Assembly: GCA_021294835.1 (NCBI GenBank)
Contig: JAJTDF010000004.1
Coordinates: 1 to 64,000, forward strand
Direction: 5' to 3'
Length of the DNA stretch: 64,000 bases
Source: Planctomycetaceae bacterium
GTDB taxonomy: Bacteria > Planctomycetota > Phycisphaerae > Phycisphaerales > UBA1924
A program made the translations under genes and the position numbers. Positions 1 to 64,000 of the stretch are shown one piece after another; positions within the stretch are counted from its first letter, which is position 1, and each line of letters opens with the position of its first letter. The notes beneath the pieces were generated by a model, which worked only from the letters and a program-made list of their open reading frames with translations, did no database searches and had not been told where the DNA came from.

Positions 1-327
1 AGGCAAGGCATGTCTTCTCCCCGGCTACATACGCCACGCGGAGGCGGGCTGTCCGCACTGGGCATGTGAGGGATCGATCTGATTCGAGTTGTGCGGTGGG
101 ATCGCCACCACCTTCGCTGCCGCGCTCACGCGAAGCGCGTCGATGCGTTGGCATCACACGGATCGAGTTTGCGTTCGAAATCGCCGTCGCCCCTGCCAGG
201 CCCGCCACGTGTTGCCGACCCACGAGATGTCGAGTCACGGCTATAACGGCGTGCCGGGTGAGACACAGAGACTCTGAGACTTTTTGGGTTTGGAAGCGTC
301 CTCGCAGGCCAGATGCCGCGCCCCGTG

Positions 328-354
328 AGTCTCACCGCGCAAGTCGGTGAGACT
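328..354. repeat. Inverted repeat, 9-bp arms
   Basis: AGTCTCACC at 328-336 is the exact reverse complement of GGTGAGACT at 346-354, with a 9-nt loop. It lies in the gene-free stretch 1-406. There is no T-run after it on either strand, so it is not a convincing terminator; it could be an operator or part of an untranslated leader. I see no credible gene in 1-406. Confidence 0.35.
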
Positions 355-406
355 TCCCGCGGTGGGGCATGTCGAGACACTCGGCAAAACGCGACCCGGA
401 AACGCA

Positions 407-434
407 AACGCCCCGGCCTTGCGGTCGGGGCGTT
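407..434 (-). terminator. Terminator of the tRNA-fMet unit
   Basis: This is a 12-bp hairpin (one G-T pair) with the tetraloop TTGC: AACGCCCCGGCC pairs with GGTCGGGGCGTT. On the minus strand it lies 46 nt beyond the tRNA 3' end and is followed by a T-rich stretch (TTGCGTTTC), as expected for intrinsic termination. Confidence 0.75.
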
Positions 435-479
435 CACTTCTAACGGGTGGGTCGCCCAGTTTCTGGACGACCCGGGCAA

Positions 480-553
<74 letters not shown>

Positions 554-564
554 ATCTGGATGAG

Positions 565-592
565 ACTCTAGACCCAAACTCCGTGAAGTCAA
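565..592 (-). promoter_or_regulatory. Sigma70-type promoter of tRNA-fMet
   Basis: On the minus strand TTGACT (587-592) and TAGAGT (565-570) are separated by 16 nt. The tRNA begins 11 nt further on, which fits a start of transcription a few bases before the mature tRNA. Confidence 0.65.
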
Positions 593-785
593 CCGTTCGC
601 AGGGGCGGGAACAGGGCCGGCGGGGCCCAAATGGGCTCCCCAGACGGGGGAGGCGGGCGTCCGGCGGGGGTTCCGACGCGTATCATCGTTGTTCGGGCGG
701 CGGGCTGTTTGTTCCCGTTTCGTTCGGTCCGTCCGCTCGGCCCATTTGTTCCGGTCCCGTCCGTTTGTTCAACCCCCAGGCCACC

Positions 786-2030
786 ATGACCACCCACGCT
801 CCTGCTGCGTCCGCTGCAACGAACGGCTCCAACGCCGGCGGCCCCAACGCCGGCTCGCCCGCTGCGTCCAACCTGTACGCGATCACCTCGTCGAAGGTGC
901 ACATGGACGCGGGGTTCCTCAATGCGTCCGGCAAGAAGGATGCGGACAAGAAGACCCGTCCGTCGGCGGCGCTGCCGGACGCGACGCTGATCAAGTGGCT
1001 GCGGGACATGATCCTGATCCGCGAGTTCGAGAACCGCTGCGCCCAGGCCTATCAGCAGGCCAAGATCGGCGGGTTCTGCCACCTGTACATCGGGCAGGAG
1101 GCGCTGGCCGTCGGCACCATCGGCTCGGTGAATCAGGACGACCCGATCGTCACCGCGTATCGCGACCACGGTCATGCGCTCGCGCGTGGCATGTCGGCCC
1201 GGGCCTGCATGGCGGAGATGTTCGGGCGGGTGACCGGGTGCGCCAAGGGCAAGGGCGGCTCGATGCACATGTTCGACAAGCCCAACTGGAACTACGGCGG
1301 GCACGGCATCGTGGGCGCCCAGACGCCGCTGGGGGCGGGGCTGGCCTTCGCCGCCAAGTACGAAGTGGAAGTGATGAAGCGTGCGGTGGACGGCGGCGCG
1401 GCCAAGCGCAAGGTGGCCCTGTGCTACCTGGGCGACGGCGCGCTGAACCAGGGCGCCCTGCACGAGGCGATGAACCTGGCCGGGCTGTGGGGCCTGCCGG
1501 TGATTTACATCGTGGAGAACAACCGCTACTCGATGGGCACGGCCATCGAGCGGGGCACCACCATGGCGCACGACCTGACGGCCAAGGCCAAGGCCTATGG
1601 CATCGAGGGCGTGCACATCAACGGGATGGACATCCTGGACATCTACGACCAGTTCAAGCCGCTGGTGGATCGCTGCCGCGAGAACTCACGTCCGGCGTTC
1701 GTGGACCTGCTGACCTATCGGTACCAGGGCCACTCGATGTCCGACCCGCAGAAGTACCGCGCCAAGGACGAGGTGGAGGCGGTGAAGCAGCGCGACTCGA
1801 TCGCCCTGCTGGAGCGGCACCTGCTGACCGAGCGTCGGTGCCTGAGCGAGGCGGATGTGGACAAGATCGTGCAGGAGTGCAAGGCGATCGCGCTGGACTC
1901 GCTGGAGTATGCCGAGACGGCGCCGACGCCGGAGGCTTCCGAGCTGTACTCCGACGTGTACATCAACATCCAGCCCAACCTCTCCCCCACTGCCCCGTAC
2001 AACTACGGCGTGAAGAACCCGCTGCTGTAA
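786..2030 (+). CDS. pdhA: Pyruvate dehydrogenase E1 component, alpha subunit
   Basis: 414 aa. This is the thiamine-diphosphate-dependent E1 alpha subunit, which with E1 beta decarboxylates pyruvate and acetylates the E2 lipoyl domain in the cytoplasm. The TPP/Mg site is clear: GDGALNQG (216-223) followed by ENNRYSMGT. The family's YRDHGH (about 125-130) and the loop YRYQGHSMSDP are also present. Start ATG 786 was chosen over an in-frame TTG at 765; the SD is weak. The first 60 residues are Ala/Asn/Ser-rich and not part of the enzyme fold. No E1 beta, E2 or E3 gene lies beside it, so the rest of the complex must be encoded elsewhere. A strong terminator follows. A 2-oxoisovalerate E1 alpha is the main alternative. 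Confidence 0.9.
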   Translation: MTTHAPAASAATNGSNAGGPNAGSPAASNLYAITSSKVHMDAGFLNASGKKDADKKTRPSAALPDATLIKWLRDMILIREFENRCAQAYQQAKIGGFCHLYIGQEALAVGTIGSVNQDDPIVTAYRDHGHALARGMSARACMAEMFGRVTGCAKGKGGSMHMFDKPNWNYGGHGIVGAQTPLGAGLAFAAKYEVEVMKRAVDGGAAKRKVALCYLGDGALNQGALHEAMNLAGLWGLPVIYIVENNRYSMGTAIERGTTMAHDLTAKAKAYGIEGVHINGMDILDIYDQFKPLVDRCRENSRPAFVDLLTYRYQGHSMSDPQKYRAKDEVEAVKQRDSIALLERHLLTERRCLSEADVDKIVQECKAIALDSLEYAETAPTPEASELYSDVYINIQPNLSPTAPYNYGVKNPLL

Positions 2031-2060
2031 TCCGGCCAAGTCGCGTTCGAGATCAACCCC

Positions 2061-2095
2061 ACGCACGCCCGGCATCCACCCGGGCGTGCGTTTGT
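2061..2095 (+). terminator. Terminator after pdhA
   Basis: A perfect 12-bp stem (ACGCACGCCCGG at 2061-2072 with CCGGGCGTGCGT at 2080-2091) and a 7-nt loop, followed by TTGTC. It lies 30 bp beyond the pdhA stop codon. Confidence 0.8.
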
Positions 2096-2219
2096 CATTG
2101 GGCGGTCGGAGCCGGACGGGCGGCGGGAACGGCGGGGCGGGACGGGAGGAGTTGGCACTGTGCGGATACCCTCGACTCCCCGAAGCCGGGGCCCTGTCAC
2201 CCTTTTTCTCGGAGCAGCC

Positions 2220-3173
2220 ATGCGGAATCATCGTTCTCTTGCACTTGCCGTTGTGACTGTTGCGGGCCTGACGGCCGGCGCGTTCGCCCAGGACGTTTCG
2301 CCCACCGGCCAGCCGGTTCCCGGCGCCGTGGGCACCCGCACCGAGGGCGCCTTTGACGGACTGAAGTTCACGCTGGTGGCCAACACGTCGCACGCGTTCC
2401 GCACCGATCTGCGGGGCAGCGGTGACGCCGACACCAACGTGACCCGTGGCGGCCTGGACCTGGGCATCACCTTCCCGGCCGGCGAGAACGTCAGCATCGG
2501 CGTGGACCTGGGTGTCGAGGGTTCGTGGTACTCGCTCAAGGGCGACACCCGCCTGGTGCCCGGCAGCGGCGAACCCTGGTCGGACATGTACTCGGTCAAC
2601 CTCGGGCCGTCGCTGCGGTGGAGGCTGGACGACAAGTGGAACATCATCTCCAGTGGCTTTTTGAACTTCTCCGGCGAGAGCGACGCCGACTGGTCTGAGT
2701 CTCTGACCGGGGGCGGCCTGATCGCGGCGGCGTACAGCTTCTCGCGCGACTTCACGCTGTCGGCGGGCGTGGCGATCGCCTCGCGGCTGGAGGACAGCAC
2801 GCTGTTCGTGCCCATCGTGGGCATTGACTGGAAGATCAGCCCGACGATGCGGCTGGCCTCTCGCGGCCTGGGCCTGGAGTTCTCGGCCAACCTGACGACC
2901 AACTGGCAGTTCCTGCTGTTCGGCCGCTACGAGTCGCGGGCCTTCCGGCTTGAGGAGAACAGCCGGCTGCCCAGCGGCGTGTTCCGCGACAAGCGGGTGC
3001 CGGTCGGCGCCGGCATCCAGTACACCTTCGGCAAGGACCTGACGCTGCGGCTGGACGGCGGCATGATCGTGTGGAGCGAGTTCGAGACGCTCCGCAACGG
3101 CGGCGAGACGTTCAACCAGCGTGACCTGGACGGTTCGGCGTTCATCGGCGGCAGCTTGTCGTACCGGTTCTGA
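2220..3173 (+). CDS. Putative outer-membrane beta-barrel protein
   Basis: 317 aa, not assigned to a named family. It starts with a typical signal peptide (charged MRNHR, hydrophobic core, cleavage after AGAFAQ, about residue 24). The rest has alternating polar and hydrophobic short strands with many Gly, Asp and aromatic residues, and it ends in SLSYRF with a terminal Phe, as transmembrane barrels recognised by BamA do. Start ATG 2220 has GGAG 6 nt upstream; the in-frame start at 2160 would put the signal peptide inside the protein. It is flanked by terminators on both sides, so it is probably monocistronic. Function unknown; possibly an outer-membrane porin or structural barrel. Confidence 0.7.
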   Translation: MRNHRSLALAVVTVAGLTAGAFAQDVSPTGQPVPGAVGTRTEGAFDGLKFTLVANTSHAFRTDLRGSGDADTNVTRGGLDLGITFPAGENVSIGVDLGVEGSWYSLKGDTRLVPGSGEPWSDMYSVNLGPSLRWRLDDKWNIISSGFLNFSGESDADWSESLTGGGLIAAAYSFSRDFTLSAGVAIASRLEDSTLFVPIVGIDWKISPTMRLASRGLGLEFSANLTTNWQFLLFGRYESRAFRLEENSRLPSGVFRDKRVPVGAGIQYTFGKDLTLRLDGGMIVWSEFETLRNGGETFNQRDLDGSAFIGGSLSYRF

Positions 3174-3208
3174 ATTCCGGTGTGATGGCCAACTTCCCGC
3201 AGACCCCG

Positions 3209-3234
3209 CAAACCCCGGCCCCCGCCGGGGTTTG
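3209..3234. terminator. Bidirectional terminator between convergent genes
   Basis: An 11-bp hairpin, CAAACCCCGGC pairing with GCCGGGGTTTG around a CCCC loop. It sits between the stop of the barrel gene (3173) and the end of the convergent glycosylase gene (3241). A/T pairs at its base on both sides let it act in both directions. Confidence 0.75.
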
Positions 3235-3240
3235 CTGTAT

Positions 3241-4104
3241 TCAGGCCCCGCCTGGCTGCCCGCCGAGCATGCCCAGCCGCTCCATGACCATGCGCAGATC
3301 AGACCAGACCTTGGCACGGTTCTCCTCGGTGTAGGCCCGCAGGAGGTAGGCCGGGTGGAAGGTGGGCATGACCGGCACGCGGACGTGGGCGAAACGCAGT
3401 TCGTCGGGGTGGCGGAACTCGGCCCAGCGGCCCCGCATGCTGGCCATGCTGGCGCCGGGCTCAGCACTCAGCACGGTGCGGCTGGCCGGGAGGCCGAGGG
3501 TGACGATGACCTCGGGCATCACCGCAGCGACCTGGTCAAAGAGGTACATCTTGCACAGGTCGATTTCAAAGCTGGTGGGCGTGGCGTTGTCGGGCGGCCG
3601 GGTCTTAAGGACGTTGGCGATATAGACCTCCTCACGCCGGAGGCCCATGGCGGCCATCATCTTCTCGAGCAGTTGGCCGGCCTTGCCGACGAAGGGACGG
3701 CCGGTGCGGTCCTCGTCGGCGCCGGGGGCCTCGCCGATGAACATCAGCCGGGCGCGGGGGTCGCCCTCGCCGAAGACGATGTTGGTGAAGGTGGTGTTGA
3801 ACTGGTTGTGCGGGGCGTCGGCGAGATAGCGGGTGCGAATGGCCTCCAACTCGCCGTGGGCGGCTTCACGCGATTTGGCAGCGCGAGGGCCGACCAGCGG
3901 CGGCAGCGTGGCCCACGCGGCTGCAGGGGCTGCAGCGGGGCGATGGGCGGGCGAACCAGCCGACGGGGTCAACCCGGGGGCAGCCATGGTGTCGGCGACG
4001 GCGGGCGTGGATGAGGCCGGGCGAGCTGGAAGCGGGACGAAATCCACCCCCATCAGCAGGGAGGTGCGGGCGCCGAGTTGCACGACAGAACGCTGACTGG
4101 CCAT
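3241..4104 (-). CDS. Family 4-type uracil-DNA glycosylase lacking Fe-S cysteines
   Basis: 287 aa. It should remove uracil from DNA in base excision repair. Motif A GEAPGADED (124-132) and motif B HPAYLLR (250-256) are intact, as is the RTGRPFVGKAG segment. Family 4 enzymes normally hold a [4Fe-4S] cluster with four Cys. Here the N-terminal C-x2-C is absent (residues 85-112 have no Cys), the Cys after NVLK is Thr167, and only Cys184 remains, the single Cys of the whole protein. The first ~80 residues are an Ala/Pro-rich extension. The gene converges on the barrel gene across a shared terminator. The family call is firm; the loss of the cluster is read directly from the sequence. Confidence 0.85.
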   Translation of the reverse strand: MASQRSVVQLGARTSLLMGVDFVPLPARPASSTPAVADTMAAPGLTPSAGSPAHRPAAAPAAAWATLPPLVGPRAAKSREAAHGELEAIRTRYLADAPHNQFNTTFTNIVFGEGDPRARLMFIGEAPGADEDRTGRPFVGKAGQLLEKMMAAMGLRREEVYIANVLKTRPPDNATPTSFEIDLCKMYLFDQVAAVMPEVIVTLGLPASRTVLSAEPGASMASMRGRWAEFRHPDELRFAHVRVPVMPTFHPAYLLRAYTEENRAKVWSDLRMVMERLGMLGGQPGGA

Positions 4105-4161
4105 GCGGCAGCGTAGTGCGGCGGAGGCCGCACCTGCGTGGCAATGGCCAAGCGGTTTGGG

Positions 4162-4527
4162 TTACTTGCCGCCGGGAGCGGGCGTGGCAGGCGCGGCCGG
4201 GTTGGCCGGCGCCGCGGGGGCCGGATTGACCGGGGGCGTCGCCCCACCCACTGGGGCATCGGCGGTTGGCTGGCCCTCGGCCCGCTCATCGCCCGGGGAG
4301 GGGGTCGCGGGGCCTCGGCTGCCGGGGGCACGGGCTTCGGGGGCGATGGCACCGCCGCCAGTCCAGCGTTCGGCCAGGGGGCCGAGGAAAGCCCCACCAA
4401 TCAATCCGAGGGCGGTGCCGAGGATGAAGGCGATGAGGATGCCGAAGGGAAATCGCGAGCCTGCCCCAAGGGAGGCTGAAGCGACTGCGGGTGTGGCGGA
4501 CGGTGCGGGGACTGTCTCGGTGGTCAT
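4162..4527 (-). CDS. Small single-pass membrane protein with Pro/Ala-rich tail
   Basis: 121 aa, no recognised family. A single transmembrane helix (about residues 27-50, FPFGILIAFILGTALGLIGG) is followed by a low-complexity tail of Ala, Pro and Gly to the C-terminus. The start ATG 4527 has a strong SD (GGAGAAGGAG) 6 nt upstream, which is better than most genes here and supports that it is expressed. It lies upstream of the glycosylase gene on the same strand with a 57-bp gap, so the two may be cotranscribed. Function unknown. Confidence 0.6.
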   Translation of the reverse strand: MTTETVPAPSATPAVASASLGAGSRFPFGILIAFILGTALGLIGGAFLGPLAERWTGGGAIAPEARAPGSRGPATPSPGDERAEGQPTADAPVGGATPPVNPAPAAPANPAAPATPAPGGK

Positions 4528-4972
4528 GGCTGCTCCTTCTCCCCCCACCCCCCACCCGTCACCCCGCTGCCCTTCTCGCCCCCCCCCCTCAAAAAAAAAA
4601 CACCCCCCTCCTCCGGGTGGCCGCCAGGCGTGAGGGCTCTTGGAGGTGATTCCAGTATCGACAATCGGCGGCGACGGACATGAAACAACCGCTGCAACGG
4701 CCCGGTCGCAACAGTTTTTCGAGCCGGCGCGGGAGGGGGTAGGGCGGGGGCGGGGGCGCGGCCCGGGGGGGTAGCAGTTGCAGCGCCCGCCAAACAGGGG
4801 CGACGGCGGATTTGGAACCAAGGGCAGCACCAAGGCCTCTGAAGACATGGGGCTGACCGCGCAGCGACGGTCGGCGCCGCATCTCGGAGTTCGCTCATGC
4901 CCCCCCACCACCGTTCACGGCACCGATCCGCCCGCAACAGACCGGCCCGCCCCATCGCCGGCGGGCCTCGCC
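4528..4972. other. Gene-free region with homopolymer tracts
   Basis: No credible coding sequence. It holds a pyrimidine-rich part (4540-4620) with runs of C interrupted by ten consecutive A (about 4591-4600). It is the divergent upstream region of the small membrane gene (minus) and the YeeE/YedE pair (plus). Confidence 0.5.
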
Positions 4973-5566
4973 ATGAACCAGCCGCCGATGGGTCTATGGC
5001 GACGGGCCTGGTGGTCGCTGTATGCGATCGGTACCGGCATCGGTCTGCTGAGTTGGGCGACATTTCTGTTCATAGACAAGTCGCCGGGCACGAGCACGTT
5101 ATTGGTTGGGGCGGCGGGTACGGCGTTGTGCACGGCGGAGGCCGAGCACGTCGCAGAGAGAATGCACTACCCGAAGGAATACGGGACGAAGGTGGGCGGG
5201 TTCAAGCCGGTGTTCGACTGGCAGATGTCGCTCCATCTGACGCTGATCGCCGGTGCGTTCAGCGAAGTACGGCTGAGCCGCAGCCTGCGGAGCGAGGCGG
5301 TGCCGGGGCTGTGGGCGGCAAGATTCGGGGCGTCGCGTGTCAAGCGGCTGCTGGCGGCCCTCGCCGGCGGGTTCATCCTGCTGTTCGGGGCCCGCATGGC
5401 CGGAGGCTGCACCAGCGGCTACGGGATTTCCGGCGGGCTGCAACTGGCCGTCTGGAACTGGATTTTCTTCGTGACCACGTTCATCAGCGGCATCGCCACC
5501 GCGTTTGCGCTGTTCGGTCGCGTGCCGGCCTCCGCCCCGTCCACCGACAACCGTTTGGAGTCCTAA
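4973..5566 (+). CDS. YeeE/YedE family membrane protein, first half
   Basis: 197 aa. A polytopic membrane protein of the YeeE/YedE (sulfur-compound transport) family, recognised by GCTSGYGISGG (about residues 145-155), the usual GCTSGHGISG signature with His replaced by Tyr. It has about four hydrophobic segments. Start ATG 4973 gives an N-terminus beginning MNQPPMG just before the first helix; ATG 4988 is an alternative, and the upstream extension is not membrane-like. It is followed after 3 bp by a second gene of the same family, so the transporter is probably a heteromer. Members move thiosulfate or related sulfur species in other bacteria; the substrate here is not shown. Confidence 0.75.
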   Translation: MNQPPMGLWRRAWWSLYAIGTGIGLLSWATFLFIDKSPGTSTLLVGAAGTALCTAEAEHVAERMHYPKEYGTKVGGFKPVFDWQMSLHLTLIAGAFSEVRLSRSLRSEAVPGLWAARFGASRVKRLLAALAGGFILLFGARMAGGCTSGYGISGGLQLAVWNWIFFVTTFISGIATAFALFGRVPASAPSTDNRLES

Positions 5567-5569
5567 GCC

Positions 5570-6139
5570 ATGCTTACCAACTTCTTTACTGATCCGCGGA
5601 CGATTCTCCTGGGCGCGATCACAGGGTTGATCTTCGGCTTCCTGCTCCATCGCGGCGGCGTGACGCGGTACCACGTGATCGTCGGGCAGTTCCTGTTCCG
5701 CGACCACATGGTGCTGAAGACCATGCTGACGGCGATCATCGTCAGCTCAGTCGGAATCTATGCGATGCTCGGCCTGGGGATGATCAAAGGGTTGCACCTC
5801 AAGACGGCCGAACTGGGGATGAACGCAGCGGGCGGACTGATCTTTGGTGTGGGCATGGTGCTGCTGGGGTACTGCCCTGGCACGGCCTTGGCGGCGGTCG
5901 GCCAGAGCTCGCGTGATGCCATGGTGGGTGTACTGGGCGCCCTCGTCGGGGCGGCGGTCTACGCCGAAGCCTTCCCGAGCATCCACCGCATGCTGGTGCC
6001 GCTGGGCAATCTCGGCGAGGTGACACTGGCTGACATCAGCCCTGTGTCGCCGTGGGTCTTCATTGTGGTGCTGGCGATCTTGACCGTCGGGCTGTTTGTG
6101 TGCCTCGAGCAGCGGGCGGCCAAACTGGTCGTTGGCTGA
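5570..6139 (+). CDS. YeeE/YedE family membrane protein, second half
   Basis: 189 aa. Partner of the preceding gene, with SD GGAG 9 nt upstream of ATG 5570 and only 3 bp between the genes. It has five or so transmembrane helices and the family signature GYCPGTALAAVGQ (about residues 100-112), whose Cys corresponds to the conduction-path Cys of this family. Together the two short proteins give the two GC.(S/P)G half-sites that single-chain members carry on one polypeptide. No rhodanese, persulfide dioxygenase or ArsR regulator gene accompanies the pair in this window. Confidence 0.75.
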   Translation: MLTNFFTDPRTILLGAITGLIFGFLLHRGGVTRYHVIVGQFLFRDHMVLKTMLTAIIVSSVGIYAMLGLGMIKGLHLKTAELGMNAAGGLIFGVGMVLLGYCPGTALAAVGQSSRDAMVGVLGALVGAAVYAEAFPSIHRMLVPLGNLGEVTLADISPVSPWVFIVVLAILTVGLFVCLEQRAAKLVVG

Positions 6140-6613
6140 CCTGCGCCGCAGATCTTCCCCGCCTCGGGAACGACACTGCGAGTCGTCATGTGCCGGGATG
6201 TGACGTGCCAGATTGAGACGGCGACGGGCCAGTGCTTCCGGCCGAACTTGGGCACATGCAAGCCGGCGAGGCCCCAGTGCTGGGGCATCCCCGCGCGGCA
6301 AGCCAAACGGTCATCAGTCAGGGGCGACCACCGGGAACTGCAGCCGGCCCATTTTCCAGTCCAGCCCAAAGGCCGCCTGGCCGTGCGCTCTTGGGCCGCT
6401 CCCCCTCGCCCCCCTGGCCCCTCCCCCCCACCCCCCCACCGACCTCCCGCCCACTCCCCCCGCCCGGCCCGTCCACCGCTGCCCCCCTCGCCCGACCAAG
6501 TACTGGCCTCTGGCCGAGTGGAAAGGGATGATCCGGTGACGTTGCCCGCCGCATCTGAACTCCCTAACATCGCGTTCGAGGCATGTCCCGCAAGGGGCGT
6601 CGCCCGATAGGAC
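6140..6613. other. Gene-free region before tRNA-His
   Basis: I see no gene here. It contains a C-rich tract (about 6400-6490) with many runs of 4-8 C. Its end carries the promoter of the tRNA. Confidence 0.5.
6542..6570 (+). promoter_or_regulatory. Promoter of tRNA-His
   Basis: TTGCCC (6542-6547) and TAACAT (6565-6570) are separated by 17 nt, 43 bp before the tRNA. This is a fair sigma70-type match in a gene-free stretch. Confidence 0.5.
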
Positions 6614-6687
6614 GGTGGCCATAGCTCAGTTGGTAGAGCACCGGGTTGTGATCCCGGACGTCGCGGGTTCGAGTCCCGTTGGTCACC
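6614..6687 (+). tRNA. tRNA-His (GTG)
   Basis: A complete cloverleaf with anticodon GTG in the loop TTGTGAT. The acceptor stem GTGGCCA pairs with TGGTCAC (one G-T pair), and an extra G at 6614 pairs with C73, the G-1:C73 identity pair of bacterial tRNA-His. The T arm has GGTTCGAGTCC. CCA is not encoded. Confidence 0.95.
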
Positions 6688-6800
6688 CTTGACATTCTGC
6701 AGCGAACCGTCCCCCCGCCCCCCACCACCTCCGGTTCGGCTGCTGCTTGCCGGGTTGCCACTGCGATCGCCCTGAACTGCTCCTGCGGTGCCCCGTTGCC

Positions 6801-7838
6801 ATGTTCATCCACGCGGGTCATTACCTGAACCGGACACCCCTCGGCTGGGGGGTGGAGTTCTGCCCGGTATGCCGGGCACCACGATTGTCCTTGCGTGTCG
6901 GCGTCGCCCGAACACCGCACATCAACCTGATTCCGATCGGTGGTTCCAAGCCGGCACTGGTGGAGTGCCGCTGCCTGCAGTGCAAGGTGCTGTTTCATGC
7001 CGCGACGCCCGAAGGTCGGGCGGCATGGGTGAAGCCCCGCTCGCCGGTGGTGGTGATGGGGCCTCCACCGACACTGGATGCGGCGCTGGCTGATCTACCG
7101 GCCGAGCGGACCCAGGAGTTAACCGACGAATGCAGCGCGATGGCTGCCCTGGAGAGCGGCCCGGGCGTGGGGCTGGGGCCGGAGGACCGTCAGGCGATTG
7201 CCGCCGAGTTGATCAAGCGGGTGGAGCCTCACGGGGCGATGCTCTCTCGCGGGCAGGTTCGACAAGTGGGTTTCTGGGTGGCGATTGCGCTCTGCACCTC
7301 TGGACTGATCTGGCTCTGTGTGGGCCTGGCGGGCGGCGTGTCCTCTATCTGGCTGACAGTGGTTCCGGGGTTGGCTGGTCTTGGGACGGGAAGTTGGCTG
7401 ATCCATCGCACCAGTCGCCAGATGGCCGACCTGCTCAAGTCGGAACTTGTTGAACCGCTGATAGCCAGCCTGACCGAAGCGACGCTCAGTCATGAGGAGA
7501 TCAGCAAGGCGGCCAAGCAAGCGTCCGGAGAAGCGCCGATCACTGCGCAGCATGTTCGGCGGTGGATTCGGACGATGCTCGCCAGCAATGCCAAGGCCGC
7601 CCGGGCACTGCGGCGGGGTGGAGCGGAGGCGTTGCTGCCGGACAGCGACCAGCAGATCGATGGCCGGCACATCCGGCCCGAGGCGGAAGAGTTTGAACCG
7701 AGCGTGCCGTCACCGATGCGACCGGGTACGCTGCTGGGAAAGCTGCGTAAGCGGGGGGCGACCGGCGGGCAGGCCGACCGCGGGCGCGACAATCCCTTCA
7801 CCCCGAAGCCGGCTGTGGGATCGGCGCGTCCCCGGTAA
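6801..7838 (+). CDS. Hypothetical membrane protein with N-terminal zinc-ribbon-like cysteines
   Basis: 345 aa, no recognised family. Near the N-terminus are C21-P-V-C24 and C56-R-C58-L-Q-C61, spaced like a zinc ribbon. Two adjacent hydrophobic helices follow (about residues 152-198), forming a hairpin in the inner membrane, and the C-terminal third is soluble and basic. Start ATG 6801 was chosen because the Cys motif follows closely; no clear SD is seen and a start at 6747 is possible. The 3' end overlaps a convergent candidate gene by 129 bp. Function unknown; the architecture (ribbon plus membrane hairpin) resembles in outline the zinc-ribbon membrane proteins at 51996-55195 but without their CGYDL motif. 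Confidence 0.65.
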   Translation: MFIHAGHYLNRTPLGWGVEFCPVCRAPRLSLRVGVARTPHINLIPIGGSKPALVECRCLQCKVLFHAATPEGRAAWVKPRSPVVVMGPPPTLDAALADLPAERTQELTDECSAMAALESGPGVGLGPEDRQAIAAELIKRVEPHGAMLSRGQVRQVGFWVAIALCTSGLIWLCVGLAGGVSSIWLTVVPGLAGLGTGSWLIHRTSRQMADLLKSELVEPLIASLTEATLSHEEISKAAKQASGEAPITAQHVRRWIRTMLASNAKAARALRRGGAEALLPDSDQQIDGRHIRPEAEEFEPSVPSPMRPGTLLGKLRKRGATGGQADRGRDNPFTPKPAVGSARPR

Positions 7839-8318
7839 AGCCGGGGGCTGCACGGCAGGGCTGAGGGATTGAGGACCAGGCGGGTAAGCACCGGCCGCGT
7901 GAAGTCCGGCGGCGGGGACGTTGCTCCGGTCGGCTTGGTTCGAGCACGTCGGGAAGATTGGGCCAACGACGCCCTCGAAGCGAGGGCCCAGCCCGGGAGG
8001 GTTCAAGGTGGCAATCCAGCCGATGACCCGCCTCTGAACGCCGGCGGGCTGGGGCGTGGCGGGTGCATGGACCGCCGGACCGGCCGGGGATGCAGCGGTT
8101 GAGGCCTCAGGCTGGGCTGAACGCCCGGCTCGCGCAGATTGGGGGACGGCGATGGCGGCGGACACCATCGGGCCGGAAAACGCCTGGACCGGCCTAGACG
8201 GAGCCGCTGCATCGGGCGAGGGTGCCGGCGGTGTTGAGGCGGGAACGTCAACGCCCGCAGAAGCCATGACCGTGATCCAAGTGCATGTCACGACGGCCAA
8301 CGTCCAACAGGGGATCAT
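7710..8318 (-). CDS. Putative exported Ala/Pro-rich protein
   Basis: 202 aa, no family recognised. The N-terminus resembles a signal peptide (MIPCWTLAVVTCTWITVMASAG), followed by an Ala/Pro/Ser-rich chain. Third codon positions are strongly GC-biased in this frame, and GAGGA lies about 8 nt before the ATG, which is why I keep it. Against it: the last 43 codons lie opposite the 3' end of the gene at 6801-7838, so the real protein may once have ended earlier. Confidence 0.4.
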   Translation of the reverse strand: MIPCWTLAVVTCTWITVMASAGVDVPASTPPAPSPDAAAPSRPVQAFSGPMVSAAIAVPQSARAGRSAQPEASTAASPAGPAVHAPATPQPAGVQRRVIGWIATLNPPGLGPRFEGVVGPIFPTCSNQADRSNVPAAGLHAAGAYPPGPQSLSPAVQPPALPGTRRSHSRLRGEGIVAPAVGLPAGRPPLTQLSQQRTRSHR

Positions 8319-8383
8319 GACTGGGTCCTCTCTGCACTTTCGCCTTCAGCCCGCCCCGCCCTGTTCTGATACGATGCCCGCGC

Positions 8384-9643
8384 ATGGCCGGATCGTCAAG
8401 CCATCTGGTCAGACGGCGGGGGAAGGTCCTTATAACCGGGGCTAGGGTGCACGCCAGACCGACCGTTCGAAACGGGGTCTGGCTGGCGGCTGCGGCGTTG
8501 GCTCTCGTGGGGCTGGCCGGATGCCAGCGGACCGGGGCTGACGCGGCCGGCCTGAAGTCCGGGGCGGGCGGGCAGACGTCGGAAGACGCCGATCGCACGC
8601 TGGCGGAACCCCTGCTCTCGGTGGAGCGATCGGGCTTGGAGGTTCGCAGTTGGCTCACGCCGGCTGATGCAACCAGCACAGTATTGATGGAGATTGCGAA
8701 ACTGGCGACGCGGCCGGACGCGCCGACGGTGGTTCCGAGTGATGGCGTGTCGGTGTGGCAGCGGGCCGGTTTGCGGGTAGCGGTCGTCCAAACAGCCGAA
8801 CTGGCCGAGTTGGAAAGGCGGCTGCGACGGTCGGATATCTCCGGGGCAGGTCCAGCCCGTGTGCTCTCAACAACACCGTCGCTGCAGCGGGTGGATGAGC
8901 TGTGGCTGGATCCAGGGGCGGTGTTCAGACCAGTGTTCACCGGACCACGATCGGGCGGCCCGGTGACGATCGGGCTGCATGATTCACGCTGGCGAGCCGG
9001 CGACGGCTCGCCCCGGCTCATGGCACGGGGGTGGATCGCCCCCGGCGGAGATCGGTCGCCTGACGGGGCATCATGGACCATTCCGGCCGTACTGGATGTG
9101 CAACTGGCCCTCCAGTGGGCTGATGCACCGGCGATCCGGCGAGCCGACGGTGCGTCAACGGATCAGACCGGCCCAACCATGAGCGGTCGGGCACAGAACT
9201 GGCGGGAACATGGGCTGGTGTTCTCTCGGCTGGGACTGGCGACCTCTCTTCCAGCGGGCTGGTCGATGGTCATCTGGCCTGATCTGACCCCGGCTATGCA
9301 GAGTTCCAGTCCTGTGAGCGACGCGTCGGAACCTGCTGCCACCACGGGCCGGGTCATCGCCACCGGAGCAGGCGAGCTGCCGTCGGCCACCGGGAGGGAC
9401 ACCGTCGAGAGCGGGCTGGGGCCTCAAAGCGGGCCTGGTGGCCTGTTTGCCGAGGATGTCATCCCCTTCGGCGAAGCGCTGCTGCGGCAGCGCCGGGCAG
9501 CCGGAGACCGAGCGGTGGTGCTGATCCTCTCTGCGAGAGCGCCCGCGACTTTTCAGTTGTTGCCAGGCGGCGGATCCTCGCAGGCCGCGAGCAGACGGAC
9601 CGAGCGCGGGCGGACCGACCCGCAGCGTGACATCGGCCGATAA
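8384..9643 (+). CDS. Hypothetical lipoprotein
   Basis: 419 aa, family not recognised. A lipoprotein signal is clear: a basic N-terminus, a hydrophobic stretch and the lipobox LAGC with Cys47 (counting from ATG 8384). The mature part has no membrane segment and is rich in Trp, Ser and Ala. The actual start may be one of the in-frame GTG codons at 8423 or 8447, which would place the lipobox at a more usual distance (residue 26-34). It is followed after 58 bp by the HD-GYP gene on the same strand, so cotranscription is possible. Confidence 0.65.
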   Translation: MAGSSSHLVRRRGKVLITGARVHARPTVRNGVWLAAAALALVGLAGCQRTGADAAGLKSGAGGQTSEDADRTLAEPLLSVERSGLEVRSWLTPADATSTVLMEIAKLATRPDAPTVVPSDGVSVWQRAGLRVAVVQTAELAELERRLRRSDISGAGPARVLSTTPSLQRVDELWLDPGAVFRPVFTGPRSGGPVTIGLHDSRWRAGDGSPRLMARGWIAPGGDRSPDGASWTIPAVLDVQLALQWADAPAIRRADGASTDQTGPTMSGRAQNWREHGLVFSRLGLATSLPAGWSMVIWPDLTPAMQSSSPVSDASEPAATTGRVIATGAGELPSATGRDTVESGLGPQSGPGGLFAEDVIPFGEALLRQRRAAGDRAVVLILSARAPATFQLLPGGGSSQAASRRTERGRTDPQRDIGR

Positions 9644-9701
9644 TCGGCGCATGCAGCGAGGGTTGTGGGACCAGCTGCGGTGAAAGGCCGCAAGGCAGAA
9701 A

Positions 9702-11015
9702 GTGACAACACAGAAGGGCCGATGCCCCCGGGTGATGCTGCGTCTGGGAACAACCAGCGCCAAGCCGGGGATGACCCTGGCCCTTCCGGTGTTCCACCCG
9801 ATGTCGCCCGGGCATGTGCTGCTGCGCCCGGGCTTCGTGCTGGATGAGCCGGCGCTGCGGCGCCTGTCTGAACTGCAAGTCAAGCAGTTGTGGATCCGCT
9901 ACCCGGCACTTGATCAGGTGATGAGGTACATCAGTCCGGAGGTGGTCATGCAGCAGCACGAAGTGGCCGTGCTCGTCGGGCGATTGCTGGAACGGGTGCG
10001 GGACGGGCGGTTCGCCGAGTTGGACTTCCGGTCGTATGCCTGTTCAGTACGACAGATGGTCAGCACACTTGCCGAAGCGAAGTCGGCGGCACTGCTGATC
10101 AGCGACGTGGTCAACGGCGAGACACCGCTCGCACTGCACAGCGGCGCAGTATGCTTCCTGAGCCTACTGATGGGCTTGAAACTCGAAGCCTGCTTGATTG
10201 ACCAGCGACCGAAGGTGTCGCCCTCAGCTGCCCGCCAGGTTGAGAATCTGGGCGTGGGTGCGCTGCTGCATGATCTCGGGATGCAGCGGGTGCCATCAGA
10301 TGCCCTGGAGCGGTGGCGAGCGACCATGGACTGGGCGGATCCACGGATCGAGGCCCATGTGGGCGTCGGCTACGAAATGGTCAAAGGACGAATCGAGCCA
10401 ACGGCGGCTACAGCCATTCTCCAGCACCACCAGCGGTGCGACGGAAGCGGCTTTCCTCGCTGCATGGAAACAGAGGATGGAGAGCTTGTGCCGATGCGAG
10501 CCGGGCAGATCCACGTGTTCGCCCGAGTGCTGGCGATCGCCGACACGTTCGACTATTTGCGCAATCCGCCGGAGGGTCTATGGCAGGAGCATCACCGCGT
10601 GCCGGTGGTGCGAGTGCTGCGACGCATGCTGGCAATGGCTCGCTCCAGAATCATCGACCCGGTGGCGTTCAAGGCGCTGCTGTGGGCAGTTCCAGCGTAC
10701 TCGCCCGGCAGCATCGTGCGACTGAACAATGGCCGACGGGGAGTAGTGCTCACCTTTGATCCGTTCCATCCGTGCAAGCCCGTTGTACGCCACGTGCGGC
10801 ATTCAGGAACGAGCAACATGCTCGACGAGGACTGTCTGGGCGAAACCTACGAGCTTCTCAAGCGGGACGATCTGTCGATTGTCGAGGCCGAGGGACATGA
10901 CGTGAGCAAGGATCAGTTCACGCACGCTGATCAGGAAGAGTTCGACATACGGGTGATCCGACCACCCGGACGGATCGCGCCAGTCAGGCGTGGCCCGGCA
11001 TCAGGTGCCGCGTGA
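9702..11015 (+). CDS. HD-GYP domain protein (cyclic-di-GMP phosphodiesterase-like)
   Basis: 437 aa. HD-GYP enzymes hydrolyse cyclic di-GMP and so control motility and biofilm switches. The metal-binding HD pair lies in LLHDLGM (His190-Asp191); His219 follows in EAHVGVGYEM; His242-His243 lie in HHQRCDGSGFP, where GSGFP replaces the canonical GxGYP. The N-terminal ~140 residues are not a receiver or PAS domain that I recognise. GTG 9702 has AAGG about 9 nt upstream; an in-frame ATG at 9735 is the alternative. The usual HDxGK lysine is Met194, so activity may be altered. Confidence 0.8.
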   Translation: MTTQKGRCPRVMLRLGTTSAKPGMTLALPVFHPMSPGHVLLRPGFVLDEPALRRLSELQVKQLWIRYPALDQVMRYISPEVVMQQHEVAVLVGRLLERVRDGRFAELDFRSYACSVRQMVSTLAEAKSAALLISDVVNGETPLALHSGAVCFLSLLMGLKLEACLIDQRPKVSPSAARQVENLGVGALLHDLGMQRVPSDALERWRATMDWADPRIEAHVGVGYEMVKGRIEPTAATAILQHHQRCDGSGFPRCMETEDGELVPMRAGQIHVFARVLAIADTFDYLRNPPEGLWQEHHRVPVVRVLRRMLAMARSRIIDPVAFKALLWAVPAYSPGSIVRLNNGRRGVVLTFDPFHPCKPVVRHVRHSGTSNMLDEDCLGETYELLKRDDLSIVEAEGHDVSKDQFTHADQEEFDIRVIRPPGRIAPVRRGPASGAA

Positions 11016-11041
11016 ACCGCGGGCTGCATCGTTCGGGCGGT

Positions 11042-11968
11042 TCACGCACCGGGGGAGCGCTGCTGAGATCGACTCCGCCCGGGCGGGAGGCCGGTCGCAC
11101 CTTTGGTCGGCCGAAGCACTCGTTGCAGCCAGCGGTCAATCACCGCGTCTATCTCGCCGCCGGGCTGGTAGGCCCAGACATGGCCGCCGGTGGCGGTGAT
11201 GTGCAGCGTGACGGGAACCCTCCGTGCACGAGCCGCAGCGAACAGCCGAAGCGAGTGGTATGGTGGAACGTCATGGTCATCGGCCGCATGCAGCAAAAGC
11301 AGCGGGGTCGCACCGAGAGCTTCGGCGTACTGCACGGGCTCGGGAGGGTCAGACCCGCCGAACAGCCAGCCGACCACCGGCACAAGGTCATTGGCGACAT
11401 CTCGCCATCGGGAGAACGGCGATCCGGCAATGACCCCTGCGACCGGACGGCCCTGGGCGTGAGCGGCGGCCGCACAGGCCATGGCGTATACACCTCCCAT
11501 GGAGTGTCCGTACAGAAGAACGCGATCGGGGTTCACATCCTCACGGGAGCGGAGAACGTTGAGCGCTGCGACGGCGTCGGCAGCGAGAGCCTGATTGGTG
11601 AAAGGGCCGCCGTCGGAGTTCCCGAAACCACGATAATCGAATGCGAATACCCGCCAGCCGGCCTCTCGAAAGATATCAGCCATTTGGCTCTCGGCGGTGT
11701 CGGCTACCCCATGGCAGAACAGCACCGTGACGTCGCGGAACTGATCGGGCAGGGGCGTTCGACCTTCGGCATGACGCGGAGCAAAGAGCCGCCCCTCAAG
11801 CGTGATGCCATCACCGCCCGGAAAGCGGACCACTTGGGTTGAGCAGTCCGCCGGCGGCGGAAGCGGACCGGCAGCGGGAATCAGCGACGGGCCGGCACAG
11901 CCTGCGAACATCGCCGCACATATCCACCACAGGCTGGTGATCAGCACGCACCGCTCCGCATTGCTCAT
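11042..11968 (-). CDS. Alpha/beta hydrolase, lipoprotein type
   Basis: 308 aa. A serine hydrolase anchored as a lipoprotein: the lipobox FAGC ends at Cys24. The fold shows the nucleophile elbow GHSMGG (Ser156), the acid in HAADDHDVP (Asp231 or Asp233) and the catalytic His263 in GGHVW. DYRGFGNSDG (about 111-120) is typical of the BEM46/ABHD13-like branch. The substrate cannot be read from sequence. The gene converges with the HD-GYP gene (26-bp gap) and diverges from the methyltransferase gene with only 40 bp between the starts, so the two divergent promoters must overlap. Confidence 0.8.
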   Translation of the reverse strand: MSNAERCVLITSLWWICAAMFAGCAGPSLIPAAGPLPPPADCSTQVVRFPGGDGITLEGRLFAPRHAEGRTPLPDQFRDVTVLFCHGVADTAESQMADIFREAGWRVFAFDYRGFGNSDGGPFTNQALAADAVAALNVLRSREDVNPDRVLLYGHSMGGVYAMACAAAAHAQGRPVAGVIAGSPFSRWRDVANDLVPVVGWLFGGSDPPEPVQYAEALGATPLLLLHAADDHDVPPYHSLRLFAAARARRVPVTLHITATGGHVWAYQPGGEIDAVIDRWLQRVLRPTKGATGLPPGRSRSQQRSPGA

Positions 11969-12008
11969 ACCCCAGCCTATGGCCGGACGGGGTTACCCTG
12001 CCACCTCA

Positions 12009-12866
12009 ATGACGACTCGGAACATACCTTTCACGCGATCGGACGACCACCCCAACGGCACCTGCGATCCGGCTTATGGCGATCCGATGCAGTATGACGC
12101 GCTGGCAGCGCCGTTCGTTTCCGCCGCGGCCAGAGCTCTGCTGAAAGCGGCGAGACATCTGGGTCATGACCCAGCCCGGAGCTTGTTCTTCGAGCCCGCC
12201 TGCGGCACCGCCCCACTGCTTCGGGCACTGCGACCCCGAGTCGGCGGCGTGGCCGGATACGACCGCAGCGAGGCGATGCTTCGTGCGGCGGTGAGCATCG
12301 AGCCGCTGCTCCGGCGTCGACTGTTCCGGGCGGACCTGTCGCAAGAGCGGCTGGCCCATCCGGCAGCCATCGAGGGCACAGTGCAGGTGGCGTTCTGTCT
12401 GGACAACACCATCCGACACCTGCACACTGCCCGGCAGTTGCGGACACACCTGGGTCACATGGCGAGATTGCTGGCGCCGGAGACCAAGAGCCGCAGAGGC
12501 GGCATCTACGTCGTCGGTATTGGGCTGCTGCGGAGCGATGAGTTTGTCGAAAGCGAGACGATCGAAACCGGCCGGCTGCGATACGCGGATCGCCGGCTCT
12601 TGGTCCGCCAGATCACCACGTTCGTGCCTCACCCACCTTCCCGTCGCTTCCCCGATGGTCGGGAAGTGGCCATGACCACACGGCTCTGCGGAGAGCAGAC
12701 TGCGCTGGGACGCTACACGCTGGCGTGCTGGAGCCCGGAGAGATTCCTGGGATGCGTGAAGGCTGCTGGACTGCACCTACGGATGACCATGGATGATCGG
12801 GGTCGGCCATGCACACTCACGCCGGGCTATTGCTGGCTGATCCTCGGGCGAATCCCTCAACACTGA
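12009..12866 (+). CDS. Class I SAM-dependent methyltransferase
   Basis: 285 aa. It shows the SAM-binding motif I as [15 protein letters not shown] (about residues 60-74), the acidic motif II region GYDRSEAML, and a later acidic motif before '[10 protein letters not shown]'. The N-terminal [12 protein letters not shown] matches methyltransferases in which a Tyr-Asp pair precedes motif I. Start ATG 12009 lies 40 bp from the divergent hydrolase start; no clear SD. The substrate is unknown. The downstream chemoreceptor is separated by 160 bp. This is not CheR, which has a different architecture. Confidence 0.75.
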
Positions 12867-13026
12867 TCGGTGCAGGACGTCACGACGGCTCCCACCGGAA
12901 GTCATCGCGTATGTGCCTCGCCACATTTGCTTCATTTCTATCACCCAACGACCGACCAATACGCGGCTGACCGTCCCGGCCTGTCACAAGACGGCATATC
13001 GGACCAAGTTGTTCACGGAGTTACCC

Positions 13027-14712
13027 TTGAAGATTCGCACAAAGCTGTTGATTCTGGTCTGCGTTCCGCTCGTGGGCCTCGGGGCGTTCGGGATCGTGTC
13101 ACAACAGACACTCAGCCGAGTGCAAGTCGGCGGCCCGGTGTACGGCAAAGTGGTCAGCAAGAAGGATCTCATCGCAGACATCCTCCCCCCGCCGCTGTAC
13201 ATCATCGAGAGCTATCTGACCGTACTGCGGATGCAGGCTGAACGCAGCGACCCTGCCCGCGTTCAGGCACTTTCGGACAGAATGGTGACCCTGCAGGAGG
13301 AGTATGCCGCCCGTCATGAACACTGGCGGACTGCGTTGGCAGAGGGTGATCCGCTTCGGCCCGCGCTGCTCAACGCGGCGCACGAGCCGGCGGCTCGCTT
13401 CTTCTCCGTCTGGACTCAGCGCGGTGCTTCGGCGGTAAAGAACGGCGAATGGGACACGCTCAATACTCTGCTGGTCGAGCAGTTCAAACCCATCTACGAA
13501 GAGCATCGCAGCGCCGTCGACGAAGCGGTCAAACTGGCCAACACCGCGCTTGCGACCGAAGAGCAGAACGCGGCCGGCTTCATCGGCTCGCAGACGACAC
13601 TGCTGATCACACTGGCCCTTACAGCGGCCGCCACGACGTGCTGCCTGGGTCTGTGGATTGCTCAGGGCATCACGCGTCGGCTTGCCACGATGCGGTCGGC
13701 GATGGCGGGCCTGGCCGAAGGACACGGCGACCTGACCAAGCGGCTGCCGGAAGACGGCTCAGATGAGCTCGCTGACGTTTCGCGGCTGACCAACGGCTTC
13801 CTGGTGAACGTCCATGACATTGTGGTGTCGATCAACGGCACCAGCTCCACACTGCTGCGATCGACCAACACGCTGAGCGACGCGACGAAGCAGATGGTGG
13901 CGATGATCGAGGACAATAACGCGCGGACGGTGCAGGTGTCGGCGGCTGTTGACGAGTTGTCGGCGTCAGTCTCCGAAGTCGCTCAGAGCTCGAGGCACGC
14001 GGCAGACGGCACCAACACCGCGGCCAAACAGGCTCAGGCGGGCGGCGATGTGGTGTCGGTGACCGTGAACGAGATCCGTGCGATCTCGGAGATGGTCAAG
14101 GGCTCTTCCAAGGCGATCATCAAGCTCGGCGGCCTGTCGCAGCGAATCGGCGACCTGGTGACGGTCATTAACGACATCGCCGAGCAGACCAACCTGCTGG
14201 CTCTCAACGCCGCCATCGAGGCGGCCCGCGCAGGGGAGCATGGCCGGGGCTTTGCCGTGGTGGCCGATGAGGTGCGCAAACTCGCCGATCGGACAACCAA
14301 GGCCACCGAGGAAATCGCATCTACCGTTCGGGAAATCAAGCAGGACACGGACCATGCCGTCGGCACGATGGAGCAATGCTCGTCATCGGTGGACACGGGC
14401 GTCCAGATGGCGGAGAAGGCCGGCACGGCGCTGGAAGGGATCATGCAGTCGACCACCACGATGACCGACGTGATCTCGGCGATCGCCAACGCAACCAACG
14501 AGCAGAACAAGGCGATCGGCGACGTGTGCCAGAACATCGCGTCGATGGCCAAACGCGTCGGCGCCGCCACCGAGACAGCATCAAAGGCCACGCATGCGGG
14601 CGACGTGCTCCGTCAGCAGGCCGACGCTCTGGCGGAAGTGGTCGGCCGGTTCCGGATCGATCCGGCGGCCGCACGGAACTCCAGCCACGCCGTCACGACG
14701 GCCGATGCCTGA
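13027..14712 (+). CDS. Methyl-accepting chemotaxis protein
   Basis: 561 aa from TTG 13027, which has GGAG 6 nt upstream; longer readings start at 12913 but put extra residues before the first helix. Order: transmembrane helix 1 (about 5-25), an all-helical periplasmic sensor region (30-185), helix 2 (190-212), a HAMP linker, then the signalling domain. The hairpin tip is unmistakable: [20 protein letters not shown] and [14 protein letters not shown]. It should relay a ligand signal to CheA/CheW. No other che gene is in the window, so it must feed a system encoded elsewhere. The ligand is unknown. Confidence 0.9.
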
Positions 14713-14716
14713 TCGG

Positions 14717-15232
14717 TCAGGTGTCAGGGTGCATGGCGATGTACCAGTCGATGGGATCGATCTCCATCGGAGGATGATTGACCCCCAACTGCCGGAGCAT
14801 GTTCAGGCACTGACTGCGGTGGTGGGTGCCGTGTGCCAGAACGTGAGCGATCGCTGAGGCCTTGCTGAAGCGAACGTGCCTGTCGGGTGCGACCTGGTAA
14901 TCCAGCACGGCGTCCTCGGCACGGTCTTGCAGAACACGGCGGATGGACTGGGCCAGATCAGGCCCGACATGATCCAGCAGGTGCAGGACGCCGTTGGGCG
15001 ACAACGGATAGTCGGGGTTCTCCGGCGAAGGACGGAGGGGACGCTCGGCCAGACGATCCGCCCATCGCTGCATGGAGCCGACGATGTGCAGGGTCGTGTC
15101 GTGCAGCGACCCTTTGCCGATGGCAAACCGCTGGCCGAACTGCTCGGAAGTCAGGGTGCGGCAGCGCAGAAGAATCTGGCGGCTCGCCCAGAAATCGTAC
15201 TTCACCAGAATCTCAACAACTCCAAGAACCAT
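14717..15232 (-). CDS. DinB-like four-helix protein (first of two)
   Basis: 171 aa. It fits the DinB/YfiT-like metalloenzyme superfamily: a four-helix bundle with three metal-binding His, here HIVGSMQRW (about residue 49) and HVLAHGTHHRSQC (about 130-141). Members include thiol-dependent S-transferases and DNA-damage-inducible proteins of unknown role. Its neighbour 27 bp upstream on the same strand is a second member, so they probably form one transcript. It converges on the chemoreceptor gene with 4 bp between the stops. The precise substrate is unknown. Confidence 0.7.
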   Translation of the reverse strand: MVLGVVEILVKYDFWASRQILLRCRTLTSEQFGQRFAIGKGSLHDTTLHIVGSMQRWADRLAERPLRPSPENPDYPLSPNGVLHLLDHVGPDLAQSIRRVLQDRAEDAVLDYQVAPDRHVRFSKASAIAHVLAHGTHHRSQCLNMLRQLGVNHPPMEIDPIDWYIAMHPDT

Positions 15233-15259
15233 GAGCGGAAAGGTGCGGGGGTGCGGACA

Positions 15260-15829
15260 TCAGGCCAGAGCGGGCTTGAATCCCAGAGCACGCCGGGTGT
15301 CGGCGATCTGGCCGGTGTGGAATCCGTTGTGGAACACCATGCGGACAATGAGCATGCGCAGGGGCATCTCAGCAGTGCCCCAGCGAATGGGACGATCCAA
15401 CTCGGTGTCCGGAAGGGCCGCGACGGCGGATGCCAGACGATCGGCGGCGGCATTGAAGATGTCGATGCAACGGTCGAGCTTGGGGAAGCGGTCGTGACGC
15501 TCCTCAGGGCGGGAGCCGTAAGCGACAGCTTCGATGTCGAACACACCACGCTCACGAGAGCCCTTGAAGCCGTCTCCGGCGACAAAGTGTGCCACAGGAA
15601 GGCCGCCGCCGTCGATCATGCCGGCGACCCGATGCATGGTCAGGGCGCAGTGACCGAGGATCCAGGCAAGGTGGTTGGGCAGGTCGGGAGTCTGGCGGAC
15701 GTGGGTGACATCGTTGAAGCCAACCAGATATCGGGCGGTGAGCAGTTTGCAGGCGGACACGGCCTCGGACAGAACCGCGGCCCGGGCGGAATGGGAGGGC
15801 GAAGGAGAGGCAGAGGCGGTGTCACTCAT
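15260..15829 (-). CDS. DinB-like four-helix protein (second of two)
   Basis: 189 aa. The same superfamily as the downstream gene: His near 'LAWILGHCALTMHR' and a C-terminal FHNGFHTGQIADTR, the H-x3-H metal site typical of DinB-like proteins, followed by RRALGFKPALA. ATG 15829 was chosen because the long upstream reading is low-complexity; AAGGAG-type SD is not seen. Together with the 14717-15232 gene it forms a tandem pair, likely an old duplication. Function unknown. Confidence 0.7.
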   Translation of the reverse strand: MSDTASASPSPSHSARAAVLSEAVSACKLLTARYLVGFNDVTHVRQTPDLPNHLAWILGHCALTMHRVAGMIDGGGLPVAHFVAGDGFKGSRERGVFDIEAVAYGSRPEERHDRFPKLDRCIDIFNAAADRLASAVAALPDTELDRPIRWGTAEMPLRMLIVRMVFHNGFHTGQIADTRRALGFKPALA

Positions 15830-15854
15830 GGCTGAGGATAAGCCGGCAACGAAA

Positions 15855-15892
15855 GGGGCCGGATCCGGAGGGTCAACTCCGAAGCCGGCCCC
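15855..15892 (-). terminator. Terminator after the large secreted protein gene
   Basis: GGGGCCGG (15855-15862) pairs with CCGGCCCC (15885-15892), with an inner GGAG/CTCC helix. On the minus strand it is followed by TTTCGTT, 43 nt beyond the stop codon at 15936. Confidence 0.65.
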
Positions 15893-15935
15893 GATAAGCG
15901 ATGGACGCTGAGGCTTCTCGAGATGGAAGCGGAAG

Positions 15936-18818
15936 TTACGGGCAGCCAGAGGCAAAGGCGGCGATGAAGGCGTTGAAGTCGTCGCCGGTGACCAGACCGT
16001 CCGGCCCGGCGGTACCGCCGATGCCGACGATATCCGCAGCGGGCAGACCGCAGCCATAGGCCGCCTGGCCGGCGGCGAAGGCGCCGATGTAGGCGTTGAA
16101 GTCGTCGCCGGTCAGCAATTCATCCGCCCCGGGCACTCCGCCGATGCCGACGATGTCAGCCGGGCAGGCGAAGGCAGCACGGATGATGCCGATGTCGAAA
16201 GACGTGATCTGGCCATCGCCATCCATATCACCCCTGGCCCAGCCGCCTGCGGCACCTGAATTGACAGTGGCGATGCTGAGGTCAGCGGCGTCGACGGTGC
16301 CGTCGAGGTTCACGTCGCCGAACCGTGTGCCGAGGATGACGGTCACCAGCTCGCACACGTCGGCGTTGTCCACGATCAGGTCGCCGGTCATGTCGGCCGA
16401 GAGATCAAATCGGACGGCCTCGCTGAGGTCGGACCAGTTGGCGGCGCCGTCGGTGACGAAGGCGTTGCGGCGGAACTGGGCGGTGACAAAGTCGATGTCG
16501 GCGGCGTTAATCACGCCGTCAGCGCCGATGGGGGCAAAGCCGGGGGTGGTGGGCCCGACGGTGCCCGGGGCCGCCCCTGGCGCGGCCACGTCACCCCGGC
16601 TGTCGCCGGCGACGTAGGCCTTGCCGGTGGCAATCGCGGTCGCGAAGATGTTGCCCGCGAAGGCGGTGTCCAGAGCAACGAAGCCCGCCTTGCGATCCAG
16701 GCGACGCTGGCCGGTGGCCGTCATGGCCAGGCCGTCGGCCCAGTAGCGGAGGTCGGCGGCGTTGAAGTTGCCGTCGCCGTTGAAGTCGCCGAGGATCTCG
16801 ATGACAGCGTCACCACCGGAGGCGCCGGCGATGCCGCCGGCAGACTGAGCGGCACCGGTGCCCGAGGGGGCGTTCCAGACCGGGCCGCCGGTACGCTGAC
16901 GGAAGGCGGCGACCATGTCGGCGGCGTCGTTGATGTTGCGGAGACCGTCGCCGCTGAAGTCGCCGGCGATCTTGTTGCGGAGCGACAGGGCGGTGCCGTA
17001 GATCACGGGATTGCCGGACTGGTTGACGTAGTTGCCGCCACCAACGACGCCGTCGGTGTAGGTCTGACCGGCGGTACGGGCGGGAACGAGGCCCGTGCCG
17101 GAGAGCCGGAAGGATGCGTAGATGGGATCGGCCATCACGCTGTTGGCACGGGTGAAGTCCTGCAGCGACTGATTGAACGCCGGGTTGGGCAGGAGCTGCG
17201 TGGGGTTGATGGTGTTCTGCACGAGGTCCAGCGCACCGGAGAGGACGAAGATGGTGGCGGCACGCTCGCCGGGCATGAACAGGGTGTTGTCGCCGCCGGG
17301 GAGGCGGATGAAGGCCTCGATGGAACGGGTCACGTTGTTGACGTAGGCGGCCGCTTCAGCGTTGCGCATCGCCGGGGTGGCGGGGCCAGTCTCAGCAGCG
17401 GGGCGGGTGGGGTCCTTGAAGCTGAAGAAGGAGGGGTCGGACGGATCAAGCCCAGCCGGACGGGTGGGCCGGGTGTCGCGATCCCACGCCCACTGGGGCC
17501 AGTTGCGGCCACCCTTTGCAGAGGCGGCGGCGCGGGGGTCACCGATGGTGATCAGCACGGCGGGGCCGCCGATGACAAAGCCGTTGGCGGTGTTGTCCAG
17601 CAGGTTGTCGATGGTTGGACGGGCGAAAACGGTGCCGCCGATGTGATCGTTCTGGACGGCGAGGAGTTCAAAGCGACCGCTGGAGAGCCAGCCCTGGGCG
17701 GAGGAGGCCCCGCGCTCGACGCCGACGTAGCCGATGGCCAGACGGTGGTTGAGGACCGCACCCTCGACGCGCTCGTTGGAGGACTTGTTGGTGGGGATGA
17801 AGTCCGGGCCGAGCAGGTCCTGAAGCGACTGAGTGGAGAGGGCGCCGATGTTCTCGCCCACGCCCCATGCCGGATCCTGGCCGATGGAGTTCTGGAAGCC
17901 GTTGCGGGTACCGGAGCCGACGTCGCGGGTCACGGCCATGAGGTTCTCGCCGCTGGGCAGGCGGCCGGAACCGAAGAGGTGCTGCAGCTCGGTGACGCGG
18001 ATCTGCGTCATGCCGGTGCCGAAGTTGGTGACGGCGCCAATGGGGGCGAAGGCAAGGTTGTTGTCGAACAGCACGTTGCCGTTGGTGGCGGGCTGGGGGT
18101 TCTGGGGGTTGAAGAACTCCAAGTCGGGCTGGCCGGCAACCGAGAGGGTCGGCAGGCTGTTGCTGAGGTTGGCGCCGGTGGAGCCACCCTGCTTGTTCAG
18201 CGAGGAGCGGGTGTTGACGCCGTATCCAGGGGTGCCGGGGAGGCGGGCCCAGAAGCCGGTGCCGCTGGTCTGGACGGCCCAGCGGGAGGGGACGTCGCAG
18301 GGGGCGACGTCAAAGCGGAGACCGTCAGACGGGCCGCCGGGAAGGGCGACGCGGAGGGTGGCCTGGTTGGCTCGGGTGGGCAGGGCCCCGGGGTTCTCGG
18401 AGTTGCCGGCAGAGCCGATGACGTTGCTGGTGATGAAGCGGGTGCGGTTGTACCAGGCACCGTTGATGTTGGTGGAGAGGGTGGTGTTGTTGGTGACGAA
18501 GATGCGGCCGAAGCGGGCCAGTTCGACGAACCCGTTCACGGAACCGACGTTGCGATAGGAGACGGCCCAGACGCCGGTGGGCGGGTTGATGGTCGACGCG
18601 GCAAGCTGCTGGACGGTCGGCGAGGCAAGGTAGCCGGCGACGCCGTTGGCGTCCACATCGATGAAGTCGTTGGTGGAGGCCGGGGCGATGACGAAGTTCT
18701 GCAGCAGCGTGGCGCCGGTGATGTTGACGGCGGTCGGCTGGGCCGCGGCCACCGACACCGCCGTACCCACCAGGCCACAGGCGACGAACCGACGCAGAGT
18801 TGCGGAAGACGGGTTCAT
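15936..18818 (-). CDS. Secreted PstS-like protein with dockerin-like C-terminal repeats
   Basis: 960 aa. ATG 18818 has AAGGAG 6 nt upstream and begins a signal peptide (cleavage after SVAAAQ). The N-terminal ~400 residues resemble a phosphate-type substrate-binding protein: NITGATLLQNF and YRNVGSVNGF at the start, RVTELQHLFGSG and RDVGSGTRNGF later, matching the PstS pattern of GAT, GS.G and GSGTR ligand loops. The C-terminal third carries EF-hand/dockerin-like calcium loops (GDFSGDGLRN, GDFNGDGNFNAAD, GDVNLDGTVDAAD, GDMDGDGQITSFD) and then two tandem 'GIGG..G.D.L.TGDDFNA.I.AFA' repeats ending GCP. Such GC-type dockerin tails are common in Phycisphaerae surface proteins. Likely secreted or surface-bound; the ligand is not proven. 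Confidence 0.75.
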   Translation of the reverse strand: MNPSSATLRRFVACGLVGTAVSVAAAQPTAVNITGATLLQNFVIAPASTNDFIDVDANGVAGYLASPTVQQLAASTINPPTGVWAVSYRNVGSVNGFVELARFGRIFVTNNTTLSTNINGAWYNRTRFITSNVIGSAGNSENPGALPTRANQATLRVALPGGPSDGLRFDVAPCDVPSRWAVQTSGTGFWARLPGTPGYGVNTRSSLNKQGGSTGANLSNSLPTLSVAGQPDLEFFNPQNPQPATNGNVLFDNNLAFAPIGAVTNFGTGMTQIRVTELQHLFGSGRLPSGENLMAVTRDVGSGTRNGFQNSIGQDPAWGVGENIGALSTQSLQDLLGPDFIPTNKSSNERVEGAVLNHRLAIGYVGVERGASSAQGWLSSGRFELLAVQNDHIGGTVFARPTIDNLLDNTANGFVIGGPAVLITIGDPRAAASAKGGRNWPQWAWDRDTRPTRPAGLDPSDPSFFSFKDPTRPAAETGPATPAMRNAEAAAYVNNVTRSIEAFIRLPGGDNTLFMPGERAATIFVLSGALDLVQNTINPTQLLPNPAFNQSLQDFTRANSVMADPIYASFRLSGTGLVPARTAGQTYTDGVVGGGNYVNQSGNPVIYGTALSLRNKIAGDFSGDGLRNINDAADMVAAFRQRTGGPVWNAPSGTGAAQSAGGIAGASGGDAVIEILGDFNGDGNFNAADLRYWADGLAMTATGQRRLDRKAGFVALDTAFAGNIFATAIATGKAYVAGDSRGDVAAPGAAPGTVGPTTPGFAPIGADGVINAADIDFVTAQFRRNAFVTDGAANWSDLSEAVRFDLSADMTGDLIVDNADVCELVTVILGTRFGDVNLDGTVDAADLSIATVNSGAAGGWARGDMDGDGQITSFDIGIIRAAFACPADIVGIGGVPGADELLTGDDFNAYIGAFAAGQAAYGCGLPAADIVGIGGTAGPDGLVTGDDFNAFIAAFASGCP

Positions 18819-19039
18819 GGATCTCTCCTTGCGAGGCGCCATCACAGCCGTGCAACGGCCACACGCCGTCGCCCGGGACGATGCAGACTCTCACTCTCTC
18901 AACTGAGCACCACCATGCACTCTGGCTCAGCCCGGTGCCACCGGACTGTCATGAGCGTTCGGTGAATCGCGGTCATCACCGGTTCCCCGGTGTGCCGCGG
19001 CTCTCGTCTCCCCCGTTGGATGACGTTCGGCGGTCGGCC

Positions 19040-20062
19040 TCAGCGGGTCTCGGTGAGCGAGACGCGGTTGTTGCCGGTGATGGAGAAGAACCGCTCCCCC
19101 CACTGCCGCTTCTCGATGGTCTCGATGGTGGTGGCCCGCTCGACGTGGCCGTCGACGAACACGAAGTTCACCTTGGCGTTGCCGTGGTGACGACCGACGG
19201 CGTTGAGTGTGCTGTTGGCGTCGGTGATCATGCCGTCGCCGAGTTCGTTGTCGGACCGGATGCGATCAAGCGAGGGGTAGAAGAACCGGGGGATGTTGTT
19301 GCTCCCGGTGTTGGGCTCGCTGTACGGGTCGTTGGCTGGGGCCGATCCGGGAACGAAGGGCGTGACGGGGCGATGGCTCTTGATGGCGTTGGAGCCCTCG
19401 TTGCCGGGGATCAGCGAGCGCCAACCCGGCCGAGAGAGGAACTCCGTCGCCAGGATGGTGCCCGCGCCGCCCTTGGCGGTCTGGTCGATCTCAGCGGGGT
19501 TCACTAGGCGGTTGCGCCGCTGCGGACCGGAGCCGGCGAGCTTGTTGCGAGAAATCACCGCGTCATTGCTGGTGAAGGCGACCCGCTTGACCTGACGGTC
19601 CTCAGGGGTGGGTGAGCCGACGCCTCCACCCAGGTCGTTGGTCTGGCCGGGCTCCCAATCCTCAGCGTTGGCGCCGGGGTTGCTGGCCGGGGCACCGCCG
19701 TTGAGCACCGAGGGGCACTCGAACTGCTCGCCGGTCATTGAGTTGCCGGAGAAGAGCATCCACGACCAGTGGATGTAGCCCCGGGGCGAGCCGGAGCCCT
19801 GCTGGTCTTCAATACGCCAGCGGTTGAGGTCGCCCTCGCTGGAGTACACGTAGGACAGCGGGAACCAGCGGCTGTCGATGGTGTACGCCGTGACGCCTTG
19901 GGCGACGGCACGGATGGAAGCCGAGCACTTGGTGGCCTGGGCCTCGCGCCGAGCCGAACCGAGAGCCGGCAGCAGAATGCCCACCAGCAAGGCGATGATG
20001 GCGATCACGACCAGCAGTTCAATAAGGGTGAAGGCTCGGCCCGCACCGCGTCCGTACGTCAT
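19040..20062 (-). CDS. Prepilin-type N-terminal methylation protein
   Basis: 340 aa. The prepilin peptidase site is G-R-A-F-T-L-I-E, followed by a hydrophobic helix (LLVVIAIIALLVGILLPAL) that anchors the protein or packs in a pilus or pseudopilus. Start ATG 20062 has GAGGTG 4 nt upstream; the longer reading from 20137 adds a non-conserved basic stretch. The C-terminus has the planctomycete prepilin motif HHGNAKVNFVFVDGHVE. It lies directly upstream of the secreted PstS-like protein gene and downstream of the pilus-type operon, consistent with a type II secretion or pilus role. Which system it serves is unknown. Confidence 0.85.
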   Translation of the reverse strand: MTYGRGAGRAFTLIELLVVIAIIALLVGILLPALGSARREAQATKCSASIRAVAQGVTAYTIDSRWFPLSYVYSSEGDLNRWRIEDQQGSGSPRGYIHWSWMLFSGNSMTGEQFECPSVLNGGAPASNPGANAEDWEPGQTNDLGGGVGSPTPEDRQVKRVAFTSNDAVISRNKLAGSGPQRRNRLVNPAEIDQTAKGGAGTILATEFLSRPGWRSLIPGNEGSNAIKSHRPVTPFVPGSAPANDPYSEPNTGSNNIPRFFYPSLDRIRSDNELGDGMITDANSTLNAVGRHHGNAKVNFVFVDGHVERATTIETIEKRQWGERFFSITGNNRVSLTETR

Positions 20063-20288
20063 ACTGCACCTCGTTGGCTCTTGCTCGGCCCGGTCCGCCC
20101 TGGCACGCGCCAGCGGCGGCCAGCTCTGACCGGGCAATACAAGACCATGCGGGCTCGCGGAGTGTCAAGACGAGGTGAGGATCATGCGAAGTGTGCTTCG
20201 CAGGGACACTGCCTCGCCACCACCTTCACGCGGCGATCGGGCTGACCCGAACATTCCGCAAGCGAGGATTCGTGCCATGGCACAACCG

Positions 20289-21215
20289 CTACCCGACACC
20301 AAGTCGAAAGGGAACGTCCCGACACTTCTGTAGATGCACCACCGACTGACGATGATCTCCTTCCGCAACTGACCAACAACCGACGATGCACAGATTGATC
20401 CGTGTGCTGCGTACGTGGCCGCAAAATGATGCAATCACCAAGTCGTCGATTCCTGCGTCCCAGTTGCCGGCGTTGAGGATCATCGGCGATGAACTGGTGG
20501 TGCCGCAGAACAGGCCACGCTCAGGCAGGACTTGTGTTCATCGCAACGCCACCGGAAGGCAATCTGAACATCACCGCTGACGTCGATCTCCAGCAACAGC
20601 GTCGAGCTGACCTGCAATCGCTCATTGCGGAGCTGGCAGCAACTTCCCGGCCCACCGGATCAGAAAGCGATGCGGAGGGCCGCCTTCGTGCAGACGACCA
20701 AGGTGGACCGTTGGCCGGCTGTCATCTCCGCCGTTGCGACACGCATGAAGCTCATTGAACCGGTGGACGCGGGCGACATTGTGGCGATGAGGCCGCCAGA
20801 GGGCAGCAGGCTGAGCGTTCCGACGGGGGGCTGGGAGAACGCTGCGACCATGCGGGATTCGGTCCCCGGCTGCTCGGCGTCGTTGGCCAACACCCAGGCG
20901 GCAGAGAGCGCCCCCCAGAGTACCGCATCGGAGCATCAGGGACTGATCGTCCTCATCGAGACGACTGCGGAAGGCCTGCATCTCAGCGCCACCGGCCAGC
21001 CCCTGCCTGACCGAAGGAAGCTGTTTGGCACAGTTGACGGCCAGAGAGAGGTCAAAGCTGGATCGAGGGAGGCTCGTGCAACGGACGAAATCGGCGGCAT
21101 CTCAGACCACAGCAGGATGTCGAGTCCCGTCCCACGGGCACACATGAGAACGCCTCGGCGGTCCGTGCCCGGCCAACTTGGCGAGATCGTCGGGGCGCGG
21201 TCGAAACGAGCCATC
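20289..21215 (-). pseudogene. Decayed minus-strand coding region between prepilin and pilus operon
   Basis: No intact gene fits this 1.2-kb gap, but several minus-strand fragments in different frames show the GC-rich third positions of real genes. The best is 20660-20935: SDAVLWGALSAAWVLANDAE, a helix or signal-like segment, followed by a Pro/Ser/Thr-rich chain to a stop at 20660. It has no start codon and is preceded in frame by TGA. The piece just upstream (MQAFRSRLDEDDQ) is in another frame. Further fragments lie at about 20500-20630 (LLLEIDVSGDVQIAFRW) and 20390-20483. I read this as one or two frameshifted genes; sequencing error is the alternative. Confidence 0.35.
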
Positions 21216-21275
21216 AAACCGGTCGGCGGCGTCACCGTTACCCCAATGACGGCGAGCCTGCGCAGCCGATGGGAA

Positions 21276-23420
21276 TCAGCCGCCACCGCCGCCACCACCA
21301 CCACCGCCGCCCGGCGTGGGCGGGGGAGGCTGAGCCGGCTCGGTTTCGGGGCGCTCAGACGGAGGGGGCGGCAGCATGCCGCCACCACCCGGCTGACCGG
21401 GGGTCATATTGAACTGGTCCTCGCCGGACCGGGCAGAGGCAACCAGCCTGCGGTAGAGAGCATCCGCCTGATCGCGGTCGGGTTGGCGGATGGCGATACG
21501 ACCGCCCAAGTCGCGAAGGACGGCCTGGATGAGCGTGCGGCGGGGCTCGCTCTCCGGTGCGGCCGTCACATCGAGAAGGAACGAGTCCTTGGAGATGACC
21601 AACTGCTTGCGGGGGATCTCGATCTTGGCTCCGGGCTGGGGCTGGTTGCCGGTCGGACCACCCGGGGGCGGGACTGGGGCGCCGGGGGTGATCGTCCGAC
21701 CGGGACCGCCGGGTACAGGACCGCCAGGCGGAGGGGTCGGCATCTGCTCGCCGGTTGCCTCAATCACCTTGGCGAGGTCCGGGACCTCAACCGTCGCCTC
21801 CAACGCGTCGCCAGGCTCAAGCGGCACACGCGCCGAACGCCAGTGACCCCAGGTGAAGGCGAAGAGTTCAGCGGAGGCGGTCGCGCCGCCGCCCAGGCCG
21901 GTGGAGGAGGAACTGCCGGTGATGTCGCGGGGACGACCGCCGACAATGAAGGCATAGGTTTGCTGAGGCACCTCAACCGGAGCGGACCATGCGCTGGGCG
22001 GGCTGGCCATGAAAGGCTTCGCGGCGAAGGCCGCATCCTTCTCTTCGAGGTTGCCGGCACGCCCATACAGCGGGTTGGTGAACTTCAGTCGCACCTGGTA
22101 GCGGTAGGTCTCGCCCCGCTTGACACTGATGTCGTGCGCGTAGACGTTGAACTTCTCCTGCACCAGCAGAGCGGCGACGCCTCGGTCGGCGACATTCTGT
22201 CGGCCGGCGTTGGGGTCGGCGGCGACCTTCTCGCCGAGTGCCTCAAGCTCCTGCTTCAATCGGGCGACCAGCGCCCGCTGACGCTCCAGGCGGATCTCCT
22301 GCTCGGACCGCTGGGCCTGCTGGGGCGGGGGCGTGTCGCGACCGGGGCCGACGCCCCGACCACCGGGGCCACCGACGCCCCGACCGCCGCCGCCGGCCCC
22401 GGGATCGGGGGCGCCCTGCGTCTGACGAGCGGCTTCCATGTTCTGCAGCTTGCGAAGTTCGCGGGTGTACTCGCGGCGCTTGCGCTCCGCGGCGCTGCCT
22501 TCGCCGGCCTTGGCGCTCTCAACGGCGTCGCGGGGCGGCTCCCAGGGGGAACCAATCATGTTGTTCATGACCACCGCGTTGGCGTAATACGACGGACGGA
22601 GGAGCTCCTCCTCGCGGGTGGCGGCGAGCTTGCTGAGCTCGGTGAGCTGCTCGGCGGTCAGGTCCGCAGCGGCCAGGTCCTTGGCGAGGGAGAGACGGCC
22701 TGGGAGGTGCGGCACTGCGGTCTGCTCGCCCCAGGTGCCGTCGGGCAGGCGACGCTCGCGAACCAGCTCAACGCCCAGAGCGGCGGTGGCATCCCACCAG
22801 GCACGGGGGATAGCCGGGACGGGGCCGTTGGGGCCGTCGGGGTCCCGCTCAAGGGCGGCGCGGAGGTCCTTGCCGCTGAACTCGACTTCAACACTGACCG
22901 CCGGCATGTCATGTGGATTACCGCCCGAAAAAAGCCCTGCGGCGTCCGGCTCCTGGGCGATGGCGTTTCTGACCTCCTGGTCAGCGACGGTGGACATGAA
23001 GGCGAAGGCCACTGCGGGCGAGGGCGCCGGCACGGCAGGTACGTTGATGCGAGCGACCGTCACCACCGTGCCGGTGGAAACTCCACCGGGCAACTTCGGG
23101 GCGGCCGGCGACCAGGCCAGCTGGGATGTCGGCGAGACGCCCTTGGTGATCCGAGCCTTGAACTCCTCCTGCAGGGCGAGCACTGGGGCGGAAGGCAGAT
23201 CGGCGAATTGGGTACGCGTCATCTCCGACCGCAGCTTTTCAGCCATGCCCTGCAGGGCCGGGTAGACCTGCGCGACGTCGAGCGCTTTTTTGTCCACCGT
23301 GATGGAGTTTCGGGTGCCGGCCACCTGCCAGGCGATGACGCCGAGCAGACCGGCAGCCGAAGCGCCAAGGACGATCTTCTCAACATGCCGCTCGATGGGC
23401 TTGATCCTCTGAACCGCCAT
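21276..23420 (-). CDS. Membrane-anchored protein of the PilM operon, glycine-tailed
   Basis: 714 aa, family not recognised. ATG 23420 has GGAGGT 4 nt upstream. A short cytoplasmic start (MAVQRIKPIERHVEK) precedes one transmembrane helix (IVLGASAAGLLGVIAWQVAG, about 15-34); the rest is presumably periplasmic. It has two Gly/Pro-rich linkers and ends in eleven consecutive Gly. The helix-then-periplasmic layout resembles PilO/PilP-type alignment proteins but is two to three times longer. Third gene of an operon headed by the PilM-PilN fusion, 122 bp beyond the second gene. Probably part of a pilus or secretion machine; its role there is inferred from position only. Confidence 0.7.
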   Translation of the reverse strand: MAVQRIKPIERHVEKIVLGASAAGLLGVIAWQVAGTRNSITVDKKALDVAQVYPALQGMAEKLRSEMTRTQFADLPSAPVLALQEEFKARITKGVSPTSQLAWSPAAPKLPGGVSTGTVVTVARINVPAVPAPSPAVAFAFMSTVADQEVRNAIAQEPDAAGLFSGGNPHDMPAVSVEVEFSGKDLRAALERDPDGPNGPVPAIPRAWWDATAALGVELVRERRLPDGTWGEQTAVPHLPGRLSLAKDLAAADLTAEQLTELSKLAATREEELLRPSYYANAVVMNNMIGSPWEPPRDAVESAKAGEGSAAERKRREYTRELRKLQNMEAARQTQGAPDPGAGGGGRGVGGPGGRGVGPGRDTPPPQQAQRSEQEIRLERQRALVARLKQELEALGEKVAADPNAGRQNVADRGVAALLVQEKFNVYAHDISVKRGETYRYQVRLKFTNPLYGRAGNLEEKDAAFAAKPFMASPPSAWSAPVEVPQQTYAFIVGGRPRDITGSSSSTGLGGGATASAELFAFTWGHWRSARVPLEPGDALEATVEVPDLAKVIEATGEQMPTPPPGGPVPGGPGRTITPGAPVPPPGGPTGNQPQPGAKIEIPRKQLVISKDSFLLDVTAAPESEPRRTLIQAVLRDLGGRIAIRQPDRDQADALYRRLVASARSGEDQFNMTPGQPGGGGMLPPPPSERPETEPAQPPPPTPGGGGGGGGGGG

Positions 23421-23542
23421 AACCACCTCCGGGACTGATCCCAGGTTCTGTCACTAAGATACTGCCCCCTCGCCCGATCACCCCTCTGCCGTCCACCCCG
23501 CCCTGTCCCCATTGCATCGCAACCGAATTTCAGCGCAGCAAC

Positions 23543-24907
23543 TCAACCCGGAGGCGGGTTGCCTGCGGGAGCCGGCGCAGCCGCGGGGTCGGCCGGGGCC
23601 TCGGGCGGGATGCCCAGCGCGGTGCGAACGCCGGAGGGCATAAACGGCTTGGTCCACTCACGAAGCCATACGGTTTCGATGGTCAGGCTGAGCGAGGAGA
23701 CATGCTCGGGGCCGTAGTAGAAGCCCTCGCCGAGATCCTTGAAAACGTCAACGGACTTCACATCAAAGTCGATGACCGACATGAAGTTGGTCTGACCGAC
23801 CGCATTGAGGACCGCCGGAATGTCGGAGGTCCGCACTACCAGTTCAACGTTCACGCGACGGATGTCGTACAACCCATTGCCTGAGCCCGGACCGGACCAG
23901 CGGCCGGTGACCGACATGTACGGATTGAACGGCGGCAGCGCGGTGGGGTCGGTTGGTGCGGCGGCGGCAGCGGCGTTCGGATCAGCCCCGGCCGTCGGAG
24001 CCGGAGTCTCGGGCAGCGGCCAGACCTGCACCAAAGAGAGCCGCTTGACCGGCACAGAGGCGACACCCTTGGGGGGCTGGCCGGGCGTGATGCCGTTGGC
24101 ACGGGCAATGAAGGCGATCAAGTCTTCATGAATCCAGTGCATCTGCTGCCAGTCCCACGCCCTCTCTAGCGTGGCCCGCTGGTTCACGTCGATCTGCGGA
24201 AGGGCGAACGAGAGCGGCGAGGCGTACAGGTTCAGACGCTGGGCTTGCTCCTGATAGCGACCGATCCGCATGGCCAGCATGCCGTCGATGATGCGGCGGA
24301 CCTGCTCCTCGGGGATCGCCTCGGCGGAGCCGCCCGGGGGCGTCGCGGCCTCGAGTTCCTGCTTGCGCTTGAGTTCAAGGTCGGCGGCGAGCTTGGCGGG
24401 GTCGGCCGGCTCGCCGGCGCGGATGGAGTTGAGCAATGCCGGCACCGACTCGACGGCGAACTTGCGGGGGAACTCGGAGAGTTCGACGAAGCCGGCGTCG
24501 GCGGGTTGGGGGAACACGCCCTGCACGAGGAAGGCCCGCTTCTTGAACTCTTCGGCCGTGGGCGCGGCGCGAACGCCCTTGTTGAACTTGAGCACATCAT
24601 CCAGCACGGTGCGGCTGGCGGCCGCCTGCTCCTGGCGGAGTTTCTTGAAGTGGTCGATGAGCGTCTGGTTTGGAGCGCCAGAGTACTCGATGGGCTTGTC
24701 GCTGGGCCGAATAGGCTCCACGCGATAGGTGATCCTCTGGCCGGCCAGTTTGCCGGCGTCGGCGTCAACCTCCTTCTGGACCCGCTCGCGGAACTCGGAG
24801 TTCCAGGAGTGGCTGAAGTAGAACAAGGGCGGCACCAGCAGCACCACGGCCCCGCCCAGAGCAATGGGCAGCCAGTGCTTCTTCAGGACTTCGACGGCGT
24901 TGTTCAC
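23543..24907 (-). CDS. PilO-position membrane protein of the PilM operon
   Basis: 454 aa, no confident family. A short N-terminus (MNNAVEVLKKHW) and one transmembrane helix (LPIALGGAVVLLVPPLFYFSH, about 13-33) are followed by a helical stretch and a periplasmic region ending in an Ala/Pro-rich tail. Start GTG 24907 overlaps the PilM stop as GTGA, with GGAGGG upstream inside the pilM gene, so the two are translationally coupled. Position and topology match PilO, which binds PilN and PilP in type IV pilus assembly, but at 454 aa it is about twice the usual length. The assignment to PilO is by analogy. Confidence 0.7.
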   Translation of the reverse strand: MNNAVEVLKKHWLPIALGGAVVLLVPPLFYFSHSWNSEFRERVQKEVDADAGKLAGQRITYRVEPIRPSDKPIEYSGAPNQTLIDHFKKLRQEQAAASRTVLDDVLKFNKGVRAAPTAEEFKKRAFLVQGVFPQPADAGFVELSEFPRKFAVESVPALLNSIRAGEPADPAKLAADLELKRKQELEAATPPGGSAEAIPEEQVRRIIDGMLAMRIGRYQEQAQRLNLYASPLSFALPQIDVNQRATLERAWDWQQMHWIHEDLIAFIARANGITPGQPPKGVASVPVKRLSLVQVWPLPETPAPTAGADPNAAAAAAPTDPTALPPFNPYMSVTGRWSGPGSGNGLYDIRRVNVELVVRTSDIPAVLNAVGQTNFMSVIDFDVKSVDVFKDLGEGFYYGPEHVSSLSLTIETVWLREWTKPFMPSGVRTALGIPPEAPADPAAAPAPAGNPPPG

Positions 24908-26970
24908 TGCACGCCCTCCTTCTTTTCTTGGCTTGTCAGCACAGCCTCAAAGGTGACCTTGTACGTGGAGACAACCGCTCCGGCCTCGGCGAGCAGCGGA
25001 GAGGGCGGGAGCGGAGCGAGGCTGTTGACCTCGCCGACGCCCGGACGCTGGGCCGCGCCGCCCAGGGGCTGCGGCCCCTGGCGACCGGTCAGCGAGGGCG
25101 GAAGGCCCCGACCGGGATCACCACCGCCGGTGCCGATGCCGCGACCGCCCAGCCCGCGACCGCCGGCCTCGGGGGCGGGCAACGCGCCAGGCAGGGCCAG
25201 CGGATCAACCTTGGCCAGTTCGGCGCGGACGGGATCGCCGAGCGTGATGCGATCAAGGAAGTACGGCACGCCGTCGCGCCGGGTGTTCTGCTTGAGCCAG
25301 TTGACGATGGTGTCGTTGACGAAGCGGTCGGCCTCGCCGCCCTTCTTGGTGGTGGTGACAGTCAGCGTGACCACCACGCGAGGACGGGGCGAGTCGGCGC
25401 CACCCTCAGCACCCATGGGGGCTGCGGGCGGGGGCGGGGCGGCTCCGCCTGCGCCGGGGGCCAGACCACGACCGCCGAACTCGCCCACCGGCACGCCGGG
25501 GCTTTGCCCCGCGCCAGGGGCGGCGGCGGCAGCGGCCGCCGGGGCGGCGGTGTATTCGGTGCTGAACGAGTCCATCACGATCTTCTCGGATCCGACCTTG
25601 GACTCCGCGGCGGCCATCAGACGCCCCATGTCGGCGGCAAGGAATCCGTACACCTCGCGGTGCTCGAGCAGGGACATGGCAGCAGCCGCACGCGGATCGG
25701 GCTTGTCTTCAGCCTCGGCGGCGGTCCAGGCGTTCTTGAGGCTCTGGGCCTCGCTCTGGGCGCCGGTGACCAGCGGACTCTTGGCGGTGCGGCCGAGGGC
25801 GACGCTGTCGATCGCCGGACGGAGAAATGAGGCTCCGCCGGCGGCCAGCGCCAGGGCGGCGGCGGCGGCGAACCATGGGGTCTTGCTCTTCCACAGGGCC
25901 TCACGCACAATGCCGACGGGCATGAGGTTGGCGCCGATGGTCTCCATGCCCAGGCCTTGAAGGGCCAGCCCATACGCGGTGGCGAGCTCGCCGGTCCGCT
26001 CAGCGAACTCGGCGGCACGCTCGCCCTCGACCTTGATCCGCGAGAAGGACTCGAGCCGGACAACCTCCATGCCGACCTGCTGCTTGAGGAATGTCCGCAG
26101 GCCGGGGATCTGGAAGGTGGCTCCAAGGCCGACGATGCGAGCAAGTTTGGCGTCGCGGTGTGCGGACTGGTAGTAGCTCAACGACCGCTGCACGTCCTGG
26201 GCGAGATCGCCGAAGACCGGACGCATGGCTTGCAGAATCTGACGGGCGTACTGGCCGTTTTCGGCTTCCTTCTTGAGTTTTTCGGCCTTGACGTAGGAGA
26301 TGTTGAACGCCGTTGAAAGAGCCTCGGTGAACTGGTGGCCGCCGATGGGGAAGGTGCGGATCCACATCCGCCCGCCTTCAGCGACGATCAGGTCCGACGA
26401 GGTGGTGCCGATGTCGAGAATCGCCGTGCCCGGCATGCTCTCGCTGAAGCCCATGTCGTACGCCAGGGCGTTGTACGCCGCGAGCGGGCTGAGCGTGAGA
26501 ATGTCGGGGGTGAGCGAGACGTCCTGCCACTTGGCGAGCTTTTCGTTCACCTTCTCAGTGGTGATGGCGAAGATGCCGACTTCGACATCCGGGCTGCCGG
26601 GCTGGACAAAGGTCTGGTAGTCCCACTGGACGTCGTCAATCGGGAAGGGGATCTGCTGGACCGCCTCGAACTTGACGATGTCGGGGATCTTCTTGGGCTC
26701 CACCGGGGGCAGCTTGGCGAAGCGGGCGAAGCTGGAGTGGCCGGCAATGGAGATCGCCAATGACGCACGCCCGAGGTCCTTCTGGCTGACCAAGGTGCCG
26801 ACGGCCAGACGCTTGGCGTCCGCCTCATCGGTCTCGGGCGCCGAGAGCGGCCGTTTATGGGGCACGTATGCGAAGTCTGCGACCTTCACATCGTCGCCGT
26901 CCCGGACCAGTTTGATGGCCTTCAAAGCCCCGGCGCCTACTTCCACACCCCAGCACGCGTTGGATGCCAT
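24904..26970 (-). CDS. pilM: PilM-PilN fusion, type IV pilus/secretion assembly ATPase-like protein
   Basis: 688 aa. The N-terminal ~360 residues are PilM: an actin-like fold with WGVEVGAGALKAIKL at the start, KFEAVQQIPFPIDDVQWDY, and the phosphate-binding loops LDIGTTSSDL and GGHQFTEAL. PilM normally ends near residue 350 and binds the N-terminal peptide of PilN. Here a PilN-like start follows in the same chain: ANLMPVGIVREALW, a transmembrane helix (WFAAAAALALAAGGASF), and a periplasmic domain with a repetitive Ala/Gly/Pro linker. The PilM cytoplasmic domain would thus be tethered to the membrane. Start ATG 26970 lies 5 nt after an AGG. It heads the operon with the two genes downstream. No pilT/B/C is in the window. 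Confidence 0.8.
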   Translation of the reverse strand: MASNACWGVEVGAGALKAIKLVRDGDDVKVADFAYVPHKRPLSAPETDEADAKRLAVGTLVSQKDLGRASLAISIAGHSSFARFAKLPPVEPKKIPDIVKFEAVQQIPFPIDDVQWDYQTFVQPGSPDVEVGIFAITTEKVNEKLAKWQDVSLTPDILTLSPLAAYNALAYDMGFSESMPGTAILDIGTTSSDLIVAEGGRMWIRTFPIGGHQFTEALSTAFNISYVKAEKLKKEAENGQYARQILQAMRPVFGDLAQDVQRSLSYYQSAHRDAKLARIVGLGATFQIPGLRTFLKQQVGMEVVRLESFSRIKVEGERAAEFAERTGELATAYGLALQGLGMETIGANLMPVGIVREALWKSKTPWFAAAAALALAAGGASFLRPAIDSVALGRTAKSPLVTGAQSEAQSLKNAWTAAEAEDKPDPRAAAAMSLLEHREVYGFLAADMGRLMAAAESKVGSEKIVMDSFSTEYTAAPAAAAAAAPGAGQSPGVPVGEFGGRGLAPGAGGAAPPPPAAPMGAEGGADSPRPRVVVTLTVTTTKKGGEADRFVNDTIVNWLKQNTRRDGVPYFLDRITLGDPVRAELAKVDPLALPGALPAPEAGGRGLGGRGIGTGGGDPGRGLPPSLTGRQGPQPLGGAAQRPGVGEVNSLAPLPPSPLLAEAGAVVSTYKVTFEAVLTSQEKKEGVQ

Positions 26971-27525
26971 GTCCTGTGACCTTCTGATGGGGAACCGTTG
27001 CCGAACCGCTGGACGCACCCCGCCCCGACCGAACACCACCACCCCCCGCATTTTCACCCCTTGGGCCTGCCCCGACGCCGGATGACCCAAACAGACCTCC
27101 GACGTGGGTCCCTTTTGTAGGCCGCCCGTCTCACCTGTTCGCGGCAGCGTTGGCTTCTCTGCGGATGTTCCGTGGCTATGCAGGGCCAGTCGGCTGCTTG
27201 CTCCGCCTTCGGCCATCGATCTGGGCGGACCCGCTTGGGTGCCTCAACCGTGGAGGCCGGGACGCTGCGAATGGTTCGCTCCAATCGGGAAGAAGGTTCC
27301 ACACGCCCGGAGCCGGGAACCGCACAGCCGCAACGGGAGCCGGCCACTTGTGAACCGGGCTGTCGAACCCCAAGAGGTCCGCCGACATGGTTCGCCGGGC
27401 CGAACGCTTTGGGCGGGACCGCAGTCCGGGAAGACCCCCGGGATCGAAAAGAGGGCAGGACTGTCGCGAGCACGCGGCAGGCCGGGGTGACGCACCGTCG
27501 CCACCGGATCTACGCTCTGAACCGC
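26971..27525. other. Gene-free divergent region
   Basis: This region lies upstream of the pilM operon (minus) and the epimerase gene (plus). Its ORFs in all frames look random, with no homology signal that I can recognise. It presumably holds both promoters; I cannot fix a -35/-10 pair with confidence. Confidence 0.45.
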
Positions 27526-28596
27526 ATGAAGCTCCCCGCTGAACTGCTCAATCGCGCAGCCCCCGCCCTTCATGGGTCCAAGGTCTGTGTGACCGGTGGA
27601 GCAGGCTTCATCGGCGGACACCTGCTCGAGGCGCTGCTGCTGCCTCAGATCGGCGTGTCGCAGGTGGCCGTGCTGGATGACCTGTCGAACTCCACACTGA
27701 GCCATGTGGCGGATCTGATGGAGGTTGACCCGGAACGGGTGCGATTCATTCACGGGTCGATTCTCGACGACGATGCTTTGGCGGCCGCCATGGAGGGGTG
27801 TCGGGTGGTTTTCCATCTGGCGGCGGTGGGGTCGGTACCCCGCTCGCTCGCCCACCCGCAGCGGACATGGAGCGTCAACGCAACCGGCACCGTGCGGGTG
27901 CTGGAAGCCGCTCGCCGCTTCGGCGTGGGGCGGGTGGTGCACTCGTCGTCCTCCAGCGTGTACGGCGAGGGAATGGGGGCAACAACCGATGGCCCCCGCG
28001 TGGAGAGCCAGCCGCTTCGCCCGCTGTCGCCGTATGCGGCAAGCAAAGTGGCTGCGGAGGCGGCGGTCGGGGCGTGGTCCCGCTCGTACGACTGCCAGGC
28101 CTTCTCGCTGCGGTACTTCAACGTGGTCGGGCCTCGCCAGCGGGCCAACTCGGCGTACGCAGCGGTGGTGCCGGCCTTCGCCAGCGCGATGCTGGGGGGC
28201 GGACGGCCGGCGGTGTACGGCGACGGCCAGCAGGCCCGCGACTTCACGCCGGTGGCCAACGTGGTGGCGGCCAACCTGTTGGCTGCAGCGGCCCCGCTTT
28301 CGGCCACTCTCACGCTGGGGCTGGCGATGAATATCGGCACCGGAAGGGCCACGTCGGTGCTGGAACTGGCCGCCATGATCGCAACCCGAACCAGTCGGAT
28401 GGAGGTGCAGCCGGTGTTCCACCCGGCTCGAATGGGCGAAATCCGCAACTCCCTGGCTGACATCAGCCTGGCGCGGGCGGCGATCGGCTACGAGCCGATC
28501 GCAACGCTGGAAGAGGCGCTGGACGAGACGGTGGCCAGCTATCGAGCCGCCGGGGTGGGCAGCGGGCAGCCGGCGGACGACCCGTTGCCGGAGTGA
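27526..28596 (+). CDS. NAD-dependent epimerase/dehydratase (UDP-sugar epimerase type)
   Basis: 356 aa. Extended SDR fold: the NAD-binding GGAGFIGG (24-31), the acidic residue after beta-2 (VLDDLSN), HLAA, and the catalytic Y-x3-K in SPYAASKVAAE (Tyr about 170) with Ser in SSSSVYG. NVVGPRQ and FTPVANVV match UDP-glucose/UDP-glucuronate 4-epimerase-like enzymes that make surface-polysaccharide precursors. ATG 27526 begins about 16 residues before the first beta strand; a longer in-frame reading back to 27172 is not protein-like. Substrate specificity is not resolved. No other polysaccharide gene is adjacent. Confidence 0.85.
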   Translation: MKLPAELLNRAAPALHGSKVCVTGGAGFIGGHLLEALLLPQIGVSQVAVLDDLSNSTLSHVADLMEVDPERVRFIHGSILDDDALAAAMEGCRVVFHLAAVGSVPRSLAHPQRTWSVNATGTVRVLEAARRFGVGRVVHSSSSSVYGEGMGATTDGPRVESQPLRPLSPYAASKVAAEAAVGAWSRSYDCQAFSLRYFNVVGPRQRANSAYAAVVPAFASAMLGGGRPAVYGDGQQARDFTPVANVVAANLLAAAAPLSATLTLGLAMNIGTGRATSVLELAAMIATRTSRMEVQPVFHPARMGEIRNSLADISLARAAIGYEPIATLEEALDETVASYRAAGVGSGQPADDPLPE

Positions 28597-28670
28597 CGGG
28601 CGGCGGGGCGAAGTGAACGTGGCGAACGCGATCCGGAATCACCGACTCACAAGAGGGCCGATAACTGAAC

Positions 28671-28883
28671 ATGATTGCTGCTTGTGTCGATACCTTCCGT
28701 GGAGCGTTGGCGTTGGCCGGGCTGGCCCTGCGGTCGAAGCTGCGGTTCTCCGGGGCCTATTGGCAGTGGCGAGAGCACACGGCCTTCGGGCGGGGCACGC
28801 CCGCCGGAGCGGGGTTTGTTGATCGAATCCGGTACCTCGCCCACTACGTGCGGTGGGTCGGCCAGATGCGGCGGCAGGCCTGA
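28671..28883 (+). CDS. Small basic hypothetical protein
   Basis: 70 aa, family unknown. MIAACVDTFRGALALAGLAL is a weak amphipathic or membrane-associated helix, followed by Arg/Trp/Tyr-rich residues (RFSGAYWQWRE, RIRYLAHYVRW). The residue pattern and GC-rich third positions suggest a real short gene. It has no clear SD. It starts 75 bp beyond the epimerase stop, so it may be its operon partner, and it ends 16 bp before the 54-C run. Confidence 0.5.
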   Translation: MIAACVDTFRGALALAGLALRSKLRFSGAYWQWREHTAFGRGTPAGAGFVDRIRYLAHYVRWVGQMRRQA

Positions 28884-28899
28884 CGGCCCGGATGGCTCG

Positions 28900-28953
<54 letters not shown>

Positions 28954-29131
28954 ACTCGGCTGGCGCGGGCTGCGGGTGGCCTCGGGCGTTCCCGGGAGCC
29001 CTCCCGACCAACCCACAAACACAATGGTGAACCCACCACTGGCCTTGGAGCGGTCTGCCCGCTAAACTTGCGGCCCGGCGGATCCCGCCGCCGGGTTTCC
29101 AGTCAGCAGTTTCCTTCGGAGTTCGATTGCC

Positions 29132-29473
29132 GTGGTCAAGATCCGCATGAAGCGCATGGGTCGTCCGCACCGTCCGTTCTACCGCATCAATGCGGTGGAC
29201 AGCCGCGTCAAGCGCGATGGCAAGGTGATCGAGAACCTCGGCTGGTACGACCCGATGGCCCCGGGCAAGAACTACGAGCTCAACGCTGAGCGCATCAAGC
29301 ACTGGCTTGATCACGGCGCCCAGCCGAGCGAGACCATCATGGACCTTCTGGCCAAGAACGGTCTGGTGGACGCTGAGAAGTGGGCGAAGCGTCAGGCTTG
29401 GCGGACCGAGGCCAAGAAGAAGGCCGCTGCCGCCCGCGCCGCTGCCGGCAAGAAGGACGAGGCCAAGGCCTGA
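29132..29473 (+). CDS. rpsP: 30S ribosomal protein S16
   Basis: 113 aa. Binds 16S rRNA in the body of the small subunit. The family start VKIRMKRMGRPHRPFYRINAVDSR and NLGWYDP are plain, and the Lys/Ala-rich C-terminal extension is common. GTG 29132 has GGAG 10 nt upstream. Bacterial rpsP is usually followed by rimM; here a strong hairpin with T5 lies 27 nt after the stop and trmD comes next. Confidence 0.97.
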   Translation: MVKIRMKRMGRPHRPFYRINAVDSRVKRDGKVIENLGWYDPMAPGKNYELNAERIKHWLDHGAQPSETIMDLLAKNGLVDAEKWAKRQAWRTEAKKKAAAARAAAGKKDEAKA

Positions 29474-29499
29474 TCGTCCGATCAACCGCAAGGAACTCC

Positions 29500-29536
29500 C
29501 GCGACCCGGCCCTGGATGCCGGGTCGCGTGCTTTTT
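29500..29536 (+). terminator. Terminator between rpsP and trmD
   Basis: CGCGACCCGGC (29500-29510) pairs with GCCGGGTCGCG (29518-29528), an 11-bp stem with a 7-nt loop, followed by TGCTTTTT. It lies between genes that are normally one operon. Confidence 0.8.
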
Positions 29537-29670
29537 GGCGGTCGCCCCCGCGACCGACGCCCGGCTGACGGGGCGAACAATGCCGTCGGCCGATGCCCGC
29601 CCCGCTGGCTCGCCCGATTCGCCCCGCCGCCCTTGCCCACCCGGTCCGCTGGCCCTCACCCCGCAACGCT

Positions 29671-30507
29671 GTGCCCCCGCTTCGAGTCGACATCCTGACC
29701 ACCTTTCCGGAGATGTTCGGCACGCAGCCCGGCTGTGCGCTGGCAAGCAGCATCCCGGCACGTGCGGCTCAGGCCGGGGCTATCGCCTGGCACGCGCACA
29801 ACATCCGCGATTGGTCACGTGACAAGCACCGCAAGACCGACGACCGGCCGTTCGGCGGCGGGCCCGGCATGGTGATGACCTGCCAGCCGTTGTACGACGC
29901 GGTGGCTGCGGTGGAGTCGCTCGATCCGCGGCCGGCAACCCGCATTTTGCTGACCCCGCAGGGCATCCCGCTCACCCAGCAGGTGGTTGAACAGCTGGCC
30001 CGGCGGGACCGGCTGCTGCTGATCGCCGGTCATTACGAGGGGATTGACGAACGGGTGATCGAGCACCTGGCCCCGGTGGAAATTTCGCTGGGGGACTACG
30101 TGCTGTCGGGCGGCGAGCTCGGGGCCATCGTGCTGATCGACGCGGTGGCCCGCCTGCTCCCGGGTGTGCTGGGAGATCAGCGGTCGGCCCATCAGGACAG
30201 CTTCTCGGTGACGCAGCCCTTTACCGGACCGACCGGCACCCCTCGGGCCCTGCGGGTGGATGTGCCCGAGGGAGCCCGGCTGCTGGACTGCCCGCACTAT
30301 GCCAAGCCCCGCGAGTGGATGGGCCGCGAGGTGCCCGATGTGCTGCTCTCGGGGGATCACACCGCCATCGAACGGTGGAGGCTGCTGCAGCGACTGGAAC
30401 GCACCCAGGCTCGGCGGCCGGACCTCATGACCACCCCCCCACCGCCGGTGGTGCTGCCGCCACCGCAGGCTCAACTCCAGGCGCCACCCGCGGGGCCGGG
30501 GGCCTAA
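29671..30507 (+). CDS. trmD: tRNA (guanine-N1-)-methyltransferase
   Basis: 278 aa. Methylates G37 next to the anticodon of tRNAs that read CNN/GNN-type codons, preventing +1 frameshifts. RVDILTTFPEMF at the N-terminus and the trefoil-knot SAM site (LLIAGHYEGIDERV, EISLGDYVLSGGE) are typical, as are SVTQPFTGPTGTP and the C-terminal LLSGDH. GTG 29671 fits the family start; ATG 29593 is a longer reading with an Ala/Pro-rich extension and no motif. The Pro/Gln-rich C-terminal tail (about 25 residues) is unusual. rplS follows. Confidence 0.9.
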   Translation: MPPLRVDILTTFPEMFGTQPGCALASSIPARAAQAGAIAWHAHNIRDWSRDKHRKTDDRPFGGGPGMVMTCQPLYDAVAAVESLDPRPATRILLTPQGIPLTQQVVEQLARRDRLLLIAGHYEGIDERVIEHLAPVEISLGDYVLSGGELGAIVLIDAVARLLPGVLGDQRSAHQDSFSVTQPFTGPTGTPRALRVDVPEGARLLDCPHYAKPREWMGREVPDVLLSGDHTAIERWRLLQRLERTQARRPDLMTTPPPPVVLPPPQAQLQAPPAGPGA

Positions 30508-30673
30508 CCTGACACAGACCGAACACTCGGCGGTGGGCGAAAGCCCTCCCCGCCGGGGGGAGCGGTCGTTTCCGCGTCGCGGCCCGTTTACACCGACGAA
30601 CAACCGCCATATCATCTCGGCCCCGTGCAGGCTGCTGCCCGGGCCGTTTGTGGTTCACGCAAGGACACCCGCC

Positions 30674-31069
30674 ATGGCCATCCAGGCAACCCTCGAGAAG
30701 ATCAACGCCGCTTCGCTCAAGTCCGACCTGCCCCGCATGGACATCGGCGACAACATCAGTGTTCACTGCCGCATCATCGAAGGCAGCAAGGAGCGCATCC
30801 AGGTCTTCACCGGCGTGCTGATCGCCCGGTCCGGCCGGGGCGTCAACGAGATGATCACCGTCCGCCGCATCGTCGAAGAGACGGGCGTTGAGCGCGTGTT
30901 CCCGATCAACTCGCCGAAGATCGCACTGTTTGAAGTGGTGCGCCGCGGCAATGCCCGCCGCGCCAAGCTCTACTACCTGCGTGCCCGCACCGGCAAGTCC
31001 CGCCGGATCACTGACCGCCGCCGCGGCATCAAGCACATCGCGGGCCTCAAGCTGGCCGGTCAGGATTGA
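30674..31069 (+). CDS. rplS: 50S ribosomal protein L19
   Basis: 131 aa, the usual length. Sits at the 30S-50S interface. IEGSKERIQVFTGVLIARSG, TVRRIVEETGVERVFPINSP and RRGNARRAKLYYLRARTGK are family signatures. ATG 30674 follows a spacer of 166 bp from trmD. A strong terminator follows the gene, so rplS is the last member of the unit. Confidence 0.97.
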   Translation: MAIQATLEKINAASLKSDLPRMDIGDNISVHCRIIEGSKERIQVFTGVLIARSGRGVNEMITVRRIVEETGVERVFPINSPKIALFEVVRRGNARRAKLYYLRARTGKSRRITDRRRGIKHIAGLKLAGQD

Positions 31070-31111
31070 ATCGGGTCGCCGCCGGGCGACTCCCACAACC
31101 CGCAGCATCAG

Positions 31112-31140
31112 ACAAGCCCGGGCAGCCGGGCTTGTTTTCA
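31112..31140 (+). terminator. Terminator after rplS
   Basis: ACAAGCCCGG (31112-31121) and CCGGGCTTGT (31126-31135) form a perfect 10-bp stem with a GCAG loop, followed by TTTTCATTT. It is the strongest intrinsic terminator I see in the window. Confidence 0.9.
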
Positions 31141-31312
31141 TTTGCGACCGAAGCAATCGACGCGGACGGTGGTCACCCGGTTATCGCCGCGATCCCCGTA
31201 CTCCCCCAACCCACGCCTTGATCCGCCCAGGCGACGAAGCCCGCTGCGGCCGGTCCGGTTCAGGCCCACTCGCAGCAGTTGCCACCCGGTGATCGGGCGG
31301 CACACACGGCTA

Positions 31313-32725
31313 TCACTGGGCGATCAGCCAGGTGGAGATCAGGAGCACCAGAACTCCGCCGAGGAGGCAGACGGCGGCGGTGGGATGGCGACGGACCGCC
31401 AGACGCAGATGCCAGAACCAAGGCGATCTGGTCCACGCGAGCGGGAAGTTGTGCTGCCAGGCGGTCAGGTCCTGTGCGAGTTCACCGGCCGAGCCATAGC
31501 GGCGGGAGATGTCAGGCTCGAGCGCGCGGCGGCAGATGGCCCGCAGGTCGCGATCGATTCCCGGCAAGTCGGGCAGAATCGGGGGGGTGGTGCGGCCGGC
31601 CCGTGCGTCATGGATGCGAGCCACCTCGGCGGGCGTGCTGCCGTTGGGATACTCGCCGGTGAGGAGGTAAAACAGCAGCCCGCCAAGGGCGTAGACGTCG
31701 GACTGCGGCCAGTCGCCGCTGAGTTCACCTCTGTACTGCTCGGGGCTGATGAATGCGATGTTGCCCTGTGCGGCGCCGGCACTGGCCGGTCCGCGAGTGG
31801 CCTGGGATGCGTTGCCGAAGTCGGTGACCATCGGCTCGCCTTCGACAGTCAGGAGGATGTTCGCAGGCTTTAGATCGCGGTGGATTGACCCGACGCAGTG
31901 CGCTGCCTGCACGCCTTCGGCGACCTTGCGGACGATCCTGACCGCTTCCCTGGCCTCCAGCCGGCCGCCCTGTGAGTCGAGCAGATCGGCAAGGTTGCCT
32001 CCGGGGATGTAGTCATACACGAGGTAGGCCTCGCCGGAGGGGGCGACGCCCCGATCGAGAATACGGACCACATGAGCATGCTCGATGCGCCGCACGGCCA
32101 GAGCCTCGTGCCGTGCTTCCACCCGGCCTCCGCCCGACGGCGACCAGAGCACCTTCACAGCGACCACCGCCGGGCGGCTGGTCTCGGACATCATGCGGTC
32201 GGTGGCGGCGAACACCTCGCCGATGGAGCCGCTGCCGAGCGAACGGGTGAGTTGATAGCGGGGACGGACGACCGAATCCACGGTGGTGACCAGCGGGCCG
32301 AAGTCCGACGGAAGCATGCGTGCAGGCGGCCCCTGCACCGCACGACGGATGTGAGCCGTCTCATGCATGACCTCGTCGAGAAGGGCCGCCTCGCGGATCG
32401 CCCGACGAAGCCGTGGGTAGCGTCGTTGCAGTTCCCTGACAGCCGCCTCGCTGTCGTCGCCAAGACGGCGGGAGAGCGCCGCCAGGCAAACGCACACGGC
32501 GGCATCCAGCGCTTCGGGCATGGCATCGAGTTGGGGCACGGCCTCGAGGTAACGGTCCAGCGGAACGTCAAGCGAACGCTCCAGCCGCACCAAGCCATCA
32601 GTCTGGATGGCGTCAGCAAGGCTGGCATCGCTCTGGCGGGCGAGATCGCCGGCGATATCAGCGAATGGCACATCCTCTCCGGTGGAGGCGGCGTACAGCC
32701 TTTCGATGGCCTGAACCTGCTGCAT
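31313..32725 (-). CDS. Membrane Ser/Thr protein kinase coupled to an ECF sigma factor
   Basis: 470 aa. Full kinase set: Gly-loop GSGSIGEVF (about 164-172), Lys191 in VAVKVLW, HRDLKPANILL (282-292), DFG at 302-304, and SPEQYRG. The first ~150 residues are helical and unassigned. One transmembrane helix lies near the C-terminus (about 447-468) with almost nothing beyond it, so the kinase is anchored by its tail and has no external sensor. The start ATG (32725) shares one base with the stop of the sigma factor gene as ATGA, so they are cotranslated. In Planctomycetota, ECF genes linked to such kinases are common; the kinase may control the sigma factor by phosphorylation, which is an inference. 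Confidence 0.85.
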   Translation of the reverse strand: MQQVQAIERLYAASTGEDVPFADIAGDLARQSDASLADAIQTDGLVRLERSLDVPLDRYLEAVPQLDAMPEALDAAVCVCLAALSRRLGDDSEAAVRELQRRYPRLRRAIREAALLDEVMHETAHIRRAVQGPPARMLPSDFGPLVTTVDSVVRPRYQLTRSLGSGSIGEVFAATDRMMSETSRPAVVAVKVLWSPSGGGRVEARHEALAVRRIEHAHVVRILDRGVAPSGEAYLVYDYIPGGNLADLLDSQGGRLEAREAVRIVRKVAEGVQAAHCVGSIHRDLKPANILLTVEGEPMVTDFGNASQATRGPASAGAAQGNIAFISPEQYRGELSGDWPQSDVYALGGLLFYLLTGEYPNGSTPAEVARIHDARAGRTTPPILPDLPGIDRDLRAICRRALEPDISRRYGSAGELAQDLTAWQHNFPLAWTRSPWFWHLRLAVRRHPTAAVCLLGGVLVLLISTWLIAQ

Positions 32726-33606
32726 CAGTCCTCTTGCAGATGCGGACCCAGCCGCTCCCGCAGCCGTTCCTTGATCTCCTGCCAACGCTTGCGGACGGCG
32801 GCCGACGTCATCCCGAGGCTCTCGGCGATCTCGGCATGCGGGACATCCTTCAGCCAGAGTTCCAGGATCTTGCGGTCCTTCTCGTCCTTGATGCCGCACA
32901 GAATCTTGTCCAGTTCGACCACAAAGCCGCCCTCACCCCCACGCTCAGCATCGCCGAGTTTCTTCGCCATGGCGGCGGCGATGACGCCGTCGGGGCCCTC
33001 GGTCTGATAGAGGCGGTTGAAAATGCGGACCTTGTCGATCGCCGCGTTGTCAGCGATACGGCCGACCAGCGCCCAGAGGCGGCGGGGATTGTCGGCCTCA
33101 AGGCGGCCGTCGCGGACGAACTGATCCAGGCGGCGAGCAACGGTGGAGACCATCTCGTTGGCATCGTAAAGGCGCCGGACGGGGCCGTTGAGCTTGCCCC
33201 GGACGCGACGCTTGATGCGGCTGCCATAGCGGTTGATGAACTCGGCGACCGCCTGACGGTCCTTGGCCCGCATGCGGGTGAGCAGATCCAGCAGGATCGG
33301 GTCAATCTCGCCGTCGTCCTCGACCCCGAGCGCATCGCCACCGAGGACGTGATCCGCGCCATCGCCCGCTAACGTCTGGTCTGCCCCTGGCAGGGCGGAG
33401 CCGAGTTGACAACTGCCCGGCAGGATCGCTCCCTCGACCATCGACAGCAGGTCGGCCGATCGGATCGGCGTCGAACTGCCTCTCGGTTCGGTGTGAGGGA
33501 GACTCACGCTGTGGTGGGGCTCGGTTGTCCGGCCCTGACCAGCCGAAAGGCGTTCATCATCGCTTGCCATGGTCGTAGGTCCGCTCAGGTTGGGGCTGCA
33601 GCACAT
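32725..33606 (-). CDS. ECF-type RNA polymerase sigma factor with long N-terminus
   Basis: 293 aa. Sigma region 2 is seen in LLDLLTRMRAKDRQAVAEF through RRLWALVGRIADNAAID (about residues 105-195), and region 4 helix-turn-helix in LWLKDVPHAEIAESLGMTSAAVRKRW (about 250-278). ATG 33606 has AAGGAG 6 nt upstream, a strong RBS that fixes the start. About 100 residues precede region 2, which is unusual for ECF factors and may be a regulatory extension. No anti-sigma factor is nearby; the kinase gene overlapping its stop codon is the likely regulator. The promoter it recognises is not known. Confidence 0.8.
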   Translation of the reverse strand: MCCSPNLSGPTTMASDDERLSAGQGRTTEPHHSVSLPHTEPRGSSTPIRSADLLSMVEGAILPGSCQLGSALPGADQTLAGDGADHVLGGDALGVEDDGEIDPILLDLLTRMRAKDRQAVAEFINRYGSRIKRRVRGKLNGPVRRLYDANEMVSTVARRLDQFVRDGRLEADNPRRLWALVGRIADNAAIDKVRIFNRLYQTEGPDGVIAAAMAKKLGDAERGGEGGFVVELDKILCGIKDEKDRKILELWLKDVPHAEIAESLGMTSAAVRKRWQEIKERLRERLGPHLQED

Positions 33607-33801
33607 GGGCTACTCCTTCTGAGGCAAAGAGTTGCCCCCCAAGTCCACACCACCCCCTGAGGGAAATCCCCTGAACCGTACCTCCCCCCAATACCCTAGC
33701 AAGCCAGCACCACATCCATCCGGCGGCCGCATGGGTCAGCCGATCTGCCGAGCCCCCCTCCCGGGGCGGACCATGCCGAACGCCCGTCAGGGTCGCCCCG
33801 T

Positions 33802-34746
33802 TCACTTGGCCACCGGTCGACCGAGCAGTTCAGCGATCGCCTTGCCGTACTCATCGCCCCGGTTGTCGGCCCAGACGGCCGCTGTCCACTTGCGAACATC
33901 TTCGGCTGCGGGGTCCGCCCCAGCCTTGAGAAGCATCTCGACGATTCCCCGGTCGCCGCGTCCGGCGGCCCGCATCAGTGGGGTGACCCGTTCGTTGTCG
34001 GCCGTGTTCACGTTTGCACCCCGGGCCAGAAGCAGTCCGACAACACCGGCATCGGCATCATTGGCGGCAATGTTCAACACAGTGGCCCCATCAGCATCGG
34101 CGGCCTCAAGGTTAGCGCCGGCTCCAAGCAGCATGGAAACCTTCTCCAGATTGCTGACCTTGGCGGCGATCATCAGCGGGGTCTGCCGCCAGCGGTTGCG
34201 GCTCTCCAAGTCGGCCCCGGCGCGAACCAGAGCCTCAACGGTCTGGGCGCTGCCCCGGCCGGCGGCGAGAATGAGGGCGGTCCAGCCATCCTCGGCACGG
34301 GCGTTGTAGTTGGCTCCGGCGGCCAGCAGCGATCGGGTGATGGCCGCTTCGTCCTGCAGAGCGGCGAACATCAACGCGGTGCGACCGTCGGCGGCGACGG
34401 CGTTCACATTGGACTTGCCCTCCAGCAGCGCGGTGACCATACCGGCGTTACCGTCCCGCGCGGCGTACATCAGGGCGGTCATGTTCTGTTCAGGACCCGG
34501 CATCGGGTTCCGGGCGCTGGCCACCTCGGAGGCACGATCGCCGGCGGCGGCGACCAACTTCCGCACCGCCTCCACATCGCCCCGGCTCACGGCGGCCATG
34601 ATGCCCGAAGGGGCCACCGGCTCGCCCTGGGGAGAGGAGGAGACCAAAGCCCAAGACACGTAGATAAGCGCTGCGCCCACGAGCACCAGCGCTGCCAGCC
34701 GCACCACGGTCGCCGAGCCGTTTCCGCCACCAGTATTGACCGACAT
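33802..34746 (-). CDS. Ankyrin-repeat protein with N-terminal membrane anchor
   Basis: 314 aa. ATG 34746 with AGGAG 7 nt upstream; one transmembrane helix (about 13-34) anchors it, leaving a domain of six or so ankyrin repeats, each with the G.T.LM.AA and LL..GA(N/D) pattern (for example TALMYAARDGN and TPLMIAAKVSN). Ankyrin repeats bind proteins, so it may be a periplasmic or cytoplasmic scaffold. It is on the same strand as the sigma/kinase pair but separated from it by 195 bp with no clear link. Function unknown. Confidence 0.8.
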   Translation of the reverse strand: MSVNTGGGNGSATVVRLAALVLVGAALIYVSWALVSSSPQGEPVAPSGIMAAVSRGDVEAVRKLVAAAGDRASEVASARNPMPGPEQNMTALMYAARDGNAGMVTALLEGKSNVNAVAADGRTALMFAALQDEAAITRSLLAAGANYNARAEDGWTALILAAGRGSAQTVEALVRAGADLESRNRWRQTPLMIAAKVSNLEKVSMLLGAGANLEAADADGATVLNIAANDADAGVVGLLLARGANVNTADNERVTPLMRAAGRGDRGIVEMLLKAGADPAAEDVRKWTAAVWADNRGDEYGKAIAELLGRPVAK

Positions 34747-34972
34747 ATCTGCACTCCTGAGGCGTCGGAGCGACACGAGCCTCTTTCCACCCCGCTCCCC
34801 AAATCATCCACGCTCATCCTACTCCGCCACACCACCGGTCCCCGGATCGGCATCGCCCGCCGCCTGCAACATCGGCGCTTCCATGCTGCCGATGCGCGGG
34901 CGAGTATCTGTCCGAGGCTCGGGCATCTCCAAGGTCCGCCGGAGACGCCCAGCCTCACTGGCCGGGGTCAAT

Positions 34973-37078
34973 CTACTCCTCGTCCTCCTTGGGCTTGAAG
35001 GCGGCGACCACGGTCGCCTGAACGGCGGGCGGGGTGCGTTCGTCATGGCTGTACTCCATGGCGTACGACCCTTGACCGCCGGTCATGCTTTTGAGTTCAG
35101 TCGAGTAGTTCGTCAACTCGGCAAGCGGCACAACGGCCCGCACCACACACACCTCGCCGGTGGTTTCGGAGCTTTCGATGCGACCGCGCCGTCCGGACAG
35201 ATCGGCGGTGATGTCTCCCAAATAGCGCTGCGGAGCGGTGACCTCGACGGCGACCAGCGGCTCGAGCAGGGCCGGGCGGGCCTTGGCGACGGCGTCGACG
35301 AACGCCTTCTTGCCGGCGGCGACGAAGGCCACTTCCTTGCTGTCAACATCGTGGTATTTGCCGTCATACACGCTCACCCGCACGCCGGTCAGCGGATAAC
35401 CGGCGAAGGCGCCGGTGGCCAGCACCGTGCGGCAGCCTTTTTCTATCGCCGGCATGAACTGCCGGGGAATCGAACCGCCGACGGTGTCATTGATGAACTC
35501 GAAACCGTCGGGGTGGTCTGGAGGAAGCGGCTCCACCCGCAGGTACACCTCGCCGAACTGTCCGGCGCCGCCGGTCTGCTTCTTGTGCCGGTGATGCCCC
35601 TCCGCCTTGGCGGTGATCGTCTCTTTGTAGGCGACCTTCATGGGCTTGGTCACCATGTCGATGTTGTAGCGGCTCTTGAGCTTCTCGAGTACCACGCGAA
35701 GATGGAGTTCGCCCAATCCCCGGAGAACGGTCTGGCCGGTTGCCGCAACCCGCTCCATGACAAAGCACGGATCCTCCTCGGCCAGCTTGGCAACCGCCCC
35801 GGCGAATTTGACCTCATCAGCATGGTTCTTCAGTTCAACCGCCAGCCCGTACAACGGCTTGGGGATGGGAATCCTGGGGGCCGCGACGGCGTGATGGACA
35901 GGGTCCATGTGAAGGATGGAACCCATCTTCAGTTCGTCGATCTTGGGCACGCACCCGATATCGCCGGCAGTGATGTGATCAACCTCGATGTGGTCCTTGC
36001 CCTGCATCTTGTACAGGTGCGCGATACGGACGGGCTTGCGACTCTCGCCGTGGAGCAGCTCGCTCTTGGTCCGCACCGTGCCCTGCACCACCTTGAAAAT
36101 GGCCAGCTTGCCCAAGAACGGGTCGTTGATGATCTTGAAGACGTGCGCGATAGCCGGCTTGGCCGGGTCCATCTCGGGCGTGAAGGCCTTGTTCTCACCG
36201 TTCTCGTGAATGCTCAGCACGTGCGGATTGGCCTCCAAGGGGCTGGGCGCCGAGTCGGCCAGGATGTGAAGCAGATCCTCGATCCCCGCACCGGTGCGTG
36301 CCGAGCAGAACAGCACCGGCACGAGATGGCCGGCGTTGAGTGCGGCCTCCAGAGCGCGGTGCACCTTCATCGGGTCCAGATGATCACCCTTCTCGAAGTA
36401 CTCTCCGGTGAGTTCCTCGTCCATCTCGACAATCTGCTCGAGGATTGCGCGGTGGGCCTCGGCCACGTTGGCGATCTCCGGCTCCGGGCCGCCGCCGGCG
36501 TTGCCGTGATCCAGCACATCGATCACATCGGTGTTGTTGCGAATCGGAAGGTTGATCGCAAGGCACTCAGCGCCGAAAGCCTCGCGGATCTGGACGAGCA
36601 GGCCCGACAGGTCGACCCCTTCATGGTCGATCTTGTTGATCACCACCATTCGGGGGAGCGACAACTCACCGGCGAGTTTCATGATGCGACGGGTGGTCAC
36701 TTCGATGCCCTGAGCGGCGTCAACCACCACCAGAACGGTCTCCACCGCCGGCATGGCGGCGATGGCGTGTCCGACGAAGTCGGGTGATCCGGGGGAGTCG
36801 ATCAGATTGATCAGCCGACGCGCATGCACCAAGTGCACCAGCGCGCTCTTCAGCGAATGCTTGTGGATCTTTTCTTCCGCCTCGTAATCGCAGATCGTGG
36901 GCTCATTGCCGCCGCTGCCGCCCGATCCGTTGCCACCCATCCTGGCGATGGTCTTGTTGGCGTACAAGATCCGCTCGATCAGCAACGTCTTGCCGCACCC
37001 GACGTGACCGGTGAGCAGGACGTTGCGGATCTCGCTGCTTTGAACGTGCGCAATGGCGGGGTTGACGATCGCGGCCAT
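34973..37078 (-). CDS. EF-G-like translational GTPase (EF-G-2/FusA2 type)
   Basis: 701 aa, about the length of EF-G. ATG 37078 has GAGG 6 nt upstream. GTPase motifs: GHVGCGKT P-loop (24-31), DSPGSPDF (94-101) and NKID (148-151). Domains II-V follow (EEDPCFVMERVAATGQTVLRGLGELHLRVV and GGAGQFGEVYLRVEP are domain III/IV landmarks). It differs from true EF-G: the switch I motif RGITI is absent (EEKIHKHSLKSALV instead) and the catalytic His of DTPGHVDF is Ser98. These are traits of the second EF-G class rather than the elongation factor. It may act on the ribosome in stress or recycling; no partner gene is adjacent. Confidence 0.85.
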   Translation of the reverse strand: MAAIVNPAIAHVQSSEIRNVLLTGHVGCGKTLLIERILYANKTIARMGGNGSGGSGGNEPTICDYEAEEKIHKHSLKSALVHLVHARRLINLIDSPGSPDFVGHAIAAMPAVETVLVVVDAAQGIEVTTRRIMKLAGELSLPRMVVINKIDHEGVDLSGLLVQIREAFGAECLAINLPIRNNTDVIDVLDHGNAGGGPEPEIANVAEAHRAILEQIVEMDEELTGEYFEKGDHLDPMKVHRALEAALNAGHLVPVLFCSARTGAGIEDLLHILADSAPSPLEANPHVLSIHENGENKAFTPEMDPAKPAIAHVFKIINDPFLGKLAIFKVVQGTVRTKSELLHGESRKPVRIAHLYKMQGKDHIEVDHITAGDIGCVPKIDELKMGSILHMDPVHHAVAAPRIPIPKPLYGLAVELKNHADEVKFAGAVAKLAEEDPCFVMERVAATGQTVLRGLGELHLRVVLEKLKSRYNIDMVTKPMKVAYKETITAKAEGHHRHKKQTGGAGQFGEVYLRVEPLPPDHPDGFEFINDTVGGSIPRQFMPAIEKGCRTVLATGAFAGYPLTGVRVSVYDGKYHDVDSKEVAFVAAGKKAFVDAVAKARPALLEPLVAVEVTAPQRYLGDITADLSGRRGRIESSETTGEVCVVRAVVPLAELTNYSTELKSMTGGQGSYAMEYSHDERTPPAVQATVVAAFKPKEDEE

Positions 37079-37295
37079 ACAAGCCTCACTCCCTTGGCGA
37101 TGCTCACGGCCGGGGGGGGCCCCGGAATGGGCCATCACCAACACTGGTTCCCGGAAGCCCGCCGCGTCAGACAAGACGCCGCCGCTCCGGCAGTTGCAGT
37201 GTAAAGGGATTGTGGGCGTACGCGATCAGCACACGAGCGCATATCAGCAAGTTGTCCCTATTCGGGGTGGAGGCGCCCGGGTTGTCCACCGGGTA

Positions 37296-37847
37296 TCAGG
37301 CAGTCAGATCGACCACACTGCCCGGTTCAAGGGGTTGGATGAGCCGGTATGCGGTCTCAATCTCGAACATGAAGCTGATCGGACCGAACGCGCCGTTGCC
37401 GGGAATGGTCACGGACATCGCCGTCCGCCTTCGGACGACCTGCTCCAGCAATCCGCCGAATGGAACCGCCCCATCGGCCTCGGGTTGCTCGGAGACCGCA
37501 TTGCGAGCCCTCGGCCGGGGCACCGTTGCGGCCGTCTGATCGCCAAGTCGGGCGACACGACGCTGCCCGGGAGGAGTGCGACGATCGACCGGTATCTCCG
37601 CACGGTCGGCAGGAACCCGTTGCGGCACAGCCGTCTGCGGGGGCTCGCCAGCGGACCGGGGGGTTCCCTCCACAGAGGCTACTTGGCCGCCGCTTCGACC
37701 ACCATCACCGGAATTGTCCTGGCGGCCCTGCTGGTTTCGATCCGCATTCCCGCCGACGCCTTCGACCGTGGAACGGACGCGGGAGGGAGCCACCCTGGGG
37801 TTGGCCAGAACGGAACGAACGAGCGGGCTGACAGCGTCGATTTGCAT
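37296..37847 (-). CDS. Hypothetical protein with Arg/Gly/Gln-rich centre
   Basis: 183 aa, no family recognised. MQIDAVSPLVRSVLANPRVAPSR starts it, a low-complexity Arg/Gly/Gln/Ser-rich middle follows, and the C-terminal ~70 residues (GGLLEQVVRRRTAMSVTIPGN, ending EPGSVVDLTA) look folded. No membrane segment or signal peptide. Third codon positions are GC-rich; no SD is evident. The pattern of an N-terminal helix and C-terminal module suggests a structural or flagellar-type protein, but that is only a guess. Confidence 0.45.
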   Translation of the reverse strand: MQIDAVSPLVRSVLANPRVAPSRVRSTVEGVGGNADRNQQGRQDNSGDGGRSGGQVASVEGTPRSAGEPPQTAVPQRVPADRAEIPVDRRTPPGQRRVARLGDQTAATVPRPRARNAVSEQPEADGAVPFGGLLEQVVRRRTAMSVTIPGNGAFGPISFMFEIETAYRLIQPLEPGSVVDLTA

Positions 37848-38173
37848 ACCGGGCCCAGTTCAACTTCGATGCCACAGCATCCGCTGGCGGTCGCCCGCCT
37901 TCCCCGGCCCCAAATCGGGCACAATGCCGCCCGGACGGCATCCCCAGTGTGGCCGGACGTCGACTGGTGTTGCCCGGCCGCGACATCGTGCCCTGTACAG
38001 GAGCGACAATCCGGTCAGACCGATGGGCGGACCAGAACCGGCCTCCACGCCGTTTTCCGGACGTTGCAGCCAGCGCGATGGGTGAATCGGATCAATAATC
38101 CGGTCATACCCGGCGGCTCGCCACCGACAAGGGCCTGAATCGGGCCGGGCATTTTTTGGAAAGACCCACCTGC
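37848..38173. other. Gene-free region before queA
   Basis: This holds a short hairpin-capable segment (GGGCCTGAATCGGGCC near 38131) followed shortly by TTTTTT (38152-38157) on the plus strand. That could be a terminator of a short upstream transcript or a chance match. I find no tRNA, tmRNA or SRP RNA core in it. Confidence 0.4.
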
Positions 38174-39469
38174 GTGCTTGCGGTGTCTGCTCTTGAATAT
38201 GTTCTTCCGCCTGACCGGATCGCGACCGAGCCGGTCCATCCGCGCGACTCGGCACGCCTGCTGATCCTGCGCCGCTCGGCCCCGTCGTTCCTCAGCCACC
38301 GCGTGGTCTCCGATCTTCCCCAACTGCTGTCGCCCGGCGACCTGCTGGTGGTCAACACCTCAGCGGTGGTGCCCGCGAGGCTGGTGGGGACGCGGGTCGA
38401 CACCGGCGGACGAGTCGAGGGGCTGTATCTGGGCGAAGCGCCTCCGAGCGATGCCCCGGCGGACCGCAATCCGGCTTTGCCGCTGTGGCGGGTGCTGCTC
38501 AAGGGCCGACGCCTTCGCCCAGGCGTCTTTGTGGGCCTGACCGACCTGTCGGGCAATCCGCTGGGGGCGTCGCTGAAGATTGTGGCCCACAGCACGGAAG
38601 AGGGGGAAGCGGCGGCATGGGTCGTGGAGGTGTTCTCGTGCGTGGAAGGTCCGCGGGGAGCAGTTCCCGGCTCGGCGGGGCATGGACTGGCGATTCTGCA
38701 GAAGGTCGGATCCACCCCCCTGCCTCCGTACATCCGGGCGGCCCGCAAGCGAGGGGCGGCGGCCGGCCAGGCGATGACGCCGGCTGACCAGTCCGGCCCG
38801 TCCGACCCGACCGCCGCACCGACGGCCGAGGCCCCAGCGGCAGCCGACCTGCAGCGGGAGCAGCAGGACCGACGCGACTACCAGACCGTTTACGCCGATC
38901 CGACGGCGGCGGGTTCGGTCGCGGCCCCCACCGCAGGTCTGCACTTCACGCCGGAACTGCTGGCCCGGCTGGAGTCCATGGGGGTTGCGCGGGCCCCTGT
39001 GGTGCTGCACGTGGGCACGGGCACGTTCAAGCCCGTGGAGACCGAGTACGTCGAGCAGCATCCGATGCACACCGAGTGGTGCGTCTGTCCGGCGGCGACG
39101 GCCCGCGCCATCGCCCAGACCCGGGCGGCCGGCGGGCGGGTCATCGCGGTGGGCACCACCTCGGCCCGCACGCTGGAGAGCTTCTCTCCCGAGCAACTGG
39201 CCCACGCGGCCGCAAGCGGGCAGGACGCCCAGCACGCCACCAACCTGCTGATCACCCCCGGGCACCGGTACCGCAATCTGGACGGCATGATGACCAACTT
39301 CCACCTGCCCCGCAGCACGCTGCTGGCGATGGTCGCGGCCCTGCTGGACGAGCGGTCCGGCGGCGGCGCGGGCGATGGGCTGGGGCGGTTGCTGGAGGCG
39401 TATCGCGTCGCGCTTCAGGAGCGGTACCGCTTCTACTCCTATGGCGATGCCTCGCTGATCCTGCCGTAA
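38174..39469 (+). CDS. queA: S-adenosylmethionine:tRNA ribosyltransferase-isomerase
   Basis: 431 aa from GTG 38174 (GTG 38183 is also possible; a TTG at 38156 gives the longest reading). QueA transfers ribosyl from SAM to preQ1 in the tRNA wobble position on the way to queuosine. The start LEYVLPPDRIATEPVHPRDSARLL is typical, as are GDLLVVNTSAVVPARL, the SAM-site GSVAAPTAGLHF, and LNM-type NFHLPRSTLL. An Ala/Pro-rich insertion of about 40 residues (190-230) interrupts the segment between PPYIR and YQTVYA, a region that is contiguous in most bacteria. No other queuosine gene is in the window. Confidence 0.9.
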   Translation: MLAVSALEYVLPPDRIATEPVHPRDSARLLILRRSAPSFLSHRVVSDLPQLLSPGDLLVVNTSAVVPARLVGTRVDTGGRVEGLYLGEAPPSDAPADRNPALPLWRVLLKGRRLRPGVFVGLTDLSGNPLGASLKIVAHSTEEGEAAAWVVEVFSCVEGPRGAVPGSAGHGLAILQKVGSTPLPPYIRAARKRGAAAGQAMTPADQSGPSDPTAAPTAEAPAAADLQREQQDRRDYQTVYADPTAAGSVAAPTAGLHFTPELLARLESMGVARAPVVLHVGTGTFKPVETEYVEQHPMHTEWCVCPAATARAIAQTRAAGGRVIAVGTTSARTLESFSPEQLAHAAASGQDAQHATNLLITPGHRYRNLDGMMTNFHLPRSTLLAMVAALLDERSGGGAGDGLGRLLEAYRVALQERYRFYSYGDASLILP

Positions 39470-39479
39470 CGGCCCGCGG

Positions 39480-41924
39480 TCAGCCCACGTCGATCGAGAC
39501 GGGCAAATCGCGTGTGACCGGGGCGAGGCAGGCGGAGTCTGAGCAGGCCTGATAGGTGACCACCAGCCGCGGCTCGCCTTCGACGGCCCCTTCTTTGACC
39601 ACCACCACCTGGAAGGCGACTTCGCCCACCAGCACGCCGTAGGTGGGTGCCGGCCCGGCAGCGCTGCGGGCAGTGGCCAGCGGCGAGCCCGCGGGGTAAT
39701 CGGCATACGCCGCGAGCCCGGTTCCGCCGACGATGTCCACCCGCAGGGGAATCACCGCGCCGTTGCTGGCGGCGCCGGCCTGGGCGTCGTTGATGTGCAG
39801 GCCGTCGGGGATGACCAGTTTGAGCATGAACTCGCCAGGAGCATCATCCGAGACGTGGACCTCGTCGGCGGAAACGAACAGCTCGACGGGGTCGTCCGCA
39901 TCGGCGGCCGGCGTCAGGTCCTCGGCCCGCTGCGGATCGACCGCGCCGGCGGCGGCCAGACGTGAGACCAGCGCCTCGCCCTCGGCGCCCAGCAGACGGA
40001 GCAGCGCCCGCGTGGAGTTGGCCGTGGACGCCGGGTTCTGTGCGATCTCACGCGAGAGCGAGAGCAGCAGACCGTGGGCGCGGCTCAGCCAGCGGCCCCG
40101 GCGCGGCGGGTCGAGTTCGGCGGCGTCGATGCAGGCGTTGAGCATGACCGAACTGGCCGAGGGCACAGCGCCGTCGTAGCTGTGGCGGGTCCGCACGAAC
40201 AGGTCGTCCCGGCCAGCTGGCGTGTCGTACAAACCGCCGTCCACCTGTTCACCCGAGTCGCCGAAGAGCCGCTGCGCCTCGTCGAGCAGATCGCACGCGA
40301 GTTTCAGCGGCTGTGCAAGCCCCGGGAAGACACCAGCGGGCAGCGGCGGGCGTTGCTCGCCCAGCAGGTCCGCCGCCCGGGCGATCGCCAGCAGGCCGGT
40401 GGCCAGATGGGCGAAGTCCTCGAGCACCGCGCCGATCAACCGCCCCCCGGCGGGGTCAAGGCTGCGGACCGGCATGCCGTTGACGCGGAAGTGGCTCAGC
40501 ACCGCCGACGCGGCGCGTTGCGCACGGGCCAGCAGGTCGGGCCGCCCGAGCGCCGCGGCGGCGCGGGCCAGCGACGTGATCATCATCCCGTTCCAGGCCA
40601 CCAGTAGCTTGTCATCCAGCCGGGGCCGAGGCCGAAGATCCCTCGCGGCCAGCAGTTGGACGTTGACGCGGTCCAGCCGGGAGATCAGTTCGGCCTCGGA
40701 GGTCCGCAGCGTGAGCGCGAGCTCGTCGGGGCGGCCCTCGAGCCGGAGAACAAAGCGAGGCTCGTCGGCCGGGTGGTGGGGATCGCGGAAGTTCGGGGCG
40801 CCGTTGAGCCCGTAGATCCGGCGGGCGAAGGCGGCCAGTTCCGGGTCGTCGATGGCCGCGTCCACCTCCGCGGGCAACCAGAGGTAGTTGGCTCCCTCGC
40901 GGCCGGCCACCTCGGCGTCCTGTGCGGCGCAGAACGCCCCGGCGAGCGGCCCGGACGTGACGGTCATTTCGCGATCGAGATACTCAACGGTGCGATCCAC
41001 CACGCGGCGGTAGAACCCGTCCTCGTAAGCCTGGGCGGCGTGCGCGTAGACGCCCAGCAACTGGGCGTTGTCGTAGAGCATCTTCTCAAAGTGCGGCACC
41101 GTCCACGAGCCGTCGACCGCGTAGCGGTGGAAGCCGCCACCGATCTGATCGAACAGCCCGCCGATGGCCATCGCGTCCAGCGTGCGACACAGGGCCAGAT
41201 CCAGCGCCTGGCGGGTCTGCTCCTCGGCGGCACGGGGCGCGGCCAGGGCCAGCAACTCCAGATAGACCGGCTGGGGGAACTTGGGCGCCCCCCCGAAGCC
41301 GCCCTGGGAGGCATCGAAGATGGTCAGCAGCGACTGGATGCCCCGCGTGACATCGGCCGGCCCCACGAGCACCGGCCTGGCGTCGGGCCGAACCGAGAGC
41401 TTCTCACGCACGGCGGCGGCGACGGTGGCCGCCTGTTGACGGACTTCCTGCCGCTGCTCGGCCCAGGCCTTGGCCAGCCGCTGGAGCACCTGCGTAAACG
41501 AGGGCCGACCGAAGGCGGCCACCGGCGGGAAATAGGTCCCGCCCCAGAACGGCTCGAGCGTGTGCGGATCCAGGAACACGCTCATCGGCCAGCCGCCCGA
41601 GCCGGTGAGCATCTGCACGGCCGCCATGTACAGATCATCGATGTCGGGCCGCTCCTCGCGGTCGACCTTGATGTTCACGTACAGCTCGTTCATCACCTTG
41701 GCGGTGGACGGGCTGGTGAAGCTCTCCCGCTCCATCACGTGGCACCAATAGCAGGTGGAATAGCCCACCGACAGGAAGACGGGCACGTCGCGACGGCGGG
41801 CCTCGGCCAGAGCCTCGGGGCACCACGGCCACCAGTCCACCGGGTTGTGGGCGTGCTGTCGCAGATAGGGGCTGCGCTCGGCGGCAAGGCGGTTGGCGGG
41901 ATGATCGGCGGTGGTGGTGGACAT
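39480..41924 (-). CDS. DUF255 thioredoxin-like protein fused to a DsbD-type domain
   Basis: 814 aa. The N-terminal ~170 residues are the DUF255/YyaL (spermatogenesis-associated 20-like) thioredoxin domain: [16 protein letters not shown] then [15 protein letters not shown], with the redox motif C58-Y-W-C61 (most members have CHWC). A long all-helical (alpha/alpha)6-type region follows ([24 protein letters not shown]). The last ~120 residues resemble the DsbD N-terminal/DsbC-like domain with two Cys in [12 protein letters not shown]. No signal peptide is seen, so the compartment of the DsbD-like part is unclear. ATG 41924. It converges on queA across 10 bp. The physiological role of the family is poorly known. 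Confidence 0.8.
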
Positions 41925-41948
41925 GGGGTAAGGGATCACCGGCCTCGC

Positions 41949-42713
41949 TCAGGCGAGAGCGGGGCGGTCGGCAAAGCCAAAGCGTGCCCCCCAGGTGCGA
42001 ATCGTGAACACCGTCAGGAGGTAGCCCACCGCTCCGCCCACCAGCACATCAGAGAGGTAATGGGCGTCGAACAGCAGCCGGGCAAAGCCGACCAGCGCAG
42101 CCAGCGGGAAGACCAGCCAGCGGACCCGCGGGAACATGGCCGCCAGGACCGTGCTGGCGACGAACGCGAAGGCGGTGTGGCTGCTGGGCATACTCCAGAG
42201 ATCAGAGGAGATGCCGGCGGTGATGTCCCACGAGTGCACCAGACGGATCACGCCGTCCTTGCCGGTGTGCGGGTACTGGCCGAAGGGGCCGAGGAACAGC
42301 GTGGGGTCGTAGGGCTCCCGCATCCGGGGGCGGGGCCGCCCCAGGCCCATCTTCAGCACCGTGGTCACCAGTCCGGTCAGCCCGGCGGCAATCGCCCAGA
42401 CCCACAGTTGACGGAGGCGGCCGGGGACCAGCAGAGCGATGGCGATGGCCAGCAGCACGCTGACCGAACCCTGCCCGTACTGCTGGAGGGCCTGCAGTTC
42501 GCGGCGGATGTCACCCGGGAACGAGGCCCCGTGCAGGGCCTTGTCGATCGCGCCATCAAGCGGGATGAGGAAGTAGGCGAGGGTGATCACGGCGATGGGG
42601 ACGGCCCACCACCGGTTGGCACCCCACCACTGCGCGGGCGTGGGCTTGGCCGGGGGCGGCGATGGGTGGGCGGGGCTAGCGTTCGATGCGTTGTTTGCTT
42701 CGTGGTTGGACAT
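41949..42713 (-). CDS. PAP2-superfamily phosphatase
   Basis: 254 aa, integral membrane with about six helices. The three PAP2 motifs are present: K121-x6-R128-P129 in KMGLGRPRPR, PSSH (His179), and R212-x5-H218-x3-D222 in RLLFDAHYLSD. It likely dephosphorylates undecaprenyl diphosphate or phosphatidic acid at the membrane. ATG 42713 (CAT at 42711-42713) shares its bases with the start of the divergent glycosyltransferase gene; no SD is visible and the N-terminal 30 residues are Ala/Pro-rich. It abuts the DUF255 gene on the same strand (24 bp). Confidence 0.8.
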   Translation of the reverse strand: MSNHEANNASNASPAHPSPPPAKPTPAQWWGANRWWAVPIAVITLAYFLIPLDGAIDKALHGASFPGDIRRELQALQQYGQGSVSVLLAIAIALLVPGRLRQLWVWAIAAGLTGLVTTVLKMGLGRPRPRMREPYDPTLFLGPFGQYPHTGKDGVIRLVHSWDITAGISSDLWSMPSSHTAFAFVASTVLAAMFPRVRWLVFPLAALVGFARLLFDAHYLSDVLVGGAVGYLLTVFTIRTWGARFGFADRPALA

Positions 42714-44634
42714 GCTGTCGCGCTCGGCCCGGGCGTGGACGGGCCGCTGGTCGTCGGGCGGCCTGCTGCTGGTGGTGCTCTGCGGCGCAGTGTATCTGCC
42801 CGGGCTGTGGGCCTTGCCGGCGATTGACCGGGATGAGTCGCGGTTCGCGCAGGCCAGCCGACAGATGTTCCAGAGTGTCGCCTGGCCGGAGAGCCGGCTG
42901 GAACGAACCACGGCGGACGGACGGCCGGGCCCGCACTCGGGCGGACTGGCCATCCCCATGGTGCAGGACCGCCCGCGGCTGAACAAGCCGCCGCTGATCT
43001 ACTGGCTGCAGACGGCCTCGGCGGCGATCCTGACCGGGGGGCAGCCCGACCGCGACGCGATCTGGATGTACCGCGTGCCCAGCGTGCTGTGCGCCGTGCT
43101 GGCGGTGCTGGCCACCTGGCGGCTGGGGCTGGGGATGTTCGACCCGCGGGCGGCCTGGCTGGGCGCAGCGCTGCTGGCGATCTGCCCGATGGTGGTGTGG
43201 GACGCCCATCAGGCCCGGGCGGACCAGTTGCTGCTGGCGACGGTGACGGTGATGCAACTGGCCCTCTGGAGGGTGTACAGCGCCCGGCCGGGGCACCGGT
43301 CGGGTCGGTGGGACACCGTGCGGGTCCGCAGGGGCATGCCCCTGCTGTTCTGGGCGGCGCTGGCCGCCAGCGTGCTGGCCAAGGGGCCGATCGGACCGAT
43401 GGTGGCGGCGTTGACGGTGCTGGCGATCGGCCTGAGCGGGGGCGGCTGGGCGTGGCTGGGGCGGCTGCGGTGGGCGGTTGGCGTGCCGCTGCTGGCGGTG
43501 GCGGTGGGCCTGTGGGTGGGCGTGGTGGTGCGGCACATCGGGTGGGACGCCTACTTGGCCATCCTGAACGACGAGGTGCTGCGGCGCGCGACGGTGGGCA
43601 GCGCCGAGGGCCATGCCATGCCCCCGGGAACGCATCTGGTGCTGCTGGCCGCCTTGTTCTGGCCCGGCTCGCTGCTGACTCTGGCGGCGTTCGGACGGGC
43701 GTTTCGGGTGGGGCTGCCCCGACGCACCGAGGCCCATCCGGCGGCCCAGGCCGGCTGGCCGGCGCGTCTGCGGGCGGCACTGCGGCGAGAGCCCGGCCGC
43801 GAGGCGGAGTTGTTCCTGCTGGCCTGGCTGGTGCCGGCGTGGGTGGCGTTTGAACTGTTCACCAGCAAACTGCCGCATTACACCATGCCGATGTACCCGG
43901 CGGTGGCGTTGCTGTCGGCCCGCATGGTGCTGGCAGCGGGCGCAGCGGTGGCCAGGGGTCGCACCGTGCCGGGGTTCTCCGGAGCAGGGGCCATGTTGTG
44001 GGCGGGCATCGGGCTGGTGCCGGCGATCGGGGCGGTGGCGATCACGCCCTTGGTGCAGGACCGGGGCGGGGCGACGAGGCTGGACCAGATGGTGGCCCCG
44101 GTCGGCGTGGCGATCATGCTCGCGGGCGTGGGCCTGCTGGTCATGGCGGCGGCACGGGCCCGCCGGGGTGATCTGCTCAGGGCGCAGGTGCTGTCCATCC
44201 CCGGAGCGGTGCTGGTGCTGGGGGCGGCGTTGCAGGTGACCCTGCCCCGGGTGGCCCCGGGAGCGACGACGGCCGAACTGGCAGCCGCCTTGGAGCGGAT
44301 TCCCGGGCAGGAGGCCCGGCCCATCGGCACCTACTACCACGAGGACTCGATCGTGTTTGCCACCCGGGGGCGGGCGGTGCGGTTGCACGAGAGCACGGCG
44401 GCGTGGGTGCACGACCACCCGGGGGCCATCGGCATCGTGCCGTTTGATGGCCGGGTGCTCACCAGGCCGTGGCGCACAGGTGATGACATCGCCGGCAAGG
44501 TCAGCACCGGACTGCTCGGCCTGCAAGGTGAGACCTGGCTGGTGCTGACCCCCCCACTGGTGGCACGCCCCGAAGCCGACGCTCCGCCAGCCACCAACTC
44601 CGGCTCTGCACGTCCGGAGGGATCCCAGCCATGA
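42712..44634 (+). CDS. ArnT-like/GT39 family membrane glycosyltransferase
   Basis: 640 aa with about twelve transmembrane helices. GT39 enzymes move sugars from polyprenyl-phosphate donors. The first periplasmic loop has the conserved acidic pair D41-E42 in AIDRDESRFAQASR, followed by NKPPLIYWLQ and VWDAHQARADQ, all family hallmarks. ATG 42712 lies in the CATG shared with the divergent PAP2 gene; upstream in-frame TTG codons at 42691 and 42706 are possible. The stop overlaps the next gene (truB fusion) as ATGA. The acceptor (protein, lipid A or teichoic-like) is unknown. PAP2 and GT39 together suggest undecaprenyl-linked glycan chemistry. Confidence 0.8.
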   Translation: MLSRSARAWTGRWSSGGLLLVVLCGAVYLPGLWALPAIDRDESRFAQASRQMFQSVAWPESRLERTTADGRPGPHSGGLAIPMVQDRPRLNKPPLIYWLQTASAAILTGGQPDRDAIWMYRVPSVLCAVLAVLATWRLGLGMFDPRAAWLGAALLAICPMVVWDAHQARADQLLLATVTVMQLALWRVYSARPGHRSGRWDTVRVRRGMPLLFWAALAASVLAKGPIGPMVAALTVLAIGLSGGGWAWLGRLRWAVGVPLLAVAVGLWVGVVVRHIGWDAYLAILNDEVLRRATVGSAEGHAMPPGTHLVLLAALFWPGSLLTLAAFGRAFRVGLPRRTEAHPAAQAGWPARLRAALRREPGREAELFLLAWLVPAWVAFELFTSKLPHYTMPMYPAVALLSARMVLAAGAAVARGRTVPGFSGAGAMLWAGIGLVPAIGAVAITPLVQDRGGATRLDQMVAPVGVAIMLAGVGLLVMAAARARRGDLLRAQVLSIPGAVLVLGAALQVTLPRVAPGATTAELAAALERIPGQEARPIGTYYHEDSIVFATRGRAVRLHESTAAWVHDHPGAIGIVPFDGRVLTRPWRTGDDIAGKVSTGLLGLQGETWLVLTPPLVARPEADAPPATNSGSARPEGSQP

Positions 44635-46670
44635 ACGCCCAGAGCGCCGACGGCGGCACCCCCTCCCCCACCGGTTTGCTGGCCATTGACAAGCCCCTCG
44701 GCCTGACCTCCATGGATGTCTGCCGGCGGGTCCGCCGGCGGCTGATCAACGGCGGTGCGCCCAAGCGCGTCAAGGTCGGGCACGGCGGGACGCTCGACCC
44801 GCTGGCGACCGGGGTGCTGGTGGTGCTCATCGGCAAGGCCACCCGCCTGTGCGACGCGGTGATGGCCGGCGAGAAGGGCTATCTCGCTGAAGTCTCGCTG
44901 GCGGCATTCTCCACTACGGATGATGCCGAAGGCGAACGAACTGAGGTGCCGGTCGCGACGCCCCCCACTGCCGACGCAGTGGCCCGGGCCTGTGCCGGCT
45001 TCGTCGGTCGGATCATGCAGCGGCCGCCGGTGTACTCGGCGCTGAAGATCAACGGACAGGCGGCCTACTCACTCGCCCGCAAGGGCCAGACCGAGAAGAT
45101 CCCGCAAACCGCCCGTCCGGTTGACATCCACGAGATCACCGTCGTCGAATACGACTTCCCGAGACTGGTGCTGTCGGTCCGCTGCGGCAAGGGGGTGTAC
45201 ATCCGCTCGCTGGGCCGCGACCTGGGCACGGCCTTGGGCACCGGCGGCATGCTGACGGGCCTGCGGCGGACCCGGGTGGGCATGTGGCACATCGACACCT
45301 GCCGCCAGCTCGATACCCTGCCCGACAAGCTCTCCCAGACGGATCTGCTGCCTGTGCCCCCACTTGATTCCGCCCCCATGACCACTTCCCCCGCCACGGC
45401 TTCCCCCATCGCCCCCCCCACCCCCCCTGCCCCCCCCGCTTCCGCCGGTGCCGGCGAGCCCCGCCCGGTCAAGTCCGCCCGGCTGGCTGCGCTGCCGCCG
45501 TTTCTGTTCAACGCCATCGACGACAAGAAGCGGGCCGCCATCGCCGCCGGGAAGGACGTGATCAACCTCGGGGTGGGCGATCCGGACCGGCCGACACCGG
45601 CGTTCGTGATCGAGGCCTTGGAGAAGGCAGCGCGGGTGCCGGCCAACCACCAGTACCCCGACTGCTATGGCACCGCCGAGTTCCTCAGCGCCGCCGCGGA
45701 GTTCATGTCCCGCCGCTTCGGCGTGAAGGTGGACCCCAAGCGGCACCTGGTGGCCACTATCGGTGGCAAGGACGGCATCGCCCACCTGCCCGTGGGCGTG
45801 GTGAACCCCGGCGATGGCGTGGTGGTGTTCACCCCGGCCTACCCGGTGTACGCCTCGGCCAGTTCGCTGGCCGGGGGCGTGGTGCACCGCGTGCAGACAA
45901 CCGCACAGGACCGTTGGCTGCCCAACTTCACCAATCTCTCCGAGGCTGTGCTGCGGGGCACGCGGCTGATGTGGCTGAACCACCCCGGCAACCCCACCGG
46001 CTCGGCGGCGCCGCTGAAGGTCTATCAGGACGCTGTGCGGCTGTGCGCTGACCGGAACATTATCCTCGCTTCCGATCTGGCCTACAGCGAGATCTACTTC
46101 GAGGGCGGACCGGCCAGCGTGCCGAGCATGTGGCAGGCCCCCGGAGCCGACCTGGAGCGGACGCTGGGCATCGAGTTCCACTCGCTCAGCAAGACCTTCA
46201 ACATGACCGGCTGGCGGATCGGCTTCGCCGTCGGCAACGAGCAGGTCATCGCGGCCCTCAAGCAGGTCAAGGACAACTACGACTCCGGCGTGTTCAACGC
46301 CATTCAGGCGGCGGGTGCCGCGGCACTGCGGAACTACGACCATCCGGAGATCGCCGGCATGCGTGCGGAGTATCAGGTGCGGCGGGATCTGGTCGTGCCG
46401 GCGCTCAAGTCCATCGGCTGCGTGGTGCAGCCGGAGCGGGGCCCGGAGGCGGGGATCTTTGTGTGGGCACGCTGCCCGGTGGACAGCGCTACCGGCAAGC
46501 CGATGAGTTCGTGGCGGTTCGTTGAAAAACTCATCGATGAAGCCGCGGTGGTGACGGTGCCCGGTGCCGGGTTTGCCGATTCGGCCGCCGACTGCTTCCG
46601 CCTGAGCCTGACACGTGAGACCTCGCGGCTGAGCGAAGCGATGACACGGCTCGCGGGGCTTCGCTTCTGA
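44631..46670 (+). CDS. truB: Fused TruB pseudouridine synthase and DapL-like aminotransferase
   Basis: 679 aa in one frame. Residues 10-240 are TruB (tRNA pseudouridine-55 synthase): GLLAIDKPLGLTSMDV, the catalytic Asp56 in GHGGTLDPLATG, RPPVYSALKINGQAAYSLAR, YIRSLGRDLG. An Ala/Pro/Ser/Thr linker (about 250-275) follows, then a ~400-aa class I/II aminotransferase resembling LL-diaminopimelate aminotransferase (lysine biosynthesis): INLGVGDPDRPTP, NHPGNPTG, and PLP-binding Lys521 in SLSKTFNMTGWRIGF. ATG 44631 overlaps the GT39 stop (ATGA). An in-frame ATG at 45378 (residue 250) could start the aminotransferase separately, and the +1 frame has TGA exactly there (ATGA), so a frameshift in the nearby C-runs may have merged two genes. 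Confidence 0.8.
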   Translation: MNAQSADGGTPSPTGLLAIDKPLGLTSMDVCRRVRRRLINGGAPKRVKVGHGGTLDPLATGVLVVLIGKATRLCDAVMAGEKGYLAEVSLAAFSTTDDAEGERTEVPVATPPTADAVARACAGFVGRIMQRPPVYSALKINGQAAYSLARKGQTEKIPQTARPVDIHEITVVEYDFPRLVLSVRCGKGVYIRSLGRDLGTALGTGGMLTGLRRTRVGMWHIDTCRQLDTLPDKLSQTDLLPVPPLDSAPMTTSPATASPIAPPTPPAPPASAGAGEPRPVKSARLAALPPFLFNAIDDKKRAAIAAGKDVINLGVGDPDRPTPAFVIEALEKAARVPANHQYPDCYGTAEFLSAAAEFMSRRFGVKVDPKRHLVATIGGKDGIAHLPVGVVNPGDGVVVFTPAYPVYASASSLAGGVVHRVQTTAQDRWLPNFTNLSEAVLRGTRLMWLNHPGNPTGSAAPLKVYQDAVRLCADRNIILASDLAYSEIYFEGGPASVPSMWQAPGADLERTLGIEFHSLSKTFNMTGWRIGFAVGNEQVIAALKQVKDNYDSGVFNAIQAAGAAALRNYDHPEIAGMRAEYQVRRDLVVPALKSIGCVVQPERGPEAGIFVWARCPVDSATGKPMSSWRFVEKLIDEAAVVTVPGAGFADSAADCFRLSLTRETSRLSEAMTRLAGLRF

Positions 46671-46696
46671 GCCCGCAGGCCGCCATCGCGGCGCGA

Positions 46697-47386
46697 ATGA
46701 ACTGGGACAACCTGCTTTTTCTGCATTGGCCGGTTGAACCTGACCTTCTCCGTCGGCTGGTGCCCGAGCCGCTGGAGATCGACACGTTCGATGGCCGCGG
46801 CTGGGTGGGGCTGGTGCCCTTCACGATGGCCGACTGCCGCTTTGCCGGCGTGCCCTGCTTGCCCGGGCTGACGAACTTCTACGAGTGCAACGTACGGACG
46901 TACGTGCGACACCGAGGCGTGCCGGGGGTGTGGTTCTTCAGCCTCGATGCCCAGACGCTGCTGCCGGTGGCAGGTGGACGCTGGCTGTGGAGTCTGAACT
47001 ACGTGTACAGCCGCTTTGTGGTGAAGCGGGAGAGGCCGGAGGCTGGACGGGGCGAGGTGATCGATTACCGCCTTTCGCGGCGGCCCGGCCCCTGGCCGGC
47101 GGCGGAGACCCACGTGCGCTGGCGGGCGGGTGACCCGCTGCAACGGGACCCCAAGGGGGATGATCTGGCCAGTTTTCTCACCGAGCGGTATTGGCTGTAC
47201 ACCAAGCGGCGGGGAAGCGTGTGGGCGGGGCAGGTCAAACACACGCCCTGGTCTCTCCGACAAGCGGAGGTGCTGCATCTGGAAGACACGCTGGTGGGGG
47301 CGGCAGGACTGGAGGTGGGCGGCCTTCCGCTGGCGTACGCCAGCGAGCACATGGCGGTGGAAGGACTGGCGCTGCAACGCCACTGA
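46697..47386 (+). CDS. DUF2071 (YqjF-like) protein
   Basis: 229 aa. The family signature is clear: LLFLHWPVEPDLLRRLVPEPL then DTFDGRGWVGLVPFTM, TNFYECNVRTYVRHRG, and VWFFSLDAQ. The N-terminus is slightly short by family standards. Function unknown; family members bind small ligands in a barrel-like fold. 26 bp separate it from the fusion gene, so it is probably in the same transcript as GT39 and TruB-DapL. Confidence 0.8.
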   Translation: MNWDNLLFLHWPVEPDLLRRLVPEPLEIDTFDGRGWVGLVPFTMADCRFAGVPCLPGLTNFYECNVRTYVRHRGVPGVWFFSLDAQTLLPVAGGRWLWSLNYVYSRFVVKRERPEAGRGEVIDYRLSRRPGPWPAAETHVRWRAGDPLQRDPKGDDLASFLTERYWLYTKRRGSVWAGQVKHTPWSLRQAEVLHLEDTLVGAAGLEVGGLPLAYASEHMAVEGLALQRH

Positions 47387-47524
47387 GAACTGGCGGCACA
47401 TTGCCGGAACAAGACCTGAATGTGCCCAAGACGGCAAGAGGTTTATGGATCGCAGCTTGGATCGAAGGGATGCTCGACGTTGAATGCGGCGGCTGAAGGG
47501 CGGCGGGCCCGAGGACACTCGATC

Positions 47525-47929
47525 ATGCTGCGATACCAGAAGTCGGGCCGGCCACCAGATGCGGCAGGACCGCGTTGCGCCGGCGACCAGTCGCAGTTGC
47601 GATGTTGTGCAACTCACGCGGTGGCGACAACGGCAGTGATCGTGCGTCCATGCGACCAGCTGTATCTCGACAGCGGCGAGCAGATCAACCTGCAGCAGCT
47701 TGTTGAGAAGCTGATCGTCTCGGCTCTCGACGCTGGTGTAACCGAGCCACTCCGCTGGCTGTGGCGTCGTCCAACCCCCGTGTCGGCAAACGGCCGACTC
47801 GCGGTCGACGACGATCTGGCGAACCGGCAGATGCCCACAAAGGCCCGCCCGGACAGACACTCAGCGACCACCAAGACCGAAAAACCGCAGGGAAAACAAC
47901 CGCATCAGACCTGCAGGGTTTTTGCTTGA
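47525..47929 (+). CDS. Doubtful small ORF
   Basis: 134 aa, no family. GAGG lies about 10 nt before ATG 47525, and the middle (about residues 38-105, including QLYLDSGEQINLQQLVEKLI) has GC-rich third positions. Against it, its stop lies inside the hairpin region at 47880-47933 and the opposite strand is open too. I keep it only because the stretch 47387-48316 is otherwise gene-free. Confidence 0.25.
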   Translation: MLRYQKSGRPPDAAGPRCAGDQSQLRCCATHAVATTAVIVRPCDQLYLDSGEQINLQQLVEKLIVSALDAGVTEPLRWLWRRPTPVSANGRLAVDDDLANRQMPTKARPDRHSATTKTEKPQGKQPHQTCRVFA

Positions 47930-47933
47930 GTTT
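47880..47933. terminator. Bidirectional terminator-like hairpin
   Basis: AAAAACCGCAGG (47880-47891) and CCTGC..GGTTTTT (47910-47923) pair over 12 bp, with a 2-nt bulge on the 3' side and an 18-nt loop. Both strands end in a run of five T. It is 494 bp beyond the DUF2071 stop, so it may end that operon or a separate small transcript. Confidence 0.55.
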
Positions 47934-48026
47934 TAACACCCGACCGCCACCTTACTCGAACTGAACCAAGACCGACGGAGACGATGTCCATCCCCCTGCT
48001 CGGTGCAACCGCCTAATTTCCTAGCA

Positions 48027-48039
48027 AAACCAATGGTTT
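48027..48039. repeat. Short palindrome, possible operator
   Basis: AAACCA-A-TGGTTT, 6-bp arms around one base, about 280 bp upstream of the exported protein gene at 48317. A 13-bp perfect inverted repeat of this kind can be a repressor site, but nothing here shows which protein binds it. Confidence 0.25.
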
Positions 48040-48316
48040 GGCGGCAGTTCTTCAACCATCGACTACACTCCGCCGAGACGCCCGAAGGGACTCTTCAGTC
48101 TGGTCAGCCAGTGGGCGAAAGGGTGTGGTCCGAGCTCGGGAAGGCTTGAGGGCCAAGGGAACTTGAAGAGGGGTGAAAGAGGAAAAGTCGGACTTGTGCG
48201 ATCTGCGTCGCACACGCGGACGGTCTTCGTTCGCACTCTCTGGTCGCGCCATAGCGCGGCCGGAGCATGCGTGATCCCCAGTCTCGGCTTGCTCACAGAA
48301 CATCGGAGTCAAAGGA

Positions 48317-49210
48317 ATGATGCGATTGTCTTCAGCGGTCTTGACGGCGGCGGCGGTGACGGCGGTTTCAGCAACGGCCTTCGGCCAGAGCGTCCACATC
48401 AACGGAGGCCTGTCTTGGGGAGGCTGGAACAGCGTTGGCATGTCCAACCAGCTGGGTGTCTACGGATCCGGATCGACGACGGACGTGTACGAGGTGTACA
48501 CAACGGTGTTCACGTTCAATAACAACTCCGTCAGCGGCGGCCCCACCGGCGGAGGCCCGACGGGCGGGGCAACCGGCTTCGGCACCGGCGCGTTCTCCAG
48601 TGGAGCCTTTGCTAACGGCAACACCATTCTTGGCATCGGCGTCCGCCGCGTGAGCGGCAGCAGCCTGGCTGGATTTGTGCCGACGGTGCGGTTCGATTTG
48701 GATGGCGACAGCTACCAGGCCGCCACCTCGGTTGGCGGCTCTGACGGTCGCACCAACTTCTCCAATTGGTCCGAGTTCAGGGACTTCACGGTTCAGTTCG
48801 AAGGCTCAGCCGGCTGGCGGGGCGGCACGCTTACGATGCAGGCCGGCAACGGAACCTCCTACGGCGGCACGAACAACCAGCAGCAAATCGTGGGCGGCAT
48901 CGGCTCCGGCGTGAGCTACGACTGGGCATTCCGTGCTTTCGCGCAGAGCGAGAGCTATCAGATGTTCTTCGACATCAACGCCATGCAGTCGCTGTACGGC
49001 GGCTCGAACCCGTTCGGGCTCAACTCCAACTTCACGGGCATCGGCTCGTTCGGAGGCAATCTGCGATTCTCAATGAACGGCCTGGGCAGCAACAACGTGG
49101 CGTTCGGCACGACCATCATTCCGTTGCCCCCCGCCGCCGTTGCCGGAGCCGCAACGCTCGGCATCATCGGTGGCCTGGGAGCTCTGCGCCGGCGCCGTTC
49201 GCAGGGGTGA
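48317..49210 (+). CDS. Exported protein with C-terminal sorting signal (PEP-CTERM-like)
   Basis: 297 aa. A signal peptide (cleavage after TAFGQ, about residue 24) is followed by a Gly/Ser/Asn-rich, beta-strand-like region with aromatic residues (WGGWNSVG, YEVYTTVFTFN). It ends with Pro-Leu-Pro-Pro-Ala, a hydrophobic helix and a basic RRRR tail, the tripartite plan of PEP-CTERM sorting signals though not the strict P-E-P. AAAGGA is directly before ATG 48317; ATG 48320 is an equal candidate. Likely surface-attached or exopolysaccharide-associated. It has a good terminator 28 bp beyond the stop and a ~250-nt leader without a gene. Confidence 0.65.
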   Translation: MMRLSSAVLTAAAVTAVSATAFGQSVHINGGLSWGGWNSVGMSNQLGVYGSGSTTDVYEVYTTVFTFNNNSVSGGPTGGGPTGGATGFGTGAFSSGAFANGNTILGIGVRRVSGSSLAGFVPTVRFDLDGDSYQAATSVGGSDGRTNFSNWSEFRDFTVQFEGSAGWRGGTLTMQAGNGTSYGGTNNQQQIVGGIGSGVSYDWAFRAFAQSESYQMFFDINAMQSLYGGSNPFGLNSNFTGIGSFGGNLRFSMNGLGSNNVAFGTTIIPLPPAAVAGAATLGIIGGLGALRRRRSQG

Positions 49211-49237
49211 TTCTGCCTCCAGCCAAGTCATGTCATG

Positions 49238-49275
49238 CGGGCCTTGCGTGTCATCGCGCAAGGCCCGTTTTCGTT
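49238..49275 (+). terminator. Terminator after the exported protein gene
   Basis: CGGGCCTTGCG (49238-49248) pairs with CGCAAGGCCCG (49257-49267), 11 bp with an 8-nt loop, followed by TTTTCGTTTT. Confidence 0.85.
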
Positions 49276-49317
49276 TTGCCTGCCGACAGCCGGCGCAGAT
49301 CGCCCGTGCCCGCCCGG

Positions 49318-50322
49318 TCATCCTTCGATGTCAAGCCCGACGTCCAGACTCACCGCTCCGTGCGTCAGCGAACCGATGCTGATGCGGTCCACCCCGGTGG
49401 CGGCGATGCCGCCGATGGTCTGCAGGTTCACCCCGCCGCTGGCCTCCAGCAGCAGCGACCGGATATCCCCACGGCTGACGGCGGCGTTGCGCAGCGCCAC
49501 CGCTTCGCGGAGCAGTTCCGGCGGCATGTTGTCCAGCAGCACCATGCCCACGCCCGACAGCCCCACCAGCGGAGAGCCGGCGGCGAGCAACTCCCGCAAC
49601 TGCTCCAGCCGGTCCACCTCAAGCTCGATGAACGCCAACCCGTCGCGACCCGCCTCATCACGGGCCAGTCGCACGGCGCGAGACACCTCGGCCACCAGAT
49701 CACGCCCGCCCGCCTTGGCGACGCCGGCCAGGTGGTTGTCCTTGATCAGCACCGCATCGTAAAGCCCCAGTCGGTGGCAGGCGCCCCCCCCGCAGCGAAC
49801 GGCGTACTTCTCCAGAATCCGCAGCCCGGGCGTGGTCTTGCGGGTGTCGAGCACCGCCGGCGGTGCGACGCCCGCTTGCGTGGCCCCCTGCTGTGCGGCC
49901 GCAACAAAGGTGGCCGTTCGCGTGGCAATGCCGCTGAGCCGGCCCACGAGGTTCAGCAGGGTTCGTTCCACGCGGAGCACCGACCGCAACTCGCCGTCCA
50001 GTTCGGCGGCCACGGCTCCGGCGGGAAGGACGTCGCCGTCGTTCGCCCGTGCGATCAGGTCGCAGTCGGCCCGGAAGGCGTGCAGCACCGCCGGGGCGCA
50101 GGCCAGCCCGCACAGCGTGCCCGCCTGCCGCAGCACCAGCCGGGCCGTGCCCCGCACATAGCCGGGAACAAAGGCCTGCCCGGTGACGTCACCCCGATCA
50201 AGCTCCGGGCCAAGGTCTTCCAGCGCCGTCAGGTCCATCAGCCGCTCGAGCAGGCCGGCGCGGGGCCCGGAGGTGAGATGGGCGAAGGCATCGGCAGGGG
50301 CCATGGCATTGAGGTCGGTCAT
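49318..50322 (-). CDS. nadC: Nicotinate-nucleotide pyrophosphorylase (quinolinate phosphoribosyltransferase)
   Basis: 334 aa. Converts quinolinate and PRPP to nicotinate mononucleotide in NAD synthesis. LDTRKTTPGLR, RCGGGACHRLGLYDAVLIKDNH, GVGMVLLDNM and EASGGVN are the quinolinate/PRPP site. The ORF begins at ATG 50322, whose first bases overlap the stop of the upstream MFS gene as ATGA. nadA and nadB are not in the window. Confidence 0.92.
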   Translation of the reverse strand: MTDLNAMAPADAFAHLTSGPRAGLLERLMDLTALEDLGPELDRGDVTGQAFVPGYVRGTARLVLRQAGTLCGLACAPAVLHAFRADCDLIARANDGDVLPAGAVAAELDGELRSVLRVERTLLNLVGRLSGIATRTATFVAAAQQGATQAGVAPPAVLDTRKTTPGLRILEKYAVRCGGGACHRLGLYDAVLIKDNHLAGVAKAGGRDLVAEVSRAVRLARDEAGRDGLAFIELEVDRLEQLRELLAAGSPLVGLSGVGMVLLDNMPPELLREAVALRNAAVSRGDIRSLLLEASGGVNLQTIGGIAATGVDRISIGSLTHGAVSLDVGLDIEG

Positions 50323-51950
50323 GGCGAGGCATCCTTTGGCGAGGCGGGCCGGTGCTCGGGCGCGAGCACAGCGTTGAGTACGCCCCGACGTGGCAGGCGG
50401 GCGCGGTCGATGCGGGGCATGCCGTCCACCTCGGGCGTGCGGTTGAGCAGCATGTACAGTCCACCGAACAGCAGCGGGAACCCGAGGCACGCCACCACCA
50501 CCTGGGTGGCGCTGCCGGCATCCAGCAAGCCCGGCCGCTTGAGCAACTCGCCCAGCCAGCCGGCGGCGAGCACGCCCACGGCGGTGGCGCCAAACCCGGC
50601 GACGGTCAGCAGCGAGAGCACCCGCCCGCGCATGGCGTCAGGGGCCAGCACTTGCATGGCGGCCCAGCTCTGGTTGAAGGCCCAGATCCAGAAAAAGCCG
50701 ACCACCAGCATCACCGCATAACCGGCCCACAGTCCGGTGGTGACAGCGAAGATCGCGATCGACAGCCCCAGCGCACTGACCGCGACCGGGATGAAGTGGT
50801 GCTTGGGGTACCAAGGCGGAATCAGCCGCAGGGCAAAGCCCCCGGCGACTGCGCCGATGCCCTGGATCGCCAGCAGAATGCCCGCTGCGGTCTCCGCGGC
50901 CTCCTTCTGCAACTGATACACGTCGATGACATACAGCGACAGCAGCCGCACCAGCGGCGCAGCGAGCAGGCTCAGGTACACTTGAGCGAAAAACACGGCG
51001 CGAGGACCCGGGCTGGAGGCGAGGAACCTTGCGGCGTCGATGATCTGCCGCCAGACTGCCGAGCGATCGGCGCCGGCAGTGAGCGGCGCCGGCGGCGCAT
51101 CGGGCGTTGTCATGACGACGAAGGCAACGGCCAGGAACGACACCGCGTTGAAGACAAACAGCGGCGTGGAGGCGAACTGGGCCAGAACCGCCCCGGCGAG
51201 CGCCGGCCCGACGACGCGGGCGAGGTTGAACTGGATGCCGTTGAGGGTGATGGCCCGTGTGAGTTGGGGCTTGGGCACCAGGCGGGGCGTGAGCACCTGC
51301 CAGGCTGGGAAGTTGAAGGCCATGACCACGCCGTTGATGAACCCCAGCGCGAACAGCCAGTGCACCGCCGCCCGCGGGTCGGCGAAGGGCACAGCGCTGA
51401 CCACCGCCACGCCCGCTGCCACCACCGCCGCCAACACCTGCGTGACCACCAGCATGGTCCGGCGGTTCACCCGGTCGGCCACCACCCCGCCAAAGACGCC
51501 AAACAGGAAGATGGGCACGCCCTGCAGGAAGCCCAGCAGCCCCTGGTCATCCAGCCGGCCGGTGGCCTTGGCGACGAACATCTGGATGGCGAACATCTCC
51601 ATCCAGCCGCCGATGTTCGAGAAGAACTGGGCGAAGAGCACCTTGCGGAAGTGGCGGTTGGCCAGCACCTCGCCATAGCCCGAGCCGGCCGGGCCGGCGG
51701 TCGGGGCGGCGGCGGTTGCAGCGGCGGTGGCCCCGGCCGAGCGGTTCTCGGACGATTCATCAAGCGCGACGACCGTGACGCCAGCCTCGTTGATCGGCGT
51801 GGCTTCGATACCGACCCGCTCGGTGTGCACGGTGGGGGCATGGCCGGCGGCCGCTGCGGGGATGGCTGACTTCGGGTCCGCTGCCCCCCCATTGCTCCCG
51901 ACGCCCCCGGTGCCCTCCCCTTGAGGTTGATGTTCCGACGGTGACAACAA
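50319..51950 (-). CDS. MFS transporter (DHA3/PF05977-type)
   Basis: 543 aa, twelve predicted membrane helices. A disordered Ala/Gly/Pro-rich N-terminus of ~90 residues precedes the first helix; NRHFRKVLFAQFFSNIGGWM marks the start of the membrane part, and GVVADRVNRRTML is the loop 2-3 signature of this family. The start TTG 51950 (or the next TTG) has GGAG just upstream; a GTG further in is an alternative. It is translationally coupled to nadC, so it may export or import a compound related to NAD metabolism, but no substrate is shown. Confidence 0.8.
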   Translation of the reverse strand: MLSPSEHQPQGEGTGGVGSNGGAADPKSAIPAAAAGHAPTVHTERVGIEATPINEAGVTVVALDESSENRSAGATAAATAAAPTAGPAGSGYGEVLANRHFRKVLFAQFFSNIGGWMEMFAIQMFVAKATGRLDDQGLLGFLQGVPIFLFGVFGGVVADRVNRRTMLVVTQVLAAVVAAGVAVVSAVPFADPRAAVHWLFALGFINGVVMAFNFPAWQVLTPRLVPKPQLTRAITLNGIQFNLARVVGPALAGAVLAQFASTPLFVFNAVSFLAVAFVVMTTPDAPPAPLTAGADRSAVWRQIIDAARFLASSPGPRAVFFAQVYLSLLAAPLVRLLSLYVIDVYQLQKEAAETAAGILLAIQGIGAVAGGFALRLIPPWYPKHHFIPVAVSALGLSIAIFAVTTGLWAGYAVMLVVGFFWIWAFNQSWAAMQVLAPDAMRGRVLSLLTVAGFGATAVGVLAAGWLGELLKRPGLLDAGSATQVVVACLGFPLLFGGLYMLLNRTPEVDGMPRIDRARLPRRGVLNAVLAPEHRPASPKDASP

Positions 51951-51995
51951 GTCGCTCCAACAACCGCCCCGATCAACCCTCAGCAGCCGGGCAGT

Positions 51996-53726
51996 CTAGG
52001 CGGATGGTGATTTGGGGGCGTCGGGCCTGACGGCTGCCGGCGTTGGAGGAGCCGCCGGCACGGCGCCCGGCGGATTGGCCCACCGAAGGCCGGAGAGGCC
52101 GGCACCAAGCAGGCAGAAGTACCAGCACACGCCTGGTGCGGTGCCAGCAAGCACCCAACCGGCCCACGGCAGCACCTCGGCGGTGCGGGATGGCACGTTG
52201 ACCACGGCCACAACGGCAGCGCCAAGAACCGCAAACGGAATCGCCAGGCTGGCGTGGGCCGTCAGCACACTGGCGATGTCACCGCGAATGCGCGAGCGGC
52301 CGAGCAGCCGATGGCAAGTGGCGACGAGTGAACCGCCGATGACGGCGAGGCAGCAGAGGCCGCCGACGAGAACGCAGAAGCCAAACGCCACCGAGAAAGG
52401 GAGCACACTTTGGTTGGCAGTCGACCCATCGACTGAGCCGACCGATGCGGCCGACCAGTCGGCAATGCTCAGCACCAACACAACGCCAATTCCGGTGAGC
52501 GTGATGAGGAAGGCAAGGAGGTAGTTGAACATCTCCAGATCAGCAGGATCGTCCTTCCCCACGTCGGCCCGTCTGAAGCAGGCTTTGGCACGGGTGCCGC
52601 CAAAGCCCACCGCCCGCAGCGTGGACCACCAGCGGGCAACCCGGCCGGGCCCGGCGACCTGCCAAGGGGTGCCGGTGCGGCGGGCGGGTGAGGAGTCGGC
52701 GATGGGGGCCTTGCAACCGGCGCACAGGTCGTTCTGCTCTGCGTGGTGCACGGCCCGCCCGCACGACTCGCACAGCAGCGGCTCGGGGGGCTCGAGCATT
52801 GCAGGCGCGGCTGGCGCAACGCGTTGGAGCACCGTCGCATAGCGGGTGCGGTACAGGCCGAAGACGACCAGCGGCGGGATGGCGGCGAACATCGCGGGTA
52901 TGAGCAACATCACCGCCTCCGACCCGGTGACCGCCGAGAAGATCAGAACCCCGATCGCCACGACGGCGCCGACGGGCATGAAGATGAGCACATGGCGGGC
53001 AACCAGCCGCGGAGCGTTGACGTCCGCGCCAAGGCCGAGATGGGACGCGACAACCCGCGCGAAGCAGATGACCGCCGTTGCGATGCACAAGGCCCCCAGG
53101 GCAGTGAGCCCCCAGCCGAGCATCGCAAGGGCGATGGTCCACCCCAGACCCTGCCAACCCGCGCCGGAACCAACGCCGATGATCAACGCCAGCAGCGTGC
53201 CTGCGCCGCCGACCAGAGCGGCGGGAAGGAGAATGGCCTGAACATCGGCACGCGTCGCCCCTCGCTCCTCACGCACGCCGATCCGCAGTTGATCGAACCA
53301 CTCGCCGAGCCGACCGGTGATCAGGTGATCCAGAGCATCCCGGACGCACACGCCCCAAGACTGCCCCGCCTGCGCCGGCGAACCGGCCAGGCGCTGCGTG
53401 CTGACCGGCTCAACGGCCGATCCACACTCGCTGCAGCGTGCGGCGGGCCGGCCCGAACCGTCCAACAGCCACGGATACCCGCACTGGCCGCAGACGACAG
53501 GGCCGATCAACTGGAACACTTCGGGCGGGTTGACCGCGTCGCACTCCGGGCAGCGCAGAGGCAGGCTTGGGTCACCCGATTGGCCCAGGCCGGTGAGGTC
53601 GTACCCGCAGCCTGAGCACACCGTGGGCGGGAGGTACGTTCGCCCGTCCCGGAAAACCACTGCGCACGACGCGACAGCGGCCGAAGGCGGAGTGGTTGGC
53701 TGTGGGGATTGGCTTGCTTCAGCCAT
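51996..53726 (-). CDS. Zinc-ribbon multi-pass membrane protein, two-module (CGYDL family)
   Basis: 576 aa, function unknown. Three Cys4 ribbons: C37-x2-C40/C59-x2-C62, C79/C82-C98/C101, and C319/C322-C335/C338. The first includes CSGCGYDLTGL. After the third comes RTGTPWQ (352-356). Two blocks of membrane helices (about 165-295 and 400-550) surround this, so the gene looks like a duplicated module. The start ATG 53726 overlaps the stop of the next gene upstream by 8 nt (ATGGCTGA). First in a head-to-tail series with two smaller relatives. No enzymatic motif seen. Confidence 0.7.
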   Translation of the reverse strand: MAEASQSPQPTTPPSAAVASCAVVFRDGRTYLPPTVCSGCGYDLTGLGQSGDPSLPLRCPECDAVNPPEVFQLIGPVVCGQCGYPWLLDGSGRPAARCSECGSAVEPVSTQRLAGSPAQAGQSWGVCVRDALDHLITGRLGEWFDQLRIGVREERGATRADVQAILLPAALVGGAGTLLALIIGVGSGAGWQGLGWTIALAMLGWGLTALGALCIATAVICFARVVASHLGLGADVNAPRLVARHVLIFMPVGAVVAIGVLIFSAVTGSEAVMLLIPAMFAAIPPLVVFGLYRTRYATVLQRVAPAAPAMLEPPEPLLCESCGRAVHHAEQNDLCAGCKAPIADSSPARRTGTPWQVAGPGRVARWWSTLRAVGFGGTRAKACFRRADVGKDDPADLEMFNYLLAFLITLTGIGVVLVLSIADWSAASVGSVDGSTANQSVLPFSVAFGFCVLVGGLCCLAVIGGSLVATCHRLLGRSRIRGDIASVLTAHASLAIPFAVLGAAVVAVVNVPSRTAEVLPWAGWVLAGTAPGVCWYFCLLGAGLSGLRWANPPGAVPAAPPTPAAVRPDAPKSPSA

Positions 53727-54516
53727 GGGCGGTCGTTCCGGAACCGGGAGTCACAACGCTGCCGGCCGACGGAAGGTTCGCAAAATGACACCGGCGAACC
53801 CCGAAGAAGACCACAGTCTCAAACACGAACATGCCCGCCAGGAAGCCGATCACCCCCCCACTGACCACGCCGGGCACCGGCCAGATGAACACCTCCACCC
53901 ACGGCAGCACGCGAGCGCCGACCAGCGAACCCACAGGCGTCAACACACCGGCCAGCACCCACGCGGGCGAGGCGTGCGCAACCACCACCCACGCGACGTC
54001 GCTGGTGATCCGCCAGGAACGCTGCCGGCCGAACATCCGCAGGCCGACGGTCTCGATGGCCGTCAGCGTGTGAAGCAGCAGCGGACCCACTATGGCGGCG
54101 ATCCCAGCCGTCAGCCACATGCCCGCCAGCGCGAAGCCCACCCCGGCGACCACCGAGGCCAGCACCACGCTGGCCACCAGCAGAGACCGCGAGGCCGGCC
54201 AGTCCACCCGCACGCGGCCAAAGGCCGCCCGCCACCGGCCGGGGTGCGGCCCCAGATGGGCAACCTCGACCAGCCAGGCCATTGGCGAGGCCCCACGCAC
54301 CTGCCAGGGCGAGCCGACGCGCAACGCAGGGCTGGAGGCGGCGCGGTCGGCTCCGCACTCCGGGCAAGAGCCCGACTGCGGCAGAGTGGTCAGGTCGTAG
54401 CCGCAGGATTCGCACAGCAGCAGGTGCGGATCAAGCAGAGCGGTCGTGCCGCGGGCGGCAGCGTCGGCACGGGTGCCGGCGGCCGGGCGGGCTGGCGGTG
54501 TGCGTGTCTCAGCCAT
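53719..54516 (-). CDS. Zinc-ribbon membrane protein, single module (CGYDL family)
   Basis: 265 aa. One ribbon CESCGYDLTTLPQSGSCPECG (Cys35, 38, 51, 54), then GSPWQ (68-72), an amphipathic segment (WRAAFGRVRVDW) and about five membrane helices. The same order as the C-terminal module of the 51996 gene and the 54509 gene. Overlaps 8 nt at both ends with its neighbours (ATGGCTGA twice), so all three must be translated from one message. Function unknown. Confidence 0.7.
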   Translation of the reverse strand: MAETRTPPARPAAGTRADAAARGTTALLDPHLLLCESCGYDLTTLPQSGSCPECGADRAASSPALRVGSPWQVRGASPMAWLVEVAHLGPHPGRWRAAFGRVRVDWPASRSLLVASVVLASVVAGVGFALAGMWLTAGIAAIVGPLLLHTLTAIETVGLRMFGRQRSWRITSDVAWVVVAHASPAWVLAGVLTPVGSLVGARVLPWVEVFIWPVPGVVSGGVIGFLAGMFVFETVVFFGVRRCHFANLPSAGSVVTPGSGTTAHG

Positions 54517-55195
54517 TGGCGGGCTCTTCAACCACCGGTGCCACGGCCACCCCCCAGCGGCCCCAGATCGCTGCCAGCACCGGCGCCCCGCCGACGCAAC
54601 CCAAGGTCAGCCAACCCGGAAGCGAGAGCGCCAGACCGCCGGCGGTCAGCACAACCGCCGGCGGCAGAAGGGCCGCGGCGTGGATCATGATGCCCCAGGC
54701 ATGCGAACCGTCGAGCCGCCGCTGGGTCACCACCGCGGCCCAGGCAACCACACACCACAGCAGCATCAGCAACCCCACCAGCCAGCAGACAAGCACGGCG
54801 AACATGACCACCGAAACGAGCACGGACGATCGGGCCGGATTTGGTAGGCCGCCGGCCAGGCTGTTCGTGAGCAATGACACCAAGGCCACGGCGGAGCAGC
54901 CAAGAACAGCAGCGAACACGTGCGCTGCCAGCAGGCCATCGGTCCCGCCGGGCCGCACGGAACAGAACACCGCACGCCACGACTGCGGTCCGCCGCACAA
55001 CGCCCGGAGCAGCAGCAGGTAGCGACGAACAGCCGACCCGCGGTATCGCTGCTGCCACGGCGACCCCTTCGGCATCGGAAGGCGCGACCGCCAGCCGGCG
55101 AACCCACACTCGGGGCAGACCGTCGCCGATGGGACCGAACTGAGGTCGTAGCCGCAGCGGAGGCACGGTTGCGGGATGTGATCCTCCGACGTCAT
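54509..55195 (-). CDS. Zinc-ribbon membrane protein, single module (CGYDL family)
   Basis: 228 aa. CLRCGYDLSSVPSATVCPECG (Cys11, 14, 27, 30) starts almost at once, then GSPWQ (44-48), WRAVFCSVRPG and five or so helices. First gene of the three-gene run; ATG 55195. It diverges from the Fur-family regulator gene with about 150 bp between starts, so the regulator could control it, but no operator is identified. Function unknown. Confidence 0.7.
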   Translation of the reverse strand: MTSEDHIPQPCLRCGYDLSSVPSATVCPECGFAGWRSRLPMPKGSPWQQRYRGSAVRRYLLLLRALCGGPQSWRAVFCSVRPGGTDGLLAAHVFAAVLGCSAVALVSLLTNSLAGGLPNPARSSVLVSVVMFAVLVCWLVGLLMLLWCVVAWAAVVTQRRLDGSHAWGIMIHAAALLPPAVVLTAGGLALSLPGWLTLGCVGGAPVLAAIWGRWGVAVAPVVEEPANG

Positions 55196-55342
55196 GACCC
55201 GAACAGTGTACGACCATCTCGCTCCGAGCGGGCCAGCACAGGGGATGGCGTGGTCCCGAAACGGCCTGCAACTCGTCCGGCCGCATCCCGCCGTGCCCGG
55301 CTCCGGTTGACTCGGCGCAGCCAGACCCCATGATTGTGTTGC

Positions 55343-55816
55343 GTGACCGATGCCCGAACCAGATCGATCCTCGAGCGGCATGGCCTCCGCTGCACCAGGC
55401 AGCGGGCGGAGATCTACCACGCGCTGGTCTCCACATCCAGCCATCCGACCGCCGAAGAACTCTTCGGGATGGTGCGCAACCGCCTGCCCGGGCTGTCGCT
55501 CGCCACGGTGTACAACACGCTCGACGCGTTCGTCCGCCGCGGCCTGGCCCGCAAGTTCGCCCTGCCGCCCAGCGTGGGCGAGGACCCGTCAGCATCGGCC
55601 CCGGCCCCGGCGGCCCGGTACGACGCGGATACCTCCGAACACATCCACCTGATCAGCGACCACGGCAAGGTGCGGGATGTTCCGCCGGATCTGGGGCGGC
55701 GGCTGATCGACGGACTGCCGCCGGACGTGCTGGATGAACTGGAACGCCGCATGGGCGTGAGCATCGACCAGGTCCGCATCGAAATCTCCGGCACCTCCAC
55801 CGGCCGGTCGTGCTGA
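55343..55816 (+). CDS. Fur-family regulator lacking the structural zinc cysteines
   Basis: 157 aa from GTG 55343 (a TTG at 55334 gives three more residues). The winged helix is standard: HGLRCTRQRAEIYHAL, HPTAEELFGMV and SLATVYNTLDAFVRRGLARKF. The regulatory metal ligands of PerR/Fur are kept (His in HPTAEEL, Asp of RYDAD, HIH, Asp of VRDV). The structural-zinc Cys pairs are missing: HLISDHGK stands where most have HLVCxxCG, and the only Cys is the last residue. It is followed after 61 bp by the FNR gene, which suggests a redox or metal response. Confidence 0.8.
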   Translation: MTDARTRSILERHGLRCTRQRAEIYHALVSTSSHPTAEELFGMVRNRLPGLSLATVYNTLDAFVRRGLARKFALPPSVGEDPSASAPAPAARYDADTSEHIHLISDHGKVRDVPPDLGRRLIDGLPPDVLDELERRMGVSIDQVRIEISGTSTGRSC

Positions 55817-55877
55817 AGCCGGCCCTGCGGCCCCGGGGGCCTGCGAGATGCCGGCGCCGGGCGTACATTGCCGCCCA

Positions 55878-56867
55878 ATGAGCAGCACCCCGACAACGGC
55901 CCCCACTGACACCGAAATCGCCCTTCGCCCGGCCGAGATGCACCTCTACAAGCCGGCCGAGCCAGCGACGGCGGTGGTCACCAAAACCGAGATCTGCACG
56001 GCCGGCAAGAAGGCGGCCGGTTACGTCCGCCACATCGAGTTTGATGTGTCGGGCACCAATCTGGTCGGGCGGGCGATCCCAGGGCAATCCATCGGCGTGC
56101 TGGCCCCGGGTGTGGACGCCATGGGCAAGCCCCACAAACTGCGGCTGTACTCGCTGGCCAGCCCCACCGGCGGCGAGGACGGCCAGGGCCGCATCCTCTC
56201 CACAACCGTCAAGCGGACCATCGACGAGCACTGGGACACGCACAAGCTGTTCCTTGGCGTGTGCAGCAACTACCTCTGCGACCTGCAGGTCGGTGACAAG
56301 GTGCAACTGACCGGCCCCAGCGGCAAGAAGTTCGTGCTGCCCCAGGCGGCCGAGCAGCACGACTACCTCTTCTTCGCCACCGGCACCGGCATCGCACCCT
56401 TCCGGGGCATGGTGATGGACCTGCTGGCCTCCAAGGCCAACTGCCGCGTCACGCTGGTCATGGGCACGCCCTACGCGACCGACCTGCTGTATCACGAGCA
56501 GTTCACCAGACTGGCGGCGGCCCACAGCAACTTCCGCTACCTGCCGGCCATCAGCCGCGAACGCAACGCCGGCCCCCAGGGCCCGGCCCAGCACGGCAAA
56601 CTCTACGTGCAGGACCGCCTGAAGACTGACGCCGAGGAACTCCTCCCGCTGCTTCGCTCCAGCCGCACCCTGATCTACATCTGCGGCATCGCCGGCATGG
56701 AGATGGGCATCTTCCAGCAGATTGCGACCCTGCTCAGCGGCTCGGATCTGGAGCAGTACATCCGGACCGACGCGGCCACCATGGAGAAGCGGGCGAACTG
56801 GGAACGGTCGATGCTGCACAAGGACATCAAGCTCAGCAAGCGGATCTTCATGGAGGTCTACGCCTGA
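55878..56867 (+). CDS. Ferredoxin-NADP reductase (plant-type FNR)
   Basis: 329 aa. Flavoenzyme passing electrons between ferredoxin or flavodoxin and NADP(H). FAD site RLYSLAS with VCSNYL (the plant-type C-S-N-x-L motif), NADP site ATGTGIAPFRGM, and the C-terminal IFMEVYA. Plant-type FNRs end in a Tyr that stacks on the flavin; here the Tyr is followed by one extra Ala. ATG 55878, no strong SD. Sits between the Fur-like regulator and YjbQ in one direction, likely one transcript. Confidence 0.88.
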   Translation: MSSTPTTAPTDTEIALRPAEMHLYKPAEPATAVVTKTEICTAGKKAAGYVRHIEFDVSGTNLVGRAIPGQSIGVLAPGVDAMGKPHKLRLYSLASPTGGEDGQGRILSTTVKRTIDEHWDTHKLFLGVCSNYLCDLQVGDKVQLTGPSGKKFVLPQAAEQHDYLFFATGTGIAPFRGMVMDLLASKANCRVTLVMGTPYATDLLYHEQFTRLAAAHSNFRYLPAISRERNAGPQGPAQHGKLYVQDRLKTDAEELLPLLRSSRTLIYICGIAGMEMGIFQQIATLLSGSDLEQYIRTDAATMEKRANWERSMLHKDIKLSKRIFMEVYA

Positions 56868-56885
56868 GCGGCAGGAGTGCGACCG

Positions 56886-57299
56886 GTGCCCACCACGCTG
56901 CTGACGGAGCCCACGCGGGGGCGGGGCATGATCGACATCACCTCGCAGGTGCAGGCTGCGGTGACGGCCTCGGGCGTAGTCGACGGACTGTGCACGGTGT
57001 TCATCCAGCACACCTCGGCCAGCGTGCTCATTCAAGAAAACGCCGACCCGACCGTGCGGACCGACTTTGAGACCTGGATGAGCCGCGTCGTGCCCGACGG
57101 CGACCCCGACTTCGTGCACGACGCTGAGGGGCCCGACGACATGCCGGCGCACATCCGGGCGGCGCTCACGGCGGTCAGCCTGGGCATCCCGGTGGTCGAC
57201 GGCCGGCTCGCCCTGGGCACCTGGCAGGGTGTGTACGTCTACGAGCATCGCACCCGGCCCCACAGCCGTCGGGTGCTGGTGACGACCATCGCGGGCTGA
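56886..57299 (+). CDS. YjbQ/UPF0047 family protein
   Basis: 137 aa. HTSASVLIQENADP, DFETWMSRVVP and PAHIRAALTAVSLGIPVVDGRLALGTWQGVYVYEHR are the family signature; members are annotated as thiamin-phosphate synthase-like enzymes of uncertain role. GTG 56886 with GGAG 8 nt upstream; GTG 56877 is an alternative. It follows FNR by 18 bp, so it is probably cotranscribed. Confidence 0.9.
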   Translation: MPTTLLTEPTRGRGMIDITSQVQAAVTASGVVDGLCTVFIQHTSASVLIQENADPTVRTDFETWMSRVVPDGDPDFVHDAEGPDDMPAHIRAALTAVSLGIPVVDGRLALGTWQGVYVYEHRTRPHSRRVLVTTIAG

Positions 57300-57314
57300 T
57301 CCGCCGGCGGCGGT

Positions 57315-58418
57315 TCACTTCGGGGGCGACCAGCCAACGGTCACCTCGACGGGCCAGGGCCCGTATTCACCCCCGCCGATCGGATCGGCCAGAGTGATGT
57401 CCGCCCGCACCGTCAGCCGCCCGGGGCCGGTGAACTCGGATTCTGGTGAGACCACAAAGCGAAAACTCAGCGCACCCGAACCCAGAAGCGTGACCGTCGA
57501 CTGTGGCAGATCGCCGCCGGGGGACCCGCGAATCGCCAGCGGACGCGGCGGTCCGCCGCCATCAGGAACGAAGGTGACCGCGATGATCCTTGCGGTCACG
57601 TCCGCCGGGGGCAGTCCGGGGAGAAGACCGGCGGCGGTGTGGATCAGGTTCAGCCGCCAGAAGAACGCCGACTCGGCGGCCAGATCGACCGTCCACCCCA
57701 CGCTGCCCATGTCCGCCCCACCACCCGCGTCCGCAGCCCCAGGCCCGCTCACCCGACCGTCCGCGTCGGTCGCGGCCTTGCCCATCACCATCAGTTGATA
57801 CAAGTCCCGAACCACCTCCGGCTCCAAGGTGGCGTTGCCAAGGCGGGGCACCAGCGACGAGCCAAGCTGGTTGTCCGTCGGCCACGCGTGGCCGGCCCGC
57901 AGACGCTCAAGCAGCGCCCTGGCCAGATCGTTCTCATCCAGCCGGCCCGCGGCGATGCGACGCGCGACCGCCTCATGCGTGGCCACATCCGAACGACCGG
58001 ATCGCACCGACTGCAGCAAGCCGCCGGCAGTGCGGTAGTTCTCCCAGTTCACGCCACTCACCAGAACCGCAACCAACCCCACCGCCGGAGCGCCGGCGGC
58101 CAGCACCGCACCCATGGCCGCCGTCAGCAGCAGCGGGCTTCGCTTCAGGCGACCGAGCCCGACGGCGCCGCCGTGCGTCAGCCGGTTGCCGCACTCGGGG
58201 CACTGCGCCTCGGTGGCAGTGGTCGGCGGCACGGTCAGCATGCCGGTGAGATCAAAGCCGCAACGGCGGCAGGTGGGCGTCAGGCCGACGGGCGTGCCCC
58301 GCCATGCCCGCACCAGCAGCAGCACGGCCAGTGGCCAGAGCAGCAGCAGCACGGCCAGCACCAGCAGCAGCACCGGCGGCTGCATCAGCACATGATTGGG
58401 CAACAGTGGCTGAAACAT
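57315..58418 (-). CDS. Zinc-ribbon membrane protein, distant CGYDL-family relative
   Basis: 367 aa. Two hydrophobic segments at the N-terminus (LMQPPVLLLVLAVLLLLWPL), then the ribbon CRRCGFDLTGM...CPECG (Cys50, 53, 73, 76), another helix (about 90-115) and a large soluble C-terminal region of beta-strand character ending EVTVGWSPPK. GSPWQ is not seen, so it is a looser relative of the 51996-55195 genes. It converges on YjbQ with 15 bp between stops. Function unknown. ATG 58385 is an alternative start. Confidence 0.6.
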   Translation of the reverse strand: MFQPLLPNHVLMQPPVLLLVLAVLLLLWPLAVLLLVRAWRGTPVGLTPTCRRCGFDLTGMLTVPPTTATEAQCPECGNRLTHGGAVGLGRLKRSPLLLTAAMGAVLAAGAPAVGLVAVLVSGVNWENYRTAGGLLQSVRSGRSDVATHEAVARRIAAGRLDENDLARALLERLRAGHAWPTDNQLGSSLVPRLGNATLEPEVVRDLYQLMVMGKAATDADGRVSGPGAADAGGGADMGSVGWTVDLAAESAFFWRLNLIHTAAGLLPGLPPADVTARIIAVTFVPDGGGPPRPLAIRGSPGGDLPQSTVTLLGSGALSFRFVVSPESEFTGPGRLTVRADITLADPIGGGEYGPWPVEVTVGWSPPK

Positions 58419-58500
58419 CCTTCGGCCTCTCCGGATGCGCCGGGTGCGGCAACCCGGCAGGAACCGGCGACCCGGGCCGCCGCGGAGACCGGTTGTCGGG

Positions 58501-59712
58501 TCACTTTCCGGCGGGCTTGGCGGTGATCCGCAGGATGCGGTCGTCACTGTCGGCGGGGCGGCCCCGGCCATCGCGGTTGGAGGTGCTGACGTAGAGCGCA
58601 CCGTCGGGCCCCTGGGCGATGGCCCGCAGCCGTCCGAGGCTTGTCAGAATCCGGGTCTGTCCGGTAACGGCCCCGGCCGCATCCAGCGAGATGACGTACA
58701 CGCCGGGACGCTTGTTGCCGCCCAGACCGCCCAGAGCGGTGAACAGCAGCTTGCCCTTGAGGGCGGGGATGGCGTCGCCGGTGTAGAACAGCAACTGCGA
58801 CGGGGCGATCGCCGGGCTCCACTCGGCCAGCGGGTGCTCCAGCCCGTCCTGGCTCTGCTTGTGGTGGATCGTCGGCCAGCCGTAGTTCTTGCCCTTCTCC
58901 ACGCGGTTGAGCTCGTCGCCGCCGGTGCCGGCTTCGCCCGAGGGCCCGTGCTCAACCTGGTACATCACACCGGTGCGCGGCTGCCAGTCCATGCCTTGAG
59001 CGTTGCGGTGGCCCAGAGACCAGATCTCCGGCCGGGCGTCGGCGGTCTTCACGAAGGGGTTGTCCTCGGGCACCGAGCCATCGTCGTTCAGCCGCAGGGT
59101 CTTGCCGCCCAGCGAGGTCATGTCCTGCGAGAGTTCACGCCGGAACATCTCGCCGGTGGTGATGTACAGCTTGCCATCGGGGCCGAACCTCAGCAGGCAG
59201 CCGGCGTGGTTGCTCTGCGCCGGGAAGCCCGAGATGATCAGCTTGTCCTCAATGAACTTGCCCTCGCTCTCGCGGAGCCGCATGACGCGGACGTCGATCT
59301 TTACCCGCTCACGGCCCCGCGCGTCCTTCTCGCCGGTGGCTTCCTGGTGGCCGTAGGCGATGTACACCCACTTGTTCTTTGCGAAGTCCGGGTGGGGAGT
59401 GATACCCATCAGGCCGATCTCGCCGCCGGTGCGGATGTCCTTGACCTCAAAGAGGGCCTCAGGGATGAGCTTGCCGTCCGCGGCCACGCCCCGCACCCGC
59501 CCCTCACGCTCAGTGAACAGCATGCGGCCATCGGGCAGGAAGCACATCGCCCACGGCACCTTCGTGCCGGTCACATAGTCCTCCACCTGCAGCCCGGACT
59601 GCAAAGCCGTATCCATCTCGGCCAGGCCGGCGACCGTCGGCGGGGCGGCGAGCAGCGGCGTTCCGAGCATGGTCAGTGCGGAGACAAACAGCAGGGCAGT
59701 GGGATGTTGCAT
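58501..59712 (-). CDS. PQQ-type soluble sugar dehydrogenase (GDH/YliI-like)
   Basis: 403 aa. Signal peptide (cleavage after LLAA, about residue 23), then a six-bladed beta-propeller: VPWAMCFLPDGRMLFTER, GEIGLMGITPHPDF, HRNAQGMDW, EHGPSGEAGTGGDELN and YGWPTIHH are typical of soluble glucose/sorbosone dehydrogenases that use PQQ. Substrate may be a sugar or alditol. ATG 59712. Whether PQQ is made is not shown here. Confidence 0.88.
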   Translation of the reverse strand: MQHPTALLFVSALTMLGTPLLAAPPTVAGLAEMDTALQSGLQVEDYVTGTKVPWAMCFLPDGRMLFTEREGRVRGVAADGKLIPEALFEVKDIRTGGEIGLMGITPHPDFAKNKWVYIAYGHQEATGEKDARGRERVKIDVRVMRLRESEGKFIEDKLIISGFPAQSNHAGCLLRFGPDGKLYITTGEMFRRELSQDMTSLGGKTLRLNDDGSVPEDNPFVKTADARPEIWSLGHRNAQGMDWQPRTGVMYQVEHGPSGEAGTGGDELNRVEKGKNYGWPTIHHKQSQDGLEHPLAEWSPAIAPSQLLFYTGDAIPALKGKLLFTALGGLGGNKRPGVYVISLDAAGAVTGQTRILTSLGRLRAIAQGPDGALYVSTSNRDGRGRPADSDDRILRITAKPAGK

Positions 59713-59824
59713 CCTGCATCTTTGGCCCGTCGCATCGCCAAAGGCGGGGCTGTCCCCGGCGGCGGGATGAGGGAGCAAATGGCCCGGCGGATGGCAGGCG
59801 GCCGAGAGTTCGGCGCCACCCAGA

Positions 59825-61129
59825 CTACGGGCAGCCGTCGGCGAAGGCGTTAATGAACGCCACCAGGTCATCGCCGGTGACCACACCATCGGATGGGGGC
59901 TGGCCTCCGACGGTGACGATGTCGGCCAGGCCGTCGCCGGACACAAACGCGTTGACGAACTCAACGAAATCGTCGCCGGTCAGCAGGCCGTCGGGCGTCC
60001 GCATCCCGCCGATGCTCACCCGATCCGCAAGGGAACAGGCGGGCACGCCCTGCACCGGGGCACTGATGAGCAAGTCGTTGTTCTCATACCGGGGCTCCTG
60101 CTGATCGACGATCGCCCGCAGCGACAGCGTTGACGGACCGGGCAGGATCGCCACCAGCCGCACCTGCGCGAACAGCACACTCGGGGCCGGGGCCAGCGTG
60201 CCCAGCGGCACCACCACCTGTCGCTGATCAGTCCGGAGCGAGGGTGCCGGCTCGGTTTCCAGGACCTCCCACTGAGGCGGCAGCGTGATCAGCAGCCGGG
60301 CGCCGGTACCCAGCACCGCCGGATCCGTTCCCAGGTTGGTGATCGTCGCCGCCACCTCGGCGATGGTCCCGGGTACGACGTCGCCCGGCACGTACACGGT
60401 CGCCTCCAGGGCCGCGTCAAGCGGGGTCGCCGAGCATGGAACGGGCGATGAGCCGGAGTTCCTGGGCTGAACGGACGCGATCCGCCAGTCGGTTGCGTTG
60501 TCGTTGTTGTCGATGCAGCGGTCAACCCGCACAAAGGCCCGCTGGCCGCTGCCGGTCGGCGTCGGGAACGCGGCGCCCTCGGCGCTGGAGGCCCCGGATC
60601 CGACCGAGAGGCGGTCGACGATATCCGACGCGCCGGGCGCCGGCCCCACCAGCGTCGCCTGCGAAGCGACCAGCGCCAGCTTGAAGCCGCCGGAGGGGAT
60701 GCCCCCGACGTTGAACGCCGCGTCGGCCGGGGGCAGGGCGGCCAGCGAAGCGGCCGAGCCGCCGGGCAGGCTGATCAGGAAGGAACCACCGGGCTGAAGC
60801 ACCGCCGAGGGCAGGTCCAGTCTCGTCCACACGCCGCCGCCGGCGGCGCAGACCTGAAGCGACCAGCCGGACATGCCGATCGGTTGCAGGGTGGGGTTGA
60901 ACAGTTCGACGAAGTCCCGCGCGTACAACGGCGGCTCGGACCCTGCGCCCCATCCGCCATTGGCGTACACCTGGTTCAGCCTGATGCCCGGCGAGGCCGA
61001 AGCCATCGCGCCGCCGGAGCACAGCAGCCATGCCGCACACGCAACATGCCATCGCCAGCGGGTCAGGACGCTCGCCGTTCCTCTCTCACCTCCGCCCCGG
61101 GCCATGCCCGGCAGACGCGACCGGCTCAC
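59825..61129 (-). CDS. Secreted lamin-tail protein with dockerin-like repeats
   Basis: 434 aa. GTG 61129 overlaps the upstream gene's stop as GTGA; ATG 61105 is another start. Signal peptide (to about AMASA), a lamin-tail domain (IRLNQVYANGGWGAG, DFVELFNPT, MSGWSLQV), an Ig-like middle (ATVYVPGDVVPG), and at the C-terminus two tandem repeats 'GG...DG.(L/V)TGDD(F/L)..F(V/I)NAF' ending GCP. Lamin-tail domains often accompany nucleases or surface proteins in bacteria; no nuclease is fused here. Likely exported and retained through its tail. Confidence 0.75.
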   Translation of the reverse strand: MSRSRLPGMARGGGERGTASVLTRWRWHVACAAWLLCSGGAMASASPGIRLNQVYANGGWGAGSEPPLYARDFVELFNPTLQPIGMSGWSLQVCAAGGGVWTRLDLPSAVLQPGGSFLISLPGGSAASLAALPPADAAFNVGGIPSGGFKLALVASQATLVGPAPGASDIVDRLSVGSGASSAEGAAFPTPTGSGQRAFVRVDRCIDNNDNATDWRIASVQPRNSGSSPVPCSATPLDAALEATVYVPGDVVPGTIAEVAATITNLGTDPAVLGTGARLLITLPPQWEVLETEPAPSLRTDQRQVVVPLGTLAPAPSVLFAQVRLVAILPGPSTLSLRAIVDQQEPRYENNDLLISAPVQGVPACSLADRVSIGGMRTPDGLLTGDDFVEFVNAFVSGDGLADIVTVGGQPPSDGVVTGDDLVAFINAFADGCP

Positions 61130-62940
61130 GGGCAGCCGGCGGCGAAAGCGCCGACGAACGCGTTGAAGTCATCGCCAGTCAGCAGTCCGTCACCGGGGGG
61201 CAAGCCGCCGATGGCGACGATGTCGGCCAGCAGATCGTCGGCGGCGAACGCCCCGATGAAGGCGTTGAAGTCGTCGCCGGTCAGAAGGCCGTCGGCCGGA
61301 GCCTGACCGCCGATGCTGACAATGTCAGCGACGCTGCAGGGGGACGGGCCGCCGCCACCGCACACGCCCAGGGGGGAGGCCGAGTTGCGGGGAGCAGGGG
61401 CCGCGATCATGAAGTCGGCGGCGTTGTCATTCGTGTCGGTGCAGCCGCCGTTGAGACGGAACATGGCCTGGAAGGCATCCTCGGTCCATACGACCGGGCC
61501 GGTGAAGCCGTCGAAGCAGAAGACCGCCGAGCCCCAGGCGACGAAATCAATCATCAGCGGCAGCCCCGGGTCGCACGGACCGGGGGCGAAGTTGGTCGTG
61601 TTCATGATCGCCAGCTTGCCGGCGGCGTTGCTCAGCGAAAACACGCCGGAGTCGCCATCGGGGGTGATCGGAAGCGGGTCGCCCGCGGTGCCGGTGTTGC
61701 CAGCCACGACCAGGAAGTAGCCCTTGGCCGGCACCACCACGTCGGGGAAGTTGAAGCGGACCGACCAGGAGTTGCCGGTGGCCGACTGGTACTGCAGCGA
61801 GCGGCCAAACAGGCGGACGGGGGTGGTGCCGGCGTTGAAGACCTCGATGTAGTCGCGGTTGAACAGGGCGGCGGCGGTCGCGCCGCCTCCGGGGTAGATC
61901 TGGCTGATCTTCAGCGAGATCTCCGAAGCCGGACGGAGCACCACGACCGACGTGGACGCGGAGTTGTTACCGGGATTGGTGTCGGTGCCGGTGGTGGAGA
62001 TGGTGAAGACGCCGGGGAGGGTCGTCTCGACAGTGGGCTGGCAGGTGATGGTCAGGTTGATCGTGCTGCCGGCGGTCACCGGGCCGAGGTCGACCAGGAA
62101 GTTGCCGCCCACGGTGGACGAGGTGCCCTGGCTGGCGGCAAGATTGGTGACACCGGTGCCGACGGGCAGGGTGATCCGGGCGTTGGGGGCATCGAGCGTG
62201 CCGACGTTGCGGACAGCCAGCGAATAGGTCAGCGTTTCGGTGCCGGCGCTGGTGACGATCAGCGTGTTCGGCGTCGCGGTCACGGCCAGGTCAATGCCGG
62301 TGCTCGGGCACACGGGGCCCAGCGGGCTGGCGGTGTTCCGCGGGTTGGGAGTGCCGACGATAAAGTCCAAGCCGTTGTTGCCCACCGCCGAGCAGCCGTC
62401 GCCGACCCGCAGGGCCGCCGTGGTCACCGAGATCGGACCGGACATGGCCGAGCCGACGATGCACTGGTTGGCCGGCAGCGACGCTGCCGAGCCATAGGCG
62501 AGGAAATCCACCAAGCCGGTGACCACCGCCACAGGGCACGGCGTGCCGTTGGGAATCAGCAACTGGTTGCTGACCAGAGCGACCTTGCCGTTGGTCGAGG
62601 ACAGGTTGATGGTCCCGGTGACCTCGGGGGTCGGCAGGGCCTGGCCGTTGGTCGTGCCGCCGGCGAACTGGATCAGGTAGTAGCCCCGCGCCGGGATCGT
62701 GCCGACCAGATCCAGCTTCTGCCACTGGTTCCCGCTCTGCGAAGCGTACTGAACCGAGTACCCGCTGATGTCGATCGGGGCATTGGTGCGGTTGAACAGT
62801 TCAACGTAGTCGTTGCGGAAGGTAGCGCCGGCCTGGTTGCCGCCGCCGTACACCTGGCTGATCACCACGCCGGTCTGAGCCTGAACCGCCGTCACGCCCA
62901 TCAGGACCGTCAACGTCGCCGTCACCATCGCATGCTTCAT
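61126..62940 (-). CDS. Secreted double lamin-tail protein with dockerin-like repeats
   Basis: 604 aa. Signal peptide (cleavage after VQAQ, about residue 22), a first lamin-tail domain (VVISQVYGGGNQAG, NDYVELFNRT, ISGYSVQYAS), a DUF11-like Ig module (about 215-330), a second lamin-tail domain (LKISQIYPGGGA, RDYIEVFNAG), and two C-terminal 'IGG..P.DGLLTGDDFNAF(I/V)GAFA' repeats ending GCP. It is homologous in layout to the next gene, to which it is coupled by overlap. ATG 62940. Probably surface-exposed; function unknown. Confidence 0.78.
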   Translation of the reverse strand: MKHAMVTATLTVLMGVTAVQAQTGVVISQVYGGGNQAGATFRNDYVELFNRTNAPIDISGYSVQYASQSGNQWQKLDLVGTIPARGYYLIQFAGGTTNGQALPTPEVTGTINLSSTNGKVALVSNQLLIPNGTPCPVAVVTGLVDFLAYGSAASLPANQCIVGSAMSGPISVTTAALRVGDGCSAVGNNGLDFIVGTPNPRNTASPLGPVCPSTGIDLAVTATPNTLIVTSAGTETLTYSLAVRNVGTLDAPNARITLPVGTGVTNLAASQGTSSTVGGNFLVDLGPVTAGSTINLTITCQPTVETTLPGVFTISTTGTDTNPGNNSASTSVVVLRPASEISLKISQIYPGGGATAAALFNRDYIEVFNAGTTPVRLFGRSLQYQSATGNSWSVRFNFPDVVVPAKGYFLVVAGNTGTAGDPLPITPDGDSGVFSLSNAAGKLAIMNTTNFAPGPCDPGLPLMIDFVAWGSAVFCFDGFTGPVVWTEDAFQAMFRLNGGCTDTNDNAADFMIAAPAPRNSASPLGVCGGGGPSPCSVADIVSIGGQAPADGLLTGDDFNAFIGAFAADDLLADIVAIGGLPPGDGLLTGDDFNAFVGAFAAGCP

Positions 62941-63395
62941 GGGTGTCTCTCTCTCGTGTCGTTCGGTGCGCCGGGGCTCACGCCTCGGCGCTTGGCAGTT
63001 CCGGGCGGTGCATCGCCCGGTGTGTGGTGGATCTGAGAAGCCGATCGCTTGTCGCTACGCGCTCCGTCGGTCGGTGCCAACGCTGCCGGCCGCACTCCGG
63101 AACAGCGATTCGCGCCCTCGCCAGCCGCCCGGGGCGGCCGACCGGTAGGAGGCACGACGAAGGGTACTCCGCAAAATGCACCGCTCCACCAATCCGGCAG
63201 GCGATCTGGTGCGATGCGGTTGCCTTTCGGACCCGCGCTTGCGCCGCCGATCCCCCAGACTCGCACGCGGGACGCACGAGCGACCTCCTGAACGTCCGAG
63301 AATTCGCCTACCTGTCTTCCAGCACATCTCGCCGGTCCGCAGCGATCGACCGCGTCGACTCGCCGCCGGGCTCGCACCGCGCCGACGATCCCGGC
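62941..63395. other. Gene-free divergent region before ispD
   Basis: I find no credible gene in it. It must hold promoters for the lamin-tail genes (minus) and ispD (plus). Confidence 0.45.
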
Positions 63396-64000
63396 ATGAA
63401 GCTCGCCGTCATCATCCCCGCCGCCGGATCGTCACGCCGCTACAACGCCCAGGCCGAGGCCAACGCCTTGGCCGCCCGCTCCAAGCTGGATGAAGATCTG
63501 GGCGGTCGACCAGTTCTGCAGCGGACGGTGGAACTGTTCACCAACCTGCCCCAGACGATGACGGTCATCGTCGCAGGCCCGGCCGACCCGGCGGCCATGG
63601 CAGCCTTCAAGGATCGCTACGCGGACAAGCTGGGCCTGCTGGGCGTCAAGTTGTGCATGGGTGGCGAGAGCCACCGCTACGAAACGGTGCGCAACGCACT
63701 GGCGCTGGTTCCCGACAGTTGCACGCACATCGCCGTGCACGATGCTGCCCGCCCGGCCTGTCCACCCGACCTCATCGAGCGGCTTCTGGATGCAGCGGAG
63801 AAGTTCCCGGCGGTCATCCCCGGGCTTCCGGTCGCCGACACGCTCAAGCGGTCGACCGAGTCGGTCGCCGACCCTTCGCCGGATCCGCTGGCATCCATCC
63901 TGGGTGCGGCCCCGGAGCGCCGCTTCGGCGTGGTCGACGCAACGGTGGACCGCTCGGGCCTGTTCGCCGTGCAGACCCCGCAGGTGTTCACGCGGGAACT
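63396..64000 (+). CDS. ispD: 2-C-methyl-D-erythritol 4-phosphate cytidylyltransferase, 3'-truncated by window
   Basis: At least 201 residues; it runs off the end. Third step of the MEP isoprenoid pathway, in the cytoplasm, forming CDP-methylerythritol. LAVIIPAAGSSRRY with Gly/Arg of the nucleotide loop, HIAVHDAARP, GLPVADTLK and FAVQTPQVF are family signatures. An insertion of about 15-20 residues sits between the ADTLK and QTPQ motifs (SVADPSPDPLASILGAAPE). ATG 63396, no evident SD. Many bacteria fuse or pair it with ispF, which would lie beyond the window. Confidence 0.92.
   Translation, partial: MKLAVIIPAAGSSRRYNAQAEANALAARSKLDEDLGGRPVLQRTVELFTNLPQTMTVIVAGPADPAAMAAFKDRYADKLGLLGVKLCMGGESHRYETVRNALALVPDSCTHIAVHDAARPACPPDLIERLLDAAEKFPAVIPGLPVADTLKRSTESVADPSPDPLASILGAAPERRFGVVDATVDRSGLFAVQTPQVFTRE

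Follow-up and report, generated by a model that had tools for sequence, protein, structure and literature searches.

Does the open reading frame that joins a tRNA pseudouridine-55 synthase (TruB) to a DapL-like aminotransferase encode one protein, or does a missing or extra base hide two adjoining genes? A preliminary description of this locus left these two readings, a true fusion or one indel, side by side. They are the right pair to weigh, and the data separate them only in part. On balance, we favour a real, recent and lineage-specific fusion of TruB and the aminotransferase, without special function. Under either reading, each enzyme is an unexceptional representative of a known family. 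Below, the window is the whole 64-kb stretch of DNA that was analysed, and the features under discussion are listed in Table 1.

Table 1. Features of the fused gene and its surroundings, in window coordinates
Feature	Coordinates	Strand	Remarks
PAP2 phosphatase	41949..42986	-	on the outer side of the conserved block PAP2 / GT39 / truB
GT39-like (PMT_2) glycosyltransferase	42583..44634	+	ATGA overlap with truB; coding signal from about 42714
TruB part	44631..45377	+	tRNA pseudouridine-55 synthase, complete, 249 residues, catalytic motif GHGGTLDP
Junction	45357..45381	+	C5 at 45357-45361 and 45373-45377; out-of-frame TGA at 45365 (+2) and 45379 (+1, ATGA)
Aminotransferase start and leader	45378..45491	+	ATG 45378; Ser/Thr/Ala/Pro-rich; holds C8, C7 and C8 runs
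Aminotransferase part	45492..46670	+	DapL-like, fold type I, PLP lysine motif SLSKTFNMTGWR; stop TGA 46668-46670
DUF2071 protein	46697..47386	+	next gene downstream of the fused gene
Fur-family regulator	55334..55816	+	orthologue of the Fur gene of G016; used to test contig continuity

Two complete enzymes in one open frame

The open reading frames of the window include one of 679 amino acids on the forward strand, from the ATG at 44631 to the TGA at 46668-46670, without an internal stop. As first described, TruB and the DapL-like aminotransferase thus share one frame, open throughout 44631-46670, and both domains are complete: Pfam matches cover residues 47-191 (TruB_N), 192-233 (TruB_C_2) and 308-674 (Aminotran_1_2). 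Across the join the chain contains the stretches ...LLPVPPLDSAPMTTSPATASP... and ...TDLLPVPPLDSAPMTTSPATASP... The source assembly, a 3.85-Mb draft in 170 contigs that is 89% complete, yielded only one TruB and only one close DapL-like gene, so both halves are probably needed.

The TruB half passes the cut-off of TIGR00431 (191.3 bits vs 151.45). Its motif GHGGTLDPLATG is invariant across the TruB alignment, and the Asp of GTLDP is established as the catalytic one. Like the other members of TIGR00431 (solved relatives 1sgv, 1k8w and 1r3e, the first being the nearest solved chain), it has the complete domain with GHGGTLDP and, like its relatives, carries nothing C-terminal past TruB_C_2. Its upstream neighbours also match those of many relatives, in which the block PAP2(-) / GT39(+) / truB(+) is conserved. 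What sets it apart is that the stop codon is missing where one would normally stand.

The aminotransferase half matches PF00155 with 202 bits (gathering score 19.7) over positions 1-361 of the 361 of the profile, and the lysine of its SLSK motif (the PLP lysine) is invariant across the alignment. The name DapL given in the preliminary description stands as a family-level guess: the closest models are those of LL-diaminopimelate aminotransferase, with a full-length match and the PLP-lysine motif SLSKTFNMTGWRIGF, but the bit scores stay under both curated cut-offs (429.9 vs 507 for NF006756, 420.6 vs 593.25 for TIGR03540). The stand-alone orthologues of the congener G001 and of the relative G019 likewise fall under these cut-offs. 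The half is 74% identical to the G001 protein, from which it differs in having TruB in frame ahead, and its closest solved chain, 2x5d, is a 'probable aminotransferase'. Since this genome gave no DAPAT_plant match above cut-off and no THDPS_N_2 (dapD N-terminal) match, the two markers of other diaminopimelate routes that were tested, a DapL role would fit, without being proved.

The ends of both genes at the join

The TruB part (...TDLLPVPPLDSAP) and the stand-alone TruB of G001 end in the same alignment column, directly before the ATG at 45378. In the relatives whose TruB end was read, the stand-alone proteins stop just past the domain (...NLTQPPAELLQR in G001, ...TQGDLRAV in G019, ...SDLLPIPAQFAR in G068), and native ends in relatives read ...DLLPIPAQFAR*, ...DLIPVPASA* and ...DLLEVPGPE*. 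On the other side of the join, the closest aminotransferase orthologues begin with a short Ser/Thr/Ala/Pro-rich leader followed by LxALPPFLFN (N-termini MSSFTPSETAAAPAFAGPIKSLRLQALPPFLFN in G001, MSTRTAPSPVVVKPPVPARADRLLALPPFLFN in G019 and MTAPAAITDTHTNPNPSAPKPTDLRAERLRALPPFLFN in G178). From ATG 45378 onward the fused frame reads MTTSPATASPIAPPTPPAPPASAGAGEPRPVKSARLAALPPFLFN, which we liken to the leader segments MSSFTPSETAAAPAFAGPIK of G001 and MSTRTAPSPVVVKPPVPARAD of G019. Given this resemblance, the stretch is the aminotransferase's own start and leader rather than a linker born with the fusion, as it had initially been taken to be; stand-alone orthologues carry such a leader too. Because the TruB end and the aminotransferase leader both match stand-alone orthologues, two unaltered genes abut with only the stop missing. 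In end-to-end fusions through stop-codon loss, an adjacent co-directional pair likewise keeps its own ends, and the present case differs solely in which pair is involved.

In this one lineage the aminotransferase gene would recently have come to stand at the end of the old PAP2 / GT39-truB block, immediately after its final gene, truB, and a small change at the boundary would have removed the stop between the genes, leaving the TruB C-terminus in place. The aminotransferase would have retained its own start (ATG 45378) and flexible leader. The mRNA as assembled would yield one 679-residue chain whose enzyme halves work independently, with the Ser/Thr/Ala/Pro leader as a passive tether between them; free aminotransferase may also arise through initiation at ATG 45378. 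Neither an internal promoter nor a terminator showed up at the join in a consensus scan. No RNA structure of the recoding type was found there, the fold being weaker than that of shuffled sequences (z +1.95). We infer that the junction bases are right and that one chain is made, without new joint function.

Distribution of the fused form

We searched for the fusion at two taxonomic levels, with matches listed best first in both searches, so that a second fusion matching both halves strongly should top the list. A junction query against 163 genomes of the family, source included, returned a second fused form in none of the other 162 among the matches listed. With the full-length query, no other match spanning the join was found among those listed from a sample of 301 genomes of the order, source included. 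The join is also absent from 40 relatives and from the 80 best loci of a scan of genome contigs. A fusion common to the relatives was not found among the matches listed, and we reject it. Separate truB and aminotransferase genes, whose presence in relatives had been proposed as a check, were found in every relative examined. The recurrence in several species that defines a Rosetta-stone fusion is not seen here: among the matches listed from the 163 family and 301 order genomes, the source genome stands by itself. A literature search gave no description of a TruB-aminotransferase fusion, and we know of none.

A possible hidden indel

It is possible, as the main rival reading, that truB and the aminotransferase are two separate, adjoining and probably co-transcribed genes, the consensus or the strain being off by one base within about 45350-45378, for example in a C5 run. 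The stop of TruB would then be the TGA at 45365 (base added) or that of the ATGA at 45378-45381 (base removed). One base more makes TruB end in ...DLLPVPPT* and one base fewer in ...DLLPVPHLIPPP*, and both resemble native ends of relatives. With a TGA in each of the other frames at the junction, a change of one base in either direction gives an ordinary gene pair. The +1-frame TGA at the internal ATG had been pointed out in the preliminary description together with the ATGA overlap of GT39 and truB, and we recovered both. The latter lies at 44631-44634 and occurs in G001 and G019 as well, which adds to the case for a hidden indel, as does the separation of the two genes in all other genomes examined. 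Over the 679 codons, stops number 10 and 21 in the two other frames; from this density, stops in both within about 7 codons would be expected by chance in about 2% of cases, although the start codon itself partly accounts for the ATGA.

The position of the C-runs narrows this reading. The C-rich surroundings ascribed to the join do comprise the two C5 runs of Table 1, which are the only homopolymers of at least five bases between the TruB end and ATG 45378, but the long runs (C8 at 45412-45419, C7 at 45421-45427, C8 at 45430-45437) lie downstream of this ATG, inside the aminotransferase leader. An indel within C8/C7/C8 is rejected, since these runs are past the ATG and both candidate stops: it would break the aminotransferase and not restore a TruB stop. 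Hence, the expected correction in a long C-run, giving back a TGA before the second gene, is not borne out, and only 45350-45378 matters for a hidden indel. The long runs also look correct modulo three, because with these lengths the aminotransferase body shares its frame with ATG 45378, which orthologues suggest as the start. Slippage in the tract C8-A-C7-TG-C8 (45412-45437) would turn the aminotransferase on or off.

The hidden indel is weakened by these facts, that is, by junction runs of only C5 and by long runs whose lengths preserve the frame set by the aminotransferase's own ATG, and by the base-level quality of the window. A Viterbi scan with codon composition over the 64 kb found no clear frameshift elsewhere, and its same-strand switches correspond to stop/start overlaps, to gene ends or to positions inside intact ORFs. 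We could therefore discard a frameshift-ridden assembly: an intact ORF, 11042-11968(-), underlies the segment at 10.7-11.9 kb, and the switch at 15955 reflects the normal end of a gene (TAA at 15936). These results speak for accurate base calls, and leave room for a single error at the junction. The long poly-C tracts of this genome, which point to unstable C-runs or to problems in assembly, count for the hidden indel. Taken together, the real fusion is supported by an intact frame, complete domains, contig continuity (see below), the lack of another frameshift and the presence of only C5 runs at the junction; it is weakened by its occurrence in one draft genome, by the TGA in both other frames and by the absence of the join elsewhere.

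Some features of the window and of other genomes were noted in passing. A run of 54 C occupies 28900-28953, just upstream of an rpsP-like gene (ribosomal protein S16). C-tracts of at least 20 number about 11 in the source genome and occur in 12 of the 25 genomes searched (source included), with none in the congener G001; in some genomes long C-tracts lie near contig ends. Long poly-C tracts could be truly unstable or could be an artefact of sequencing or assembly. On the minus strand, 14717-16057 holds two similar-looking adjoining DinB-like genes in different frames (15260-16057 and 14717-15232); a large protein that carries dockerin-like repeats immediately precedes them.

Probable continuity of the contig across the join

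Another reading makes the contig a chimera, put together within the C-rich stretch of low complexity, in which case truB and the aminotransferase would not be true neighbours. The two genes never adjoin in the relatives read. In G001 the aminotransferase is next to a large heme-binding-type protein and pilus or secretion-type genes, and in G019 to livH/livM-type transporter genes and a ribosomal protein L21-like gene (names judged from translations), neighbourhoods quite different from the one seen here. In the closest genomes outside the genus (G112, G068, G113, G178 and G115), truB and the aminotransferase lie on separate contigs. Wherever a relative was found to carry the DUF2071 gene, this gene adjoins neither of them, which adds to the case for a chimera and led us to reject it as an operon partner.

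Against this, the gene order of G016 extends across the join. In that genome truB is followed by a Zn-ribbon protein (-) and by Fur (+), the latter about 1.5 kb downstream of truB, and the same order and orientation recur downstream of the fused gene. The best match of the G016 Fur in the source genome is the gene at 55334 of the window, with 49% identity vs 32% for the next, about 8.7 kb past the fused gene. A Zn-ribbon gene similar to that of G016, without Pfam match, lies at 53722-54531(-). This synteny indicates that the DNA on either side of the join probably belongs together. By one clear orthologue and one weaker match, the contig is probably contiguous across the join. A chance join would in addition need the exact position of a gene end and the right frame. 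We regard a chimera as quite improbable. Tandem genes for Zn-ribbon, membrane-protein-like products (CxxCGYDLTGL / CxxCGYDLSSV) fill 51996-55444 (-) and adjoin the Fur gene, and the truB-adjacent Zn-ribbon gene of G016 also adjoins Fur.

A protein selected to couple tRNA modification to the synthesis of lysine or cell-wall precursors is hardly credible: both enzymes look intact and each half is single copy in the assembly, but no other such protein appeared among the matches listed from the 163 family and 301 order genomes, the joining segment is the ordinary leader of the aminotransferase, and we know of no pathway link between the two roles. It is likewise very improbable that this lineage makes a real one-chain bifunctional protein by which diaminopimelate synthesis is physically tied to the pseudouridylation of tRNA U55.

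Meaning of the fused gene

Since truB and the aminotransferase gene are separate in every relative examined, what we see is a local accident at the end of a gene, or else an assembly error of one base, and not a novel type of enzyme. The fusion offers no ground for a functional link between the two pathways. It also calls for caution in annotation, as an automatic pipeline would yield one protein of 679 amino acids and the source genome could then seem to be without a truB or a DapL-like gene of its own. Should the chain be real, the locus would be a small natural example of a gene fusion seen at its very beginning, in which the ancestral end of TruB and the second gene's own start can still be made out.
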